The notes beneath the pieces are model-generated. The model was not told where the DNA came from and searched no databases. It worked only from the letters and a program-made list of their open reading frames with translations. The translations under genes were made by a program, and so were the position numbers. From assembly GCF_000744095.1 (NCBI RefSeq), contig NZ_JQLI01000008.1, positions 1,736,001-1,800,000 of the forward strand: a stretch of DNA of 64,000 nt, written 5' to 3'. Position 1 is the stretch's first letter, and each line of letters begins with the position of its first letter. Shown here in pieces: positions 1 to 64,000 of the stretch. This DNA comes from Cupriavidus necator A5-1 (GTDB lineage Bacteria; Pseudomonadota; Gammaproteobacteria; Burkholderiales; Burkholderiaceae).

Positions 1-2
1 AC

Positions 3-1016
3 GCCGCGATCGACGACCATATCTACGTGCTGACGCCGCAGGCGCGCGTGGTGGCGCTGCCGCAGGGCGCGACGCCGCTGGACTTTGCCTACTACCTGCA
101 CAGCGACCTGGGCCACCGTTGCCGCGGCGCGCGCGTGGACGGCACCATGGTGCCGCTGAACACGACCCTGAAGAACGGCCAGACCGTCGAGATCATCGCG
201 GTCAAGCAGGGCGGGCCGTCGCGCGACTGGCTCAATGCCGAGCTCGGCTACCTCGCCAGCAGCCGCGCGCGGGCCAAGGTGCGGGCCTGGTTCAACGCGC
301 TCGATTCGCAGGAAACCATCGCGCAGGGCCGCGCGCTGATCGATAAGACGCTGCAGCGCGAAGGCAAGACCGCGGTCAAGCTGGAAGACCTGGCTACGCG
401 GCTGGGCTTCAAGACGCCGGACGATCTGTTCGCCGCGGTGGCCAAGGACGAGTTCAGCCTGCGCCACGTCGAGCACGCGCTGCGCCACCCGGAAGGGGAA
501 GTGCAGGCGCCGCTCAGCGAGGAAGACGCCGTCACCAAGAAGAGCCGCGCCACCAGCGTGGCGCGCGGCGCCAAGAGCGGCGTGCTGGTGGTGGGCGTGG
601 ATTCGCTGATGACGCAGATGTCGCGCTGCTGCAAGCCGGCGCCGCCAGATGACATTGTCGGCTTCGTCACGCGCGGGCGCGGCGTGTCGATCCATCGGCG
701 CAACTGCCATACCTTCCAGCAGCTGTCGGCGCGCGCGCCGGAGCGGGTGATCCAGACCGAGTGGGGCAAGAAGAGCCACGCCGCGGTGTATCCGGTCGAC
801 ATCCATGTCGAGGCCATCGACCGGCAGGGGCTGCTGCGCGATATCTCGGAAGTGCTGTCGCGCGAGAAGATCAACGTGACCGGCGTGAAGACGCTCTCCA
901 GCAAGGGCGTGGCGCGCATGCAGTTCACCGCCGAAGTGTCCGAGGCTACGCAACTGCAGCGCGCGCTTCAGTTGATCGAGGATGTGCAGGGGGTGTTGCA
1001 GGCAAAAAGAAAGTGA
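3..1016 (+). CDS. relA: GTP pyrophosphokinase RelA, C-terminal part (5' truncated by window)
   Basis: Only the last 337 residues are present and the frame is open to the window edge. The internal GTG at 27 is not the start, because the upstream codons continue the family sequence (AAIDDHIYV). In order: TGS domain (LDFAYYLHSDLGHRCRGA), helical linker (SRDWLNAELGYLASSRARAK), the zinc-finger/RIS region (SRCCKPAP, about residue 212) and a C-terminal ACT domain (DRQGLLRDISEVLSREKINV). RelA makes (p)ppGpp on stalled ribosomes; these parts mediate ribosome binding and regulation, while the synthetase domain lies upstream. The linker matches RelA better than SpoT, but telling the two apart without the N-terminal HD domain is an inference. 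Confidence 0.9.
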   Translation, partial: AAIDDHIYVLTPQARVVALPQGATPLDFAYYLHSDLGHRCRGARVDGTMVPLNTTLKNGQTVEIIAVKQGGPSRDWLNAELGYLASSRARAKVRAWFNALDSQETIAQGRALIDKTLQREGKTAVKLEDLATRLGFKTPDDLFAAVAKDEFSLRHVEHALRHPEGEVQAPLSEEDAVTKKSRATSVARGAKSGVLVVGVDSLMTQMSRCCKPAPPDDIVGFVTRGRGVSIHRRNCHTFQQLSARAPERVIQTEWGKKSHAAVYPVDIHVEAIDRQGLLRDISEVLSREKINVTGVKTLSSKGVARMQFTAEVSEATQLQRALQLIEDVQGVLQAKRK

Positions 1017-1037
1017 TGCTATACTTGCTGCTTCGCT

Positions 1038-1114
1038 AGGCTCGTAGCTCAGCTGGTTAGAGCACCACCTTGACATGGTGGGGGTCGTTGGTTCGAGTCC
1101 AATCGAGCCTACCA
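1038..1114 (+). tRNA. tRNA-Val (anticodon GAC)
   Basis: A 77-nt cloverleaf. The acceptor stem AGGCTCG pairs with CGAGCCT, followed by discriminator A and an encoded CCA (1112-1114). The anticodon stem CCACC/GGTGG encloses the loop TTGACAT, giving anticodon GAC at 1072-1074. The T-arm contains GGTTCGAGTCC. It begins 21 nt after the relA stop, so it may share a transcript with relA. Confidence 0.97.
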
Positions 1115-1483
1115 ACGAATTGCAGTAAGCAGTAAAAAGAAGTGCAGCAAGTCCGATTCAACCCCATACGGAACGGAAGGGCATCATGGTTATGACACCG
1201 CGAACTACTACCGCTGGCAAGCGACAGTAGTCGAGGTGCGCCTTCGACCCGGTTGGATCGGGTTTGACAAAGAGAAACGCGGCCTTGGCCGCGTTTTTTT
1301 TCGTCTGTCGCCTGTCAGCTCCCTGATAAGCTGCCGGCTTTCGCGCAACGCGAGGCAAGGCCGCAAAGAACAATCGCCGGATCGCGCGCAAACAAATCAG
1401 CACGCGGGCCGGTGCCACAAGATGCAGTTTGATCCGCCCAAGCGAAACGCAAGTCGCCGCCGGCGGAGTCCTGGAGAGTCGAA
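1115..1483. other. Intergenic region tRNA-Val to thrS
   Basis: There are 369 nt without a recognisable gene. The region holds one strong hairpin terminator (1275-1300) in its middle. The part after it must contain the thrS promoter and leader, but I see no convincing -35/-10 pair and no T-box-like structure. A TTGACA at 1263-1268 lies just before the terminator and lacks a -10 at proper spacing. Confidence 0.5.
1275..1300 (+). terminator. Rho-independent terminator after tRNA-Val
   Basis: An AACGCGGCC/GGCCGCGTT stem with a 2-nt loop is followed by a run of eight T. It probably ends the relA/tRNA-Val transcript and separates it from the thrS operon. Confidence 0.8.
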
Positions 1484-3391
1484 ATGATCGCAATCACGCT
1501 GCCGGATGGGTCCCGCCGCGAGTTTCCCGGCCCGGTGACGGTTGCCGAAGTGGCGCAGAGCATCGGGTCCGGCCTGGCCAAGGCCGCGCTTGCCGGCAAG
1601 GTCGATGGCAAGCTGGTCGATACGAGCTTCAAAATCGACGGTGATGTGGGGCTGGCCATCGTCACGGACAAGGACGCCGACGGCGTCGACGTGATCCGCC
1701 ACTCCACGGCGCACTTGCTGGCCTACGCGGTCAAGGAGCTGTATCCGGACGCGCAGGTGACGATCGGCCCGGTGATCGAAAACGGCTTCTACTACGACTT
1801 CGCCTACAAGCGTCCCTTCACGCCCGAAGATCTGGCCGCCATCGAGAAGAAGATGACGGAGCTCGCCCGCAAGGACGAGAAGGTCGTGCGCGAAGTGTGG
1901 AATCGCGACGAAGCCGTGGCGCTGTTCGAGTCGATGGGCGAGAAGTATAAGGCCGAGATCATCGCCTCGATCCCGGCTGACCAGGAAATCGGCCTGTACC
2001 GGGAAGGCAATTTCGTCGACCTGTGCCGCGGCCCGCACGTGCCGTCCACGGGCAAGCTCAAGGTCTTCAAGCTGATGAAGGTGGCTGGCGCCTACTGGCG
2101 CGGCGACGCCAACAACGAGATGCTCCAGCGCATCTACGGCACGGCCTGGGCCAAGAAGGAAGACCAGGAAGCCTACCTGCACATGCTGGAAGAGGCCGAG
2201 AAGCGCGACCACCGCAAGCTGGGCAAGTTGCTCGACCTGTTCCACCTGCAGGAAGAGGCGCCCGGCATGGTGTTCTGGCACCCGAAGGGCTGGCAGGTGT
2301 GGCAGGCCGTCGAGCAGTACATGCGCGTTCGCCTGGGCGACGCCGGCTACCAGGAGGTGCGCACGCCGCAGGTGATGGAGCGTTCGCTCTGGGAAAAGTC
2401 CGGCCACTGGCAGAACTACAAAGAGAACATGTTCGTCACGGAGTCGGAGAAGCACGACTACGCGATCAAGCCGATGAACTGCCCGGGCCATGTGCAGATC
2501 TTCAACCACGGCCTGCGTTCATACCGCGACCTGCCGCTGCGCCTGGCCGAGTTCGGCGCCTGCCATCGCAACGAGCCCTCGGGCGCGCTGCACGGCCTGA
2601 TGCGCGTGCGCGGTTTTGTGCAGGACGATGCGCATATTTTCTGCACGGAAGAGCAGATCGTGGCCGAGGCCAAGGCCTTCAACGAACTGGCGTTCGGGGT
2701 CTACGACGATTTCGGCTTCAAGGACGTGGCGGTCAAGCTGTCGCTGCGCCCCGCGCAGCGCGCCGGCTCCGACGAGGTCTGGGACCACGCCGAAGAGGGC
2801 CTGCGCCTGGCGCTGCGTGCCTGCGGCGTGGACTGGGAAGAGTTGCCGGGCGAGGGCGCTTTCTACGGCCCCAAGGTCGAGTACCACATCAAGGACGCGA
2901 TCGGCCGCTCGTGGCAGTGCGGCACGCTGCAGCTCGACCTGGTGCTGCCGGAACGCCTGGGTGCCGAATACGTCTCCGAGGACAATTCGCGCAAGCGCCC
3001 GGTGATGCTGCATCGCGCGATTCTGGGCTCGTTCGAGCGCTTCCTGGGCATCCTGCTGGAAAACCATGCCGGTGCGCTGCCAGCGTGGCTTGCCCCGGAT
3101 CAGGTCGTGGTCATGAATATTGCCGATTCACAGGCGGAATATGCTGAAAACGTCGTGCAATCGCTGCAAAAACAAGGGTTTAGGGCCAAGGCAGATTTGC
3201 GTAACGAGAAAATTACGTATAAAATCCGCGAGCATTCGCTTCAGAAGGTTCCCTACCTGCTAGTGGTGGGCGACAAGGAGCGGGATGCCAATCAAGTGGC
3301 CGTGCGTGCCCGTGGCAACGTGGATCTGGGTGTGATGCCCGTCTCCGCGTTTGTTGAGCGTCTGCAACACGACGTCGCCAGCAAAGCCTGA
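1484..3391 (+). CDS. thrS: Threonine--tRNA ligase
   Basis: Charges tRNA-Thr in the cytoplasm. The 635 residues are the usual full length. Domains: N-terminal TGS ([14 protein letters not shown]), the editing domain with [12 protein letters not shown], where His73 and His77 match the E. coli ThrRS editing histidines, a class II catalytic core with motif 2 ([17 protein letters not shown]) and the conserved MNCPGH, and a C-terminal anticodon-binding domain. The start follows a GGAG at 1471-1474 (ctggagagtcgaaATG). It is the first gene of thrS-infC-rpmI-rplT-pheS-pheT-ihfA, an order conserved in many proteobacteria. No leader structure resembling the E. coli thrS operator was recognised. Confidence 0.97.
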
Positions 3392-3439
3392 TGGGTGGTG
3401 AGCACGGCTTGTTTTTTTGTCTTCTTGAGGTAACGCAAC

Positions 3440-3961
3440 ATCGCTACGGACAAAGGTCATCGCATCAACCGGGAAATCAGCGCGCCTGAGCTGCGCCTGG
3501 TAGGGGTTGATAACGAGCAGCTCGGCATCGTCAAGTTCATGGACGCGCTCCGGCTGGCTGAGGATAAGGACTTGGACCTGGTGGAGATCGCGCCGAACGC
3601 GGTTCCGCCCGTCGCCCGGATCATGGATTACGGGAAGTTCAAGTACGAGGAAGCCAAGCGCGCCCACGAGGCGAAGCTGAAGCAGAAAATCATCCAGGTC
3701 AAGGAAGTCAAGTTCCGGCCCGGTACGGATGACGGCGACTACAACGTCAAGCTGCGCAACCTGAAGCGCTTCCTGGAAGATGGCGACAAGACCAAGATCA
3801 CGCTGCGGTTCCGTGGTCGCGAGATGGCGCACCAGGAAATTGGCGCGCGCATGCTCGAACGCCTGAAGGCGGACCTGGAAGAAATCGGCCAGGTCGAGCA
3901 GATGCCGAAGATGGAAGGGCGCCAGATGGTGATGGTGCTCGCCCCCAAGAAGAAGAAGTAA
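3440..3961 (+). CDS. infC: Translation initiation factor IF-3, apparent AUC start
   Basis: IF-3 binds the 30S subunit, prevents premature 50S joining and discriminates against non-canonical start codons. The usual N-terminus ([12 protein letters not shown]) is encoded in frame upstream of the first ATG at 3539, and an in-frame TAA sits at 3431. The only sensible start is ATC at 3440, preceded by GAGG (3427-3430) at 9-nt spacing; this gives the standard 173 residues. E. coli infC starts at AUU and uses it for autoregulation, so AUC here suggests the same mechanism. The C-terminal domain ([18 protein letters not shown]) is intact. The gene starts 48 nt after thrS. Confidence 0.95.
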
Positions 3962-4128
3962 TTCCTGTGCGGTGCAGCGGCCGGGATGCCAGGCATCCCG
4001 GCGTTGCTTCGTGCGGAAGTCGCGCGCGGCCCGCAAGGGTCGTCGTGCAACAACAAGTGGATGCGGGTCTTGCAAGCGTCGGCGTGAGCCGTCCACCTGC
4101 ATGCATGTCATATGAGCTGGAGTTTTTC

Positions 4129-4326
4129 ATGCCGAAGATGAAGACGAAGAAAAGCGCCTCCAAGCGCTTTACTGCCCGTCCGAACGGTTCGTTCAAGCGT
4201 GGCCAGGCCTTCAAGCGTCACATCCTGACCAAGAAGACCACCAAGAACAAGCGTCAACTGCGCGGTACTCAGGACGTCCATGAGACGAACCTGAAGTCGG
4301 TGCGCGCGATGATGCCTTACGCATAA
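4129..4326 (+). CDS. rpmI: 50S ribosomal protein L35
   Basis: A 65-residue, strongly basic ribosomal protein ([14 protein letters not shown]...), the normal length. The start is the ATG at 4129 after a GGAG (tgagctggagtttttcATG); longer in-frame readings upstream are spurious. It lies 167 nt after infC and 28 nt before rplT. In E. coli this operon is repressed by L20 binding the leader. The infC-rpmI gap is long enough to hold such a structure, but I cannot show one. Confidence 0.97.
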
Positions 4327-4354
4327 CCCCTGACGATAACGAAAGGAGAATTAC

Positions 4355-4711
4355 ATGCCTCGAGTAAAGCGTGGGGTCACTGCACGGGCCCGTCACAAGA
4401 AAGTCATCGACGCTGCCAAGGGTTACCGCGGCCGTCGCAATAATGTCTACCGCATCGCCAAGCAGGCGGTCATGCGTGCTGGCCAGTACGCATACCGCGA
4501 TCGCCGCAACAAGAAGCGCGTGTTCCGCGCTCTGTGGATTGCGCGTATCAATGCCGCGACGCGTGAGCATGGCATGACCTACAGCGTGTTCATGAACGGT
4601 CTGAAGAAGGCCTCGATTGAACTGGACCGCAAGGTGCTGTCGGACATGGCTATTCACGACAAGCCTGCCTTTGCCGCCATCGTCAACCAGGTGAAAGCCA
4701 CCGTTGCCTGA
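4355..4711 (+). CDS. rplT: 50S ribosomal protein L20
   Basis: 118 residues, full length, needed early in 50S assembly. It begins with the typical [18 protein letters not shown] and is rich in Arg and Lys in the N-terminal half. The start follows AAAGGAGAATTAC, a strong ribosome-binding site. It is followed by a strong terminator (4789-4817), so pheST may be transcribed partly from its own promoter. Confidence 0.98.
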
Positions 4712-4788
4712 TGCCGGCCGCGGTAGCGCGTAAGCGCTGCCGGGCAAGCACCGACCGCAAGGTCGGCCGCTGACCGCAAGGTCCGCTG

Positions 4789-4817
4789 AAACGGGGCTCC
4801 TCACCGAGCCCCGTTTT
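4789..4817 (+). terminator. Rho-independent terminator after rplT
   Basis: AACGGGGCTC and GAGCCCCGTT form a 10-bp stem with a 6-nt loop followed by TTTTT. Just upstream lie two tandem 'gaccgcaaggtc' inverted repeats (about 4752-4784). This splits the ribosomal-protein part from pheS, at least partially. Confidence 0.8.
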
Positions 4818-4968
4818 TATTTCGAATGCCGTTTTGGTTGCCGTGGCCACGCGGGCCGCGGCGGCACTGGCCGAGACCGCATTCGAAACGAACACCGCAC
4901 GTAGTGCCAACCCACGTCGGCCGGCGCGTTCCGCCCGACGCTAAAAAGTCCCACGACCGACCGCCGCC

Positions 4969-6000
4969 ATGTCTCAGGATCTGGATCAAATTGTCGCCGA
5001 CGCCCAGGCCGCCTTCGCTGCTGCCAACGACAACGCCACGCTGGAAAACGAAAAGGCCCGCTTCCTGGGCAAGACCGGCGCGCTGACCGAACTGCTCAAG
5101 GGCCTCGGCAAGCTCGACCCGGAAACCCGCAAGACGGAAGGCGCGCGCATCAACCAGGTCAAGCAGCAAGTCGAAGCCGCGCTGCAGGCGCGCCGCCAGG
5201 CGCTGGCCGACGCACTGATGAATGCGCGCCTGGCAGCCGAGGCCATCGACGTCACGCTGCCGGGCCGCGCGGTCAGCCGTGGCAGCCTGCATCCGGTGAT
5301 GCGCACCTGGGAGCGCGTCGAGCAGATCTTCGGCTCGATCGGCTTCGACGTGGCCGACGGCCCTGAGATCGAAACCGATTGGATGAACTTCACCGCGCTG
5401 AACAACCCGGACAACCACCCGGCGCGTTCGATGCAGGACACGTTCTACGTCGATGGCCGCGACAGCGAAGACAAGCTGTTGCTGCTGCGCACGCACACCA
5501 GCCCGATGCAGGTGCGCTACGCCAGGATGCATGTCGAGAAGTACGCCGGCAAGCCAATGCCGCCGATCAAGGTGATCTGCCCGGGCCGTACGTACCGTGT
5601 GGACAGCGACGCCACCCACTCGCCGATGTTCAACCAGGTCGAAGGCCTGTGGATCGGCGAGGACATCAGCTTTGCCGACCTGAAGGGCGTGTACGCCGAC
5701 TTCCTGCGCAAGTTCTTCGAGCGCGACGATATCCAGGTGCGCTTCCGCCCGTCGTACTTCCCGTTCACCGAGCCGTCGGCCGAGATCGACATGGCCTTCG
5801 GCAGCGGCAAGTGGCTGGAGATTTCCGGTTCGGGCCAGGTGCATCCGAACGTGCTGCGCAATATGGGCCTCGATCCCGAGCGCTATATCGGTTTCGCGTT
5901 CGGCTCCGGCCTGGAGCGCCTGACCATGCTGCGCTATGGCATCAACGACCTGCGCCTGTTCTTCGAGGGCGACGTGCGCTTCCTGCGCCAGTTCGCCTGA
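4969..6000 (+). CDS. pheS: Phenylalanine--tRNA ligase, alpha subunit
   Basis: The 343-residue catalytic subunit of the (alpha-beta)2 PheRS. The N-terminal ~90 residues are a helical coiled-coil tRNA-binding region. The class II core follows, with [19 protein letters not shown], the acidic [11 protein letters not shown], the RTHTSPMQ segment and C-terminal motif 3 ([15 protein letters not shown]). The start ATGTCTCAGGAT has only a weak ribosome-binding site but gives family length. pheT follows after 57 nt. Confidence 0.97.
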
Positions 6001-6057
6001 CGCGCCGCCGTCCCCTCGTCAACGACTACACAGAATACTTACCGGATCAGAAGCGCC

Positions 6058-8505
6058 ATGCAATTCTCGGAATCCTGGCTTCGCACCTTCGCCAACCCTG
6101 AAAAGATCTCCACTGACGCGCTGTCGCACACGCTGACCATGGCCGGCCTGGAAGTGGAAGAGGTGGGTTCGGTCGCGCCGCCGTTCGACAAGGTGGTAGT
6201 TGCGCACGTGCTGTCGACCGAGCGCCATCCCAACGCCGACCGCCTCAACGTGTGCCAGGTCGATGCCGGCACCGGCGAGACCCTGCAGATCGTCTGCGGC
6301 GCGCCCAACGTCAAGCCTGGCATCAAGGTGCCATGCGCACTGGTGGGCGCGGTGCTGCCTCCGTCCGAGGACGGCGGCCAGCCGTTCGAGATCAAGGTCG
6401 GCAAGCTGCGCGGCGTGGACAGCTACGGCATGCTGTGCTCGGCACGCGAGCTGAAGCTGTCGGAAGAACACGGCGGCCTGCTGGTGCTCCCGGAAGACGC
6501 GCCGGTCGGCCAGAACATCCGCCAGTATCTCGACCTGGATGACCAGGTCTTTGTCATCAAGCTGACACCGAACAAGGCCGACTGCCTGTCGATCCACGGC
6601 GTGGCGCGCGAAGTGTCGGCGCTGACCGGTGCCGCGCTGACGCTGCCCGAGATGAAGCCGGTGGCGGTGACGATCCAGGACAAGCTGCCGGTCAAGGTGT
6701 CGGCGCCTGACCTGTGCGGACGCTTCTCGGGCCGCGTGATCCGCGGCGTCAATGCGCGTGCCGCCACGCCGGCATGGATGGTGCAGCGCCTGGAGCGCTC
6801 GGGCCAGCGCAGCATCTCGGCGCTGGTGGACATCTCCAACTACGTGATGCTGGAGTTGGGCCGTCCGTCGCACGTGTTCGACCTGCACAAGATCCACGGC
6901 GGCCTGGACGTGCGTTGGGGCCGCAAGGGCGAGCAGATCAAGCTGCTCAACGGCAACACCATCGAGGTCGACGAGCAGGTCGGCGTGATCGCCGATGACA
7001 AGGAGATCGAGAGCCTGGCCGGCATCATGGGCGGCGACAGCACCGCCGTGACGCTGGACACCACCGATATCTACCTCGAGGCCGCATTCTGGTGGCCCGC
7101 TTCGATCCAGGGCCGCGCGCGCCGCTACAACTTCTCGACCGATGCCGCGCATCGCTTCGAGCGTGGCGTGGACTATGCCACCACGGTCGAGCATATCGAA
7201 CGCATCACCGCACTGATCCTCGAGGTCTGCGGCGGCCAGGCCGGCCCGGTGGACGACCACGTGGTCAACCTGCCGGTGCGCAAGCCGGTCAGTCTGCGCG
7301 TGGCGCGTGCCGAGCGCGTGCTCGGCATCGAGCTGTCGCCGGCCGCCATCGCCGATGTGTTCCAGCGCCTGCAACTGCCGTTCACGCGTTCGCAGGGCGC
7401 CGAGGGCGAGGTGTTCGAAGTCACGCCGCCGAGCTACCGCTTCGACATCGAGATCGAGGAAGACCTGATCGAGGAAGTGGCCCGCATCTACGGCTTCGAG
7501 CGCATTCCTGCGCGTCCGCCGGTGGCCGAAAGCGAGATGCGCCCGACCAACGAGGCACGCCGCTCCACCCACGTGGTGCGTCACGCCGTGGCCGCGCGCG
7601 ACTACCAGGAAGTGATCAACTTCGCCTTCGTCGAAGAGAAGTGGGAGCGCGACTTCGCCGCCAATGACAACCCGATCCGCCTGCTGAATCCGATCGCCAG
7701 CCAGCTCTCGGTGATGCGTTCGACGCTGATCGGCGGCCTGGTCGACAAGGTGCGCTACAACCTGAACCGCAAGGCCGCGCGCGTGCGCCTGTTCGAAGTG
7801 GGCCGCGTGTTCCATCGCAACCAGGAAGTGAAGGACGGCGGCCTGACCGTCGCCGGTTATGACCAGCCGATGATGGCCGCAGGCATCGCCTATGGCCCGG
7901 CCTTCGAGGAGCAGTGGGGCATCCCGACGCGCAACGTCGACTTCTTCGACGTCAAGGGCGACGTCGAGATGCTGTTCCATCCGCGCGTGCCGCGCTTCGA
8001 GCCGGTGTCGCACCCCGCGCTGCACCCGGGCCGCGCCGCGCGCGTGCTGGTCGACGGCCAGCTGGTCGGCGTGGTCGGCGAGCTGCATCCGCGCTGGCTG
8101 CAGGAGTATGAGCTGGCGCACGCGCCGGTGCTGTTCGAACTGCAACTCGACGCGCTGCGCGATGCCGGCCTGCCGGTGTACACCGAGATCTCCAAGTTCC
8201 CGGCCGCGGTGCGCGACCTGGCCGTGGTGGTGAAGCAATCGGTACGTGTGCAGGACATGCTCGACGCCATGCGCGCGGCGCTGGAAAAGCAGGGCTACGG
8301 CCGCTACTGCCAGGGGCTGGTGCTGTTCGACGAGTTCCGTCCCAAGGGCGCTTCCACCGCCATCGGCGCAGACGAGAAAAGCCTTGCGTTCCGGGTGACC
8401 TTGCAAGATACTGGGTCGACCCTCCAGGACGAAACCGTCGACAGCGCTGTGCGCTGCATGGTCGACGCGCTGACAGAGGCCTTCCAGGCCCGGCTGCGCG
8501 GCTGA
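6058..8505 (+). CDS. pheT: Phenylalanine--tRNA ligase, beta subunit
   Basis: An 815-residue partner of PheS. In order: an N-terminal EMAP/tRNA-binding domain ([20 protein letters not shown]), the B3/B4 editing module, B5, a catalytic-like domain, and a C-terminal ferredoxin-fold anticodon-binding domain ([15 protein letters not shown]). Length and domain order are those of typical bacterial PheT. It is co-directional with pheS. Confidence 0.97.
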
Positions 8506-8583
8506 ACCGGCGGACACACGATAAACAAGGGCGCCCGGGCCTGGCCCCGGGCGGATCGCCAGACACACACTTGAGCGATCGAC

Positions 8584-9000
8584 ATGAATGATCGAGACGC
8601 GAATTCCATGACCGCTGCAGCACTGGGTGAGATGAGCGACCGGCAGCCTTCCTCCCTTGACGACGCGACGCCGGACAACCGCGCGACCGAAGTTCCCACG
8701 CTGACCAAGGCCGAGCTCGCCGAGATGCTGTTCGACCAGGTTGGCCTGAACAAGCGCGAATCGAAGGACATGGTCGAAGCCTTCTTCGACGTCATCCGCG
8801 AAGCGCTGGAGCAGGGCGACAGCGTCAAGCTGTCCGGCTTCGGCAACTTCCAGTTGCGCGACAAGCCGCAGCGGCCCGGCCGCAATCCCAAGACCGGCGA
8901 AGTCATCCCCATCACCGCGCGCCGCGTGGTGACCTTCCACGCCAGCCAGAAGCTCAAGGGCCTGGTGGAAGAGCGCGCAGGACTGGGTATCGCCGGCTGA
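8584..9000 (+). CDS. ihfA: Integration host factor, alpha subunit
   Basis: A DNA-bending nucleoid protein. The HU/IHF fold begins near residue 40 ([21 protein letters not shown]) and contains the DNA-intercalating arm ([14 protein letters not shown]). The 138 residues exceed the ~100 of E. coli because of a ~38-residue acidic N-terminal extension. The start is uncertain: ATG 8584 has a weak site (gagcgatcgac), while ATG 8632, after GGTGAG, would give a shorter extension. Location after pheT is the standard ihfA context. Confidence 0.93.
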
Positions 9001-9116
9001 CCCGTCACCCAAACGGCGGATTGCGTCCACAGCCCGGCATCGGTATTCTTCTGGGCGCGCAGATCCTGCGCGCCAACCTCATGGCCGGCATGGCCTGACG
9101 CTCGTCTACACACTTC

Positions 9117-9542
9117 ATGTCGGACAAATCCAGCGAACGCATCGCGTTGCCGCCGATACCGGCCAAGCGCTACTTCACCATCGGTGAGGTGAGCGAATTG
9201 TGCGCCGTCAAGCCGCACGTGCTGCGCTATTGGGAGCAGGAGTTCACGCAGCTCAAGCCGGTCAAGCGCCGCGGCAACCGTCGCTATTACCAGCACCATG
9301 AAGTCCTGCTGATCCGCCGCATCCGCGAACTGCTGTATGAGCAGGGCTTCACCATCAACGGTGCGCGCAACCGGCTCGACGAAGGGCGCCATCACAGCGC
9401 CCCTGCGGCAGCGGCGGAAGCAACGGAAGGCAGCGAAGAAAGCGCGGTGGCCCTGGCAGTCGACATCGCTGGCCTGCGCAATGAGCTGGTCGAAGTGCAG
9501 CACCTGCTCGCGCAACTGCGCGAGATTGCGAAGCACGGATAA
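9117..9542 (+). CDS. MerR-family transcriptional regulator
   Basis: 141 residues. The N-terminal winged helix has the classic MerR start (KRYFTIGEVSELCAVKPHVLRYWEQEF), then a second helix pair (LLIRRIRELLYEQGFTING) and a short coiled C-terminal tail (LRNELVEVQHLLAQLREI). There is no Cys cluster, so a metal sensor is unlikely. A MerR gene directly after ihfA is the usual arrangement in beta- and gammaproteobacteria, where its target is unknown. The gap to ihfA is 116 nt. Confidence 0.9.
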   Translation: MSDKSSERIALPPIPAKRYFTIGEVSELCAVKPHVLRYWEQEFTQLKPVKRRGNRRYYQHHEVLLIRRIRELLYEQGFTINGARNRLDEGRHHSAPAAAAEATEGSEESAVALAVDIAGLRNELVEVQHLLAQLREIAKHG

Positions 9543-9581
9543 TTTGACGTCAGGTGCTAGTCATACCGGAAATGCTTCTGA

Positions 9582-9587
9582 TATAAT
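9582..9587 (+). promoter_or_regulatory. Putative -10 box of tRNA-Pro
   Basis: A perfect TATAAT lies 10 nt before the mature tRNA-Pro 5' end. No good -35 is visible at 16-18 nt; the TTGACG at 9544 is too far away. Confidence 0.6.
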
Positions 9588-9597
9588 CTTTTTCTTT

Positions 9598-9674
<77 letters not shown>

Positions 9675-9680
9675 GACAGA

Positions 9681-9714
9681 AACCCGCTTGGTGTTAAGGC
9701 CAAGCGGGTTTTTT
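9681..9714 (+). terminator. Terminator after tRNA-Pro
   Basis: AACCCGCTTGG / CCAAGCGGGTT is an 11-bp perfect stem with an 8-nt loop followed by TTTT. It directly follows the tRNA 3' end. Confidence 0.88.
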
Positions 9715-9906
9715 ATTTTCCTACTGGATAGTGTCTGTGCCCTTCTGTTTGGATGACATCCAATATGGCGCGGCTGCTCCAGCAGGAGTTCGCGTCTCCG
9801 CCTCTTGCATCTTAGGCGCGTAGAAGGAGAGCTTGGCACGCAGCCACTTGGCCTGCTGGGGTGCGTTTCGTCATGCTAGGATCCCGCGGGAGCTGAGGAG
9901 GAAATA

Positions 9907-10185
9907 ATGGTTCAGAAGCTGTTCCATGAACTTCCGGCTGGTGAGCAAGCAGCCTTCGAGGCCGCATGCGCCAGGCACGGGTTCGTGCGCGAGGACTTCG
10001 AGGTGACTGTGGACGAGGGCATTATTCCCCGCGGCGGCCCTGGCCAAACTTCCAGAAAGGTTACCGTTGCGCGCGTGAGCGGAAGCGCAATGCAGAGCTA
10101 CCTGGCCGGTGGGGGCATTTCGTGGACAGCCGCGTTCGAGCGTGACCTGGAGCAGGACGTATTCGGCTTTCCGTTAGCGGACTAG
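9907..10185 (+). CDS. Hypothetical protein (92 aa)
   Basis: Not recognised. It is a small soluble acidic protein (MVQKLFHELPAGEQAAFEAA...), with no signal peptide or membrane segment. The strong ribosome-binding site (gctgaggaggaaataATG) and good codon use support expression. A promoter-like block, GTCATGCTAGGATCC, lies about 25 nt upstream and recurs before 10280 and 30947. Confidence 0.7.
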   Translation: MVQKLFHELPAGEQAAFEAACARHGFVREDFEVTVDEGIIPRGGPGQTSRKVTVARVSGSAMQSYLAGGGISWTAAFERDLEQDVFGFPLAD

Positions 10186-10279
10186 CTCGCCCAGATCGGC
10201 GCACACCACGGTGCAGCTGAAGCGTTAGGGTGTCCTTTGGTCATGCTACGATCCTGAGACATTGGACGTGGAGGCTGCC

Positions 10280-10501
10280 ATGGAAGATGAGCTTTTTGCG
10301 ACGGACACCCATATGGCCCGGATAGAGGTGAGGGAGACCGACTCTGGACTGTTCAGGGGCTTTGTGTATATCCGCCGGCTAGAAGAAGGTCCCGATGCAG
10401 AAGTCCTACACCAAACCGTGGAGGATTTCCCAACGAGGGAGGAGGCGAAGGAGGCTGCAACATACCTGGCCACCAGGACGCTGAGAGAACTCGAGTTCTA
10501 A
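10280..10501 (+). CDS. Hypothetical protein (73 aa)
   Basis: Not recognised. A small soluble protein (MEDELFATDTHMARIEV...), ending in a helix (REEAKEAATYLATRTLREL). The ATG at 10280 is preferred over the in-frame TTG at 10262 because GGAGG (10270-10274) is correctly placed for it. The upstream motif GTCATGCTACGATCC resembles the one before the previous gene. Confidence 0.65.
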   Translation: MEDELFATDTHMARIEVRETDSGLFRGFVYIRRLEEGPDAEVLHQTVEDFPTREEAKEAATYLATRTLRELEF

Positions 10502-10623
10502 GTGGTCCCTCGGGAGTGGTAGCAGCGCGGGTCGCGTCGGTCATTACCTATACTTTCACAACGGTAAAAGCTGCGTTCGGAGCACCCGCACCGATAGCCG
10601 CCCTACCTGACCGGGAGATCGAC

Positions 10624-10800
10624 ATGGCAAGCTTAAGACTCTTCGTGCGCTCACTGGCGTTGTTTCCTCTGTTGGGGTTGGCCAGCTGCATTTCAGTCAA
10701 CCGCACCGTCACCGAGCCGCCACCGTCAAGCGGTCGTACGGTCATTGTGCCGCCAGGGTCCACCGTGACCTGCACACCTGGTCCGTGCCAGGAGCGATGA
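10624..10800 (+). CDS. Small predicted lipoprotein (58 aa)
   Basis: It starts MASLRLFVRSLALFPLLGLASC: an Arg-containing n-region, a hydrophobic core and a lipobox-like LASC with the lipidated Cys near residue 22. The mature part is short and Pro/Thr/Ser-rich (TEPPPSSGRTVIVPPG), ending CTPGPCQER with two further Cys. The ATG at 10624, after GGGAG, is chosen over a longer in-frame GTG at 10516, which would bury the signal peptide. Function unknown. Confidence 0.65.
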   Translation: MASLRLFVRSLALFPLLGLASCISVNRTVTEPPPSSGRTVIVPPGSTVTCTPGPCQER

Positions 10801-10834
10801 ATCGGGACGCCAGCGGGCGGCCCCCTCGCGGGAA

Positions 10835-10867
10835 AGAAAAAGCCCTGTGCCGGGGAGCACGAGGGCT
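10835..10867 (-). terminator. Minus-strand terminator
   Basis: Read on the minus strand, AGCCCTCGTGC and GCACAGGGCT form an imperfect stem followed by TTTTCTTT. It probably ends the minus-strand cluster that begins near 13.7 kb; its last gene stops at 11070. Confidence 0.6.
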
Positions 10868-11069
10868 GGAAGTGGTAGCACGGCGGGTGCAGGTCCGCCC
10901 TTGCTCATCATCCCAGTCCTGCCGCGCTGCAACATCCCCGGTTTCCGCATATGTCGTGTTTGCGCGACGGCGGCGGCGGACGAGCCCGCGGTGCCCGATC
11001 CCACATCTTCTTACCGCTTGAACTGACTGGGTGGCAGGGCGCCGGCCGCTTGAGCCTTATCGACGAATA

Positions 11070-11429
11070 TCAGAGGTCCAGTCGAGACCCGTCGAGGGCC
11101 ATCAATGCCCAGACGATGAGTATGGGCACGGCGCACACGACGCGCAGCCAGATACTCCGGCGCTTCGCGAGCAAGGCCCAGATGGCGAGCAGACAACTTG
11201 CGCAAAGCATGAAGCAAGACAAGAGATAGTTGGCTTGCGACCGATATGCCCACAATGCCGCAGCGGGTCCTTGTGCGCCGAATGGATACTCTGCTGGCTC
11301 CATCCACGCATTCCAGATCTCCGTCAACATCAGCACAGTGACGAGACAAAGCGCGCCTGCTCCCGCGGCCCTTATGGCGAACTTCCCATGTCTTTGGCAT
11401 AGTGCAAAGGCCTTTGGCAAAGTATTCAT
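11070..11429 (-). CDS. Small integral membrane protein, unknown
   Basis: 119 residues from the ATG at 11429, which overlaps the stop of the acyltransferase by 4 nt (ATGA), so the two are translationally coupled. Three hydrophobic stretches are visible (about 23-40, 61-80 and 89-108; e.g. VVCAVPILIVWALMAL), suggesting an inner-membrane protein. Longer in-frame readings upstream overlap the acyltransferase and are unlikely. Context suggests a role with the polysaccharide-modification cluster; the family is not recognised. Confidence 0.7.
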   Translation of the reverse strand: MNTLPKAFALCQRHGKFAIRAAGAGALCLVTVLMLTEIWNAWMEPAEYPFGAQGPAAALWAYRSQANYLLSCFMLCASCLLAIWALLAKRRSIWLRVVCAVPILIVWALMALDGSRLDL

Positions 11430-12067
11430 GGAGCCCTTTTGCCGAGGCCAGGCAAGAGGTGCGCCCCATCTGGCAACTGCCGCCGGTCCCAGAAAATGTT
11501 CTCGCTCAAGACCTGCGCCGGCGACCCTGCCGCCACCACATTGGCAGGGATGGTGCCCCTGACGATGGAATGCGCGCCGATCACCGAGCCGCTTCCGATT
11601 CGCGCGCCCTTGTAGATGGCGACATTCGCGGCGAGCCACACGGTGTCGCCAATGACAACATCGCGGGCGCGATTCAGGCGTTCGCCGGTGGATCGGTCGA
11701 AGATCGAATGGGCGTCGCTGGACATCACGGTGAAGTTGGAGATCAGGCAGCGGTCGCCGACTGTGATGTGAGCCCCTTCCCGAGCGACAAAGTGTCCGAC
11801 GCGCGTGATGGACACGCTCGCACCGAACGTTAGTCGCGAGCCTTCGCCGATCGTCATGACACCCTTGATCCGGCTGTTGGCGCCGATGCGCAGGACGTTG
11901 TTGTCGCCGATAAACTCAACCTTCAGGTGATAGATCGTGGGATGGCCAGTCAGCTCGATAACGTTGTTCTTGCCCTTCAGGACAACGGCAAAGTTCCTGG
12001 CGGATTTCGGCGAGCCAAACACCGTGTAACCCTCGTGTTGGCCTTCTGTCACTTCAGTTGCAATCAT
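11426..12067 (-). CDS. Left-handed beta-helix (hexapeptide) acyltransferase
   Basis: 213 residues. The middle and C-terminal parts carry hexapeptide repeats, with the catalytic-type segment SSDAHSIFDRSTGERLN and the terminal coil (VWLAANVAIYKGARIGSGSVIGAHSIVRG, then AAGSPAQVL). These are typical of WcaF/Maa-like O-acetyltransferases that use acetyl-CoA to modify sugars. It follows the frameshifted hydrolase with a 14-nt overlap and precedes the membrane protein with a 4-nt overlap. The acceptor is unknown; a surface polysaccharide is likely. Confidence 0.85.
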   Translation of the reverse strand: MIATEVTEGQHEGYTVFGSPKSARNFAVVLKGKNNVIELTGHPTIYHLKVEFIGDNNVLRIGANSRIKGVMTIGEGSRLTFGASVSITRVGHFVAREGAHITVGDRCLISNFTVMSSDAHSIFDRSTGERLNRARDVVIGDTVWLAANVAIYKGARIGSGSVIGAHSIVRGTIPANVVAAGSPAQVLSENIFWDRRQLPDGAHLLPGLGKRAP

Positions 12068-13709
12068 GGTGCGATCGTGCGTTATTGGGATGATTGGGTT
12101 TACAGCGAGATCCGGAAGTCGGGGCGTGCTCGGACGTGAGCAGACTGCCCTGGCTCAGCGAGATGAAGGCTTCGTAGTCACCAGCGGGCAGGCTGCTGAT
12201 ATCGATGCCGCGATAGCCCGGGGTCGCGAAGTAGGCTTCGTCATAGCGGATGAAATCGTTGTCGGTGACATGCTCGCGAATCGCCTTGTGCCTGAAGGAT
12301 TTCCCCAGCCTGAACGAGAAGATCCCCGCCTTGCCGCGCAGCACGAGGTAGTAGTGGGCGTCTTTGTGGTCGGCCACTCGAAGCCGCGGCGAAAGTAGAC
12401 GCCTTCGACGTGTAGCAGGCGCCCTCTCAGCCAGCGATTGGTCACGCTGAAGACGGACTCGCCGTAACGCCTGCCGACGATATCCCGGACGATAACGGCC
12501 GCTCCGGTGTGGTCCGCCGATATGACAATTTCCCGATCGCCATCGGGACTGCACTGCTCAAAGGGCTTGGCGGCGACCAGTGGGGTGGGGTGGTGTGATG
12601 CAGTTGGCCATCACGGCTGCTCAGGTTGATGTGCAGCGTGTATCGACCAGGCTGCAGGGCCGCAGTCTCGATGCCGTCTTCGGTATCGAATCCGGCGGTG
12701 GAGTAGTCGCAAAAACAGGCATCGAAGGAGCGCCGGGGCAGAGTACGGTCAAGGCGGCTCGCCACCGGAACGCGATACTCGCTGGCGCCGCGCTTGAGCA
12801 CCAGCGTGCGTGTCGGTGGATCGGCTTCGCCGCAGCCGTAGCCCAACGCCAGCGCGTGCCCTGCAACCCTGATCCGGCCCTCGGCGATCCGCGCCCCCCG
12901 CAGTTGCGCGGCAATCGCCTTGCGCGCGCGAAGGCGCTGCAGGTGCCGTGCCGCCTGGCTCGCCGGTTCGGGCTGCGGCGGGTCGAACGTGAACCTCGGC
13001 GTTGCGCCACGGCTGAGCGCATTCAGGATGCCCAACAGCATTGGCGTGTTATAGGCCGCCACCTCGCCATGTCCGCGGACCAGCGTGGAGTTCGAAAGGA
13101 TCAGATTGAAGTTGCCGTATTTCAGCAGCAGGTGGAGGTGCGGCTTGATCTCTTCTTCATATTGGTAGTCCGCCGGCGAGCTGAACAGATAGACGTTCCT
13201 GGCCACCTGGTTGTCTGCCGCGATGATGCCAGGCAGCAAACGGTCCAGGGCGGCGATATGCGGTTGCGGCATGCTGGCCCCCAGCATGAAACGACCCGTC
13301 GGCTTGCGCTTCGATACATAGGTGCCGAGGAGAAATTGCGGGACGATCGTGACGATGTTCGGGAAGCCGTATTTACATCCGAAATAGAGCGCTGCGCTGC
13401 CTCCCTCCGATACCCCCAGCAGGGTGCATTGCTCCCGGGCCAGCGCCAGCTTCGCCCTGATGGCGTCGATCAGGGCGATCACGCAAAGCTCGATGTCGAA
13501 TTGCATCGCCTTGCACAGGTAATAGCTGTAGTGGCCCTCGAAGCTGTCCTTGATCCAGAGGATATTGGCCTCGACATCGGACAGGGACCGGCCATGAAGT
13601 GATAGCCATTGGGCGCATTGAATCCTGAGAAGACGATAACGAGGTGCCGGCAGTCGCCGGCGCTGGCTCGAAATACATACTCGACCGTCTGGCCGTTACT
13701 GGTGAAAAC
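12054..13709 (-). pseudogene. Frameshifted Asp2-like alpha/beta hydrolase (polysaccharide cluster)
   Basis: Four overlapping minus-strand reading frames give one continuous protein. First VEYVFRAS...VIVFSGFNAPNGY; then, from about 13595, a second frame with the nucleophile elbow GVSEGGSAALYFG; from about 12585 a third (RYGESVFSVTNRWLRG); and from about 12380 a fourth (DAHYYLVLRGKAG to the stop). Each junction needs one missing base, and the three together restore the original frame. No ATG, GTG or TTG precedes the first frameshift, so the start is also lost. The fold resembles Asp2/capsule-type hydrolases with a C-terminal beta domain. All three gaps lie at or next to short runs, so sequencing error is an alternative to decay. 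Confidence 0.7.
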
Positions 13710-13735
13710 GCTCGCAGTGGCTTTGCGCGTGTCGG

Positions 13736-14305
13736 TTGCCGCCGCTGTTCAGCGCGCTGACTTCGCACAGGGACATCGTGATGCTTGGCGACAGCATGAC
13801 AGCGTTCGGCGAGTGGTCTGCGCTGTTGCCCGATGCCACCATCGCCAATCGCGGCATAGGCGGCGACACGACCCTGGGCATGCGAGCCGGTTCTGTCGTG
13901 CGGCCTGCCGCGGTGTTCGTCATGGCCGGCATCAACGACCTGCGGCGCCGCCATCGAAGCGTCGATGAGACCTTCGACACGTATCGGTCCGTTATCGGGG
14001 GCATCTTGCGCAGCGGCTCCCGTGTGGTTGTGCAGTCGACGCTGTTTGTGATGCTGCGTGGGCGGGATGACCTGAATGATTCGGTGGGGCGTCTGAATGC
14101 CAGGTTGCGGCACTACTGTGGCACGCAGGATGGGTGCGAGTTTGTCGATCTGAATCCGGCCTTGTCGCCTGGCGGGCGGCTCGCGTCCGCCTACACCGTT
14201 GACGGCGTCCAACTTAACGGAGCTGGCTACCTGCGCTGGTCCGCTGAAATCACGACGATCGTCGGGCGCATCGCTGCCCAGCGGTCCGCTTCGCCAAGGC
14301 ATTGA
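13736..14305 (+). CDS. SGNH/GDSL-family hydrolase-like protein, possibly inactive
   Basis: Blocks I-III of the SGNH fold are clear: MLGDSMTAFGEW (Ser20 from the TTG at 13736), RGIGGDTT (Gly) and VMAGINDLRRRH (Asn). In block V the usual Asp-x-x-His is DGVQLNGAGY: Asp156 is present but Gln159 replaces the catalytic His. The start is uncertain: the frame is closed by TGA at 13703, no ATG precedes the first beta strand, and TTG 13736 or ATG 13781 are the options. It lies head-to-head with the broken hydrolase and both lack clean N-termini, suggesting a rearrangement between them. It may be a pseudogene. Confidence 0.65.
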   Translation: MPPLFSALTSHRDIVMLGDSMTAFGEWSALLPDATIANRGIGGDTTLGMRAGSVVRPAAVFVMAGINDLRRRHRSVDETFDTYRSVIGGILRSGSRVVVQSTLFVMLRGRDDLNDSVGRLNARLRHYCGTQDGCEFVDLNPALSPGGRLASAYTVDGVQLNGAGYLRWSAEITTIVGRIAAQRSASPRH

Positions 14306-14348
14306 GGGGTGGTGCTTACGCGAATCGAATGCTGCGGCATCACGCGGT

Positions 14349-14373
14349 TATAGGTTGCGCCGTTGCACCTATA
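14349..14373. promoter_or_regulatory. Inverted repeat TATAGGT-N11-ACCTATA
   Basis: A perfect 7-bp dyad with an 11-nt spacer, about 70 nt upstream of the 51-residue membrane protein gene. A second dyad (GACGGGACA / TGTCCCGTC, 14402-14423) follows. The first could be an operator, or part of a terminator for the SGNH gene; there is no T-run, so an operator is more likely. Confidence 0.4.
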
Positions 14374-14442
14374 GTTAGTGCTGCAGTAACCGTCACGCGA
14401 TGACGGGACAACGGTGTCCCGTCGCAAAGACCGGAGGCCGGA

Positions 14443-14598
14443 ATGTCAGACAAGGGCAATGGAATGGTCGGAACCACCTGCATCGCCTTGGCGGTGGCCG
14501 GACTGGCGCTGACCGCGTCGCTGATTCTTGCGTACTATGCGACGCGGTCGCGTGTCGAAGCACTGCATTTCGGCGACAGCACGCCGGACACGCCGTAG
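14443..14598 (+). CDS. Small single-pass membrane protein (51 aa)
   Basis: MSDKGNGMVGTTCIALAVAG opens the protein and a hydrophobic helix spans about residues 10-32, followed by a short polar tail ending GDSTPDTP. The ribosome-binding site ccggaggccggaATG is good. It is too short for most gene callers. Function unknown. Confidence 0.6.
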   Translation: MSDKGNGMVGTTCIALAVAGLALTASLILAYYATRSRVEALHFGDSTPDTP

Positions 14599-14649
14599 CC
14601 GCAGGCGTATCTCGCAAGTCCGCCTGTCACCGCATATTTTTCGCCCGCG

Positions 14650-14874
14650 TCAGCCCTTGATATCGCGCGGATCGTTGCCGAAGCTGTTGCGCATCCGGAT
14701 CTGGCCGTCGCGGCCGTGCACCAGCAGTTCCACCTGCTGCTGTTTCGCTCTCTCCGTGCCGGCGGCGATTGCGTCTTCCTGCGACACGTACAGCTGGCGC
14801 CCGCCGGCGCCACCTTCGGATTCAATGGCCCAGCCGTTCTCGACGGGTACTACGTGGATATTCTTGCCCGGCAT
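14650..14874 (-). CDS. DUF2188-family protein
   Basis: 74 residues with the DUF2188 pattern: an N-terminal HVVPVENGWAIESEG strand pair, a helix (SQEDAIAAGTERAKQQQ) and a C-terminal LLVHGRDGQIRMRNSFGNDP. Members are small proteins of unknown role, widespread in bacteria. The start follows AAAGGAGATGCATC. It is the last gene of the minus-strand set that begins at LexA box 1, 101 nt after the preceding gene, so it may be SOS-induced. Confidence 0.8.
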   Translation of the reverse strand: MPGKNIHVVPVENGWAIESEGGAGGRQLYVSQEDAIAAGTERAKQQQVELLVHGRDGQIRMRNSFGNDPRDIKG

Positions 14875-14975
14875 GATGCATCTCCTTTGTGGCAGATGCA
14901 GCCAGTCTCCGCGCCGTGCCGCGCGACCGGTATCGGGCGCCGTCCGACAGGGATGTGGTGCCTGGTCGACAGCGC

Positions 14976-15269
14976 CTAGGGAGCCTGCTCGGGCTCCGCA
15001 CGGTAGGCCGACCAGAAGTAGTGCGTGTACCTGCCGTGGCGTGCCCGTTTCTTTTCGATAAAGAGCCGCACGGTGCCCGCATGGCCGGCTTCGACCAGCA
15101 CCTCGCGATGGCTGGGGCCGTCGCGCGTGGCCGAGCCGAGCGTGCGCAACGCCGCGGCAATGTAGTGGCCCTCGATACGCGCGAGGATGCCGTTGGCGCC
15201 GGCCACCGGATAGCTGTCCGATGCGTCCGGCGGCTCATGGCAGCGGGCTGCGAGCTTGCTGTTGCCCAT
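14976..15269 (-). CDS. Hypothetical protein (97 aa), SOS-linked operon
   Basis: Not recognised. It is a small mixed alpha/beta protein with a basic, aromatic C-terminal part (KKRARHGRYTHYFWSAYRAE). The start at 15269 lies 3 nt after the stop of the upstream zinc-ribbon gene and has a GGAG site, so it is almost certainly co-transcribed with it from LexA box 1. Confidence 0.65.
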   Translation of the reverse strand: MGNSKLAARCHEPPDASDSYPVAGANGILARIEGHYIAAALRTLGSATRDGPSHREVLVEAGHAGTVRLFIEKKRARHGRYTHYFWSAYRAEPEQAP

Positions 15270-15272
15270 GGC

Positions 15273-15521
15273 TTAGCTCCGGCCCGGGCTGACGCTGAGG
15301 CCGTCCCGCGTCAGGTCGACGTAGGGCAGGTGGCCGTAGGCGCGCAGGCGGCGGATGTCTTCACGTGCGGAGGCGGGGATGCCGGGGCGGCAGCCAAGGG
15401 CGCGGCTACTGATGTGGAACGTGCCGCAGCTCGGGCAGGTGTAGCGGTAGCCGCGCGGCGCGGCACGCAGGCGCTCGGCGGCGGCGCCGCAGACAGGGCA
15501 GTTGGCGGGTTCGGGTGACAT
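15273..15521 (-). CDS. Zinc-ribbon protein under a LexA box
   Basis: 82 residues. Two Cys pairs, CPVCG and CPSCG, about 22 residues apart, form a zinc-ribbon knuckle near the N-terminus; the rest is basic with a helix (SAREDIRRLRAYGHL). The ATG at 15521 is preferred to the in-frame GTG at 15530, because it sits 17 nt from LexA box 1, matching the 18-nt spacing at the second LexA-controlled gene. No Shine-Dalgarno is seen, so leaderless or weak initiation is possible. First gene of a three-gene set; function unknown. Confidence 0.75.
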   Translation of the reverse strand: MSPEPANCPVCGAAAERLRAAPRGYRYTCPSCGTFHISSRALGCRPGIPASAREDIRRLRAYGHLPYVDLTRDGLSVSPGRS

Positions 15522-15538
15522 GGGGCGCACAGGTCGGA

Positions 15539-15558
15539 TACTGTATGGATATACAGTA
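15539..15558. promoter_or_regulatory. LexA (SOS) box 1
   Basis: TACTGTATGGATATACAGTA matches the LexA palindrome CTGT-N8-ACAG with nearly perfect arms. It lies 17 nt upstream of the zinc-ribbon ATG (15521, minus strand), where LexA would cover the promoter. A near copy is at 16538-16557. Confidence 0.88.
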
Positions 15559-15664
15559 TAGCGCTGCTGCGCGAACTGTCGTCAGAAAAAGCGGGGGGAT
15601 ATCCCGGTTCTTCGATCCTGGCACCGTGGCGGCTTGACGTAGACTGGCGCCACAGTACTCATCG

Positions 15665-15698
15665 GCCCGCCCGCACCCCGCAACGGCGGGCTTTTTTT
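15665..15698 (+). terminator. Hairpin with T-run (plus strand)
   Basis: GCCCGCC and GGCGGGC form a stem with a 12-nt loop, followed by nine T. It is oriented for the plus strand although no plus-strand gene precedes it. A possible promoter (TTGACG at 15634, TACTCA 16 nt on) lies just upstream, so a very short transcript is conceivable. Confidence 0.55.
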
Positions 15699-15699
15699 T

Positions 15700-16215
15700 T
15701 CAGGGCCGCTGGCGCGCAAGCCGCCGCAGCAACGCGTCGTGGCCGCCGGCGAGGCCGGCAAGTGTGTCGCGGTCGGCCAGCTCGAATTCGCTGAACTGGA
15801 ACGCGGGCGCAACGGTGCAGCCGACCAGTGCAAAGTCGGCGCCATCGCCCAGGTCCACGCGCTGTGCTGCAAACCAGTGGCCGGCCGGCACCATCGCCTG
15901 AAAGGCCGCGCCGACATGCCGCAACGGATCGCCCAGCCGGTGCGTGACGATGCCGCCGGCCGCGATCACGTGCACGTCAACCGGCGAGCCCGCGTGGAAG
16001 TGCCAAAGCTCATCGGAACGGATGCGATGCCAGGCGGAATAGTCGCTGCCGCACAGCATGTAGTAGATCGCGGTGGAGGCCTCGCGGGTGCGCCCGTCTT
16101 CGTCGACGAGGCGCTGCTGGCTGCGATAGGTTTCGCGGTAGTAGCCGCCTTCAGGGTGCGGCTTCAGGTCGAGCGAGCGGATCAGTTGCGTGGCTGCGGG
16201 ACTGGGATCTGGCAT
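15700..16215 (-). CDS. Cupin, DUF985 family
   Basis: 171 residues. The beginning (QLIRSLDLKPHPEGGYYRETY) and the core (STAIYYMLCGSDYSAWHRIRSDELWHFHAG, VGCTVAPAFQFSEFELAD) match the YML079-like DUF985 cupins, single-domain beta barrels that probably bind a small ligand. The activity of the family is not established. It starts 43 nt after the stop of the LexA-controlled 86-residue gene on the same strand, so it may be SOS-coexpressed. Confidence 0.85.
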   Translation of the reverse strand: MPDPSPAATQLIRSLDLKPHPEGGYYRETYRSQQRLVDEDGRTREASTAIYYMLCGSDYSAWHRIRSDELWHFHAGSPVDVHVIAAGGIVTHRLGDPLRHVGAAFQAMVPAGHWFAAQRVDLGDGADFALVGCTVAPAFQFSEFELADRDTLAGLAGGHDALLRRLARQRP

Positions 16216-16258
16216 GTCGGCAATGGTGGTTGCGCATCATCGATGCGGGCCCGATAGC

Positions 16259-16519
16259 TTAAAGCAGGGTAAAGCGTGCCTGACCGGGGCCAACCAGCGC
16301 CGGGCGGCTGACCGGGTAGCGATGGCGCGTGCCGTGCGCCTCGAAGGACAGGAAGTCCGGAGTCCAGCGCAGCGCCTGCAGCTGCTGTGGCGCGATGCCG
16401 TGGACGATGATGGCGCCAGCGTCCACGCGGACGCCGTCGCAGGGCAGGCGTACGGATTCGGCGTCGTCGCCAAAGTAATAGGTCTCGAGCAGGATGGAAT
16501 CGGACGGGTACAAGGGCAT
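16259..16519 (-). CDS. Hypothetical protein (86 aa) under a LexA box
   Basis: Not recognised. It appears to be a beta-rich protein (SILLETYYFGDD, VRLPCDGVRVDAGAIIV, FLSFEAHGTRHRYPV) with no membrane segment. The ATG at 16519 lies 18 nt from LexA box 2 and has no clear Shine-Dalgarno, the same arrangement as at 15521. It heads a two-gene unit with the DUF985 cupin. It is too short and lacks motifs for a polymerase or nuclease. Confidence 0.72.
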   Translation of the reverse strand: MPLYPSDSILLETYYFGDDAESVRLPCDGVRVDAGAIIVHGIAPQQLQALRWTPDFLSFEAHGTRHRYPVSRPALVGPGQARFTLL

Positions 16520-16537
16520 GGGGAGGCGTCATTCCGA

Positions 16538-16557
16538 TACTGTATGGATGTACAGTA
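16538..16557. promoter_or_regulatory. LexA (SOS) box 2
   Basis: TACTGTATGGATGTACAGTA differs from box 1 at a single base, and the flanks (GA before, TAG after) also match. It lies 18 nt upstream of the minus-strand ATG at 16519. Confidence 0.88.
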
Positions 16558-16755
16558 TAGTCGCCGCCTGCGGTTCGGTCATCCCCCACGATTCTCAATT
16601 TCGTGCACGCGTCCCCAGCCAGCAGCGTCGGCGCGCGCCGGTTCCGGAGGTGGCGCGCAAGCGGAGTGGGCCCGTCTTGGTATAACCTGAAATCGATGCC
16701 GGGCCGACACTCTTGTCGCGTCAGCAGGGCCGGCAGTGTCGCTACGGGAGATGCC

Positions 16756-17139
16756 ATGGCGGAGTGCGGAAGCAGGGCTTGCTGGTTTGGGCTCGGTATT
16801 GTGCTGGGTGCGGCGGTGGGCGGTGCCTGTGCGATGCTCGTGCGCACGGCCGTGGCGCAGGCGCGGATGCCGCCGGATGCGCCAGTGGTGCCGTCCGATT
16901 CCACCTCGGATCGCGCGCTGACCGATGCCGCGACCGACGTGGCCGAGTATCGCGGCTTCGTGATCCATGTGTTCTGCCACGCGCTGGGGCCGGAGCGTTT
17001 CAAGGCCGTATGCGATATCTGGGAAGCGGGCGCCGTGGTGCTGGAGGGCGGCGGGCCGCCGGCCACGCACGCGACGCCTGACAAGGCGCGCGCGGCCGCG
17101 ATCGAGTGGGCCCGGCAATGGGTGCAGCGCAATGGCTAG
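16756..17139 (+). CDS. Membrane-anchored hypothetical protein (127 aa)
   Basis: An N-terminal hydrophobic segment (CWFGLGIVLGAAVGGACAML, about residues 9-28) anchors or exports the protein. A soluble domain follows from about residue 60 (YRGFVIHVFCHALGPERFKA), ending in an amphipathic helix (KARAAAIEWARQWVQR). The ATG at 16756, with GGGAG upstream, is preferred; an in-frame ATG at 16696 would add 20 residues ahead of the hydrophobic segment. Family not recognised. Confidence 0.65.
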   Translation: MAECGSRACWFGLGIVLGAAVGGACAMLVRTAVAQARMPPDAPVVPSDSTSDRALTDAATDVAEYRGFVIHVFCHALGPERFKAVCDIWEAGAVVLEGGGPPATHATPDKARAAAIEWARQWVQRNG

Positions 17140-17183
17140 TGGGCCACCGCTCGCGGCGACCATCGCCCTGACAGGAGTCGCCG

Positions 17184-17417
17184 ATGCACGCCTGTGACCT
17201 GTGTCACCAGCTGGTGGGCGAACCGTCAAGCGTGCCGCCGCACGAGAACCTGGCGGCGTCGGGCTTCGCGGCAAGGAGCAACCGCTGCAAGGTCGACAGT
17301 CGCTGGCGCTGCACCGGCTGTGGCGCATGGATGTACCAGAGTACGGCGCTGGGCGAGCCGCCAAATATGTGGCGCATGGGGACGCGCCCGGACGACTGGC
17401 CTGATAATCGCGGCTGA
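17184..17417 (+). CDS. Hypothetical Cys-rich protein (77 aa)
   Basis: Two CxxC pairs, CDLC (residues 4-7) and CTGC (about 46-49), suggest a zinc-binding fold. Otherwise the protein is polar and Trp-rich at the C-terminus (WRMGTRPDDWPDN). The start follows CAGGAGTCGCCG. It lies 44 nt after the previous gene and 91 nt before another zinc-ribbon gene, so the three may be one transcript. Function unknown. Confidence 0.7.
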   Translation: MHACDLCHQLVGEPSSVPPHENLAASGFAARSNRCKVDSRWRCTGCGAWMYQSTALGEPPNMWRMGTRPDDWPDNRG

Positions 17418-17508
17418 GCTGGCGTGGCCGCCCCGCAAATCGGCGGGACGGCCGCGCCCGGATCGCGCCCGGGCTCAGACGCTCGGGCGCTTGTTAAAAG
17501 GAGTATTC

Positions 17509-17697
17509 ATGTTTGTTTGTGGGAACCAGGCTTGCGGCGCGCGCTGGGAGCCGGATGAAGTGCAGATCCGCAATGAAGGGCAGGGCCCGGTATTCCGCTG
17601 CCCGCAATGCGGAGCACGCAACCACGTCGAGGCGCGCACGGCGCGCGACGGCAGCACGGTCTACCGCCAGGTGTCCGCAAAGCCGGCGCCGCGCTAG
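17509..17697 (+). CDS. Small zinc-ribbon protein (62 aa)
   Basis: MFVCGNQACGARWEPDEVQ opens the protein and a second knuckle, CPQCGAR, follows about 25 residues later: a compact zinc-ribbon resembling those of rubredoxin- or transcription-factor-like small proteins. A strong ribosome-binding site (aaaaggagtattcATG) fixes the start; longer in-frame readings upstream are shadows. Function unknown. Confidence 0.75.
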   Translation: MFVCGNQACGARWEPDEVQIRNEGQGPVFRCPQCGARNHVEARTARDGSTVYRQVSAKPAPR

Positions 17698-17794
17698 CCT
17701 CGACCGGCGGCTAACCGTGCCACCCCACGCCTGTGGGGTCAAATTCACACGATAGCCGCCTTAAGCTCGCTCAGGCGGGACCGTTAAACACAAA

Positions 17795-18178
17795 ATGGAC
17801 TTTGCCGACCTTCCCCAAGACTCTGCTTCCAATGCTGAACGCATGGGCTGGGCGAACGCTTCGCCGGAAGTGATCGCCAAGGTATTGAATTCGGCGCTGG
17901 CAGCGCAGGACCTTTCCGGGTTTGCCGCGCTGCTGTCGGATATCGCGCGCGACCGCGGGCTCAAGGGCCAGCGCGCCGCGCACCAGTCGATCTACGACAT
18001 GCCGTACGCCAGCCTGCTGCCCCGGCAGAAGCACCTGCTGTCCGATGCCTTCGCGCTGCTGATCCTGCTCGGGCTGGAGCTGCGTCCGCGCCTTGCCGAT
18101 GAAGATATCGACGCCGACGCGGACAGCGATACAGACACGGATTCGGACACCGGCGCGGACACCGACGCGGGCGATTAG
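17795..18178 (+). CDS. Hypothetical protein with acidic D-rich tail (127 aa)
   Basis: The first ~100 residues are helical (SPEVIAKVLNSALAAQDLSGFAA...), with a hydrophobic patch (AFALLILLGLEL). The last ~25 residues are a low-complexity Asp/Thr/Ser repeat (DADSDTDTDSDTGADTDAGD). No recognisable family. It is convergent with the glutamate dehydrogenase gene, with a 21-nt gap. The ribosome-binding site is weak. Confidence 0.65.
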   Translation: MDFADLPQDSASNAERMGWANASPEVIAKVLNSALAAQDLSGFAALLSDIARDRGLKGQRAAHQSIYDMPYASLLPRQKHLLSDAFALLILLGLELRPRLADEDIDADADSDTDTDSDTGADTDAGD

Positions 18179-18199
18179 CCCCGCGCCCGGCGTGCCGCG

Positions 18200-21100
18200 C
18201 TAGGCGCGTTCCAGCATGCCGATCTCGCGCACCGCGACCGACAGCATCGACAACCCCGCGGCCCCCGAGGCGCGCTGGTCGGCCAGCATGCGCGTGAAGC
18301 GTTCGAGCGCGCCGTGGCGGCTGCCCCGCCACGCATCGATCATGGCTTCGGGCGTGCCCAGCTCGCCCGCCTGCGACAGCACGCTGCTCGTCAAGGCGCG
18401 CTTGAGCCGGCCCAGGTCTTCCAGCGTGGTGGTGCGCGCGAGCAGGTCCCAGTGTGTGTCCGAGGCCAGCGCCAGCGCGCGCTCGCGCAGCCAGCTGAAG
18501 CTCAGGTGGCTGTCCAGCGCGAAATAGACACCCGCCACCAGGTCCAGGCTGCGATCGCACGCGGCTGCCACTTCCGCGATATCGAGCGCCGCGGCGGAAG
18601 TCTCGCTGCCGGCCACGCGGATCGCCAGCGCCTCGCCGACCCCGACATCGATAAACGCCTTGGCGCGCTCCGCCAGCGCCGCCGCATCCGCGGGAGGCAG
18701 CAGCCGCGGCAGCTGTGGCACCAGCCACTGCGCGGCCTGGGCAAAGCGCGCCAGGTCCTCGCCAGCCTTGCCGCCCGCACGCAGATAACGGATGAACCAC
18801 AGGCAGGCACGCTCGAGCAGCAACGCCACGGCGTTGAACATACGCGCCTGCTCGGCATCGGGCACGCGGTCGTCGAGCGCGTCGATCTCCTGCCACAGCG
18901 CGGTCAGGCCGAACACATCGCGCGCAATCAGGCAGGCGCGCACGATATCGGCGGGGCGCGCATCGGTTTCTTCCATGATCCGGTGCACAAAGGTGGCGCC
19001 GATGCGGTTGACCAGCAGATTGGTCAGGTGCGTGGACAGGATCTCGCGCCGCAGCGGATGGCGTTGCATCGCATCGCTGTAGCGCTGGCGCAGCGGCACC
19101 GGGAAGTAGTCGGCCAGCAGGCCGGCGACCAGCGTGTCTTCTGGCACGTCGGACGCCAGCAGCTCGTCGTACAGCCACATCTTGCTGTAGGCGAGCAGCA
19201 CCGCGCGCTCGGGCGAGGTCAGCCCTTCGCCGGCCAGCTTGCGCTCGGCGATCTCTTCGTCCGAGGGCAAGAATTCCAGCGCGCGGTTGAGCCGCCCGGC
19301 GCGCTCCAGCCAGCGCACCAGGCGCGCCTCGCCGTCGAGCAGCGCGGCGCTGCCGCGCCCCGCGACCGACAGCGCCTGGGTCTGGTAGTAGTTGTCCTGC
19401 AGCACCAGCAGTCCGACTTCATCGGTCATCTCGGCCAGCAGCTTGTTGCGCTGTTTCTCGGTCATCTCGCCGTCGGACACCACCAGCCCGAGCAGGATCT
19501 TGATATTGACCTCGTGGTCGGAGCAGTCCACGCCGGCCGAGTTGTCGATCGCATCGGTATTGATGCGCCCGCCCTTGCGCGCGTACTCGATGCGGCCCAG
19601 CTGCGTGAAGCCCAGGTTGCCGCCTTCGCCGACCACCTTGCAGCGCAGCTCGCTGCCGTTCACGCGCACCGCGTCATTGGTGCGGTCGCCGGCCTGCAGG
19701 TGCGTTTCCTGGCTGGACTTGACGTAGGTGCCGATGCCGCCGTTGTAGAGCAGGTCCACCGGCGCCATCAGGATGGCGTGGATCAGCTCGGCCGGCGACA
19801 GCGCGCTGGCCGTGACGCCGAGCACCGCCTGCACCTGCGGCGACAGCGGGATGGTCTTGGCGGTGCGCGGAAAGACGCCGCCGCCGGCGGAGATCAGCGT
19901 GGTGTCGTAGTCGGCCCAGCTGGAGCGGGGCAGGCTGAACAGCCGCGTGCGTTCCTGCAGGGTCTTGGCCGTGTCCGGGTCGGGATCGAGAAAGATATGC
20001 CGGTGGTCGAAGGCCGCCAGCAGCCGGATATGCGGCGACAACAGCATGCCGTTGCCGAACACGTCGCCCGACATATCGCCGATGCCGGCCACGGTGAAGT
20101 CGGTGGTCTGGATATCGACGCCCATCTCACGGAAATGCCGCTTGACCGATTCCCACGCGCCGCGCGCGGTGATCCCCATCTTCTTGTGGTCATAGCCGAC
20201 CGAGCCGCCGGAGGCGAAGGCATCGCTCAGCCAGAAGCCATACTCGGCCGAGATCGCGTTGGCAAAGTCCGAGAATGTCGCCGTGCCCTTGTCGGCGGCC
20301 ACCACCAGGTAAGGGTCGTTGTCGTCGTGGCGCACCACTTCGGGCGGCGGCACCACTTGTCCGCCGACCAGGTTGTCGGTCAGGTCCAGCAGCCCGCGCA
20401 GGAAGGTCTGGTAGCAGGCGATGCCTTCCTGCAGGAAGGCGTCGCGCTCCGTGGGCGGCGGCGGGAGCTTGACCACGAAACCGCCCTTGGAGCCGACCGG
20501 CACGATCACGGTGTTTTTGACCATCTGCGCCTTCATCAGCCCCAGCACTTCGGTGCGGAAGTCCTCGCGCCGGTCTGACCAGCGCAGCCCGCCGCGCGCC
20601 ACGCGTCCGCCGCGCAGGTGCACGCCTTCCACGCGCGGCGAGTAGACCCAGATCTCGAACATCGGCCGCGGCTCCGGCAGGCCGGGGACCAGCGCCGGGT
20701 TGAACTTGAACGACACGTACGGGCGCGGCTGGCCTCCTTCACCGCGGTGGAAATAGTTGGTGCGCACGGTGGCGTTGATCACGCCCAGGAAGAGCCGCAG
20801 GATGCGGTCTTCGTCCAGGTTGGGCACCTTGTCGAGCGCGGCTTCGATATCGGCCAGCAGCTTGTCGCAGCGCGCCTGGCGGGCAGTGTCGGTGGCTACC
20901 TGGCTGAAGGTGTCGAAGCGCGCGACGAACAGCCCCACCAGCATGCCGGCAAGCGACGCGTTGCAGGTCAGCGCGCGCTCGATATAGGCGTTGCTGAAGG
21001 TCGAGCCCACCTGCCGCAGGTAGCGCGCATATGCACGCAGGATGGTGACGTCGCGTGCGGCCAGCTCGGCGCGCAGCACCAGCCGGTTGAGGTCGTCGTT

Positions 21101-23068
21101 CTCGATCTCGCCATGCCAGGCGCGGGCAAAGGCGTCCTCGAACAACGCCTTGATGCGTGCAATGTCGAAGTCCGCTTCGCTGCCACCGTCGGCGATTTCC
21201 AGCCCGAAGTCGTGTACCCACACCGGCATGCCGCTGTCGGGCTCGATCAGGTAGGGGCGCTCTTCATCGACGCGCACGCCCAGGTGCTCGAGCATGGGCA
21301 GGCTCAGCGACAGCGCGATCGGCTCGCCCGCGCGGTAGACCTTGAAACGGAATGCACCCGGTGCGGCCTCGATCGGGCGGTACAGGTTCATCGCCATGCC
21401 CCTGCCGGCGCCATTAGCCTGCAGCGCGTGCTCCATCAGCTCGATATCGCGCACCGCGGTGCGCGCCGGGTAGTCCTCGCGGTAGCCGGCCGGGAACGAA
21501 CCGCCATAGCGCCGTAGCAGCCGGTTGCCTTGCTCTTCGCCGTGGCTTTCGTGCAGGGCCTCGGCCAAGTCGTCCTGCCAGCGGCGGCTGGCGTGGACGA
21601 TGCGCTCTTCCAGTTCGCCCGTATCGACGTGCGGCATGCTGCCGGGCTCGCCGCGCACGGTCAGCTGGATGCGCGCCAGCGGCGACTCCGACAGCAGCGG
21701 CGTGAATTCACAGCTGGTGCCGTGGAAGGCCGCGGTCAGCAGCTTCTGGATCTTCTGGCGCAGGTCGGTGTTGTATTTGTCGCGCGGCACGAACACCAGG
21801 CACGAGACAAAGCGGTCGAAACGGTCGCGCCGCACGAACAGCCGCGTGCGCTGGTGTTCCTGCAGCCGCAGGATGCCGATGGTGATGTCGAACAACTCGT
21901 CCTCGGTGGCCTGGAACAGCTCGTCGCGCGGGTATTGCTCGAGGATGGTCACCAGCGACTTGTACAGGTGCCCCTTGGCCAGGAAACCGGCGCGCGCCAG
22001 GATGTTGGCGCACTTGCGCCGCACCAACGGAATCTCCGCGATGGGCGCCGTGTAGGCGGTCGAGGTGTACAGGCCGACGTAACGCCGCTCGCCAAAGAGC
22101 TGGCCCTGCGGATCCAGCAGCTTGACGCCGACATAGTCCAGATAGCCGGGCCGGTGCACCGTGGCGCGCGAATTGGCCTTGGTCACGAAGATCGGCGAGG
22201 CACCTTCGACGATGGCGGTGGCCGCGGCGGGCAACGGCGTCAGGTCGTCGGCATCGGGTTCGCGCAGGCTCTCGCGCAGGATGCCCGCGCCGGAGCCGGG
22301 CACGCCGCGCAGGAAATAGCGCCCGTCCTGCGACACCAACTGGTAGTCGCGCTGGCCGAGAAAGGTGAAATGGTCGTCCATCATCCAGTCGAGGAAGGCG
22401 CGCGCTTCAGCGCTTTCCGGTGAGGCCGCGTCCGGCGCCTGGGCCAGGGCGCTGATGGTGGCCTGGGTGATGTCGCACATGCTGGGCCAGTCTTCCACTG
22501 CGGCGCGCACGTCGCCCAGCACCAGGGCGATGCCGCTGCGCAAAGCCTCCAGCCGCGCTGCCTCGCCGCTGCGGTCGATCTCGAAGTGGATAAAGGACAC
22601 CAGGCGCGAGTTGTCGCCGGCCTCGCCGGCGCCGCCCGGGGCGATGCGCTCGATGCCACCGCGCGCATCGCGCCAGACCCGGAACACCGGGTGGATCGCC
22701 GAATGCAGCGCCAGGCCCTGGCGGTTGATCTCCATCGTCACGGAATCGACCAGGAAGGGCATGTCGTCGTTGACGATCTCGACCACGGTGTGGTCGGAGT
22801 GCCAGCCGTGCTCTTCCAGGTTGGGGTTGTAGACGCGGATGCGGGCGCTGCCGGGGACGAATTTCTGCGCGGTATGCCAGTGCGCCATCACGGCGCCGTA
22901 GAGGTCGTCGACTTCGCGCCGGAGCAGGTCCTCGGCGTCAGTCTGGTCGTAGTAGTGCCGCAGGAGAGGCTCAACCACGGCGAATGTCGCCGCCGGCAGC
23001 CGTTCGCGGGCGAAGTTGGCCAGTTCGTCCAGCAGGTGCGCGACTTTGTCTTCGTTCTCCTGCGGCAT
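18200..23068 (-). CDS. gdhB: NAD-specific glutamate dehydrogenase, 180-kDa class
   Basis: 1622 residues, the size of the large L-GDH class (Streptomyces clavuligerus / Pseudomonas GdhB). It catalyses glutamate + NAD+ to 2-oxoglutarate + ammonium, a catabolic reaction. An ~700-residue regulatory N-terminal region with ACT-like segments (DDMPFLVDSVTMEINRQGL) precedes the catalytic GDH domain, which includes RVARGGLRWSDRREDFRTEV, VPVGSKGGFVV, the GDMSGDVFGNGML nucleotide-binding region and the YNGGIGTYVK loop. A C-terminal helical domain follows. The ATG at 23068, after GAGGAG, is well supported. The MarR gene lies upstream on the same strand, 234 nt away. Confidence 0.95.
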   Translation of the reverse strand: MPQENEDKVAHLLDELANFARERLPAATFAVVEPLLRHYYDQTDAEDLLRREVDDLYGAVMAHWHTAQKFVPGSARIRVYNPNLEEHGWHSDHTVVEIVNDDMPFLVDSVTMEINRQGLALHSAIHPVFRVWRDARGGIERIAPGGAGEAGDNSRLVSFIHFEIDRSGEAARLEALRSGIALVLGDVRAAVEDWPSMCDITQATISALAQAPDAASPESAEARAFLDWMMDDHFTFLGQRDYQLVSQDGRYFLRGVPGSGAGILRESLREPDADDLTPLPAAATAIVEGASPIFVTKANSRATVHRPGYLDYVGVKLLDPQGQLFGERRYVGLYTSTAYTAPIAEIPLVRRKCANILARAGFLAKGHLYKSLVTILEQYPRDELFQATEDELFDITIGILRLQEHQRTRLFVRRDRFDRFVSCLVFVPRDKYNTDLRQKIQKLLTAAFHGTSCEFTPLLSESPLARIQLTVRGEPGSMPHVDTGELEERIVHASRRWQDDLAEALHESHGEEQGNRLLRRYGGSFPAGYREDYPARTAVRDIELMEHALQANGAGRGMAMNLYRPIEAAPGAFRFKVYRAGEPIALSLSLPMLEHLGVRVDEERPYLIEPDSGMPVWVHDFGLEIADGGSEADFDIARIKALFEDAFARAWHGEIENDDLNRLVLRAELAARDVTILRAYARYLRQVGSTFSNAYIERALTCNASLAGMLVGLFVARFDTFSQVATDTARQARCDKLLADIEAALDKVPNLDEDRILRLFLGVINATVRTNYFHRGEGGQPRPYVSFKFNPALVPGLPEPRPMFEIWVYSPRVEGVHLRGGRVARGGLRWSDRREDFRTEVLGLMKAQMVKNTVIVPVGSKGGFVVKLPPPPTERDAFLQEGIACYQTFLRGLLDLTDNLVGGQVVPPPEVVRHDDNDPYLVVAADKGTATFSDFANAISAEYGFWLSDAFASGGSVGYDHKKMGITARGAWESVKRHFREMGVDIQTTDFTVAGIGDMSGDVFGNGMLLSPHIRLLAAFDHRHIFLDPDPDTAKTLQERTRLFSLPRSSWADYDTTLISAGGGVFPRTAKTIPLSPQVQAVLGVTASALSPAELIHAILMAPVDLLYNGGIGTYVKSSQETHLQAGDRTNDAVRVNGSELRCKVVGEGGNLGFTQLGRIEYARKGGRINTDAIDNSAGVDCSDHEVNIKILLGLVVSDGEMTEKQRNKLLAEMTDEVGLLVLQDNYYQTQALSVAGRGSAALLDGEARLVRWLERAGRLNRALEFLPSDEEIAERKLAGEGLTSPERAVLLAYSKMWLYDELLASDVPEDTLVAGLLADYFPVPLRQRYSDAMQRHPLRREILSTHLTNLLVNRIGATFVHRIMEETDARPADIVRACLIARDVFGLTALWQEIDALDDRVPDAEQARMFNAVALLLERACLWFIRYLRAGGKAGEDLARFAQAAQWLVPQLPRLLPPADAAALAERAKAFIDVGVGEALAIRVAGSETSAAALDIAEVAAACDRSLDLVAGVYFALDSHLSFSWLRERALALASDTHWDLLARTTTLEDLGRLKRALTSSVLSQAGELGTPEAMIDAWRGSRHGALERFTRMLADQRASGAAGLSMLSVAVREIGMLERA

Positions 23069-23230
23069 GATCTCTCCTCGCGGTGTCGATGGGCGACGCC
23101 GGGCCGCAGTCCTGTCCGGGGGCGGTCACGGCATGTGCCGGGGCATGCTCATACTTTAGGAAAAAACGGGGCACCCGGCGCGACAAAGTAGCGAGGGGCG
23201 GGGCGAGAGAAGAATCGACGGGAGGAGGGG

Positions 23231-23263
23231 AGCCGGTCCCGCCGCAGCCTGGCGGGACCGGCT
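23231..23263. repeat. Perfect GC-rich inverted repeat between marR and gdhB
   Basis: AGCCGGTCCCGCC / GGCGGGACCGGCT is a 13-bp arm pair with a 7-nt loop. There is no following T-run on either strand, so a terminator is not certain; it could insulate marR from gdhB or be an RNA stability element. Confidence 0.5.
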
Positions 23264-23302
23264 TGCCGAACGCGTCAGGGCGCTCGCATGAAAGCTATCG
23301 CG

Positions 23303-23863
23303 TCAGAGCCGCGCGCGGGCGAGTGTAGGCGTGGAGGCGGGGCGATGCGCGACCGGGGGCAGGCCGGTGCAGGTGGCCGCCGGCGCTGCAGCAGGTTTTT
23401 CATGGCGGGCGGCTTCGGTGCCCACGCGGATCTGGCGTGTGGTGTGGTCGCTCAGCGTGATCTTCATCCGTTCGAGCAAACTGCCCAGCGCCACGCGCTC
23501 CTGCGAGCTGAACGGCGCCACCGACACGCTATGCAGCGCGCTCAGGGCCTGCCCGGTGCGCTCCAGCCGGCTCGCAGCGGCGTCGGCAATATGCGGGTGC
23601 AGGGCATCGGCATACTCGATCCAGCCGTCGCGCTCCAGGTCTTGCAGCATCTGCTCGGATTGCGCGACATCGACGCGCATCGTGCCCGGCAAGGGGGATC
23701 CGCGCACGAAGGCGCCTTGCCGGATGGCACGCAACAACAGCCACTTGGCGTAATTCAGGCCAGAGGCGGAGAGGGTCTGTTCTAACGCTTCCTGCCAGGC
23801 GGTCACGGCATCGACCAGGGCAAGGACAACCGGCTCGTTGGGTTCGAGTGGTCTTGGCTGCAT
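23303..23863 (-). CDS. MarR-like winged-helix regulator
   Basis: 186 residues from the ATG at 23863, which has AGGAG at the right distance (aacaggagacgccattc); longer in-frame readings upstream have no signal. The pattern is MarR-like: dimerisation helices (VVLALVDAVTAWQEALEQ), a wHTH (YAKWLLLRAIRQGAFVRG, RVDVAQSEQMLQDLERDGWIEY) and a helical C-terminus. The C-terminal tail is Ala/Pro-rich. It is divergent from the CoA-transferase gene, a likely target. Assignment rests on pattern only. Confidence 0.7.
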   Translation of the reverse strand: MQPRPLEPNEPVVLALVDAVTAWQEALEQTLSASGLNYAKWLLLRAIRQGAFVRGSPLPGTMRVDVAQSEQMLQDLERDGWIEYADALHPHIADAAASRLERTGQALSALHSVSVAPFSSQERVALGSLLERMKITLSDHTTRQIRVGTEAARHEKPAAAPAATCTGLPPVAHRPASTPTLARARL

Positions 23864-23996
23864 GAATGGCGTCTCCTGTTGTAGTTTGCCGCCACTGCGA
23901 TGCTCTGGGCCGGAGCATGGCCGGCCCGGGCGGCACGGACGCCGATGCCTCTCTGGCGGGCGCGGTCGACCGATGGGCAAGACACTAACAGAATCG

Positions 23997-24016
23997 ATTG
24001 CAATGTTTGTGACAAT
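23997..24016. promoter_or_regulatory. Candidate MarR operator (ATTG...CAAT dyad)
   Basis: ATTGCAATGTTTGTGACAAT is a 20-bp imperfect palindrome in the divergent marR / CoA-transferase region, which is otherwise about 366 nt without a gene. It has the AT-rich arm pattern of MarR sites. The assignment is positional. Confidence 0.4.
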
Positions 24017-24229
24017 TCCGGATTCCCCACGATCGCACAGGGACATAGTGACGCGAAAGACGCATTGTTAAGTTTTGCTTGCTATGAAAATAGCGACTGC
24101 CGTTCATGACTTTAAATCACAGCCGGAATGAGGGCGGCTGGATACACTGCCTTCCGGAGACCCCGCCAACAAGCCATCAGGCAATCGGGGCGCGCGGCAC
24201 GGGCCCGCGCCGTCAGACCGGAGATAAAG

Positions 24230-25747
24230 ATGTACAAGGAACGCATTCGCCTGCCCAGGCTGCATGACAAAGTAGTCTCGGCCGACGAAGCCGCCGCGCT
24301 GATCCGCGACGGCATGACGGTAGGCATGAGCGGATTCACGCGCGCGGGCGACTGCAAGGAAGTCCCGTTCGCGCTGGCGCGGCGCGCGGCGACCGAGCCG
24401 CTGCGCATCACCCTGATGACCGGCGCGTCGCTGGGCAACGACATCGACCGGGTACTGGCCGAGGCGGACGTGATCGCGCGCCGCCTGCCGTTCCAGTCCG
24501 ACGCCACGCTGCGCCGCAAGATCAACGCCGGCGAAGTGATGTTCATCGACCAGCATCTGTCCGAAACCGTGGAGCAGCTGCGCTCGGGCCAGATCGCGCC
24601 GGTGGACGTGGCGGTGGTGGAAGCCGTGGCGATCACCGAGCAGGGCGGCATCATCCCCAGCACCTCGGTGGGCAATTCGGCCAGTTTCGCCATGCTGGCG
24701 CGCAAGGTGATCGTCGAGATCAACCTGAACATGCCGCTGGAGCTGGAGGGCCTGCACGATATCTACTTCCCGGTGCAGCGCCCGTATCGCCAGCCAATCC
24801 CGCTGATCGCCCCCGAGCAGCGCATCGGCCTGCCGTATATCCCCATCGATCCGGAGCGGATCGCGGCCATCGTCATCACCGCCAAGGACGACAGCCCGTC
24901 CAACGCGCTGCCGCCGGATGCCGACACGCGCAGCATCGCCGGACATCTCAACGACTTCCTGCTGCACGAGGTCCGCGCGGGCAAGCTGTCGCCGGCGCTG
25001 CAGCCGCTGCAGGCGGGCATCGGCACCATTGCCAATGCGGTGCTGCACGGCCTGGTGGATTCGCCGTTCCGCGACCTGAAAATGTATTCCGAGGTGCTGC
25101 AGGACAGCACCATCGAGCTGCTCGATGCGGGGCGGCTGTCGTTCGCCTCGGCGTCTTCGGTGACGCTGACGCGCGAGGTGTACCGGCGCTTCCTGGACAA
25201 TCTCGACCGCTACCGCTCGCGTCTGTTGCTGCGCCCGCAGGAGATCAGCAACCATCCGGAGATCCTGCGCCGGCTGGGGCTGATCACCATCAACACGGCG
25301 CTGGAGTGCGATATCTACGGCAACGTCAACTCCACGCATGTGGGTGGCACGCACATGATGAACGGCATTGGCGGCTCCGGCGACTTTGCGCGCAATGCGC
25401 ACCTGTCGGTGTTCGTGACCAAATCGGTGGCCAAGGGCGGCGATGTCTCCAGCATCGTGCCGATGGTGGCGCACGTGGACCACACCGAGCACGACGTTGA
25501 CATCATCGTCACCGAGCACGGCCTGGCCGACCTGCGCGGCCTGGCGCCGCGCGAGCGCGCGCGTGCCATCATCGCCAACTGCGCCGACCCGCAATACCGC
25601 GACCTGCTGGGCGACTACTTCCGGCGCGCCAGCGCGCACGGCGGCCAGACTCCGCACCTGCTGAAAGAGGCGCTGTCCTGGCATGTCGGCTTCCGCGATC
25701 GCGGCACCATGCGGCCGGCACGGCCGGCGCAGGCGCTGGCGGCCTGA
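24230..25747 (+). CDS. Acetyl-CoA hydrolase/transferase family, probable succinyl-CoA:acetate CoA-transferase
   Basis: 505 residues, the same length as Acetobacter AarC. It transfers CoA between acetate and succinate or related acids. Visible: the N-terminal RDGMTVGMSGFTRAGDCKEV loop, MYSEVLQD with Glu288 as the probable catalytic glutamate by analogy with AarC, the ALECDIYGNVNSTHVGGT segment and the CoA-site glycine loop GIGGSGDF. The ATG at 24230, after CCGGAG, is preferred to the upstream in-frame start at 24128. It is divergent from the MarR gene and ends at a strong terminator. The exact acid substrates are uncertain; propionate is possible. Confidence 0.88.
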   Translation: MYKERIRLPRLHDKVVSADEAAALIRDGMTVGMSGFTRAGDCKEVPFALARRAATEPLRITLMTGASLGNDIDRVLAEADVIARRLPFQSDATLRRKINAGEVMFIDQHLSETVEQLRSGQIAPVDVAVVEAVAITEQGGIIPSTSVGNSASFAMLARKVIVEINLNMPLELEGLHDIYFPVQRPYRQPIPLIAPEQRIGLPYIPIDPERIAAIVITAKDDSPSNALPPDADTRSIAGHLNDFLLHEVRAGKLSPALQPLQAGIGTIANAVLHGLVDSPFRDLKMYSEVLQDSTIELLDAGRLSFASASSVTLTREVYRRFLDNLDRYRSRLLLRPQEISNHPEILRRLGLITINTALECDIYGNVNSTHVGGTHMMNGIGGSGDFARNAHLSVFVTKSVAKGGDVSSIVPMVAHVDHTEHDVDIIVTEHGLADLRGLAPRERARAIIANCADPQYRDLLGDYFRRASAHGGQTPHLLKEALSWHVGFRDRGTMRPARPAQALAA

Positions 25748-25773
25748 ACGGCGGGTGCACCCCGGTACAAAGC

Positions 25774-25803
25774 AAAACAGCCCGCATCTCTGCGGGCTGT
25801 TTG
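25774..25803. terminator. Terminator between CoA-transferase and repeat-protein gene
   Basis: AACAGCCCGC / GCGGGCTGTT with a 6-nt loop and TTT after it on the plus strand and TTTT on the minus strand (from AAAA at 25774). It can serve both convergent genes. Confidence 0.8.
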
Positions 25804-25834
25804 CGTTGAGCCGCCTTGCGGCGGCGGGGCAGCC

Positions 25835-26194
25835 TTACTGCGCCTTGTCGCCCTGGCTGGCGGGAGCCTTGGCGCCGTCGGTGTACGGGTCCGGCTTGCC
25901 GGCCTTGGCACCGTCGGTGTACGTATCGAACTTGCCGGCCTTGGCGCCGTCCGTGTTCGGATCGAACTTCTTGCCCGAGCTGGTCAGGTCCGACTTGGTC
26001 GACTTCTTGGCACCGTCGGTGTACGGGTCGAACTTGCCGGACTTGGCCGCGCCCTGATTCGGGCCGGCCTTCTTGGTGTGGCTGCCACTGTGGATATCGC
26101 CGCCTTCGGTGTAGTTCTTTTGCGCATAGACCTGGGTCGCGCCAAGCGCGGCCAGTGCAGCAACGATCAGGGTCGGAACAGTCTTCTTCAGCAT
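25835..26194 (-). CDS. Secreted decapeptide-repeat protein (119 aa)
   Basis: MLKKTVPTLIVAALAALGATQVYA is a classic Sec signal peptide with probable cleavage after VYA. The mature ~95 residues are polar and Lys/Asp/Gly-rich, with four copies of a (G/K)KxDPxTDGAK unit (KFDPYTDGAK, KFDPNTDGAK, KFDTYTDGAK, KPDPYTDGAK). There are no cysteines. It is expected in the periplasm or outside the cell. The start is supported by a GAGG (gcgaggaaaaac). Function unknown; the Asp-rich repeats could bind cations. Confidence 0.75.
   Translation of the reverse strand: MLKKTVPTLIVAALAALGATQVYAQKNYTEGGDIHSGSHTKKAGPNQGAAKSGKFDPYTDGAKKSTKSDLTSSGKKFDPNTDGAKAGKFDTYTDGAKAGKPDPYTDGAKAPASQGDKAQ
25869..26036 (-). repeat. 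Tandem decapeptide-coding repeats
   Basis: Four copies of a ~30-bp unit encoding KFDPYTDGAK-like peptides, one of them separated from the rest by a short Ser/Lys linker. Nucleotide identity between units is high by eye, so slippage or recombination could change the copy number. Confidence 0.7.
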
Positions 26195-26519
26195 GTTTTT
26201 CCTCGCGATTGACGGTCGCACAGCGCCTGCGCGAAACCGGAGTTGGAGCGGAGTGATTGCCGGAATGGACCCGGCGCAGTGGCAGAGCACCCGGCTAATG
26301 TACCGAGTAGGCGCTTGTCCGCAAAGTGAAAGTTTCTTCTAATTGTATTGAAGACCATCTGCGGGGGCGGTGTACTGCGCGCGGTCAAGTCCATACCGAT
26401 TTCGTGCAAACCACTCCGCAGCAGTGCTTGCCTCGTCATATGCGGCGGCAGGTGACAAAAAAACCGGCTGCCGATGGCAGCCGGTTTGTGACCCCTCTCA
26501 GGACGGTTTTGCAGCCCGC
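26195..26519. other. Intergenic region upstream of the repeat-protein gene
   Basis: 325 nt with no gene. It holds the minus-strand terminator of the Bug gene (26458-26490) and an AT-rich stretch near 26325-26350. A weak minus-strand promoter candidate (TTGCGG at 26324-26319, TACATT at 26302-26297, 16-nt spacer) precedes the repeat-protein gene. Confidence 0.4.
26458..26490 (-). terminator. Terminator of the Bug gene
   Basis: On the minus strand AAACCGGCTGCC / GGCAGCCGGTTT with a 3-nt loop runs into seven T. It lies about 30 nt after the Bug stop codon. Confidence 0.85.
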
Positions 26520-27500
26520 TTATTCCAGCGTGATGTTCTGGTCGTGCGCGATTTTCTTGCGCAAGTCCAGTTCACGCTTGATCTGCGCGGCAAACTGCGC
26601 CGAGGTATTGCCGTCGGTGTAGGCGCCGCTGTCAGCCAGCCGGCGCTTGGCGTTCGGGTCCTGCAGGGCCTTGACCGCGGCGTCGTGCACGCGCGTGACG
26701 ATTGCCGCCGGCGTGCCGGCCGGTGCCACCAGGCCGTACCAGGCCATGTTGTTCATGTCCTTCATGCCGGCTTCGGCGAAGGTCGGCACGTCAGGCAGGC
26801 CTTCGACCCGCTTGGGGGCCGCCACCGCCAGCGCGCGCAGCTTGCCGGCCTGGATATGCGGCATCGACGAGGGCAGGTTGTCGAACTGCGCGTTGACCTG
26901 GCCGGCCAGCGTGTCGTTCAGCGCCGGGCCCGATCCGCGGTACGGGATATGGACCATGTCGGTCTTGGTGATGTCCTTGAACAGCTCGCCGTCCAGGTGC
27001 GAGATGCTGCCCTTGCCGGCCGACGCGTAGCTGTACTTGCCGGGGTTGGACTTCAACAGCGCGACGAATTCCTTCAGGGTTTTGGCCGGCACCTTCGGGT
27101 TGACCGTCAGCACGTTGGGCACGTTGACCAGGTTGGTGATCGGCGCGAAATCCTTGAGCGGGTCGTACGGGTTTTTCGGGTTGGTGGCGGGGTTGGTCGC
27201 CATCGTGCTGACCGTGGCGATGCCCAGCGTGTAGCCGTCCGGTGCCGACTTGGCCAGGGCGTCGGCGCCGATCGCGCCGCCGCCGCCGCCACGATTTTCC
27301 ACCACCACCGGCTGGCCGAGTTCGCGGCCGAGGCTTTCGGAGACTGCGCGCGCGACGATATCGGTGGTGCCGCCGGCTGCGAACGGAACGATCAGGCGGA
27401 TCGGCTTGTTGGGGTAGGACTGTGCCTGGGCAAGGCCGGCGTGGGCCAGGCCAAGGGCGGCGAGGCAGGCGGCGGCGCCTGCGTGAATGACTGCTTTCAA
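26520..27500 (-). CDS. Bug-family tripartite tricarboxylate transporter substrate-binding protein
   Basis: Periplasmic binding protein of the Burkholderiales Bug/TctC expansion, binding small carboxylates. 326 residues. It starts at a TTG (27500), because GGAGG lies 7 nt before it and the signal peptide (LKAVIHAGAAACLAALGLAH, cleavage near AQA) begins there; the ATG at 27575 would add a polar stretch before the signal. Mature motifs: YPNKPIRLIVPFAAGG, NRGGGGGAIGADALAK, YASAGKGSISHL, HIPYRGSGPALND. No TctA/TctB genes are nearby, so it is an orphan like most Bug genes. An IclR-type dyad lies 156-180 nt upstream. Confidence 0.9.
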   Translation of the reverse strand: MKAVIHAGAAACLAALGLAHAGLAQAQSYPNKPIRLIVPFAAGGTTDIVARAVSESLGRELGQPVVVENRGGGGGAIGADALAKSAPDGYTLGIATVSTMATNPATNPKNPYDPLKDFAPITNLVNVPNVLTVNPKVPAKTLKEFVALLKSNPGKYSYASAGKGSISHLDGELFKDITKTDMVHIPYRGSGPALNDTLAGQVNAQFDNLPSSMPHIQAGKLRALAVAAPKRVEGLPDVPTFAEAGMKDMNNMAWYGLVAPAGTPAAIVTRVHDAAVKALQDPNAKRRLADSGAYTDGNTSAQFAAQIKRELDLRKKIAHDQNITLE

Positions 27501-27655
27501 GGAATGCCTCCGTTCTTCTTTCACTGATTGTTTGCCAGGCGGGCTGCAGGCGTTTTCTTGGGCGATGTTTCGCAAGCGCCCCGCGCCGTCAGGCGTTCCC
27601 GCGCTGACATGACCGGGCCGTGCCGGGGTGCGGCAGCGGCCTGCGCCTTGCGCAA

Positions 27656-27680
27656 GTTCCGCGATACGGAACTATGTTCC
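27656..27680. promoter_or_regulatory. IclR-type operator candidate upstream of the Bug gene
   Basis: GTTCCGCGATACGGAAC is a perfect dyad with 6-bp arms and a 5-nt spacer. It overlaps GGAACTATGTTCC, a second perfect dyad. TTCCG-N5-CGGAA is a form used by IclR-family regulators. The regulator is not adjacent. Confidence 0.5.
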
Positions 27681-27806
27681 ACAATGGGCGCGGTAGCGAT
27701 TCAACCGGGAAAGAGCGCGCAAAGGAATTGGTGAGAACCCGCGTATCAAGAAAGCGGTGGGCGTGCCATCAGCGCGGGAGGGCGGGCAAGAGGTGAGGCG
27801 GCAACG

Positions 27807-27837
27807 AAAAAAGCCGGAAGCAAGCTTCCGGCTTTTT
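27807..27837 (-). terminator. Terminator of tRNA-Lys copy 1
   Basis: AAAAAGCCGGAAG / CTTCCGGCTTTTT with a 4-nt loop, just downstream of the minus-strand tRNA. Symmetric A and T runs make it potentially bidirectional. Confidence 0.85.
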
Positions 27838-27847
27838 ATGAATTCGC

Positions 27848-27923
27848 TGGTGGGGCGTGAGTGACTCGAACACTCGACCTACGGATTAAGAGTCCGCTGC
27901 TCTACCAACTGAGCTAACGCCCC
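27848..27923 (-). tRNA. tRNA-Lys (anticodon CTT), copy 1
   Basis: 76 nt on the minus strand. GGGGCGT pairs with ACGCCCC, then A and encoded CCA. The anticodon arm is GCGGA-CTCTTAA-TCCGT, giving CTT, which decodes AAG. Identical, with short flanks, to the copy at 30646-30721. Confidence 0.96.
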
Positions 27924-28071
27924 AACGAAGAAAAAGATTGTAGCAAGGTACCGAATAAGACGCAATAGTTAGGCGCGATTTTTTTGCGAGCCGGTTTTCG
28001 GGGTCGCTACAATGCGCACGCCGTCACTCGCGTCGCACGCGGTGTCGTCCGATCCACCAGCCTGCTGAACC

Positions 28072-28980
28072 ATGCACGCCAGAGTCCTGCGCTATCTCGA
28101 CGAGGTCGTTCGCCGCGGTTCGATCCGCAAGGCGGCCGAGCACCTGCACGTGGTGCCGACCGCGGTCAACCGGCAGATCCTCGATCTGGAGGCCGAACTG
28201 GGCGCGCCGCTATTCGAGCGCATCAACAAGCGGCTGCGGCTGACGCCGCTGGGCGAGATGGTGCTGGCGCACGTGCGCCAGACGCTGCGCGAGCACGACG
28301 CGCTGCGCGAGCGCATCGAGGACTTCAAGGGCGCGCGCCGCGGCGACGTCACCGTGGCAGTGACAGCAGGCCTGGCGGGCTCGCTGATGCCGTCGCTGGT
28401 GCATGACTTCCGCCTGCGCTATCCGGGCATCGTGGTGCGTGTCAGCGACCTGCCGGTGGCGGACATCGTCGCCGCGGTGGAGCAGGGCGACGCCGACCTC
28501 GGCCTGGGCTACGACCTGCCCGAGCTGCCGGCCTTCCGGGCGTTGGCCACCAGCGACTGGCAGATCGGCGCGGTAGTGCCGCCTGGCCATGCACTGGCCG
28601 CGCAGCCGTCGGCGCTGCTGAGCGAATGCGTGGGTTACCCGCTGATCCTGCCGGCGCCGTCGCTGTCGATCCGCGCGATCCTGGACGACGCCTTTGCCCG
28701 CAATGCGATCGAGGTGTCGCCGGTGGCCGAGTCCACTTCGACCGTGCTGATCCGGCAACTGGTAATGCTCGGCACCGGCATCGCACTGCTGAATCCGCTC
28801 GACGTGATGGAGGAGCGCGCACGCCAGGCGCTGGTGTACGTGCCGCTGCGCGACCGCCACCTGCAAGGCCAGACGCTGACGCTGGTGGCCCGCGCCAGGG
28901 GTTCGCTCAGCGCGGCGGCGCAACTGATGGCCGAGCGTATCGGCGAGGCGCTGGCGGCGCTGTTCGCGCAGGCGCGCTAG
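28072..28980 (+). CDS. LysR-family transcriptional regulator
   Basis: 302 residues. N-terminal wHTH (VVRRGSIRKAAEHLHVVPTA, then LEAELGAPLFERINKRLRLT) and a periplasmic-binding-protein-like effector domain (VTVAVTAGLAGSLMPSLV...). It is co-directional with the deaminase-like gene 130 nt downstream, a likely target; an 8-bp perfect dyad lies in the gap. The ATG at 28072 gives the standard LysR start. Confidence 0.93.
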   Translation: MHARVLRYLDEVVRRGSIRKAAEHLHVVPTAVNRQILDLEAELGAPLFERINKRLRLTPLGEMVLAHVRQTLREHDALRERIEDFKGARRGDVTVAVTAGLAGSLMPSLVHDFRLRYPGIVVRVSDLPVADIVAAVEQGDADLGLGYDLPELPAFRALATSDWQIGAVVPPGHALAAQPSALLSECVGYPLILPAPSLSIRAILDDAFARNAIEVSPVAESTSTVLIRQLVMLGTGIALLNPLDVMEERARQALVYVPLRDRHLQGQTLTLVARARGSLSAAAQLMAERIGEALAALFAQAR

Positions 28981-28999
28981 CTGCCGGTACCAGGCAGCG

Positions 29000-29020
29000 C
29001 TGTCCACTTTTTGTGGACAG
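29000..29020. promoter_or_regulatory. Inverted repeat CTGTCCAC-N5-GTGGACAG
   Basis: A perfect 8-bp dyad with a TTTTT loop, 90 nt before the deaminase-like gene. It could be the LysR operator or a terminator of the LysR transcript; there is no T-run after it, which favours an operator. Confidence 0.45.
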
Positions 29021-29110
29021 GGTGGTCGGAATTCTGCGCTTAGGGATTGGCATCGCGGCACCGTAGACTGCCGGCCATCCTCTCCACCCGAACGCAGAAG
29101 GAATGCCGCC

Positions 29111-30499
29111 ATGACCCTGATTGCCCTGAACGCCGACGTGCTGGTCACGATGGACGCGCAGCGCCGCGAAATCCGCGATGGCGCGCTGGTCGCGGAAGGC
29201 CCGGCCGTGCAGTGGATCGGCCCGACCTCGGAGTTGCCGCCGCAGTACCGCCGCATGGTCGACGACGGCAGCGCGCAGGTGCTCGACATGCGCGGCCGCG
29301 TGGTCACGCCGGGCCTGGTCAACACGCACCACCACATGTACCAGAGCCTGACGCGCGCGGTGCCCGCGGCGCAGGATGCCGAGCTGTTCTCGTGGCTGAC
29401 CAACCTGTACATGCTGTGGTCGCACCTGACGCCGGAGATGATCGCGGTATCGACCAGGACCGCGATGGCCGAGCTGATGCTGTCGGGCTGCACTACCACC
29501 AGCGATCACCTTTACCTCTATCCCAACGGTGCGCGCCTGGACGACTCCATCGCCGCCGCGCAGGAGATGGGCATGCGCTTCCACGCCGCACGCGGCTCGA
29601 TGAGCGTGGGCCGCAGCAAGGGCGGCCTGCCGCCCGACGTGGTGGTGGAGGAGGAGGCCGCCATCCTGCGCGACAGCCAGCGGTTGGTGGAGCAGTACCA
29701 CGACAGCGCCCGTCACGCGATGCTGCGCATCGTGCTGGCGCCGTGCTCGCCGTTCTCGGTCTCGCGCGACCTGATGCGCGAGTCCGCCAATCTGGCTCGG
29801 CACTACGGCGTATCGCTGCACACCCACCTGGCCGAGAACGACAACGACATCGCCTACTCGCGCGAGAAGTTCGGCATGACGCCGGCACAGTATGCCGAGG
29901 ACCTGGGCTGGGTCGGCCACGACGTGTGGCATGCGCACTGCGTCAAGTTGGACGAGGAGGGCATCGCACTATTCGCCCGCACCGGCACGGGTGTGGCGCA
30001 TTGCCCGTGCTCGAACATGCGGCTGGCGTCCGGCATTGCCCCGGTGCGCGCGATGCGCGATGCGGGCGTGCCGGTCGGGCTGGGCGTCGATGGCAGTGCG
30101 TCGAACGACGGCGCGCATATGCTGGGCGAGGCGCGCCAGGCGCTGCTGCTGCAGCGGGTCGGCTACGGCCCGGCGGCGATGAGCGCGCGCGAGGCGCTGG
30201 AAATCGCCACGCTGGGCGGTGCGCGCGTGCTCAACCGCGACGATATCGGCGCGCTGGCGCCGGGCATGTCGGCGGACTTCGTTGCCTTCGATATGTCCGC
30301 GGTCGGGTTTGCCGGCGGTGGCCACGATCCGGTGGCGGCGCTGGTGTTCTGCACGCCGGCCAATGTCGCGGCCAGCGTGATCAACGGGCGTGAAGTGGTG
30401 CGCGACGGCGCGCTGCTGACCGCCGATCTGCCGAACGTGCTGACACGTCACCGCGCGCTGGCGCGCACGCTTTTCGAGCGTGCCAGTATCGGTGCCTGA
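29111..30499 (+). CDS. Amidohydrolase, 8-oxoguanine deaminase / AtzB-like
   Basis: 462 residues of the TIM-barrel amidohydrolase superfamily. Metal ligands: HxH in TPGLVNTHHHMYQSL (His73, His75), a later His in LHTHLAEND and the Asp in GLGVDGSASND. CTTTSDHLYLYPNGA and AHCPCSNMRLASGIAP are typical of the 8-oxoguanine / isoxanthopterin / hydroxydechloroatrazine deaminase group. The likely reaction is hydrolytic deamination of a purine or pterin; the exact substrate cannot be read from sequence. The start follows GAAGGAATGCCGCC. Probably regulated by the upstream LysR. Confidence 0.87.
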   Translation: MTLIALNADVLVTMDAQRREIRDGALVAEGPAVQWIGPTSELPPQYRRMVDDGSAQVLDMRGRVVTPGLVNTHHHMYQSLTRAVPAAQDAELFSWLTNLYMLWSHLTPEMIAVSTRTAMAELMLSGCTTTSDHLYLYPNGARLDDSIAAAQEMGMRFHAARGSMSVGRSKGGLPPDVVVEEEAAILRDSQRLVEQYHDSARHAMLRIVLAPCSPFSVSRDLMRESANLARHYGVSLHTHLAENDNDIAYSREKFGMTPAQYAEDLGWVGHDVWHAHCVKLDEEGIALFARTGTGVAHCPCSNMRLASGIAPVRAMRDAGVPVGLGVDGSASNDGAHMLGEARQALLLQRVGYGPAAMSAREALEIATLGGARVLNRDDIGALAPGMSADFVAFDMSAVGFAGGGHDPVAALVFCTPANVAASVINGREVVRDGALLTADLPNVLTRHRALARTLFERASIGA

Positions 30500-30602
30500 T
30501 TGCAGGGGTGACGGCGCCGGCATGCCCTGGCGCCGTTAGGCGATGCGTGCGGCAAGCGCATGACAGCTGCGGTGAAAAATCGCGAATAAGAAAAGAGAAA
30601 GC

Positions 30603-30634
30603 AAAAGGCCGGAAGCATCGCTGCTTCCGGCCTT
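30603..30634 (-). terminator. Terminator of tRNA-Lys copy 2
   Basis: AAAAGGCCGGAAGCA / TGCTTCCGGCCTTT with a 4-nt loop, similar in sequence to the terminator of copy 1. On the plus strand it could also end the deaminase transcript. Confidence 0.8.
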
Positions 30635-30645
30635 TCTGTATTCGC

Positions 30646-30721
30646 TGGTGGGGCGTGAGTGACTCGAACACTCGACCTACGGATTAAGAGTCCGCTGCTC
30701 TACCAACTGAGCTAACGCCCC
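30646..30721 (-). tRNA. tRNA-Lys (anticodon CTT), copy 2
   Basis: Identical to copy 1 over the whole tRNA and about 10 nt of flank (attcgctgg before, aacga after on the plus strand). Together the copies form a direct repeat of about 87 bp, 2.8 kb apart, enclosing the LysR and deaminase-like genes. Confidence 0.96.
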
Positions 30722-30946
30722 AACGAAAAACGAGATTGTATCAGGATTTCTGGCGCTGTCAAATGTTTGGTGCGAGTCTCTGCAGAGCATGCCAACTGCC
30801 GCGAAAGCGGCGTTTCGTCACGTGCATGGAACCGAACGCCAGCGCCAGAGGTCTTCGGTTTGAGCGCATTCGCACAAGGTGTACCGGTACGATTCGCCAG
30901 AGCCATGTTAGGATTCTTCTCCACTTGCATATGGAGGGCTGCACCG

Positions 30947-31210
30947 ATGGAAATCAAATTCCAAGAGCAAGAGCGCTACGACATCAACAATGAAGGCTTG
31001 CTCTTTCAGGCGATCGTGAATGGCGAGAAGGTGACTTGCGTGGTGACACGTGAAGCACTGTGGGAAGGCTTTAGCGCCGATCAGGTGCTGTCGCTGGAAG
31101 AGGCATTCCGTGCCGGCCGCGAAACCATCGAACGCGCCGCCGTGGTGCTGATCGAGCAGGGCGCGCCCCAGCCAATCGTCGTCAAGCGCGCCCACGTGGC
31201 GCCGATCTGA
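30947..31210 (+). CDS. DUF1488-family protein
   Basis: 87 residues: MEIKFQEQERYDINNEGLLF, then VNGEKVTCVVTREALWEGF and a C-terminal helix. This is the usual DUF1488 pattern of a small soluble protein of unknown role. The start follows ATGGAGGGCTGCACCG. The upstream block CCATGTTAGGATTC resembles those before 9907 and 10280. Confidence 0.82.
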   Translation: MEIKFQEQERYDINNEGLLFQAIVNGEKVTCVVTREALWEGFSADQVLSLEEAFRAGRETIERAAVVLIEQGAPQPIVVKRAHVAPI

Positions 31211-31427
31211 TGAGGATGGATGCCCCGGCCAGCCGTTGGCATGCCGTGGGCGCCCATCCGCTGTCAGCTTCGTTGCCAAGTACCTCAGCGTAGGGCCGTC
31301 CGGTCTTGCGTGCCCCAGCCGGCAGTGCCGGCGCAGGCAATCCCCAGCTTCCCCTTCAATCTTTTTTAAGTCTTTTTTTCAGATCTTTCAGCCACTGCTC
31401 GCTGGTCGCTGGCGCGTGCACGCTGCG

Positions 31428-33263
31428 CTAGCGCGCCGGCGCGCCTGTGCCTGGTGCCGCGGGTTCGGCCTGCGTGGCAAGGGCGCCGGCCCCAGGCCGT
31501 GATGCGCATTCCTCGAAGATCCTTGCGTGGCATTGCGCGCAGATCTCCGGCGACAGCTTGCCGATGATCGTGTGCAGCGCCTGCCGCTTGGTCGGGAAAA
31601 TATGGCCAGGCCCGAGCTTGTCGCTGAAGCCGGTCTGCTCCCACGTCTGCAGCACCTGCGTGCGCGGACGGTGGAAATACAGGTCACCGCCCAGCGCGCG
31701 GCGCTCGGCCAGTTCGCTTTCCCACATCTCGGCGCCGGCCAGGTCGATGAAGTTCATGCTCTTGGTCATCGCCAGCAGGTGGGTCTGGCCGGCATTGACG
31801 GTGCGCAGCCAGTGCAGGCGATCGGTCACGTATTGCACGGCGCCGAAATAGATCGCGCCTTCCATGCGCAGCAGCTTCAGCTGCGGGCATTCCGGCTGCG
31901 GGCGGCGCAGTTCGTCCAGCGGCGTGAAGCGGCGGTCGGGATCGTCGGCATCGGGCACCAGGCTGCGCACCGCCGGCCGCGAGGTGCGGTACAGGTAGGC
32001 CACCAGCGACAGCACGGTGCCGAGCAGCACCGCCATTTCCAGCCGGATCACCAATGTGGCGGCGAAGGTGCCGATGGCGATCGCGAACTCCGTGCGGCTC
32101 AGCGTGAAGATGCGGCGCAGGCGCGCGATATCGAGCAGGCCCCACGCCACCAGCAGCAGCATCGCCCCGATCGCGGCCATCGGGATCTGCGCCAGCAGCG
32201 GGGCGCTAATTGCCACCAGCGCCAGCAGCCACAGCGCCGAGAACACGCTTGCCAGCGGCGTGCGCGCACCGGCCTCGAAGTTAGGCACCGAACGGTTGAG
32301 CGAGCCGCACGAGATATAGCCGGAGAAAAAACCGCCGGCGATATTCGACAGTCCCTGGCCGATGAACTCGCGGTTGGCGTCGATATGCTGGCCGGAGCGC
32401 AGCGCCACCGCCTTGGCGATCGAGATCGACTGGCCCAGCGCGACGATGGTCAGCGCCGAGGCGATGCCCAGCAGGTCGGGCAGCTTGCGCCAGTCCACGT
32501 CAGGCACGTTGAAGTGCGGCAGCGCCGACGGGATCGGCCCGACCACTTTGACATGCTGGCCGGCCGCGCCGGCCTGGTTCAGCAGCAGCGCCACGCCATA
32601 GCCGGCCAGCAGCCCCAGCAGCATGAACGGCAGCTTGCGCCACAGCCGCTTGCACACCAGCGTCACTATCAGTGTGATGGCGCCGACGGTGACCGCGGCC
32701 CAGTTGATCGTATCGACGTTCTCGAACAGGTGGCGCACGGCCCCGAAGGCGCTGGTGCCGGTCGGTACCTCCAGCCCGAACAGGTCCTTCAGCGCATACA
32801 AGCCGATCAGCGTCGCGGCGCCGCAGGTGAAGCCGAGCAGCACCGATGGCGAGATAAAGTTGGCCAGCGAGCCGAGCCGCAGCGTGCCCACTGCAAGCTG
32901 CATCACGCCCACCAACACGGTGACCGCCAGCGCCAGCCCGATATAGGCCGGACTGCCGGCAAACGCCAGCGGGCTCAGCATCGCAAACAGCGCCAGCGAA
33001 TTGGCATTGGTCGGCCCCGACATCACGTGCCAGCTCGAGCCGAACAGCGCCGCCACGATGCACGGCACTACCGCGCTGTAGATGCCGTACTGCGGCGGCA
33101 GGCCGGCCAGCGTGGCAAAGGCCACGCCCTGCGGCAGCACCAGCACGGCGCCAAGCAGGCCGGCGACCAGGTCGGCGCGCAGCGTGGTGGGGTCGACGCG
33201 CCGGCTCCACGGGAACAGGCGGGTCAGGATGGATCCGGGATGGGACGCTGGCATGGGGCGCAA
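31428..33263 (-). CDS. SulP-family anion transporter with STAS domain
   Basis: 611 residues. The N-terminal 12-14 helix SLC26/SulP membrane domain begins RADLVAGLLGAVLVLPQGVAFA and includes GISCGS-type and NAGGFFSGY-type signatures (SNIAGGFFSGYISCGSLNRS). The C-terminal STAS domain runs from about residue 465 (LKLLRMEGAIYFGAVQYV). It probably moves sulfate, bicarbonate or a dicarboxylate. An unusual extension after STAS carries CAQCHARIFEEC. Start ambiguous: 33263 or ATG 33254. It follows xthA by 44 nt on the same strand. Confidence 0.9.
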   Translation of the reverse strand: MRPMPASHPGSILTRLFPWSRRVDPTTLRADLVAGLLGAVLVLPQGVAFATLAGLPPQYGIYSAVVPCIVAALFGSSWHVMSGPTNANSLALFAMLSPLAFAGSPAYIGLALAVTVLVGVMQLAVGTLRLGSLANFISPSVLLGFTCGAATLIGLYALKDLFGLEVPTGTSAFGAVRHLFENVDTINWAAVTVGAITLIVTLVCKRLWRKLPFMLLGLLAGYGVALLLNQAGAAGQHVKVVGPIPSALPHFNVPDVDWRKLPDLLGIASALTIVALGQSISIAKAVALRSGQHIDANREFIGQGLSNIAGGFFSGYISCGSLNRSVPNFEAGARTPLASVFSALWLLALVAISAPLLAQIPMAAIGAMLLLVAWGLLDIARLRRIFTLSRTEFAIAIGTFAATLVIRLEMAVLLGTVLSLVAYLYRTSRPAVRSLVPDADDPDRRFTPLDELRRPQPECPQLKLLRMEGAIYFGAVQYVTDRLHWLRTVNAGQTHLLAMTKSMNFIDLAGAEMWESELAERRALGGDLYFHRPRTQVLQTWEQTGFSDKLGPGHIFPTKRQALHTIIGKLSPEICAQCHARIFEECASRPGAGALATQAEPAAPGTGAPAR

Positions 33264-33307
33264 TGGAAAGGCTCAGCGCCGGCCGTCGCCGGACGCCGTG
33301 GCGGCGT

Positions 33308-34138
33308 TCAGCCGCAGTGCAGCGTCGCGACCACCGGTGTGTGGTCCGAGGGCTGTTCCCAGGTGCGTGGCACGCGGTCGATCACGCACGCCGTGCAGTG
33401 CTCGGTCAGCGCCGGCGACAGCAGGATGTGGTCGATGCGCAGTCCGGCATTGCGCCGGAACGCGAGCATGCGGTAATCCCACCACGAGAAGGCCTTCTCG
33501 GGCTGCTCGAACTTGCGGAAGGCATCGGCCAGGCCCAGTTCCACCAGCGCGGCAAAGGCGGCACGCTCCGGCGGCGAGACCAGGTTCTGGCCTTCCCACT
33601 TCGCCGGGTCGTGCACGTCGCGGTCTTCGGGCGCGATATTGAAGTCGCCCAGCAGCGCCAGGCGCGGATGGCGGACCATCTCCTCGCGCAGCCACGCGGT
33701 CATCGCCTCCAGCCATTTCAGCTTGTAGACGAACTTCTCCGACTCGGGCGATTGCCCATTCGGGAAGTACGCGCAGACCAGGCGCAGGTCACCATAGGTG
33801 GCGGCGATCACGCGTTGTTGCGCATCCTCGAAGCCGGGGATGTTGCGCACCACGTCGATCGGGCCGGGCATGCTGACGTCGCGGGCCAGGATGGCCACGC
33901 CGTTATACGTCTTCTGCCCGGTGTAGATGCTGTGGAAGCCCGCGTTCTCCAGCTCGGCCAGCGGGTACTTGTCGTCCGGCAGCTTCAGTTCCTGCAGGCA
34001 CAGCGCGTCGATCGGCGCGCCGGCCTGGTCCTGCTCGGCCAGCCATTGCAGCACCTGCGGCAGGCGCACCTTGAGCGAGTTGACGTTCCAGCTGGCAATA
34101 CGGAGGGGGCCGTTGGTTGGCAGAACCACTGCGCTCAT
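33308..34138 (-). CDS. xthA: Exodeoxyribonuclease III
   Basis: 276 residues of the ExoIII/APE1 family of AP endonucleases and 3'-5' exonucleases for base-excision repair. Motifs: RIASWNVNSLKVRL, LCLQELK (catalytic Glu), YNGVAILAR, LLGDFNIAPEDRDVHD, LRIDHILLS, SDHTPV (catalytic Asp-His). The ATG at 34138 overlaps the prlC stop by 4 nt, so the pair is translationally coupled; longer in-frame readings are spurious. Confidence 0.95.
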   Translation of the reverse strand: MSAVVLPTNGPLRIASWNVNSLKVRLPQVLQWLAEQDQAGAPIDALCLQELKLPDDKYPLAELENAGFHSIYTGQKTYNGVAILARDVSMPGPIDVVRNIPGFEDAQQRVIAATYGDLRLVCAYFPNGQSPESEKFVYKLKWLEAMTAWLREEMVRHPRLALLGDFNIAPEDRDVHDPAKWEGQNLVSPPERAAFAALVELGLADAFRKFEQPEKAFSWWDYRMLAFRRNAGLRIDHILLSPALTEHCTACVIDRVPRTWEQPSDHTPVVATLHCG

Positions 34139-36228
34139 GCCGTCATCCCGCCGTGGCGCAGCAGCGCGTCGATCTGCGGCGCGCGGCCGCGGAAGGCGAC
34201 GAAGGACTCCATCGCCGGGCGGCTGCCGCCCACCGACAGGATCTCGCGCTGGTAGCGCGCGCCGGTCTCGCTGTCGAGCACGCTGCCCGACAGTTGCGCC
34301 GCTTCTTCGAAGGCTGCGTAGACGTCGGCGGACAGCACCTCGGCCCACTTGTAGCTGTAGTAGCCCGCGGCGTAGCCGCCGGCAAAGATATGGCTGAAGG
34401 TGTTCGGCCAGCGCGACAGCGGATGCTGCGGCACCACGTGCACGCGGTCATTGATCTGGCGCGACAGGTCGAGCACCGAGGCCTCGCCGGCCGGATCGAA
34501 GTCCGTATGCAGGTGCATGTCGAACGACGAGAATACGATCTGGCGCAGCGTCATCATGCCGTTCTGGAAGTTCTTGGCGGCCAGCATGCGGTCGAACAGC
34601 ACGCGCGGCAGCGGCTCGCCGGTATCGACCTGCTGCGTCATGCCGGTCAGCACTTCATACTCCCAGCAGAAGTTCTCCATGAACTGCGACGGCAGCTCCA
34701 CCGCATCCCATTCCACGCCGTTGATGCCCGACACGCCCAGCTCGCCCACCTGCGTCAGCATATGGTGCAGGCCGTGGCCGAACTCATGGAACAGCGTGAT
34801 GACCTCGTCGTGCGTGAACAGCGCCGGCTTGTTGCCGACCGGCGCGGAGAAGTTGCAGGTCAGGTAGGCCACCGGCGTCTGCACGGCGCCGTGCTCCAGC
34901 ACCTTGCGGCCGCGGGCATCGTCCATCCAGGCGCCGCCGCGCTTGCCTTCGCGCGCGTACAGGTCGATATAGAACTGGGCCAGCAGCGTGCCGTCGGGCG
35001 TGGTCACGCGGAAGAAGCGCACGTCCTTGTGCCAGGTCTGCGCCTGCTCGGGCTCGATGCGCACCGAGAACAGCTTCTGCACCACGCCGAACAGGCCTTC
35101 CAGCACCTTGGGTTCCGGGAAGTACTGTTTGACCTCGTGCTCGGAGAACGCATAGCGCTGCTGGCGCAGTTTTTCCGAGGCATAGGCCACGTCCCACGGC
35201 GCCAGCTCGGCCAGGCCCAGCTCGGCGGCGGCGAAGGCCTTCAGCTCGGCCCAGTCCTTCTCGGCGTAGGGACGCGCCTTGACCGCGAGTTCGTCGAGGA
35301 ACTTCAGCACCTCGGCGGGCGAATCGGCCATCTTCGGCACCAGCGAGACTTCGCCATAGCACTGGTAGCCCAGCATCTGCGCTTCTTCACGGCGCAGCGC
35401 GAGCTGGTCGCGCATATTGGCGGTGTTGTCCCAGTCGGCCTGGCCCTGGCCGTACTGCGCGGCGAGTTCCGAGGCGCGCGTGACGTTGGCCTCGTACAGG
35501 GTCTGGCGCAACGCGCGGTCCTCCGCGTACTGCAGCACCGGGAAGTAGGACGGGAAATGCAGCGTGAACTTCCAGCCGGCCTTGCCTTCCTTCTCTGCGG
35601 CGTGGTGGGCGGCTTCCTTCGCGTCGTCGGGCAGGCCGGCGAGGCGCGCTTCGTCCTCGACATAGAGCGCGTAGGTGTTGGTGGCGTCCAGCACGTGGTC
35701 GGAGAAGGCCTTGGACAGCTGCGCCTGCTGTTCCTGGATCTCGGCGAAGCGCGGCTTCTGGTCCTCGGGGAGTTCGGCGCCGCCCAGCCGGAAGCCGCGC
35801 AGCTCGTTCTCGATCAGCTGGTGGCGCGCCGCGCTCATGCCGGCGAACTCCGTGCTGGCGGCCAGCGCCTTGTACTTGTCGTACAGCGCCAGGCTCTGGC
35901 CGAGCGACGACCAGAACTCGGTCATACGCGGCAGGTTGTCGGCGTGTGCCTTGCGCAGCTCGGGCGTATCGGCGACGGCGCTCAGGTGGCTGACCACGCC
36001 CCAGGCACGGCCCAGCGGCTCGGTGGCCGCTTCCAGCGCCTGCACGGCGTTGGCCCAGTCGGCGGGCATGGCGGGATCCTCGGCGCGGGCGACGGCCTGC
36101 TGCGCGCGCTCGAGCAGCACGTCCAGCGCCGGGCTGATGTGCTCGGGCCGGATCTCGGCAAAGCGGGGCAGGTCGGAAAAGTCCAGCAGCGGGTTCTGAG
36201 CCTGATTGGCGTTGGCAGCTTGGTCCAT
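34135..36228 (-). CDS. prlC: Oligopeptidase A (M3 metallopeptidase)
   Basis: 697 residues from the ATG at 36228. A cytoplasmic zinc endopeptidase that degrades short peptides, including cleaved signal peptides. The zinc site HEFGHGLHHML is at His481-Glu482-His485, with the third ligand in the downstream VELPSQFMENF region. The N-terminal DFSDLPRFAEIRPEHISPAL is typical of PrlC. It is upstream of and coupled to xthA and follows folD on the same strand after 142 nt. Confidence 0.95.
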   Translation of the reverse strand: MDQAANANQAQNPLLDFSDLPRFAEIRPEHISPALDVLLERAQQAVARAEDPAMPADWANAVQALEAATEPLGRAWGVVSHLSAVADTPELRKAHADNLPRMTEFWSSLGQSLALYDKYKALAASTEFAGMSAARHQLIENELRGFRLGGAELPEDQKPRFAEIQEQQAQLSKAFSDHVLDATNTYALYVEDEARLAGLPDDAKEAAHHAAEKEGKAGWKFTLHFPSYFPVLQYAEDRALRQTLYEANVTRASELAAQYGQGQADWDNTANMRDQLALRREEAQMLGYQCYGEVSLVPKMADSPAEVLKFLDELAVKARPYAEKDWAELKAFAAAELGLAELAPWDVAYASEKLRQQRYAFSEHEVKQYFPEPKVLEGLFGVVQKLFSVRIEPEQAQTWHKDVRFFRVTTPDGTLLAQFYIDLYAREGKRGGAWMDDARGRKVLEHGAVQTPVAYLTCNFSAPVGNKPALFTHDEVITLFHEFGHGLHHMLTQVGELGVSGINGVEWDAVELPSQFMENFCWEYEVLTGMTQQVDTGEPLPRVLFDRMLAAKNFQNGMMTLRQIVFSSFDMHLHTDFDPAGEASVLDLSRQINDRVHVVPQHPLSRWPNTFSHIFAGGYAAGYYSYKWAEVLSADVYAAFEEAAQLSGSVLDSETGARYQREILSVGGSRPAMESFVAFRGRAPQIDALLRHGGMTA

Positions 36229-36370
36229 GGCGTGTTCTCGGTTGGGCTGGCCTCGGTGGGGCACTGCTTCAGAGGCAATGCTCTGCAGATGGGGCCGGGG
36301 CGCCGGGTTTTCCAGCGCCCCGTGTGGCCTGGTGTGACGTATCGTACTGTACGCCGAACGCGTCCAGGTT

Positions 36371-37222
36371 TCAGCCCGCGGCGCGCTCCGCGGCTTCCAG
36401 CGTGTTGACCAGCAGCATGGTGATGGTCATTGGGCCGACGCCGCCCGGCACCGGCGTGATGTAGCCGGCCACCTCGCGCACGCCGGCAAAATCGACGTCG
36501 CCGCACAGCTTGCCGTTGTCGTCGCGGTTCATGCCCACGTCGATCACGACCGCGCCGGGCTTGACCATGTCGGCGGTGATCAGGTTGCGCCGGCCGACCG
36601 CGGCGACCACCACGTCGGCTTCACGCGTGTGGGCGCCGATATCGCGCGTCTTGCTGTTGCAGATGGTCACGGTGGCGCCGGCCTGCAGCAGCAGCATCGC
36701 CATCGGCTTGCCGACGATGTTCGAGGCACCGACCACCACGGCGCGGGCGCCGCGCAGCGGGAACTGGATCGATTCCAGCATCTTCATGCAGCCGTAGGGT
36801 GTGCACGGGCGGAACAGCGGCGCGCCGGTCATCAGCGCGCCGGCGTTGGCGACGTGGAAGCCGTCGACGTCCTTTTCCGGGGCGATCGCTTCCAGCACCT
36901 TGTGGCTGTCAATGTGCTTGGGCAGCGGCAGCTGCACCAGGATGCCGTGGATGTTCGGATCGTTGTTGAGCGCGTCGATGCGGGCCAGCAATTCCGCCTC
37001 CGAGAGGTCAGCGGGGTAGCGGTCGAGCGAGGAGTGGAAGCCATTGTCCTGGCAAGCCTTGACCTTGTTGCGCACGTAGACCTGGCTGGCCGGGTCTTCG
37101 CCGACCAGGATCACGGCCAGGCCGGGGCGGTGGCCGCGTTCGGTCAGGGTGGCGGCGCGCCGGGCGGCTTCGGAGCGGATTTGTTTGGCAAGGGCGTTGC
37201 CGTCGATCAGTTGGGCAGACAT
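36371..37222 (-). CDS. folD: Methylenetetrahydrofolate dehydrogenase / methenyltetrahydrofolate cyclohydrolase
   Basis: 283 residues, full length. A bifunctional one-carbon enzyme: NADP-dependent oxidation of 5,10-CH2-THF and hydrolysis of the methenyl form. Motifs: [13 protein letters not shown] with the catalytic Lys, [13 protein letters not shown], the Rossmann loop [15 protein letters not shown] and the C-terminal [11 protein letters not shown]. The ATG at 37222, with GGAGG just upstream (minus strand ttcctcc-complement), fits the family start [15 protein letters not shown]. First gene of the folD-prlC-xthA-sulP group. Confidence 0.97.
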
Positions 37223-37375
37223 GGAGGAATGGCGGGTTTGTGGCCGGAGGTGGAGATGCCGCCGCTGGGGGCGGGCAAGGGCTAAAGGCGAATTATAAAG
37301 GTTGCGTAGGGGCTGCCGCACGGAGCTTGACCGGATACAGGGGTCGCGTGGATCGGGGCTGGTAGCATCGGCCGC

Positions 37376-38056
37376 ATGCACACCGCGCTCCCGTCCCTGC
37401 TGTCCGATCCCTTGCTGGTGTTCCTGTCCCTGGCCGGGCTGCTGTGGGCGCTGACGCGCCGGCCCTGGCAGCTGCTGCGGCGCAATGCGCTGCAGAATGC
37501 CTGGCTGGGCGCGATGCTGCTGGTCGCGCTGCTGTGGATGGTGCGCGCCACGCTGGTGGGCGGGCTGGTGATCCAGCTGCTCGGCGCCACGCTGATGGTG
37601 ACGTTATTCGGCTTGCCGCTGGCGCTGCTGTCGCTGTTCGTGGTGGATGTGGTGTCGCTGTTGGGGCTGGAATACCTGGCGGGCCATGGCTGGTCGCAGT
37701 TCGACTTGGCCTCGCTATGGGTGCGCTACGTCTGGCTGGCGCTGGTGCCGGCGCTGATCTCGGCCGCGCTGCAGGCGTTGATGCGCCGGTTTCTGCCGCG
37801 GCATCCCTTCGTTTTTATCCTCGGGCACGGCTATTTCACCGCCGGGCTGGCCGCGCTCGGCGGCAGTGCGGCGCAGGCGGCCTGGCGCCACCTGATGGCG
37901 CCGGCGCTGCCCTTTACCGTGGCCGACACGCTGGCCGCGATGGTGATCCTGGCCTTTGGCGAGGCCTTCCTGACCGGCATGTTGGTGGCGATCTTTGTGG
38001 TCTACCGGCCACAATGGGTTGTCACGTTCCGGGACGAGGAATACCTGAAGCGCTGA
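37376..38056 (+). CDS. COG3235-type membrane protein (CbiM-like)
   Basis: 226 residues with about seven hydrophobic helices (e.g. [45 protein letters not shown]). The pattern resembles the energy-coupling-factor permease-like family COG3235, which is related to CbiM. Conserved [20 protein letters not shown] closes the protein. Divergent from folD. No ECF ATPase genes are nearby, so a transport role is unproven. Confidence 0.75.
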
Positions 38057-38157
38057 AGGCGGGGATGGTTGCGCCGGGCGGCGCGGGGAGGGCAGCCGGC
38101 GCGGCCGCGTGCCGCGCCGGGAAGTGACGGGCATGGCGCCGCCAGGCGCCAGCCCGG

Positions 38158-38790
38158 TCAGCTGTTGCGCGACAGCGCCAGGCGCAGCAGGTCGGCGACC
38201 GTGTTGACGTTGAGCTTTTCCATGATGTTGGCGCGGTGCGCCTCCACCGTCTTGATGGAAATGCCCAGGTCGTCGGCGATCTGCTTGTTCAGGCGGCCGG
38301 CTACGATGCGCTCCAGCACCTGCTGCTCGCGCGTGGTCAGCTTGCCCAGCAGGTCCTTGGCGGCACGCTGCTCGCGCGCGGCGGAGTGGTCGGTGCGGGC
38401 CTTCTGCAGCATGCGCTCGACCAGCGCGCGCAGCTCCGACTCGTCGAACGGCTTCTCGATAAAGTCGATCGCGCCGCGCTTCATCGTCGACACCGCCATC
38501 GGCACGTCGCCGTGGCCGGTGATAAAGACGATGGGGATGTCGATCTGCTCGGCCAGCATGCGTTCCTGCAACTCGGGGCCGCTCATGCCGGGCATGCGCA
38601 CGTCGAGGATCAGGCACGACACCTGGCTGGCGTCGTAGGCGGCGAGGAACTGCTCGGCGCTGGTGAAGCTGCGCACCTGGTAGCCATTGCCCTCCAGCAG
38701 CCAGGTCAGCGAGTCGCGCATGGCTTCATCGTCGTCGACGATGAACACGGTCTCGCCGCGGTGGGGCGTGGGGTTAGGCGTTGCGGTCAT
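38158..38790 (-). CDS. FixJ/NarL-type response regulator
   Basis: 210 residues from the ATG at 38790, with a GAGGAG site. Receiver domain: acidic pocket VDDDEAMRDS, phosphoacceptor Asp63 in LILDVRMPGMSG, Lys113 in IEKPFDE. The C-terminal LuxR-type HTH is LTTREQQVLERIVAGRLNKQ, then KTVEAHRANIMEKLNV. It lies 156 nt downstream of the histidine kinase on the same strand, its probable partner. This is the FixLJ/TtrSR-type arrangement; the targets are unknown. Confidence 0.93.
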   Translation of the reverse strand: MTATPNPTPHRGETVFIVDDDEAMRDSLTWLLEGNGYQVRSFTSAEQFLAAYDASQVSCLILDVRMPGMSGPELQERMLAEQIDIPIVFITGHGDVPMAVSTMKRGAIDFIEKPFDESELRALVERMLQKARTDHSAAREQRAAKDLLGKLTTREQQVLERIVAGRLNKQIADDLGISIKTVEAHRANIMEKLNVNTVADLLRLALSRNS

Positions 38791-38946
38791 GTAGTCTCCT
38801 CGGGACAACAATTCATTGCTGCGAAGTGTAACCGGCCACGGCCCTCTGTGGCGAGACAGGCCCCCCGCGGACGTGGGGAATGGCGTGGCCGGCGTGCTCC
38901 GGATTCTGGGGGGCAGGGACTTGCGGGGCGGGGGCGCTTGCTTCTG

Positions 38947-41544
38947 TCAGTGCTCGGCCATCACCGGCTGCAGCGGCAGCATGATCTTAAATGTACAACC
39001 GATGCCGTCGATATTGTTCTCCACCCACAGGCGGCCCTGGTGCGACTCGATGATCGAGCGGCAGATGTTCAGCCCCATGCCCATACCGTCGGACTTGGTG
39101 CTGAAGAAGGGTTCGAACAGCCGTTCCTTGGTGGCCTCGTCCACGCCCGGGCCCTGGTCGATCACCTCGATATGGACGTTGTCGCCGATCTCGCCCGGCT
39201 CCATCCGCGCGTGCAGGCGCACCACGCCGCCGGCACGCAGCGCCGGCAGGCCCGACATGGCTTCCACCGCGTTCTTGAGCAGGTTCACCAGCACCTGCTC
39301 GATCAGCACCGGATCCACATAGACCGTCATCGGCGGCGGCGGCAGGCGGGTCAGGATGGTGACGCGGCGGCGCGTGGCCTCCAGGTCGGCCAGGCCCACG
39401 GCGTCGGCGACGATGTCGTGCAGCGAGGCCTCGCGCCGCTGCGGCTGGCTGCGCTTCACGAAGCCGCGGATGCGGCTGATGATGGTGCCGGCGCGCACCG
39501 CCTGGGCCGACGTCTTTTCCAGCACCGGGATCAGGTCTTCCGGCGTGCTGCGGCCCGAATGCAACCGCGCCACCGCGCCCATGCAGTAGTTGTTGATTGC
39601 CGCCAGCGGCTGGTTCAGCTCGTGCGCCAGCGACGAGGCCATCTCGCCCATGGTGGTCAGGCGGCTGGTGAACTGCAGGCGCTCTTCGTGCTGGCGCGCC
39701 ATTTCCTCGGCGGCCTTGCGCACCGTGATGTCGGTGGCGATCTGCATCTGCGCCAGGTGGCCGTCGACCCATTGGATATAGCGGCGGCGCACTTCGAACC
39801 ACTTCTGCATGTCGGGCACGAACACTTCGCGCGCGTCCGAGGCGTACGGCATCAGCTCGGAAGCGGGCAGGCCGGCGTAGGCGTCGACATAGTCGGTGTT
39901 GTCGCTCGAGACCTGGTCCTTGTCGAGCTCGTCGCCGGCCAGCTTGACGTGGCCCTCGGCCTCCCAGCCGAACAGCTGCCGGTAGTAGCGGTTGGCGAAC
40001 AGCAGCTCGGCCTTGTCGGTGGCCAGCACGGAGACGGCTGCGTCCAGGCTCTCCAGCACCGTGGTGAAGCGGTCATGCGCCGCGGCCAGTTCCTCGCGGG
40101 CTCGTTTGGGCTCGGTGATGTCCGTCATCGAGCTCATCCAGCCGGTATGGCGGCCGCGGCTGTCCACCAGCGGCGACACGTACATGCGCGCATAGAAGCT
40201 GCTGCCGTCGCGGCGCATCACGCGCATCTCGTAGCCGCCCGCGGGCGACTTGCCCTGCAGCGTCAGGTCGATCTGCTTCTGCATCTCCTGCTGGTCGTTG
40301 GGCGGCCAGTAGGGGAAGGGCGGCAGGCGCCCGACCAGGTCGTTCTCCTGCCAGCCGGTCATGCGGCAGAAGGCCGGGTTGACGTAGGTGATGCGGCCGT
40401 TCAGGTCGAGCGCGCGCAGGCCGATCAGCATCGAGTTTTCCATCGCGCGCCGGAACGAGGTCTCGGCGAGCAGCGCGCGCTGCGCTTCGGAGCGCCGGCT
40501 GGTGTGGCGCCACATGCTCCACAGGCTCCACAGCAGGAAGCAGGACAGGCCCACCACCAGCCACAGCAGCATGTTGTTGGGCAGGTTGGACGGCGGCGGG
40601 TAGGCGTCGGCGCGCAGCGACAGCGAGTGGCCCGGCGGGTCAAGCAGCACCTCGTACGACAGCGCATTGCCCGGCACCGGCCGCAGCGAGGTGCTGGCGC
40701 GGGTCTGGTTGTTCTTGTCGATCAGCGAGAAGCGGTAGCGCTCGGTCAGTTCCGGCGGCAGCAGGTGCGTCAGGATGCCGTTGATCGAGTAGAGCGCGCC
40801 GAGCGTGCCGAGGAACTCGTTGTCGCGCACGATCGGCACCTGTACCAGCATGAAGCTGTCGCCGCGGTCGTTGACCAGCGGGCGCGAGTAGACCACGCGC
40901 TGGGTTTCGCGGGCGGCGTCGAAGGTGTCGAGCACTTCCGGCTCGAGCGGCTGGTCCTGGTTCTCGCGCAGGCGCACGGCAAACTCGGACGTCGATGGCA
41001 GTGACCAGCGGCCACGCTTGGTGGCGTCGAGCCAGTTGATAAAGACGATTTCGGGGTTCTCGCGCAGGATTTCCTGCGCGGCGGTGCGGTACGCGCCTTG
41101 CTCGAGCTGGGCGGCGGCAATGTCGCGCGCCAGCGAGGAGAGCTGGTCCTGGTTGCTCAACAGGGACAGGCGCACGCGCTGCTGCGCCCAGGCGGCGTCG
41201 CGGTAGAGCGCGTCGCGTTGCTGCTGGCGCTCGGTCTCGTGCAACGACCACAGGATCACGCCCATCGCCACCGTGAACAGCACGATCGCGACCAGCGGGA
41301 TAAACATGAACCAGCTGGTGGCCACCAGGTTGCGCCAACGCAGCCACCACAATCCGCGCGGGGCGGCGACCGGCGCGCCGTCCTCGGGTCCCAGTCCCTC
41401 GATCGGACCTAGCCCGGCCGCCGGGGGAGGGGCGTGTCCGCCATCGCCACCAGCCGCCTTGGCTGAGCCCGACGCATCGGGAGATAGCATGGCTGCACGC
41501 AGGCGGGAAAGAAATCGGTCGAGAGACGAGGCGAAAAACGGCAT
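38947..41544 (-). CDS. Membrane PAS-domain histidine kinase
   Basis: About 865 residues if started at the ATG at 41544; an upstream in-frame ATG at 41619 is also possible, and neither has a good ribosome-binding site. Order: a Pro/Gly-rich cytoplasmic stretch, TM1 (FMFIPLVAIVLFTVAMGVIL), a ~275-residue periplasmic sensor loop, TM2 (NMLLWLVVGLSCFLLWSLWS), two PAS domains (GLRALDLNGRITYVNPAFC..., then VLATDKAELLFANRYYRQLF), HisKA with His641 in SSLAHELNQPLAA and HATPase_c (GPGVDEATKERLFEPFFSTK). The HELNQPL box is that of the DctB/FixL class. Sensed signal unknown. Confidence 0.92.
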   Translation of the reverse strand: MPFFASSLDRFLSRLRAAMLSPDASGSAKAAGGDGGHAPPPAAGLGPIEGLGPEDGAPVAAPRGLWWLRWRNLVATSWFMFIPLVAIVLFTVAMGVILWSLHETERQQQRDALYRDAAWAQQRVRLSLLSNQDQLSSLARDIAAAQLEQGAYRTAAQEILRENPEIVFINWLDATKRGRWSLPSTSEFAVRLRENQDQPLEPEVLDTFDAARETQRVVYSRPLVNDRGDSFMLVQVPIVRDNEFLGTLGALYSINGILTHLLPPELTERYRFSLIDKNNQTRASTSLRPVPGNALSYEVLLDPPGHSLSLRADAYPPPSNLPNNMLLWLVVGLSCFLLWSLWSMWRHTSRRSEAQRALLAETSFRRAMENSMLIGLRALDLNGRITYVNPAFCRMTGWQENDLVGRLPPFPYWPPNDQQEMQKQIDLTLQGKSPAGGYEMRVMRRDGSSFYARMYVSPLVDSRGRHTGWMSSMTDITEPKRAREELAAAHDRFTTVLESLDAAVSVLATDKAELLFANRYYRQLFGWEAEGHVKLAGDELDKDQVSSDNTDYVDAYAGLPASELMPYASDAREVFVPDMQKWFEVRRRYIQWVDGHLAQMQIATDITVRKAAEEMARQHEERLQFTSRLTTMGEMASSLAHELNQPLAAINNYCMGAVARLHSGRSTPEDLIPVLEKTSAQAVRAGTIISRIRGFVKRSQPQRREASLHDIVADAVGLADLEATRRRVTILTRLPPPPMTVYVDPVLIEQVLVNLLKNAVEAMSGLPALRAGGVVRLHARMEPGEIGDNVHIEVIDQGPGVDEATKERLFEPFFSTKSDGMGMGLNICRSIIESHQGRLWVENNIDGIGCTFKIMLPLQPVMAEH

Positions 41545-41745
41545 GGGAGGGATTGACGGCTGACCGGCCAGTGTACCGAGATTATTGCGGTGCGTCGCTT
41601 GGGGAAAGCGCCAATGCATCCCAGGTTTTGCCTGCCGGCGTCAGCCGCCTTGCGGGACGGGAATACGCCATCGGAAGGTGATTGTTGGTGCGCTGCCGCA
41701 TAATTTCACATTATAAAAAACGATATCGCAATTTGAAAATTTCAC

Positions 41746-41774
41746 TTGTGTTGCAATTTAGGCTTCCATAGAAT
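41746..41774 (+). promoter_or_regulatory. Candidate sigma-70 promoter of the PDH operon
   Basis: TTGTGT (41746-41751), a 17-nt spacer and TAGAAT (41769-41774), inside the only AT-rich stretch of the region. Transcription would start near 41781, leaving a ~200-nt leader. ATTTGAAAATTTCA just upstream forms a partial dyad that could hold a regulator. Confidence 0.6.
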
Positions 41775-41943
41775 CGGTTCGACCCAAGAATGCGGGCGGT
41801 AGCCATGCGCCTGCCGCGCGGAGGAACCGGAACAGGTTCCCCGGCGGTGGCTCCGATGCAGGGCGCGGCAGCGCCGGATCCGCAAGAGTGAGAGTCACAC
41901 CGTAGAGCCCTGCCCGAGGCCAAAAGCGCGGGCGCGGCAGACC

Positions 41944-41970
41944 GAATTCAACGAATTCAACGAATTCACC
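41944..41970 (+). repeat. Triple 9-bp repeat GAATTCAAC in the aceE leader
   Basis: GAATTCAAC, GAATTCAAC and GAATTCACC in direct tandem, ending just before the aceE ribosome-binding site (CAGGAGACAGTC). Copy number could vary by slippage and alter the leader. Confidence 0.75.
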
Positions 41971-41982
41971 CAGGAGACAGTC

Positions 41983-44670
41983 ATGTCCGCCGTACCAGAG
42001 CAGATTCTCGGCGCGTCCAGCGCCAACGACGCCGATCCCCAGGAAACGCATGAATGGCTTGACGCCCTGCAGGGCGTCCTCGCCGCTGAAGGCCCCGCGC
42101 GCGCCGCGTTCCTGATCGACAAGCAGATCGAATACGCACGCGTGAACGGCGTGACCCAGCCGTTCCACGCCGAAACGCAGTACATCAACACGATCCCGGT
42201 CGACCAGCAGGCCCGCATCCCCGGCGACCAGGACGTCGAGCACCGCATCCGCTCGTACACCCGCTGGAACGCCATGGCGATGGTGCTGCGCGCCAACAAG
42301 CACACCAACGTCGGCGGCCATATCTCCTCGTTTGCTTCTGCTGCGACCCTGTATGACGTCGGCTACAACCACTTCTGGCGCGCCCCGTCCGAACAGAGCG
42401 GTGGCGACCTGGTCTTCGTGCAGGGCCACTCGGCTCCGGGCGTGTACTCGCGCGCCTTCCTGCTGGGCCGCCTGACCCAGGACCAGCTCGACAACTTCCG
42501 CCAGGAAGTCGACGGCAAGGGCATCTCGTCCTACCCGCACCCGTGGCTGATGCCGGACTTCTGGCAGTTCCCGACCGTGTCGATGGGCCTGGGCCCGATC
42601 ATGGCCATCTACCAGGCCCGCTTCATGAAGTACCTGGACAGCCGCGGCCTGGCCAAGGCCGGCGATCGCAAGGTCTGGGCCTTCCTGGGTGACGGCGAGA
42701 CCGACGAGCCGGAATCGCTGGGCGCGATCGGCATGGCCGGCCGCGAAAAACTCGACAACCTGGTCTTTGTCATCAACTGCAACCTGCAGCGCCTGGACGG
42801 CCCGGTGCGCGGCAACGGCAAGATCATCCAGGAGCTGGAATCCGAGTTCCGCGGTGCCGGCTGGAACGTGATCAAGGTGGTGTGGGGCAGCAAGTGGGAT
42901 TCGCTGCTGGCGCGCGACACCAAGGGCCTGCTGATGAAGCGCATGATGGAATGCGTCGACGGCGAGTACCAGACGATGAAGGCCAAGGACGGCGCCTATG
43001 TCCGCGAGCACTTCTTCAACACGCCTGAGCTGAAGGCGATGGTGGCCGACTGGTCCGACGACGACATCTGGCGCCTGAACCGCGGCGGCCACGATCCGCA
43101 CAAGATCTACGCCGCCTACAAGGCCGCCAGCGAGCACAAGGGCCAGCCCACGCTGATCCTGGCCAAGACCATCAAGGGCTATGGCATGGGCGACGCCGGC
43201 CAGGCCATGAACGTGGCCCACCAGCAGAAGAAGATGCCGGTGGACGCGATCCGCAAGTTCCGCGACCAGTTCAATATCCCCGTTGCCGACGACCAGCTGG
43301 AAGAGGTGCCGTACATCACCTTCCCGGAAGGTTCGAAGGAACTGGAGTACATGCGCCAGGCTCGCCTGAACCTGGGCGGCTACCTGCCGGCCCGCCGCCA
43401 GAAGGCCGAAGCCCTGCCGGTCCCGCAGCTGGCCGCGTTCGAGGCGCTGCTGAAGGCCACCGGCGAGGGCCGCGAAGTGTCCACCACCATGGCCTTCGTG
43501 CGTATCCTGAACACCCTGCTGAAAGACAAGCAGATCGGCAAACACGTGGTGCCCATCGTGCCGGACGAGTCGCGCACCTTCGGCATGGAAGGCCTGTTCC
43601 GCCAGGTCGGCATCTGGAACCAGGAAGGCCAGAAGTACGTGCCGGAAGACCATGACCAGCTGATGTTCTACAAGGAATCGCAGACAGGCCAGGTGCTGCA
43701 GGAAGGCATCAACGAAGCCGGCGCCATGTGCGACTGGATCGCCGCCGCCACGTCGTACTCGACACACGGCGTGCAGATGATCCCGTTCTACATCTACTAC
43801 TCGATGTTCGGCATCCAGCGTATCGGCGACCTGTGCTGGGCCGCTGCCGACATGCGCTCGCGCGGCTTCCTGCTGGGCGGCACCGCCGGCCGCACCACGC
43901 TGAACGGTGAAGGCCTGCAGCACGAAGACGGCCACTCACACGTGTTCCACGCCGCGATTCCGAACTGCATCTCGTACGACCCGACTTTCCAGTACGAACT
44001 GGCGGTGATCATGCAGGACGGCCTGCGCCGCATGTACGCCGAACAGGAAGACATCTACTACTACCTGACGGTGATGAACGAGAACTACGAGCATCCGGAA
44101 ATGCCGGCTGGCGTAGAGCAGGACATCGTCAAGGGCATGTACCAGTTCCGCAAGGGCGTCGAGAACAGCAACGCGCCGCGCGTGCAGCTGCTGGGCTCGG
44201 GCACGATCTTCCGCGAAGTGATCGCCGCCGCCGAACTGCTGAAGAAGGACTGGGGCGTCGAGTCGGACCTGTGGGGCTGCCCGAGCTTCACCGAGCTGGC
44301 CCGCGAAGGCCAGGCCACCGAGCGCTACAACCTGCTGCACCCGACCGAGACCCCGCGCGAGTCGTTCGTCGCGCAGAAGCTGAAGTCGGCCCGCGGTCCG
44401 GTGATCGCCTCGACCGACTACGTGCGCGCCTTTGCCGAACAGATCCGTCCGTTCGTGCCGCGCCGCTACGTGGTGCTGGGCACCGACGGCTTCGGCCGCT
44501 CGGACACCCGCGAGAAGCTGCGCCACTTCTTTGAAGTGGACCGCCACTGGGTCACGCTGGCCGCGCTCAAGGCGCTGGCCGACGAAGGCGCGATCGGCCG
44601 CGACAAGGTGGCCGAGGCCATCAAGAAGTACAACCTCGACCCGAGCAAGCCTAACCCGATGTCGGTCTGA
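41983..44670 (+). CDS. aceE: Pyruvate dehydrogenase E1 component, homodimeric type
   Basis: 895 residues, the single-chain alpha2 E1 of proteobacteria (pdhA in R. eutropha usage). Decarboxylates pyruvate on thiamine diphosphate and reductively acetylates the E2 lipoyl group. The ThDP motif starts GDGETDEPESLGAI (about residue 237) and ends NLVFVINCN. QFPTVSMGLGP, VRTTKGYG-like KTIKGYGMGDAG and the C-terminal GTDGFGRSDTR are typical AceE segments. First gene of aceE-aceF-proteasome homologue-lpdA, with a strong CAGGAG site. Confidence 0.97.
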   Translation: MSAVPEQILGASSANDADPQETHEWLDALQGVLAAEGPARAAFLIDKQIEYARVNGVTQPFHAETQYINTIPVDQQARIPGDQDVEHRIRSYTRWNAMAMVLRANKHTNVGGHISSFASAATLYDVGYNHFWRAPSEQSGGDLVFVQGHSAPGVYSRAFLLGRLTQDQLDNFRQEVDGKGISSYPHPWLMPDFWQFPTVSMGLGPIMAIYQARFMKYLDSRGLAKAGDRKVWAFLGDGETDEPESLGAIGMAGREKLDNLVFVINCNLQRLDGPVRGNGKIIQELESEFRGAGWNVIKVVWGSKWDSLLARDTKGLLMKRMMECVDGEYQTMKAKDGAYVREHFFNTPELKAMVADWSDDDIWRLNRGGHDPHKIYAAYKAASEHKGQPTLILAKTIKGYGMGDAGQAMNVAHQQKKMPVDAIRKFRDQFNIPVADDQLEEVPYITFPEGSKELEYMRQARLNLGGYLPARRQKAEALPVPQLAAFEALLKATGEGREVSTTMAFVRILNTLLKDKQIGKHVVPIVPDESRTFGMEGLFRQVGIWNQEGQKYVPEDHDQLMFYKESQTGQVLQEGINEAGAMCDWIAAATSYSTHGVQMIPFYIYYSMFGIQRIGDLCWAAADMRSRGFLLGGTAGRTTLNGEGLQHEDGHSHVFHAAIPNCISYDPTFQYELAVIMQDGLRRMYAEQEDIYYYLTVMNENYEHPEMPAGVEQDIVKGMYQFRKGVENSNAPRVQLLGSGTIFREVIAAAELLKKDWGVESDLWGCPSFTELAREGQATERYNLLHPTETPRESFVAQKLKSARGPVIASTDYVRAFAEQIRPFVPRRYVVLGTDGFGRSDTREKLRHFFEVDRHWVTLAALKALADEGAIGRDKVAEAIKKYNLDPSKPNPMSV

Positions 44671-44837
44671 CCCGGCAGCCTGCACCAACCCCCGCAGTAC
44701 GGCGACGCCGTGCCGCGGGCGCCCCGGCCCAGTGCCGGACGGCGCCTTGCGGCACGGCGGCGTGACAGAAGCGGGCGGCGAAGGTAATCTCGCCGCTTGC
44801 GGACGTCGCGCGCGCCGGCCTGCCCAGGAGACACTGA

Positions 44838-46502
44838 ATGAGTCAAGCGATTGAAATCAAGGTGCCGGATATCGGCGACTATGACGCCGTTCCCGTCATT
44901 GAAGTGCATGTGAAACCCGGAGACAGCATCGACGCGGAAGACGCGCTGGTGACGCTGGAGTCGGACAAGGCCACCATGGACGTGCCCTCGCCGCAGGGCG
45001 GCGTGGTCAAGGATGTCCGCATCAAGGTGGGCGACAACGTGTCCGAAGGCTCGGTGCTGGTGATGCTGGAGCCGGCCGGCCAGGGCGCCGCAGCGCCGGC
45101 TGCCGCTCCGGCCCCGGCCGCAGCAGCGCCGGCCCCGGCGCCTGCCGCCGCAGCCCCCGCACCGGCTCCGGCCCCGGCCGCAGCGCCCGCCGGCGGTGGC
45201 GGCACCATCGAAGTGAAGGTGCCCGATATCGGCGATTACGACGCCGTGCCGGTCATCGAAGTCCACGTCAAGGCGGGCGACACCATCAGCGCCGAAGACG
45301 CGGTGGTGACGTTGGAATCCGACAAGGCCACCATGGACGTGCCCTCGCCGCAGGGCGGCGTGGTCAAGGAAGTCAAGGTCAAGGTCGGCGACAACGTGTC
45401 CGAAGGCACGCTGCTGCTGATCCTGGAAGGCGCCGCCGCGGCTGCCGCTCCGGCACCGGCCGCCGCTGCACCGGCCCCCGCGGCCGCCGCTGCACCGGCA
45501 CCGGCTGCGGCCCTCGCCGCTGCCCCGGCGCCTGCCGCAGCCCCGGCTGCCGCGCCGGCACAGGCTGGCGTCACCGGCAAGGCCGCCCACGCCAGCCCCT
45601 CGGTGCGCAAGTTCGCGCGCGAACTGGGCGTCGACGTGACGCGCGTGCCGGGCACCGGTCCCAAAGGCCGCATCACCCAGGAAGACGTGCAGCAGTACGT
45701 CAAGGGCGTGATGACCGGCCAGGCCGCCGCGCCGGCCCAGGCTGCCGCGGCTGGCGGCGGTGGTGGCGAGCTTGGCCTGCTGCCGTGGCCGAAGGTCGAT
45801 TTCACCCGCTTCGGCGAGGTGGAAAGCAAGGCCCTGTCGCGCATCAAGAAGATCTCGGGTGCCAACCTGCACCGCAACTGGGTCATGATTCCGCACGTCA
45901 CCAACCATGACGAAGCGGACATCACCGATCTGGAAGCCTTCCGCGTCCAGCTGAACAAGGAAAACGAGAAGGCCGGCATCAAGGTAACGATGCTCGCGTT
46001 CATGATCAAGGCCACCGTGGCGGCGCTGAAGAAGTTCCCGAACTTCAACGCTTCGCTGGACGGCGACAACCTGGTGCTGAAGAAGTACTTCAACATCGGC
46101 TTCGCCGCTGACACCCCGAACGGCCTGGTCGTCCCGGTGATCAAGGACGCCGACAAGAAGGGCGTGTTCGAGATCAGCCAGGAAATGGGCGAGCTGGCCA
46201 AGCTGGCGCGCGACGGCAAGCTCAAGCCCGACCAGATGCAGGGCGGCTGCTTCTCGATCTCGTCGCTGGGCGGCATCGGCGGCACGTATTTCACGCCGAT
46301 CATCAATGCGCCGGAAGTCGCGATCATGGGCGTGTGCAAGTCGTTCCAGAAGCCGGTGTGGGACGGCAAGCAATTTGCCCCGCGCCTGACGCTGCCGCTG
46401 TCGCTGTCGTGGGACCACCGCGTCATCGACGGTGCCGAGGCGGCGCGCTTCAACACGTACTTCGCGCAACTGCTGGCCGACTTCCGCCGCATCCTGCTGT
46501 AA
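44838..46502 (+). CDS. aceF: Pyruvate dehydrogenase E2, dihydrolipoamide acetyltransferase
   Basis: 554 residues forming the complex core. Two N-terminal lipoyl domains ([19 protein letters not shown]) with lipoyl-lysines Lys44 and Lys163 in [12 protein letters not shown] are joined by long Ala/Pro linkers. A peripheral-subunit-binding domain follows ([19 protein letters not shown]), then the catalytic domain ending [15 protein letters not shown] with His527. The start follows CCCAGGAGACACTG. The gap to aceE is 167 nt. A large dyad element (46504-46615) lies directly after the stop. Confidence 0.97.
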
Positions 46503-46503
46503 A

Positions 46504-46615
46504 GCGGCTGCTTAAAAATGATTCTGGCGTCGTTGCGCGGCCTTGCCGTACCACTTGTACTGTCTGCGGCCGCGCGCCTAGCCAGAACCGCTTCGCTTCA
46601 TTTTGAAGCAGCCGC
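46504..46615. repeat. Large intergenic dyad element after aceF
   Basis: A nested inverted repeat of about 112 bp. Outer arms GCGGCTGCTT / AAGCAGCCGC, then AAAATGA / TCATTTT, then TTCTGGC / GCCAGAA with a 10-nt bulge, and an inner GCGCGGCC / GGCCGCGC. It looks like the multi-copy intergenic palindromic elements common in beta-proteobacteria, but I saw only one copy here. A further hairpin (ACCGGC/GCCGGT, 46623-46637) follows. Confidence 0.6.
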
Positions 46616-46680
46616 AACGCACACCGGCTTTGCCGGTGCGCGAAAAGGCTGGCGCCTGAGTCGAATAGGAGGAGCGAGCC

Positions 46681-47367
46681 ATGACTACTTGTGTTGTCGT
46701 ACGGAAGGGCGCCGAGGTGGCGATCGCGGCGGACGCGCTGGTCACCTTCGGCGATACGCGCCTGTCGCGCGCCTACGAGCGCAACCAGAAGGTATTCCCG
46801 GTGGGCGATGGCTTTATCGCGCTGGCCGGGACCACCGCGCACTTCCCGGTCATGCGCACGCTGCTGGCGGGCCTGGGCGAGGAGTGCCGGCTGGGCTCGC
46901 GCGACGACGTGTTCCGCACCTTCCTGAAGGTGCACGACAAGCTGAAGTCGGATTACTTCGTCAACACCAAGGAAGACGATGACGATCCGTACGAGTCGTC
47001 GCAGATCGTCTGCCTGATTGCCAATCCGGCCGGCATCTTCGGCGTCTACTCGTACCGCGAGGTGTTTTCGTTCGACCGCTTCTGGGGCATCGGCTCGGGC
47101 CGCAACTACGCGCTGGGCGCGATGCATGCGGTGTATGACCGGCCGGACCTGGATGCGGGCGAGATCGCGCGCATCGGCGTCGATGCGGGCGTGGAGTTCG
47201 ACAAGAGTTCGGCCGGGCCGATCGAGGTCCACACCGTGCGGTTGCACGAGGGCGGCACCACGGCAGCAGCAGCCGAGGATGCGGCAGAGACGGCGCCGGA
47301 AGACGAGGCGGCGGCAGACCACGCGGCAGAAGACAACCCGGCAACCAACAACGACGGCGCGCCCTGA
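46681..47367 (+). CDS. Betaproteobacterial proteasome homologue (BPH), Ntn-hydrolase
   Basis: 228 residues. The start [10 protein letters not shown] and [15 protein letters not shown] align with HslV and proteasome beta subunits: Thr at position 2 becomes the N-terminal nucleophile after Met removal, Asp18 matches HslV Asp17, and Lys37 is the likely equivalent of Lys33. [40 protein letters not shown] and [16 protein letters not shown] complete an HslV-like fold. The last ~45 residues are an Ala/Glu/Asp-rich tail. The sequence fits the BPH group known from betaproteobacteria. It lies between aceF and lpdA, 178 nt after aceF and 34 nt before lpdA, with a strong AGGAGGAG site. No hslU-like ATPase is adjacent. 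Its substrate is unknown. Confidence 0.85.
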
Positions 47368-47401
47368 AGCCAGATGGCTGGCGCGCATTGAGGAGCAAAG
47401 C

Positions 47402-49195
47402 ATGAGTGTGATCGAAGTCAAGGTGCCGGATATCGGCGATTTCGACGCGGTGGAAGTGATCGAGGTACTGGTCAAGGCCGGCGATACGGTCGAGATGGAA
47501 CAGTCCCTGATCGTGCTGGAGTCCGACAAGGCGAGCATGGACGTGCCGTCGTCGGCCACCGGCAAGGTGGTGGAGGTCAAGGTCAAGGTGGGCGACAAGG
47601 TCGGCCAGGGCGCGGTGATCTGCACCGTCGAAGCCCAGCAGGCCGCGGCCGCACCGGCGCCGGCGCAAGCCCCGGCTCCGGCGCAGGCGCCCGCACCGGC
47701 CGCAGCGGCCGCAGCGGCCCCGGCCCCGGCACCCACGGCAGCCACCCACGGCGGCGGCGCCGACATCCAGTGCGAGATGCTGGTACTGGGCGCCGGCCCC
47801 GGCGGCTACTCGGCCGCCTTCCGCGCCGCCGACCTGGGCATCAATACGGTGCTGGTGGAGCGCTACAGCACGCTCGGCGGCGTCTGCCTGAACGTCGGCT
47901 GCATCCCGTCCAAGGCACTGCTGCACAACGCCGCGGTGATCGACGAAGCCAAGGCGCTGGCCGCCCACGGCATCCTGTTCGGCGAAGCCAAGATCGACCT
48001 GGACGGCCTGCGCCACTACAAGAACCAGGTGGTCGGCAAGCTGACCGGCGGCCTGGCCGGCATGGCCAAGGCACGCAAGGTGCAGGTGGTGCGCGGCATC
48101 GGCAACTTCCTCGACCCGCATCATCTCGAGGTCGAGCTGACCGAAGGCGAGGGCAAGCGCAGCACCGGCAAGAAGACCGTGATCCGCTTCGAGAAGGCCA
48201 TCATCGCCGCCGGCAGCCAGGCGGTGAAGCTGCCCTTTATCCCGGAAGACCCGCGCATCGTCGACTCGACCGGCGCGCTGGAACTGCCCGAGGTCCCCAA
48301 CAAGATGCTGGTCATCGGCGGCGGCATTATCGGCCTCGAAATGGCCACGGTGTACAGCACGCTGGGTGCCGAAATCGATGTCGTGGAAATGCTCGACGGC
48401 CTGATGACCGGTGCCGACCGCGACCTGGTCAAGGTCTGGGAAAAGAAGAACAAGGACCGCTTCGGCAAGGTCATGCTGAAGACCAAGACGGTCGGCGTGG
48501 AAGCCAAGCCGGATGGCATCTACGTCAGGTTTGAAGGCGAGCAGGCCCCGGCTGAGCCAGTGCGCTACGACCTGGTGCTGGTGTCGGTGGGCCGCGCGCC
48601 CAACGGCAAGCGCATCAGCGCCGAGAAAGCGGGTGTGGCTGTGACCGACCGTGGCTTTATCAATGTCGACAAGCAGATGCGCACCAACGTGCCGCATATC
48701 TTCGCGATCGGCGACATCGTCGGCCAGCCGATGCTGGCGCACAAGGCGGTGCACGAAGCCCACGTTGCAGCCGAAGCCGCGCACGGCGAGAAGGCATACT
48801 TCGACGCGAAGCAGATCCCGTCGGTGGCCTTCACCGATCCGGAAGTGGCCTGGGCCGGCCTGACCGAGGACGAGTGCAAGGCGCAGGGCATCAAGTACAG
48901 CAAGAGCGTGTTCCCCTGGGCCGCTTCGGGCCGCGCCATCGCCAACGGTCGGGACGAGGGCTTTACCAAGCTGATCTTCGATGAGGAAACCCATCGCGTG
49001 ATCGGTGGCGGTATCGTTGGCACGCATGCGGGCGACCTGATCAGCGAAGTCTGCCTGGCCGTTGAGATGGGCGCGGATGCGGTGGATATTGGCAAGACGA
49101 TTCACCCGCATCCGACGTTGGGCGAGTCGATTGGCATGGCGGCCGAGATTTACGAAGGTACGTGTACTGACGTGCCGCCGCCGCGGAAGCGTTAA
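47402..49195 (+). CDS. lpdA: Pyruvate dehydrogenase E3, dihydrolipoamide dehydrogenase with N-terminal lipoyl domain
   Basis: 597 residues. Residues 1-75 are a lipoyl domain (Lys43 in [12 protein letters not shown]) and an Ala/Pro linker leads to the FAD-disulfide oxidoreductase. Motifs: FAD loop [14 protein letters not shown], redox pair [13 protein letters not shown] (Cys162, Cys167), NAD loop [14 protein letters not shown] and C-terminal HPHPTLGES with the catalytic His. It reoxidises the E2 dihydrolipoyl groups with NAD+. Fusion of a lipoyl domain to E3 is known in Ralstonia/Cupriavidus and Neisseria. The ATG at 47402 follows GAGGAGCAAAGC. It ends the operon at a strong terminator. Confidence 0.97.
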
Positions 49196-49213
49196 CGGTT
49201 TGGAACCGTAGCA

Positions 49214-49245
49214 GGAAGCCCACCTCGATGGTGGGCTTCTTTTTG
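49214..49245 (+). terminator. Terminator of the PDH operon
   Basis: GAAGCCCACC / GGTGGGCTTC with a 5-nt loop followed by TTTTT, 18 nt after the lpdA stop. Confidence 0.9.
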
Positions 49246-49514
49246 GCTGATTGTGCAATTAACCGCCGACGCGTTCGTCCGACCACGAATACGGGCGGGC
49301 TGGCAGGACGGGGCGGTTCAGGGTCGTTTTCGGGCCGTGCTCGGATCCGAGCTGCGCGGCCACGTGGCGGCCGTCAGGGCAAAAAATTGGCTTCGGCCGG
49401 AGGGCGGGATGGGGATGTGCTTTTGCGCTGCGGCATGCTGCGGCATGCATGCCGTCGAGCATCGACCAAACTGCATGCCGCAGGCCAAAAGCACATCCTC
49501 CCAAACCAGAATCC

Positions 49515-49545
49515 AAAAAAAACCCGACCTAAAGAGGTCGGGCTT
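49515..49545 (-). terminator. Minus-strand terminator, probably of phaP1
   Basis: Minus-strand AAGCCCGACCT / AGGTCGGGTTT with a 4-nt loop followed by about eight T. It lies 185 nt after the phaP1 stop, leaving a long structured 3' untranslated region. Confidence 0.8.
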
Positions 49546-49636
49546 AACGATACCTTTGGACAAGGAAACCGCGGTACCGAGGAGACATCGGCAGAAAAGG
49601 CAGCGCCGGTTCACTCAGTCGGGACACCACCTTCAT

Positions 49637-49690
49637 CGTTGGCAAAACACACCGTCATTCTTGACCGCAATCCGATGTGCTTTGCCAACG
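49637..49690. repeat. Long inverted repeat in the phaP1 3' region
   Basis: CGTTGGCAAAACACA (49637-49651) and TGTGCTTTGCCAACG (49676-49690) pair at 14 of 15 positions with a 24-nt loop. It lies just after the phaP1 stop on the minus strand. No T-run follows, so an mRNA-stabilising stem or small-RNA precursor is more likely than a terminator. Confidence 0.6.
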
Positions 49691-49729
49691 GACCGGCCGG
49701 AGCCGGTCCATCTTCAACCCTTGCAGCTA

Positions 49730-50314
49730 TCAGGCAGCAGTGGTCTTCTTCACCGGAGCCGTGGCCGTGCGGGCCGTGGCGCTGGCTTGCTGGGCAGCCT
49801 TGGTGGCAGCCGTCGCCGCAGCCTGGAAGTTGGTCTCAGCGATTTCGACCGCTTGCTTGGTCGCCTTCTGCACCGACTCGTAGGCGTTGTTGGCGGCGGA
49901 GATCGCCGACTTCACGATGGCCACGGTCGATTCCGAACCGGCCGGGGCGTTCTTGGCGAAGTTTTCGACCAGAGCCTGGACGTTCTTCGAGCCTTCGGCC
50001 AGTTGGGCCTCGGCCACCTTGGCGAATTCGCTCTGGGTTTCCGAAGCGATTTCGTACAGGTGACGGGTGTAGGCCAGGGTCTTTTCGGCGACCGGCTGCA
50101 CGGCTGCGGCCTGGATGGCCAGCAGTTCTTGTGCGTCCTTGGCCGACAGGGCCTTCTTGGCGTTGTCGACGTTCTCGGCGAACGAGGTCTTGACGACCTG
50201 CAGGTTCAGCTCGACGAGCTTTTCGACGCCTTCGAACGCCTTGGTGGTCAGGCCGAACAGCGTTTCGAGGTTAGCCTTTTGCGCTGCCGCGACTTGTTCC
50301 GGGGTAAGGATCAT
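49730..50314 (-). CDS. phaP1: Phasin PhaP1, PHB granule surface protein
   Basis: 194 residues. [20 protein letters not shown] and the downstream sequence are recognisable as Ralstonia eutropha PhaP1, the main amphipathic helical protein coating polyhydroxybutyrate granules. No signal peptide or Cys. The C-terminus is Ala/Thr/Lys-rich ([16 protein letters not shown]). The ATG at 50314 follows CTGGAGACCAGC. The promoter region carries two PhaR-type elements, in keeping with PhaR repression that is relieved when granules sequester PhaR. Confidence 0.95.
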
Positions 50315-50679
50315 TGCTGGTCTCCAGTGGTGAACTTCAAGGTCAAGCAAAATTAAGCCGCCTAGATGTCAGGGCCGTGACGGTGTTGTTTCCCGTGTCG
50401 GCCAGCCCAGGCGTGTGGGTGGGTCAGGACGCATCCGTTAGGTTTGGTGCGCCGCAACAATTCCCATTCTAGGGGTACCGTTTTTAATGTCAAGTGAATT
50501 TGGTGCATTGCACAATAAAGTTCTGCTTAAATGCCCCTCAGTGTGACGCCGGCGCCATCGGAGGCGCCTGCCGGCGAGGGCGAGGCGGGGGTGCTACCAT
50601 CGCGGCTTGCCTTCGCCCGTACGGCTGGCCGCCGCCGCGATACCGACAAGACGTGAACAGAACCGCCCAGGGCATACCC
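50315..50679. other. Divergent region phaP1 / deacetylase-like gene
   Basis: 365 nt with no gene apart from the phaP1 control elements. The plus-strand side must carry the promoter of the deacetylase-like gene, but I cannot place one with confidence. Confidence 0.5.
50439..50506 (-). promoter_or_regulatory. phaP1 promoter with two PhaR-type elements
   Basis: On the minus strand: -35 TTGACA (50493-50488), 16-nt spacer, -10 TAGAAT (50471-50466). GCACCAAATTCA (50506-50495) sits next to the -35 and GCACCAAACCTA (50450-50439) lies just past the expected start. In R. eutropha PhaR binds the phaP promoter at a site overlapping the -35 and one downstream of the start, with a GCAMMAAWTMMD-like repeat (from memory). 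The layout here matches; the individual elements carry mismatches. Confidence 0.75.
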
Positions 50680-51609
50680 ATGCTTGCTTTCTACGCCGAC
50701 CACTTTGTGCTGCCATTGCCACCCGGGCACCGCTTCCCCATGCGCAAGTACAGCATGCTACGCGACATAGTGTCGGCGCAGGTGCCTCGATTGCGTCTGG
50801 CGGAGGCGCCGCGCGCAGGCGATGACGCCTTACTGCTGGCACATACGCCAGAGTATGTGCAGGCGGCTTCGGCAGGCACGCTCGACGCGGCGCGCCAGCG
50901 CGAGATCGGCTTTCCGTGGTCCGAGGCGATGGTCGAGCGCTCGCGACGCTCCGCGGGCGCCACCATCGCGGCCTGCCGGGCCGCGCTGCACGAAGGCGTC
51001 GCGGTGAACCTGGCGGGCGGCACCCACCACGCCTATTCCGACAAAGGTGGCGGCTTCTGCGTGTTCAACGACGCCGCCATCGCCGCGCGCGTACTACAGC
51101 GCGATGGCGACGTGCGTCGCGTGGCGGTGGTCGATCTGGACGTGCACCAGGGCAACGGCACCGCGTCGATCCTGCAAGGCGATCCGTCGGTCTTCACGCT
51201 GTCGCTGCACGGCGAGAAGAACTACCCGTTCCGCAAGGAGGCCAGCGACCTGGACGTCGGCCTGCCGGACGGTTGCGACGACGACACCTACGCGCAAGCG
51301 CTGCAGGCAGCGCTCGACACGCTGTTCAGCCGTTTCAATCCCGACCTGCTGATCTACCTGGCCGGCGCCGACCCGCATGAAGGCGATCGCCTCGGACGGC
51401 TCAAGCTGACCATGGCCGGCCTGGCACAGCGCGACCGCCTGGTGTTCGATACCGCCTTCGCGCGCCGGCTGCCGGTCGCGGTGGCGATGGCAGGCGGCTA
51501 TGGCAACCAGATCGAGGACACTGTCGCCGTGCACGCGCAGACCGTGCGCCTGGCTGCGCAGTTTCACGCGCGCAATGCCCGGCAAGCGCAGCTGGCGGTG
51601 GCGTCATGA
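50680..51609 (+). CDS. Histone-deacetylase-family hydrolase (class II / acetoin-utilisation type)
   Basis: 309 residues of the zinc arginase/deacetylase fold. GGTHHAYSDKGGGFCVFNDAA holds the His-His pair, VVDLDVHQGNGTASIL the Asp and His zinc ligands, and LAGADPHEGDRLGRL the third Asp. Such bacterial enzymes deacetylate polyamines, acetyl-lysine or other amides; the substrate cannot be read here. The ATG at 50680 is preferred to a longer reading from 50494. It overlaps the next gene by 4 nt. Confidence 0.88.
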   Translation: MLAFYADHFVLPLPPGHRFPMRKYSMLRDIVSAQVPRLRLAEAPRAGDDALLLAHTPEYVQAASAGTLDAARQREIGFPWSEAMVERSRRSAGATIAACRAALHEGVAVNLAGGTHHAYSDKGGGFCVFNDAAIAARVLQRDGDVRRVAVVDLDVHQGNGTASILQGDPSVFTLSLHGEKNYPFRKEASDLDVGLPDGCDDDTYAQALQAALDTLFSRFNPDLLIYLAGADPHEGDRLGRLKLTMAGLAQRDRLVFDTAFARRLPVAVAMAGGYGNQIEDTVAVHAQTVRLAAQFHARNARQAQLAVAS

Positions 51610-52559
51610 GCGGCGTGGTGGAGCAAGGACGCACCGCGGCGGCCACTCCTCGGTCCACGCTCTGGCTCGCGGCGATGCCGTGGCTGTTCGTGCTGATCTG
51701 GAGCACCGGCTTTATCGTCGCCAAGTACGGCATGCCCTATGCCGAGCCGATGACCTTCCTGTTCCTGCGCTTTGCCGGCGTGCTGGTGCTGATGGTGCCG
51801 TTCGTGCTGCTGGCGCGCGTGCCGTTGCCGCAGTTGCAGAATCCGCCAACGGCGGCATCGGCAACCCCGGAGCGGCGGACCGACTGGCGCATGGTCGGCC
51901 ATATCGCCGTGGCAGGCCTGCTGCTGCAGGCTGGCTACCTCGGCGGCGTATGGGCGGCGATCAAGCTCGGCATGTCAGCCGGGGTGTCGGCGCTGCTGGT
52001 CGGCATGCAGCCGATCCTGACCGCGCTGATCGCCAGGCGCATGGGCGAACGCATCGGCGCGCGCCAGTGGCTGGGCCTGCTGCTGGGTATTGCCGGCGTG
52101 GCGCTGGTGGTGGCCAACAAGCTCGGTACCAGCGGGCTGACGCCGGCAAGCCTGGCGCTGGCCGGCGCGGCCCTACTCAGCATCACGGTGGGCACGGTCT
52201 ACCAGAAGCACTTCTGCCCGGTGTTCGACCTGCGCATGGGCTCGGTGATCCAGTTCGCCTCGGCCGCGCTGGCGTGCCTGCCGTTCATGTTCCTGTTCGA
52301 GACCCGCGAGGTTCAGTGGACGGCCGCGATGCTGGGCGCGCTGGCCTGGTCGGTGGTGGCGCTGTCGATCGGCGCGATCTCGCTGCTGTTCCTGCTGATC
52401 CGGCAGGGCGCGGCCACCAAGGTGTCGAGCCTGATGTACCTGACGCCGCCCACCACCGCGGTGATGGCCTGGCTGCTCTTCGGCGAGCGCTTCCCGCCGC
52501 TGGCCGCTGCCGGCATGGTGCTGGCGGCGCTTGGCGTGGCGCTCGTCATCCGCCGCTAG
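51606..52559 (+). CDS. EamA-family DMT transporter
   Basis: 317 residues with about ten hydrophobic helices and two EamA repeats (start WLFVLIWSTGFIVAKYGMPY; second repeat from about residue 185). An inner-membrane permease of the drug/metabolite superfamily, probably an exporter of metabolites or amino acids. The ATGA overlap with the deacetylase-like gene shows coupling, so the pair may handle a related compound. Confidence 0.88.
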   Translation: MSGVVEQGRTAAATPRSTLWLAAMPWLFVLIWSTGFIVAKYGMPYAEPMTFLFLRFAGVLVLMVPFVLLARVPLPQLQNPPTAASATPERRTDWRMVGHIAVAGLLLQAGYLGGVWAAIKLGMSAGVSALLVGMQPILTALIARRMGERIGARQWLGLLLGIAGVALVVANKLGTSGLTPASLALAGAALLSITVGTVYQKHFCPVFDLRMGSVIQFASAALACLPFMFLFETREVQWTAAMLGALAWSVVALSIGAISLLFLLIRQGAATKVSSLMYLTPPTTAVMAWLLFGERFPPLAAAGMVLAALGVALVIRR

Positions 52560-52643
52560 CCCCCGCGCGTTCGTATCGCGTATGTGGCTGTTTCAGCGCT
52601 GTCCTGCCGAGCCTTCCGATCCGTCCTGTTCCGTTCACGTCCC

Positions 52644-53090
52644 ATGAAACCGCAAGCCGAGTCGCGCAGTGCCTATCCGTACTACCAGCCCATCACCACG
52701 CGTTGGATGGATAACGATGTCTATGGCCACATTAACAACGTTGTCTACTACAGTTACTTTGACACCGTGGTGAATTCCTACCTGATCCGGCAGGGCGTGC
52801 TCGACATCGAAGCGGGCAGCACCATCGGGCTGGTGATCGAGACGCAGTGCAACTACTTCTCGTCGCTCAGCTTCCCGGAGACCGTGGTAGCGGGCCTGCG
52901 CGTGGCCAGGCTGGGTACGTCCAGCGTGCGCTACGAGGTAGGCCTCTTCAGCGGCGACAACGAGCTTGCCGCCGCGCAAGGGCATTTCATCCACGTCTAT
53001 GTCGATCGCGCCACGCGCCGGCCGGTACCGCTGCCGGCGCCGCTGCGCGAGGCGCTGCTGCCGCTGGCGGTGGCCGGCGCGCGGGGGTGA
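52644..53090 (+). CDS. Acyl-CoA thioesterase, hot-dog fold (4HBT family)
   Basis: 148 residues. TRWMDNDVYGHINNVVYYSYFDTVV is the YbgC/4HBT signature, with the catalytic Asp and the hydrophobic hot-dog helix. It hydrolyses acyl-CoA thioesters, substrate unknown. The ATG at 52644 is preferred: the in-frame GTG upstream (52584) adds a basic, non-conserved stretch. Co-directional with the genes on both sides (gaps 84 and 26 nt). Confidence 0.87.
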   Translation: MKPQAESRSAYPYYQPITTRWMDNDVYGHINNVVYYSYFDTVVNSYLIRQGVLDIEAGSTIGLVIETQCNYFSSLSFPETVVAGLRVARLGTSSVRYEVGLFSGDNELAAAQGHFIHVYVDRATRRPVPLPAPLREALLPLAVAGARG

Positions 53091-53116
53091 GGACGGGGCA
53101 ACAGGAGATAAACAAG

Positions 53117-53830
53117 ATGTCCCTCGAGATGCAATTTGGTTCGCAGGATGCCGTGGACTGCGTGGATCGCGCGATCCTCACGCGGCGTTCGGTGCGGGCC
53201 TTTCTCGATACGCCCGTGCCGCGTGAGACCGTGGAAGAAATCCTGGCCGTGGCCAGCCGTGCGCCGTCTGGCACCAACGCGCAGCCGTGGCGCGTCTATG
53301 TGCTGTCGGGCGAGGCCAAGGTCAAGCTGTGCGCCGACGTGCTGGCCGCCTATGAGGACCCCGAGCGCGACAGCAAGTACATGGAGGAGTATCCGTACTA
53401 CCCGCGCGAGTGGGCCGATCCCTACCTGGCGCGGCGGCGCAAGGTGGGCTGGGACCTGTACGGCCTGCTGGAGATCAGCCGCGAGGACAAGGCGCGCATG
53501 CACGAACAGCACGCGCGCAACTTCCGTTTCTTCGATGCGCCGGTGGGGATGATCTTCACCATCGACCGCATCATGGAGCAGGGCAGCTGGCTGGACTACG
53601 GCATGTTCCTGCAAAGCATTATGGTCGCCGCCAGGGCGCGCGGGCTCGATACCTGCCCGCAGGCGGCGTTCACGCAGTTTCACAAGATCATTGCCAGCCA
53701 CCTGCGGCTGCCACCGGAAGAGATGGTGGTATGCGGCATGTCGCTGGGTTTTGCGGATCCGGAAGCGCTGGAGAACCGGCTGACCACCGAACGTGAACCG
53801 GTCAGCGGCTTTGCGCGTTTCCTCTCATAG
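53117..53830 (+). CDS. Nitroreductase-family flavoprotein
   Basis: 237 residues. AILTRRSVRAFLDTPVPRET and ASRAPSGTNAQPWRVYVLSG are the FMN-binding N-terminal motifs; MSLGFADPEALENRL closes the fold. It reduces nitro compounds, quinones or enones with NAD(P)H; the physiological substrate is unknown. The start follows ACAGGAGATAAACAAG. It is the last gene of the run starting at the deacetylase-like gene. Confidence 0.9.
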   Translation: MSLEMQFGSQDAVDCVDRAILTRRSVRAFLDTPVPRETVEEILAVASRAPSGTNAQPWRVYVLSGEAKVKLCADVLAAYEDPERDSKYMEEYPYYPREWADPYLARRRKVGWDLYGLLEISREDKARMHEQHARNFRFFDAPVGMIFTIDRIMEQGSWLDYGMFLQSIMVAARARGLDTCPQAAFTQFHKIIASHLRLPPEEMVVCGMSLGFADPEALENRLTTEREPVSGFARFLS

Positions 53831-53960
53831 TGAGATTTGTATCAATGTGTAACGATTGGTGCCGATATACCACACGAGGTCCCCGTATCGGCAGGGTCGT
53901 TGCCTTGGGGAGTGGCAGGTGATTTGAGGTGAGCCCAAAGACAGTTCGTTTTCGAACAGG

Positions 53961-53988
53961 GTTGGACGTGATGAGACGTCAACTTTTT
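53961..53988 (+). terminator. Weak terminator after the nitroreductase gene
   Basis: GTTGGACGT / ACGTCAAC (one bulge) with a 6-nt loop and TTTTT after it. A second dyad TTTCCAC / GTGGAAA (53986-54002) follows immediately. Confidence 0.45.
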
Positions 53989-54046
53989 CCACATCGTGGA
54001 AATGTTTGCAAATCGAACTTTAAGGAGCGTCTGTAAGTCTTTAATC

Positions 54047-54075
54047 TTGCTAACAATTTCTTTATTTCCTACACT
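54047..54075 (+). promoter_or_regulatory. Candidate promoter of the D-Ala-D-Ala endopeptidase gene
   Basis: TTGCTA (54047-54052), 17-nt spacer, TACACT (54070-54075), in an AT-rich stretch 29 nt before the ATG. Confidence 0.6.
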
Positions 54076-54103
54076 AGCGCCATTCTTATGCGCTGAACGA
54101 ATC

Positions 54104-55330
54104 ATGTTCCGGTCTGATTCCATTTTTTCCAGATTCTTCGGCTCCACGCCCCTGTCCGCCGTCGCCGCCGCGGTCCTGGTGTCGGTGTCGATGGTCGCGG
54201 CGCCCGTGGCCGAAGCGGCCACAAAGTCCGCAAGCACCCAAAAAACGTCTAAAAAGCAGGCTAAATCGGCTGACGTCGAGAAAAAGAGCGCTTCGAAGAC
54301 GGTTTCGGCAAAGTCACGCAACACCAAGGTAGCCGCGCGTGAAGCCAGCTCCCCGCGCAAGGTTATCGTGCTGAAGAACGGCAAGCGCCAGGTGGTGGCC
54401 TCGCATCGCGCCGCGCCGGTCCGTGCCGCCTTTACGCCGGCCAAGCCCTCGCTGGGCGAAGCCATGGGGCTGCGCGATACCGCCGACGCGCTCGCGCTGC
54501 GTTCCAGCGTGGCGCTGGTGATGGACCAGGGCTCCAATGAGGTGCTGTTCCAGAAGAACGCCAGCGCGGTGCTGCCGATCGCCTCGATCACCAAGTTGAT
54601 GACGGCACTGGTGGTGATGGACGCGCGCCTGCCGATGGACGAGGTGCTGACCATCAGCGAGGAAGACCGCGACAACGAGAAGCACAGCAGCTCGCGCCTG
54701 CGCTTCGGCACGCAGCTCACGCGCCAGGAACTGCTGCTGCTGGCGCTGATGTCGTCCGAGAACCGCGCCGCGTCGGCGCTGGGCCGCAACTATCCGGGCG
54801 GCCTGCCTGCGTTCGTGCAGGCGATGAACCGCAAGGCGCGCGAGCTGGGCATGAACGACAGCCACTTTGTCGATTCCAGCGGCCTGTCGAGCAGCAACGT
54901 GTCGAGCGCGATGGACCTGGTGCGCATGGTCAACGCCGCCTACCGCAACCCGACCATCCGCGAGTTCTCGACCCAGCCCGAGCATGAAGTCAACGTGCTG
55001 GGCCGCACCCAGCACTACGTCAGCACCAACCGCCTGGTGCGCGGCGGCAACTGGGAGATCGGCCTGCAGAAGACTGGCTTTATCTCCGAGGCTGGCCAGT
55101 GCCTGGTGATGCAGGCCAAGGTCCAGGGCCGCAACGTGGTGATGGTGTTCCTGGATTCGGCTGGCAAGCTGTCGCGTTTTGCCGATGCCAACCGCGTCAA
55201 GGACTGGCTGGAACACTCGCCATCGCCGTCGTCACCGCAGCCGCATGGTTTCCCGTCGTCGCCCAACCTGACGCAGGGGCCGATCGGGGCGCAGGCGATC
55301 CTGGCTTCGCAGCAAGCGCGCGGCACCTGA
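54104..55330 (+). CDS. pbpG: D-alanyl-D-alanine endopeptidase (PBP7/PbpG type, S11 family)
   Basis: 408 residues. The ATG at 54104 gives a signal peptide (about residues 1-38, ending PVAEAA); an upstream in-frame ATG at 53996 would precede the promoter. A Lys/Ser/Ala-rich linker follows, then the peptidase with Ser161-xx-Lys164 (SITK), Ser218-x-Asn220 (SEN) and Lys323-Thr-Gly (KTG). It cleaves D-Ala-meso-Dap crosslinks in the periplasm. The C-terminus is Pro/Ser/Gln-rich. Confidence 0.93.
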   Translation: MFRSDSIFSRFFGSTPLSAVAAAVLVSVSMVAAPVAEAATKSASTQKTSKKQAKSADVEKKSASKTVSAKSRNTKVAAREASSPRKVIVLKNGKRQVVASHRAAPVRAAFTPAKPSLGEAMGLRDTADALALRSSVALVMDQGSNEVLFQKNASAVLPIASITKLMTALVVMDARLPMDEVLTISEEDRDNEKHSSSRLRFGTQLTRQELLLLALMSSENRAASALGRNYPGGLPAFVQAMNRKARELGMNDSHFVDSSGLSSSNVSSAMDLVRMVNAAYRNPTIREFSTQPEHEVNVLGRTQHYVSTNRLVRGGNWEIGLQKTGFISEAGQCLVMQAKVQGRNVVMVFLDSAGKLSRFADANRVKDWLEHSPSPSSPQPHGFPSSPNLTQGPIGAQAILASQQARGT

Positions 55331-55348
55331 TTCGGATTGCCTGACCGG

Positions 55349-55390
55349 AAAAAGACGCGCCGTCCTGCGGCGCGTTTTTCTTTTTTTTTT
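55349..55390. terminator. Bidirectional terminator
   Basis: GACGCGCC / GGCGCGTT with a 7-nt loop, long T-rich run on the plus strand (TTTTTCTTTTTTTTTT) and A-run before it. It lies between convergent pbpG and the FAD oxidase gene. Confidence 0.88.
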
Positions 55391-55404
55391 GCGATCCCGC
55401 TCTG

Positions 55405-56817
55405 TCAGAGCAGCTTGCCGGGGTTCATGATCCCGGCCGGATCGAACACGGCCTTGATCTCGCGCATCAGCCTCAGTTCCAGCGGGTCCTTGACCGCGAG
55501 GAAGGCGTGGCGCTTGAGCTGGCCGATTCCGTGCTCGGCGCTGATACTGCCGCCATAGCGCATCACTTCGTCCAGCACCGCGTCGGTCACCGCATCGCCT
55601 TGCGTGGCCGCCCAGTCCTTCGGTGCACCGGCCGGGCGCGACAGGTTGTAGTGCAGGTTGCCGTCGCCGAAGTGTCCGAAGATAAACGGCCGGATGGCCG
55701 GATCCAGCGCGCGCAGCCGGGTTGCCATCGAGGTCATGAACGCCGGGATCTGCTCGATCGGCAGCGACACGTCGTGCTTCAGGTGCGAGCCGTCGGCGCG
55801 TTGCGCTTCTGATATCTCCTCGCGCAGTTTCCACAGCGCCTGCAGTTGCGCCAGCGAGGCGGACACTGCGGCATCGAGGCACAGTTCGCGTTCCAGCGCT
55901 TCGCCGATCACGCGTTCGAGCAGCGCGTTGAGCGCGTCCGCATCGGTGGTATCGGCCAATTCCACCAGCACGTAGGCGGGGTAGCGCTGCGCGAACGGTT
56001 CCTGCACGCCTTCCGCGTGCGTGAGCACCAGGTCCAGGCAATCGCCGGTAAAGAACTCGAAAGCCTGCAGGCGCGCGCCGCATTGCTCGAACAGCAGTTC
56101 ATAGAGTTCCAGCGACTGCGCCGGCGAGGCCACCGCCGCCAGCACCACGCTGCGCGTGTCGGTGCGCGGGAACAGCCGCAGCACGGCCGCGGTGATCACG
56201 CCCAGCGTGCCTTCCGATCCGATCAGCAACTGCTTCAGGTCGTAGCCGGTGTTGTCCTTGCGCAGCGTGCGCAGGCCATGGAACACCTCACCGTTGGGCA
56301 GCACCGCTTCCACGCCGAGCACCAGCTCGCGCGCCATGCCATAGCGCACCACGTTCACGCCGCCGGCATTGGTCGCCAGGTTGCCGCCGATCTGGCAGGA
56401 GTCTTCCGCCGCCAGCGACAGCGGCAGCAGGCGGTTGGCGTCTTCCGCGGCGCGGCGCAGGTTGCCGAGGATGCAGCCGGCCTCGGCGACCATGGTGTTG
56501 GCGATAGTATCGAGCGAGCGCACCGCGTTCATGCGGTCCAGGCTCAGCACCACGTTCTGCGCCTGCGCATCGGGCGTGGCGCCGCCGCACAGGCCGGTGT
56601 TGCCGCCGCGCGGCACCACCGGCACCGCCGCCTGTTGGCACAACGCGAGGGCGCGCGACACCTCATCCACCGTGCGCGGCCGTACCACGGCCTGGGCCTG
56701 GCCGCGGTAGATGCCGCGCCAGTCCGACAGCCACGGAGCGATGTCGTCGGGGTTGGTCAGGACGGTGTCGGCGCCGAGGGCCTCGGTGAGCCGTTGCGCG
56801 AATTGGCTGGTTTGCAT
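55405..56817 (-). CDS. FAD-linked 2-hydroxyacid dehydrogenase (GlcD / D2HGDH family)
   Basis: 470 residues. FAD_binding_4 (PCMH) fold with PRGGNTGLCGGATP and GGNLATNAGGVNVVRYG, and a C-terminal FAD-oxidase domain with FGHFGDGNLHYNLSRP and EHGIGQLKR. It oxidises a D-2-hydroxyacid (D-lactate, glycolate or D-2-hydroxyglutarate); the specific one cannot be told here. The GntR gene is directly upstream on the same strand (15-nt gap), which suggests regulation by it, and lutAB lie nearby. Confidence 0.93.
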   Translation of the reverse strand: MQTSQFAQRLTEALGADTVLTNPDDIAPWLSDWRGIYRGQAQAVVRPRTVDEVSRALALCQQAAVPVVPRGGNTGLCGGATPDAQAQNVVLSLDRMNAVRSLDTIANTMVAEAGCILGNLRRAAEDANRLLPLSLAAEDSCQIGGNLATNAGGVNVVRYGMARELVLGVEAVLPNGEVFHGLRTLRKDNTGYDLKQLLIGSEGTLGVITAAVLRLFPRTDTRSVVLAAVASPAQSLELYELLFEQCGARLQAFEFFTGDCLDLVLTHAEGVQEPFAQRYPAYVLVELADTTDADALNALLERVIGEALERELCLDAAVSASLAQLQALWKLREEISEAQRADGSHLKHDVSLPIEQIPAFMTSMATRLRALDPAIRPFIFGHFGDGNLHYNLSRPAGAPKDWAATQGDAVTDAVLDEVMRYGGSISAEHGIGQLKRHAFLAVKDPLELRLMREIKAVFDPAGIMNPGKLL

Positions 56818-56832
56818 GATGGCGGTGTCGTC

Positions 56833-57591
56833 TTAAGAAAGGGAAGGGCGGGCGGGATCCGTTGCGGCAGTCGCACCCGGCGTATCGGCGGCACGCGGGC
56901 GCAATGTCAGTCCCAGCCGGCGGGCGGCGCATTGCAGGTGCGTGACTGCGGCCGCGCGCGCTGCGGTGGCATCGCCGCGGCGAATGGCGTCGACGATGGC
57001 TTCATGCTCGGCATGCACGCTTTCGGCCAGTCCGGCCTGGCGCAGCGTATTGGCGCGCGCGGTGGCGACGGCCTGGTGCAGCTGCAGGTTCAGGTACTGC
57101 AGCAGCTGGCGGTAGTAGGGGTTGTGCGTGGCGGCAGCGATGCCGATATGGAAGGCCGCGTCGATATCGGCGGCGGGCTGTGGGTCATAGAGATGGGCAT
57201 GCAGGCGCTGCAGCAGCGCACTCAGCGTGTCCACGTCCTGGTCGGTGCGGCGCACCGCGGCCAATGCGGCGGCGGCGCCTTCCAGGTCGATGCGCAGGTC
57301 GTACAGGTCGGCCAGCTCGGCGGCATCGATATCCGGCTCGCGCGGCAATTGGAAGCCCGCGGCGCCGGTGCGCGAGCGCACCGTGCAGCCGACGCCCTGG
57401 CGCGTTTCCACAAAACCCTGCGAGCGCAGGTGTTCGGTGACTTCGCGGATCACAGCGGCGCTGACGCCGTACTGCTCGGCGAGCTGGCGGCCGGTAGGCA
57501 AGCGGGTGCCGACCGGGTAGGCGCCGCTCTCGATGTCGGCGCGCAGCTGGCGGGTGACCTGTTCGGTAAGGGTAATGGCACGGGTTCGCAT
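56833..57591 (-). CDS. GntR/FadR-family transcriptional regulator
   Basis: 252 residues from the ATG at 57591. N-terminal wHTH (ITLTEQVTRQLRADIESGAY, RQLAEQYGVSAAVIREVTEHLRSQGF) and an FCD helical domain with DLYDLRIDLEGAAAALAAV and the metal-type HEAIVDAIRRGDA. A perfect TATAAT (57601-57606) sits only 9 nt before the ATG, so the mRNA may be leaderless. It is upstream of and probably controls the FAD oxidase gene, in the LldR/GlcC manner. Confidence 0.92.
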   Translation of the reverse strand: MRTRAITLTEQVTRQLRADIESGAYPVGTRLPTGRQLAEQYGVSAAVIREVTEHLRSQGFVETRQGVGCTVRSRTGAAGFQLPREPDIDAAELADLYDLRIDLEGAAAALAAVRRTDQDVDTLSALLQRLHAHLYDPQPAADIDAAFHIGIAAATHNPYYRQLLQYLNLQLHQAVATARANTLRQAGLAESVHAEHEAIVDAIRRGDATAARAAAVTHLQCAARRLGLTLRPRAADTPGATAATDPARPSLS

Positions 57592-57726
57592 GGGTGCCAA
57601 TTATAAGGTTTGCTGGTTATCTGAAAACTAAGGGTAAACCAGAGGGTGATTCGTAGCGCGGCCACCAAAGCAAAACGCGCGGACTGCCGTGGCCGGCCGC
57701 CCGCGCGTCGTTCCCGCTTGCCGTGC

Positions 57727-58512
57727 TCAGGCGGCGGCTTCGGATACGTAGCCCATGCCGCGCGAGATCTGCAGCGCGGTGTCCTTCAGGTTCTGCAGCC
57801 AGCTGTCCTGCAGCCGGTCGGCCGGCGCCGACAGCGACAGCCCGGCCACCAGCCGGCGCGAATCGTCATAGATGCCGGCGGCGATGCAGCGCACGCCCAG
57901 TTCCAGCTCTTCGTTGTCGCGCGCGTAGCCGTTGGCGCGGACCCAGTTCAGTTCGCGCTCCAGCTTGGTCAGGTCGGTGATCGAGGTGCGGGTGTGGCCG
58001 GCCAGCCCGGTGCGGGTGGCGTAGTTGCGCACGCGTGCACTCTCGTCAGCCGCCAGGAACAGCTTGCCGACCGAAGTCAGGTGCAGCGGGGCGCGGCCGC
58101 CGATGGCGCGCACCACCTGCATGCCCGAGCGCTCGCTGTAGGCGCGCTCGATATAGACGATCTCGTCGCCCTGGCGCACCGACAGGTTGACGGTCTGGCC
58201 GGTGACACGGTGCAGCGCGCGCATCGGCGCCAGCGCCGCGTCACGCACGGACAGGCGTGCCTTGACCAGATTGCCCAGTTCCAGCAGGCGCATGCCGAGC
58301 CGGTAGCTGCCCGGATCGGAGCGGTCCACGAAACGGCAGGCCACCATGTCGTTCAGGATGCGGTGGGCGGTGGAAGGATGCAGCCCCGTGGCTAGTGAAA
58401 GCTCCTTCAGGCTGACCGGATCGGCGTGCTGCGCGAGGGCGTCCAGCAGGGTCATCATGCGCTCGATGACCTGGATGGACGTCTTGCCGGGTGACTTGTC
58501 TGCGTCGGACAT
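57727..58512 (-). CDS. IclR-family transcriptional regulator
   Basis: 261 residues. N-terminal wHTH (SIQVIERMMTLLDALAQHAD, LKELSLATGLHPSTAHRILNDM) and the IclR effector domain (APMRALHRVTGQTVNLSV, GVRCIAAGIYDDSRRLVAGLSLSAP). Divergent from lutA with a 236-nt gap carrying a TGAAA/TTTCA dyad. It may regulate lutAB or the oxidase. Confidence 0.93.
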   Translation of the reverse strand: MSDADKSPGKTSIQVIERMMTLLDALAQHADPVSLKELSLATGLHPSTAHRILNDMVACRFVDRSDPGSYRLGMRLLELGNLVKARLSVRDAALAPMRALHRVTGQTVNLSVRQGDEIVYIERAYSERSGMQVVRAIGGRAPLHLTSVGKLFLAADESARVRNYATRTGLAGHTRTSITDLTKLERELNWVRANGYARDNEELELGVRCIAAGIYDDSRRLVAGLSLSAPADRLQDSWLQNLKDTALQISRGMGYVSEAAA

Positions 58513-58579
58513 AGGTGGAAATGGGAGGAATGTTGCGATGCGGCAATCTTGAGCGTCTGCCTGATTCTATCTCGCATCG

Positions 58580-58601
58580 TGAAAATTTCAATAGGTGAAA
58601 T
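58580..58601. promoter_or_regulatory. Candidate operator between iclR and lutA
   Basis: TGAAAATTTCA is a perfect dyad, overlapping ATTTCA-ATAGG-TGAAAT, also perfect. Two overlapping dyads in the divergent gap fit an autoregulated IclR site. Confidence 0.5.
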
Positions 58602-58748
58602 GACATTACGGTAAGAAACGGGCCGTGAGGTCGCCGCGTAAAGTGCTGTTCATTGCACCGGATTCACGTTTTTGCTGAACCGTTTGTGCGCCACGCGCGG
58701 CGCCAAGCGCGCATAATTGCGGGGTTTCGGGGTCTGGAGAAGCAAACA

Positions 58749-59474
58749 ATGCGAGTCGGTCTGTTCGCCACCTGCCTGGTGGACCTGATGCGTCCGGAAA
58801 TCGGCTTTTCGGTGCTCAAGCTGCTGGAAGCCGCCGGCTACGAGGTCATGGTGCCCGAGGCGCAGACCTGCTGCGGCCAGCCGGCCTACAACTCGGGCGA
58901 GCGCCGCGTGTCGCGCAACCTGGCGGAGAAATTCCTGCGCGAGTTCGAGATGTTCGACTACATCGTGGTGCCGTCCGGCAGCTGCGGCGGCATGATCCGC
59001 CACCACTACGCCGACCTGCTGGGCGACGACCCTGAGCTGAACGGCCGCTACGAGCGCCTGCGCGAGCGCGTGTTCGAGCTGACCGAATTCCTGGTCAACG
59101 TGGCGAAGATCGAAGTGCTGCCGTCCTCATTCGCCGGCCACGTCACCTACCACGACTCCTGCTCCGGCCTGCGCGAGCTCGGCGTCAAGCAGCAGCCGCG
59201 TGAACTGCTGGCGCGCCTGCCCGGCGTGCAGCTCACCGAGATGAAGGACTGCGAGGCCTGCTGTGGTTTTGGCGGCACCTTCTCGGTCAAGTACGGCGAT
59301 ATCTCGACGGCGATCGTCGACGAGAAGTGCGCCAATATCAAGGCCAGCGGTGCCGAGGCGGTGGTGCTGGGCGACCTGGGTTGCATCCTCAATATCGAAG
59401 GCCGCCTGCGCCGCACCGGCGACAGCCGCACGCGCGTGCTGCATATCGCCCAGGTCCTTGCGGGTGATGCCTGA
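58749..59474 (+). CDS. lutA: Lactate-oxidation iron-sulfur protein LutA
   Basis: 241 residues of the LutA/YkgE (CCG-domain) family. Two cysteine-rich CCG motifs: TCCGQPAYNSG with VPSGSCGGMIRHHY in the first half and CCGFGGTFSVKY with LGDLGCILNIEG in the second. Part of the L-lactate oxidation complex. The ATG at 58749 has TGGAGAAG before it; longer in-frame readings lack support. It heads lutA-lutB with a 31-nt gap. Confidence 0.93.
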   Translation: MRVGLFATCLVDLMRPEIGFSVLKLLEAAGYEVMVPEAQTCCGQPAYNSGERRVSRNLAEKFLREFEMFDYIVVPSGSCGGMIRHHYADLLGDDPELNGRYERLRERVFELTEFLVNVAKIEVLPSSFAGHVTYHDSCSGLRELGVKQQPRELLARLPGVQLTEMKDCEACCGFGGTFSVKYGDISTAIVDEKCANIKASGAEAVVLGDLGCILNIEGRLRRTGDSRTRVLHIAQVLAGDA

Positions 59475-59505
59475 CAATCAGCCCTGACCTCCGGAAGACG
59501 CCACG

Positions 59506-60918
59506 ATGCAAGTCCACAGCATGGAATTCAAGGCACGCGCCGGCCAGAAGCTGGCTGACCAGCGCCTGCAGCAGAACCTGAAGAAGCTCTCGACCAAGTT
59601 CGTCACCGCGCGCGCCGATGCGATCCGCGATATCGACTTCGATGCCACGCGCGAGGCGCTGAAGGAACGGCGCAACCGCGCGCTGGAAAACCTCGACGTC
59701 TGGCTGGCCACCTTCGAAGAAAACGCAACCAAGCGCGGCGCCACGGTGCTGTTCGCCGAAACCACCGCGGACGCCGCGCGCCTGGTCGCCGAGATCGCGC
59801 AGAAGCACGGCGTGAAGAAGGTCATCAAGAGCAAGTCGATGGTGACCGAGGAGATGCGCCTGAACGAGGTGCTGGGCGAGATGGGCGTGCAGAGCATCGA
59901 GACCGATCTCGGCGAGTACATCCTGCAGATCAACGACTCGGAACCGCCGTCGCACATCATTGCGCCCGTGGTGCACAAGGACAAGGATGAGATCGCCGAC
60001 CTGTTTGCCCGCGTCCACCACAAGCCGCGCCTGACCGAGATCCCGGAGATGACGCGCGAGGCGCGCGAAGTGCTGCGCCCCGAGTTCCTGAGCGCCGACA
60101 TGGGCGTCACCGGCGGCAACTTCATCATCGCCGAGACCGGCTCGGTGGCGGTTGTCACCAACGAGGGCAACGAGGGCATGTGCACGGTGATGCCGCGCGT
60201 GCACGTGGCCGTGACCGGGATCGAGAAGGTGTTGCCCACGCTGGAAGACCTGGCCACGGTGATGCGGCTGCTGCCGCGCTCGGCGACCGGCCAGGCAATC
60301 TCCAACTACTTCTCGCTGCTGACCGGCCCGCGCGCCGAAGGCGAGCGCGACGGCCCGGAGCATATGTATTTCGTGCTGGTCGATGGCGGCCGCACCGGGC
60401 TGATCGGCGGCGACTTCCAGGAAATGTTGCGCTGCATCCGCTGCGGGGCGTGCATGAACCACTGCCCGGTCTATCAAAAGATCGGTGGCCATGCTTATGG
60501 CTGGGTTTATCCCGGTCCGATGGGCAGCGTGCTGACGCCGAGTTACGTGGGCCTTGCCAATGCCGTGGACCTGCCGCAGGCGGCAACGATGTGCGGCGAG
60601 TGCAATCGCGTATGCCCGGCTTCGATCCCGCTGTCCGACCTGCTGCGCAAGCTGCGCGAGAAGCAGATGGAGCGAGGGCTGCGCCCGTGGCAGGAGCGGT
60701 TCGCGCTGCAGGCCTGGGGCTACGTGGCCAGGCGCCCCGAGCTGTATGCCTTTGCGACCCGCATCGGCGCCTGGCTGCTGGGCCGCATGGGCGGCCGCAA
60801 CAAGCTGATCGCCAGCCTGCCGATGGCCGGCAAGGGCTGGACCGCAACCCGCGACATGCCGGCGCCTTCAGGCCGCACGTTCCGCGAACTCTACAAGGAA
60901 AGGAGGGCGCGTTCATGA
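59506..60918 (+). CDS. lutB: Lactate-oxidation iron-sulfur protein LutB
   Basis: 470 residues of the LutB/YkgF family. A LUD domain fills the first ~300 residues (GGNFIIAETGSVAVVTNEGN). Two 4Fe-4S clusters follow, CIRCGACMNHCPVY and CGECNRVCPASIPL, then the LutB C-terminal region. With LutA it oxidises L-lactate in species with the full LutABC complex. It overlaps the next gene by 4 nt (ATGA). Confidence 0.94.
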   Translation: MQVHSMEFKARAGQKLADQRLQQNLKKLSTKFVTARADAIRDIDFDATREALKERRNRALENLDVWLATFEENATKRGATVLFAETTADAARLVAEIAQKHGVKKVIKSKSMVTEEMRLNEVLGEMGVQSIETDLGEYILQINDSEPPSHIIAPVVHKDKDEIADLFARVHHKPRLTEIPEMTREAREVLRPEFLSADMGVTGGNFIIAETGSVAVVTNEGNEGMCTVMPRVHVAVTGIEKVLPTLEDLATVMRLLPRSATGQAISNYFSLLTGPRAEGERDGPEHMYFVLVDGGRTGLIGGDFQEMLRCIRCGACMNHCPVYQKIGGHAYGWVYPGPMGSVLTPSYVGLANAVDLPQAATMCGECNRVCPASIPLSDLLRKLREKQMERGLRPWQERFALQAWGYVARRPELYAFATRIGAWLLGRMGGRNKLIASLPMAGKGWTATRDMPAPSGRTFRELYKERRARS

Positions 60919-61184
60919 GCGCAGCCAATCAGGAAGCACTGGCGCGCATGCGTGCCGCACTGGACCAGCACTTGGGTGGATCGATGCCCGCGGGCGATCT
61001 GGTACGCGCATGGCGCGAAGCCGGCATCGGGCTGTCGCTGCCGCCGGTCTACGGGCAGGCGATGGAAGAATTGCTGCGGCGGCTGGAGATGTCCGCCGTG
61101 TTTGCGCAGGACAGCTGTTCGTTCTCGAGCTCGGCGGTGACGGATCAGCTGTCGCGCTGGCTGGACAAGGCAGCGACGGTCTGA
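60915..61184 (+). CDS. Unknown small protein (89 aa) in the lut operon
   Basis: Not recognised. It is coupled to lutB by a 4-nt overlap and follows AAAGGAGGGCGC, a strong site, so it is a real member of the operon. The protein is helical and acidic-to-neutral with a Ser-rich C-terminal part (SCSFSSSAVTDQLSRWLDK). It occupies the place where lutC is usual, but at 89 residues it is far too short and has no LUD-domain features. Convergent with the LysR gene, 18-nt gap. Confidence 0.75.
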   Translation: MSAANQEALARMRAALDQHLGGSMPAGDLVRAWREAGIGLSLPPVYGQAMEELLRRLEMSAVFAQDSCSFSSSAVTDQLSRWLDKAATV

Positions 61185-61202
61185 GGCCTTCAGCGCTGCA
61201 CC

Positions 61203-62090
61203 TTAGCGCTTCATCATCCCCGTCAACGTATCCACGAATTCCAGCGACAACCGCGACAGCGGTTCCGTCTGCACATGGAAAATCTGTACCGAGGCATTGA
61301 CGTTGGTGCGCACGGGCACCGCCACGATATTGGGCCAGTCCCCGCCGAACACCGTCATGGCGTCGACCAGGGCGATGCCGGCGCCGGCCTGCGCCAGCGC
61401 GCGCGCCACGTGGGCCTGTTCCACCTGCACCCGCATGTCGGGCTGGTCGCCCTCGTTGCCGAACATCTCGTGCACCAGCAAGCCAAACGGTACGTCCTGT
61501 CCGTAGCCGATCAGGTCCTCGCCGATCAGGTCGGCCGGGCGCACCCACTTTCGCGCGGCCAGGGGATGCCCCAACGGCACCAGCGCCACGATCTCGTTTT
61601 TCACCAGCAGGCGCGCCTCGAGGTTGGGGTGCACCAGCGGCATGTTCGACACCGCCAGGTCCACTTGCCCCGATAGCAGCGCGCGCAGCATATTGCCCGG
61701 AATCTGCGTACGCACCACCACGCGCACCGCCGGGTGCGCGGCGCGGAAACTGGCGATGGCGCGCGGCAGCACGGTCTGGCCGAGGTTGGGGCTGCACGTG
61801 ATGCGCAGGCTGCCGGTGCGGTTGGCGGCAAGGTCCTCGGCAATCTCGTTGACGCGCTCGATCCCTTCATAGACCACGTTCACCTCACCCAGCAGGCGCC
61901 GCGCTTCCGGCGTGGGGTAGAGCCGCCCCTTGGTACGGCGAAACAGCTCGAGGCCGAGGCGTTGTTCGGTGTGCGACATCAGCCGGCTGATGGCCGGCTG
62001 TGACACATAGAGCAACTTGGACGCACCGCTGATCGAGCCGGTCAGCATCACCGCGCGGAACACCTCGATCTGGCGCAGGTTCATTTTCAT
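61203..62090 (-). CDS. LysR-family transcriptional regulator
   Basis: 295 residues. N-terminal wHTH (LRQIEVFRAVMLTGSISGAS, LGLELFRRTKGRLYPTPEAR) and a periplasmic-binding-protein-like effector domain. The sequence resembles regulators of amino-acid and ornithine-type catabolism, which fits the divergent ornithine-cyclodeaminase-family gene, but that link is inferred from position. A TTAAC/GTTAA dyad lies 4 nt from its start codon. Confidence 0.93.
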   Translation of the reverse strand: MKMNLRQIEVFRAVMLTGSISGASKLLYVSQPAISRLMSHTEQRLGLELFRRTKGRLYPTPEARRLLGEVNVVYEGIERVNEIAEDLAANRTGSLRITCSPNLGQTVLPRAIASFRAAHPAVRVVVRTQIPGNMLRALLSGQVDLAVSNMPLVHPNLEARLLVKNEIVALVPLGHPLAARKWVRPADLIGEDLIGYGQDVPFGLLVHEMFGNEGDQPDMRVQVEQAHVARALAQAGAGIALVDAMTVFGGDWPNIVAVPVRTNVNASVQIFHVQTEPLSRLSLEFVDTLTGMMKR

Positions 62091-62094
62091 GGGA

Positions 62095-62109
62095 TTAACC
62101 TGATGTTAA
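62095..62109. promoter_or_regulatory. Candidate LysR box
   Basis: TTAAC-CTGAT-GTTAA is a 5-bp perfect dyad of the T-N11-A class, 4 nt before the LysR start codon. The position fits autorepression. Confidence 0.5.
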
Positions 62110-62318
62110 GGTTGGAGGACATATAAGCATATGACAGTCAATGGCGCCATACCTACACTGGACTCCATCGACACACGCTATGTGACCTGGGCCAGGCGCC
62201 GCACCGAGGTGGAATACACCTGCAGCGCGAGGCACGGTGAAAGGGCAAGCGTGGCCGAGATGCGGTGCATTACGCACCCCCGGCGTGCAGGTATTCAATC
62301 TGGAAGACAGGAGACCGT

Positions 62319-63320
62319 ATGAGCGACATCCATCTCACCTATATCAACGGCAAGGACATCGCCCGGCTGGAACTGACCGACGCCGAAATCCTGGACGCGG
62401 TCGAGCAGGCACTGGTAGCGCAGGGCAACGGCCAGACCGTGATCGAGCCGCGCGTGCACCTGATTCCTGACCCGGCCTTCAACGGCCACTTCAACGTGCT
62501 GCGCGGCTACGTGGCGCCGCTGGGGCTGGCCGGGGTGAAGATCGTCGGCGACTTCGTCGACAACTACAAGCTCGGCCTGCCGTCGGAGATGGCCATGCTC
62601 AACTTGTTCGATCCGCGCACCGGGATTCCGGTGGCGATGGTCGACGCCACCTTCATCACCGATGCCCGCACCGGCGCGCTCACCGCGCTCGGGGCCAAGC
62701 ACCTGGCGCGCCGCAACAGCAAGGTGCTGGGCCATATCGGCGCGCGCGGCACCTCGTACTGGAACGTGCGCCTGCTCGACAGCCTGTTCGACTTCGACGA
62801 GATCCGCGTGCACTCGCGCCGCCCGGAAAGCCGCAATGCCTTTGCCGCGCGGCTGGAGCGCGATCTCGGCAAGAAGATCGTCATCACCGAAGACTGGGAA
62901 TCGTGCGTGCGCGGCGCCGACATCGTGGTCGAGGCCTCGCGCCTGGAACGCCCGACGCCGATGCTCAAGACCGAATGGATCAAGCCGGGCGCCTTCGTCG
63001 TGCCCTACGGCACCATGAGCGCGGTCGAGTTGTCGCTGACCGACATCATGACCAAGATGGTGGTCGACGACTGGGGCCAGTGCAAGGGCGGCATGTTCGG
63101 TTCGCTGCGTGCGCATGTGGAAGCGGGCAAGCTGTCGGAACAGACGCTCTATGCCGAGCTCGGCGAGATCGCCGCCGGCCGCAAGCCGGGCCGTCAGAGC
63201 GACGATGAGACCAACCTGTTCTGGCATCGCGGCCTGTCGCTGAGCGATATCGCGCTTGGCCACGCCATCCTGAAGAAGGCCGAGCAGCGCGGGCTGGGCC
63301 AGAAGCTGGTCTACGCATGA
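62319..63320 (+). CDS. Ornithine cyclodeaminase / mu-crystallin family protein
   Basis: 333 residues. LGLAGVKIVGDFVDNYKLGL, the Rossmann region around GHIGARGTSYWNVRLLDSLF, and VDATFITDARTGALTALGAKHLA are family-typical. Members include ornithine cyclodeaminases, ketimine reductases and alanine dehydrogenases, all NAD(P)-dependent. The ATG at 62319 follows AAGACAGGAGACCGT. It overlaps the next gene by 4 nt. Which substrate applies is uncertain. Confidence 0.9.
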   Translation: MSDIHLTYINGKDIARLELTDAEILDAVEQALVAQGNGQTVIEPRVHLIPDPAFNGHFNVLRGYVAPLGLAGVKIVGDFVDNYKLGLPSEMAMLNLFDPRTGIPVAMVDATFITDARTGALTALGAKHLARRNSKVLGHIGARGTSYWNVRLLDSLFDFDEIRVHSRRPESRNAFAARLERDLGKKIVITEDWESCVRGADIVVEASRLERPTPMLKTEWIKPGAFVVPYGTMSAVELSLTDIMTKMVVDDWGQCKGGMFGSLRAHVEAGKLSEQTLYAELGEIAAGRKPGRQSDDETNLFWHRGLSLSDIALGHAILKKAEQRGLGQKLVYA

Positions 63321-64000
63321 TTGCCAACGCACGCATGTACTCGGTCAACGCGCCGGTGGAGCAGGCCTGGCGCGCGCTGCTGGCGCACGTGGCCGACCGC
63401 GCCGGCGTGGCCCTGCCGTATGTCGAGCATGCCGCGCCGGCGCCGGTCAACGCGCTGTGGGCGCGGTCGGACTGCGGCTGCGTGTTCATGTGCGGGTATC
63501 CCTATGCCAGCGCGCCGGTGCCGCCGCAATTGCTGGCCGCGCCCGTGCCGGCGCTGGCGCGCTACGGCGGGCGCCCGGTCTACTTCAGCGAATTCATCGT
63601 GCGTGCGGATGCGCCGGTGCAGACGCTGGCGCAGACCTTCGGCGGGCGGCTGGCATGCATGCTGCCTGAGTCCAACTCGGGCTACAACGCGCCGCGCCAT
63701 CACCTGATGCGGCTGGCGCCGGCCGGTACCCGTGCGCTGTACCGGCCTGCCGCTGCGCCCACGCCGACCCCGCGCGAGGTCATCGACGCGGTCATCGGCG
63801 GGGATGCCGAGGTGGGTGTGGTCGACAGCTATGTGCTGGACCTGCTGCGCCGCTTTGAACCCGGACTGGCAGGCCAACTGAAAACGCTGGACGTGACCCC
63901 CGCCGCGCCGATCCCGCCACTGGTGGCCTCCGCGCAGGCCGACCCGCACGAGTGCGCGTATGTGCGCGCCGCGCTGCTGACGCTGCATGAGGGCGCAACG
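63317..64000 (+). CDS. PhnD-like (phosphonate-type) substrate-binding protein, 3' truncated
   Basis: 228 residues are present before the window ends. The start ATGATTGCC overlaps the preceding stop by 4 nt. It resembles the phosphate/phosphonate-binding family (MCGYPYASAPVPPQLL, ESNSGYNAPRHHLMRL, VIDAVIGGDAEVGVVDSYVLDLL) but has no obvious signal peptide, so it may act in the cytoplasm or be unusual. Linked in operon to the cyclodeaminase-family gene. Confidence 0.8.
   Translation, partial: MIANARMYSVNAPVEQAWRALLAHVADRAGVALPYVEHAAPAPVNALWARSDCGCVFMCGYPYASAPVPPQLLAAPVPALARYGGRPVYFSEFIVRADAPVQTLAQTFGGRLACMLPESNSGYNAPRHHLMRLAPAGTRALYRPAAAPTPTPREVIDAVIGGDAEVGVVDSYVLDLLRRFEPGLAGQLKTLDVTPAAPIPPLVASAQADPHECAYVRAALLTLHEGAT

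Follow-up and report, generated by a model that had tools for sequence, protein, structure and literature searches.

In the pyruvate dehydrogenase (PDC) operon of Cupriavidus necator A5-1, aceF and lpdA are separated by a gene for a proteasome-like Ntn-hydrolase, and the position of this gene raises the question of whether the encoded protein acts on the PDC enzymes or is a general peptidase that is merely co-expressed with them. This question was addressed by computational analysis of a window of 64,000 nucleotides, the whole stretch of DNA that was analysed (contig NZ_JQLI01000008.1, positions 1,736,001 to 1,800,000), the relevant features of which are collected in Table 1. The matches of AceE, AceF and LpdA to their NCBIfam families were all above the respective cut-offs, and residues 2–115 of LpdA also matched TIGR01348. 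The stop codon of aceF is separated from the ATG of the proteasome-like gene, bph, by 178 nt, while 34 nt separate the stop codon of bph from the ATG of lpdA. The gene order, the ribosome-binding site and the 34-nt gap had already been described in a first-pass annotation of this DNA and were all confirmed, as was its remark that no HslU-type ATPase is encoded next to bph, the neighbours being PDC genes. An internal promoter or terminator in the aceF-bph spacer was considered and rejected, since a consensus scan for one promoter type, which leaves room for non-consensus promoter and terminator signals, returned no promoter-like or terminator-like match between the two genes. One weak terminator-like match was located inside bph (47049–47061), two such matches having been found in the region versus 6.2 expected by chance. 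The bph region recurs at positions 4658–5341 (L002) of C9, a contig of 9139 bases in the same assembly (G000), with an unbroken identity over 1298 nt; the listed contamination of this assembly is 5.43%, and C9 is probably a redundant contig.

Table 1. Features of the bph locus; coordinates are positions in the 64,000-nt window.
Feature	Position	Strand	Basis
aceE, E1 of pyruvate dehydrogenase, homodimeric type	41983..44670	+	NCBIfam TIGR00759, 1650.8 bits
aceF, E2, two lipoyl domains and Ala/Pro linkers	44838..46502	+	NCBIfam TIGR01348, 737.9 bits; translation
Palindrome in the aceF-bph spacer, dispersed genus repeat	46504..46615	.	18-nt arms, 94% complementary
bph ribosome-binding site, AGGAGGAG	46667..46674	+	Sequence; 6 nt before ATG
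bph, proteasome-like Ntn-hydrolase, 228 aa	46681..47367	+	ATG to TGA; Pfam; PDB matches; AlphaFold2
Thr2 codon (mature nucleophile Thr1)	46684..46686	+	Invariant in alignment A3
Asp18 codon (mature Asp17)	46732..46734	+	Invariant in alignments A2 and A3
Lys37 codon (mature Lys36; proteasome Lys33 equivalent)	46789..46791	+	Invariant in alignments A2 and A3
Acidic pore loop EDDDD, residues 98–102	46972..46986	+	Alignments
Acidic Ala/Glu tail, residues 192–228, hypervariable, end ATNNDGAP	47254..47364	+	pLDDT <50; tail comparison
Putative RNA hairpin spanning the stop codon of bph	47357..47386	+	z only −0.82; consensus fold
lpdA, E3, N-terminal lipoyl domain	47402..49195	+	NCBIfam TIGR01350, 474.5 bits

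The protein encoded by bph was matched by the proteasome family profile PF00227 with 30.8 bits (cut-off 22.4). Its closest solved structure is 5ovu, the betaproteobacterial proteasome homologue (BPH) of C. metallidurans (E=6.5e-111), and the BPH of T. denitrificans, 5ovs, matched with E=3.4e-38. A single-chain AlphaFold2 model (mean pLDDT 74.9, pTM 0.73) had 5ovu_A as its best PDB match in Foldseek (E=6.6e-28, 86% identity), while pLDDT values fell below 50 at residues 22–34, 95–98, 101–107 (the pore loop) and in the tail from 192 to 228. Judged by these profile, sequence and model matches, the window protein is a BPH orthologue, and both the Ntn-hydrolase fold and the family assignment of the first-pass annotation were borne out. 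The reading as HslV or an HslV duplicate was rejected because the protein scored below the curated cut-offs (30.4 bits against 157.75 for TIGR03692, and 31.7 against 137 for the other) and a separate true HslV is encoded in the same genome (C8:505968–506480, 275.8 bits). HslV (ClpQ) shares the fold and the catalytic plan with the window BPH, but the latter has no HslU neighbour. The translation begins with MTTC and contains Asp18 and Lys37; a propeptide is absent, Thr directly following the Met. The proposed catalytic set was upheld by two alignments: Thr2, Asp18, Lys37, Gly50 and Ser139 were invariant in all 34 rows of A3, and in A2, a BPH family alignment of 31 rows, Asp18, Lys37 and Gly50 were invariant and Thr2 and Ser139 nearly so. 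Two of 160 BPHs, L204 and L215, both from within the order of the window genome, start with MST and would have a Ser nucleophile; L215 forms a long branch on the BPH tree. A Ser nucleophile has been described outside the Betaproteobacteria (PMC5777263, available sections).

Much of this was already in print, and neither the BPH family and its fold nor the PDC operon context is new. In the available sections of PMC5777263, Fuchs et al. (2018) described the BPH of C. metallidurans as a 7+7 ring with an active Thr1 and no ATPase partner, and reported two crystal structures, inward-facing active sites, an acidic pore loop (seen in the C. metallidurans protein), the loss of HslU-interface residues across the family and HslV as the ancestor of BPH. 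The same sections place bph within the PDC operon in C. metallidurans, beside argG in T. denitrificans and beside Hsp33 in Laribacter. The first-pass annotation had called the link of BPH to PDC unknown, which holds for its function only, the operon context having been printed there. Of the 12- and 14-mers that had been envisaged, the 14-mer is the published form in solution (PMC5777263); our own model comprises a single chain. The C. metallidurans CH34 protein (Rmet_1198) resembles the window BPH in its active site, acidic loop and PDC operon, but its crystallised chain has 197 residues in total, whereas the window protein ends in a tail of some 37 residues. The T. denitrificans BPH (5ovs, 5ovt), also printed as a 14-mer, belongs to the same family with 37% identity (Foldseek), but its gene has the argG rather than the PDC context (PMC5777263). 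What the present comparison adds is the confinement of the PDC linkage to one clade, 4-nt overlaps of bph with its neighbours and a Cupriavidus clade that lacks bph. None of the single origin, the loss within the genus and the overlaps appeared in the title or the start of the abstract of any paper listed by literature searches among open-licence PMC papers.

The breadth of the PDC linkage was assessed in several samples. A pattern scan of named genomes yielded at least 546 confirmed candidates, and the best 80 were used, a set biased towards PDC contexts because it holds the closest relatives of the window protein. Among these best 80 of at least 546 loci, which span Cupriavidus, Ralstonia, Pandoraea, Noviherbaspirillum, Collimonas and Glaciimonas among others, lpdA lay 3′ of bph on the same strand in all 80 and aceF lay 5′ of it in 79, the contig of the remaining locus (L096) ending 220 nt upstream; the aceF-bph-lpdA order, the conservation of which the first-pass annotation had singled out for checking, is thus kept in this set. 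BPH was detected in 117 of 300 sampled genomes of the order (E≤0.001) and in 13 of 397 genomes of a phylum sample (E≤1e-20), all but two of them from within the order. From 120 match rows of the order sample, 80 more distant loci were picked by hand, near repeats being dropped without a formal rule. Ten of these had the PDC context and 70 lay outside PDC operons, with 30 next to Hsp33, 22 next to argG, 6 next to an Hsp15-like gene (hslR) and 12 elsewhere (raw count before relabelling: PDC 9, Hsp33 30, argG 21, other 20). Labels such as Hsp33 and ArgG were assigned by eye and then checked by a family search with one representative per cluster; the ArgD label (cluster 7) and those of the 12 contexts classed as ‘other’ were given by eye. 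The representatives of Hsp15 (89.6 versus 148) and PpnP (63.8 versus 143) were both under their NCBIfam curated cut-offs, that of PpnP being above its Pfam cut-off. At many argG-context loci (for instance L197, L199 and L210), ppnP was seen between argG and bph, and yajQ, of the cyclic-di-GMP-binding family, just after bph. Another BPH (L253:5043–5618), from a genome of the same class and a different order, has Ser in place of Thr (MSTI) and is encoded between ribD and further riboflavin genes, a context that is not among the three named in the available sections of PMC5777263.

All 90 PDC loci, which include the named set (best 80 of at least 546), have lpdA after bph in the same orientation, and aceF precedes bph in each of the 89 that were measurable. 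With start codons chosen by script, the aceF-bph gap ranged from −4 to 209 nt (89 loci) and the bph-lpdA gap from −4 to 106 nt (90 loci). Two loci, L147 and L159, showed 4-nt overlaps on both sides of bph, while an overlap of the same length on the aceF side was present in L143 and L144, and alignment coordinates place one there in L250 and L251 too. The genes flanking the PDC operon mostly vary across distant families.

To place these contexts on a phylogeny, a BPH tree of 88 rows was built by a quick method from 86 BPHs (redundancy reduced at 86% identity), the window protein and an HslV outgroup, the very long branch of which leaves the root unsure. The PDC-linked rows formed a single branch of 26 rows (SH-aLRT 96), with L146 counted as PDC after relabelling from ‘other’, a label that was due to its short contig. 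The argG rows also grouped (20 rows, with two ‘other’ rows within the branch), while the Hsp33 labels require five changes and the hslR labels three, so that these two contexts are not of single origin. The single branch of PDC-linked rows requires no more than one origin of the linkage. Repeated independent linkage to PDC would have been strong evidence of function; such convergence was sought on the tree and none was found. Our reading is that bph would have entered the PDC operon once and then been retained for long. The link is stable, yet it is not shared with the other BPH lineages seen. Its long retention mildly favours a PDC-specific connection, and the PDC-linked clade could be a functionally specialised branch, the chamber of which handles orphan PDC chains or flexible linkers of the complex without an unfoldase. 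Such processing would be the reason why bph is kept between aceF and lpdA, in places overlapping both, and would go together with a single entry at the base of a clade to which Burkholderiaceae and Oxalobacteraceae belong. We give this combined scenario quite a slim chance.

The genus Cupriavidus itself provides a further comparison. A bph match was present in 50 of 60 genus genomes, that of the window included, and in 46 of the 54 of good quality. In six of the ten genomes without a match (seven loci, with two copies in G032), aceF directly precedes lpdA at a distance of 24–25 nt, or 64 nt in G001. For two others, G012 (54% complete) and G048 (78% complete), aceF was not matched at E≤1e-60, and in G020 and G037 the PDC aceF was recovered only as an N-terminal piece. 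On an lpdA tree the seven bph-less loci clustered in one clade inside the bph-bearing genus (SH-aLRT 98), and this clustering fits a single loss of bph. The G001 spacer contains a stretch that, by eye, resembles the last bph codons. The Cupriavidus genomes of L230–L236 have no bph, and aceF adjoins lpdA. BPH was also absent from all seven sampled genomes of other genera coded as the family of the window genome, where lpdA adjoins aceF; Ralstonia and Pandoraea, both BPH carriers, are not evidently included in this sample.

The bph-less Cupriavidus clade constitutes a natural knock-out set for testing a PDC-related role. The role in PDC turnover suggested by the first-pass annotation found no support: the aceF-lpdA junction of this clade is intact without bph, and most of the more distant loci have other contexts. 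In addition, pull-downs in C. metallidurans, in which tagged bait was used in extracts and a crosslinker was also applied, contained zero PDC subunits, and carbonylation patterns were unaffected by BPH, according to the available sections of PMC5777263. The same observations, together with the seven BPH-free genomes of the family sample, weigh against BPH being a dedicated quality-control protease of PDC that trims or removes orphan, oxidised or unfolded E1, E2 and E3 chains, for instance by pulling flexible linker segments of AceF and LpdA into its chamber without the help of an unfoldase. Such a protease would fit the retention of aceF-bph-lpdA across one clade of Burkholderiaceae, Oxalobacteraceae and further coded families despite mostly different outer genes, the 4-nt overlaps with aceF and lpdA, and the Ala/Pro-rich linkers that both proteins contain. 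On balance we regard it as unlikely.

We compared the constraint on BPH with that on the PDC enzymes, measured as the median identity to the window protein of matches covering at least 90% of the query. The medians for the BPH core, AceE and LpdA were 91.0, 95.7 and 93.1 in Cupriavidus, 80.9, 88.2 and 86.7 in Ralstonia, 72.3, 80.1 and 80.5 in Pandoraea, 71.5, 65.0 and 75.4 in Noviherbaspirillum, 70.2, 64.4 and 58.2 in Collimonas, and 56.8, 65.9 and 64.9 at the ten more distant loci. By this measure BPH is clearly constrained, mostly somewhat less than the PDC enzymes and above AceE in two groups. This bears on the possibility that the linkage is a neutral accident, in which bph landed once in the PDC operon, rarely leaves it and has a weak or vestigial function of its own. 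One origin of the PDC context is indeed enough on the tree, and one Cupriavidus clade lacks the gene; however, a constraint near that of the PDC enzymes in several groups, a conserved active site and overlaps with aceF that suggest coupling in some families all speak against it, and we find the accident quite improbable.

The explanation that we prefer, and consider probable, is that BPH is an ATP-independent peptidase chamber that would be co-expressed with PDC and have a general rather than a PDC-dedicated role. As we picture it, BPH would be a threonine peptidase of HslV ancestry, built as a 7+7 double ring and most likely encoded on the same message as PDC. By similarity to its relatives, the initiator Met would be removed, and Thr1, aided by Asp17 and Lys36, would face a closed chamber, the entry of which would be lined by an acidic loop like that printed for the C. 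metallidurans and T. denitrificans proteins. Because there is no ATPase partner, most likely only peptides or already unfolded segments would enter. The available sections of PMC8665760 likewise know of no interacting unfoldase and suggest a role like that of an uncapped proteasome. After a single entry into the PDC operon, BPH would be made whenever PDC is made, the position being a route to steady, growth-linked expression and not a sign of a dedicated PDC substrate. A general peptidase is the likelier of the two because other BPH lineages with the same core lie beside hslO/hslR, argG or riboflavin genes, and because of the negative PDC pull-down. Against it stands that BPH was inert on peptides and casein (PMC5777263, available sections), and the identity of BPH lies below that of AceE in Cupriavidus, Ralstonia, Pandoraea and the distant families.

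The inertness in published protease assays could also mean that BPH is no protease in the cell but a transpeptidase, a ligase-like or an otherwise highly specific enzyme, given that epoxomicin and MG132 bind covalently at its active site, epoxomicin having revealed the Thr nucleophile of both the C. metallidurans and the T. denitrificans BPH (PMC5777263, available sections). There is a precedent in connectase, a monomeric homologue that acts as a ligase (PMC8665760, available sections). A closed ring with inward-facing sites (PMC5777263) would, however, suit degradation better than the ligation of folded proteins, and the full proteasome-type catalytic set is conserved, which makes this alternative very unlikely. 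For BPH, a proteasome relative with solved structures, the comparison of contexts sharpens the question of the substrate.

The acidic tail could, according to the first-pass annotation, recruit a partner. Within Cupriavidus, its length from residue 192 varies between 7 and 43 residues and its middle is unconserved, while the end reads ATNNDGAP or ATNNDGAA in 43 of 57 rows, which came from two sources overlapping in organism (L026, L027 and L030 were dropped, as the script found no start). Neither ten Ralstonia-type rows (L089–L098) nor the remaining 30 rows of A2 have a comparable tail; some of the latter carry short extensions. The tail is lineage-restricted, predicted to be disordered and not a general feature of BPH; partner recruitment by it is unsupported, and a conserved recruiting arm was rejected beyond Cupriavidus. 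An RNA hairpin was suspected as a possible cause of the well-kept tail ends. In Cupriavidus, this putative hairpin would precede the ribosome-binding site of lpdA, with outer arms at 47357–47363 and 47380–47386 and inner arms at 47368–47371 and 47376–47379. In an alignment that omitted four C. basilensis-type rows (L076, L077, L078 and L086), its consensus comprised seven pairs, zero of them changed on both sides; by eye, the inner arms vary yet stay complementary. The fold of the window sequence itself scored hardly above shuffles (z −0.82).

The palindrome in the aceF-bph spacer, of about 110 nt, gave an RNA fold z of −6.84. At E≤1e-6, copies of it occur in 36 of the 60 genus genomes, several of which carry at least 14. 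In the window's own genome, besides the duplicate contig, it recurs once almost in full and once as a short partial match. L070, L079, L080, L081 and L085 carry the repeat in this spacer, L082 has a diverged copy there, and L060–L069 are free of it.
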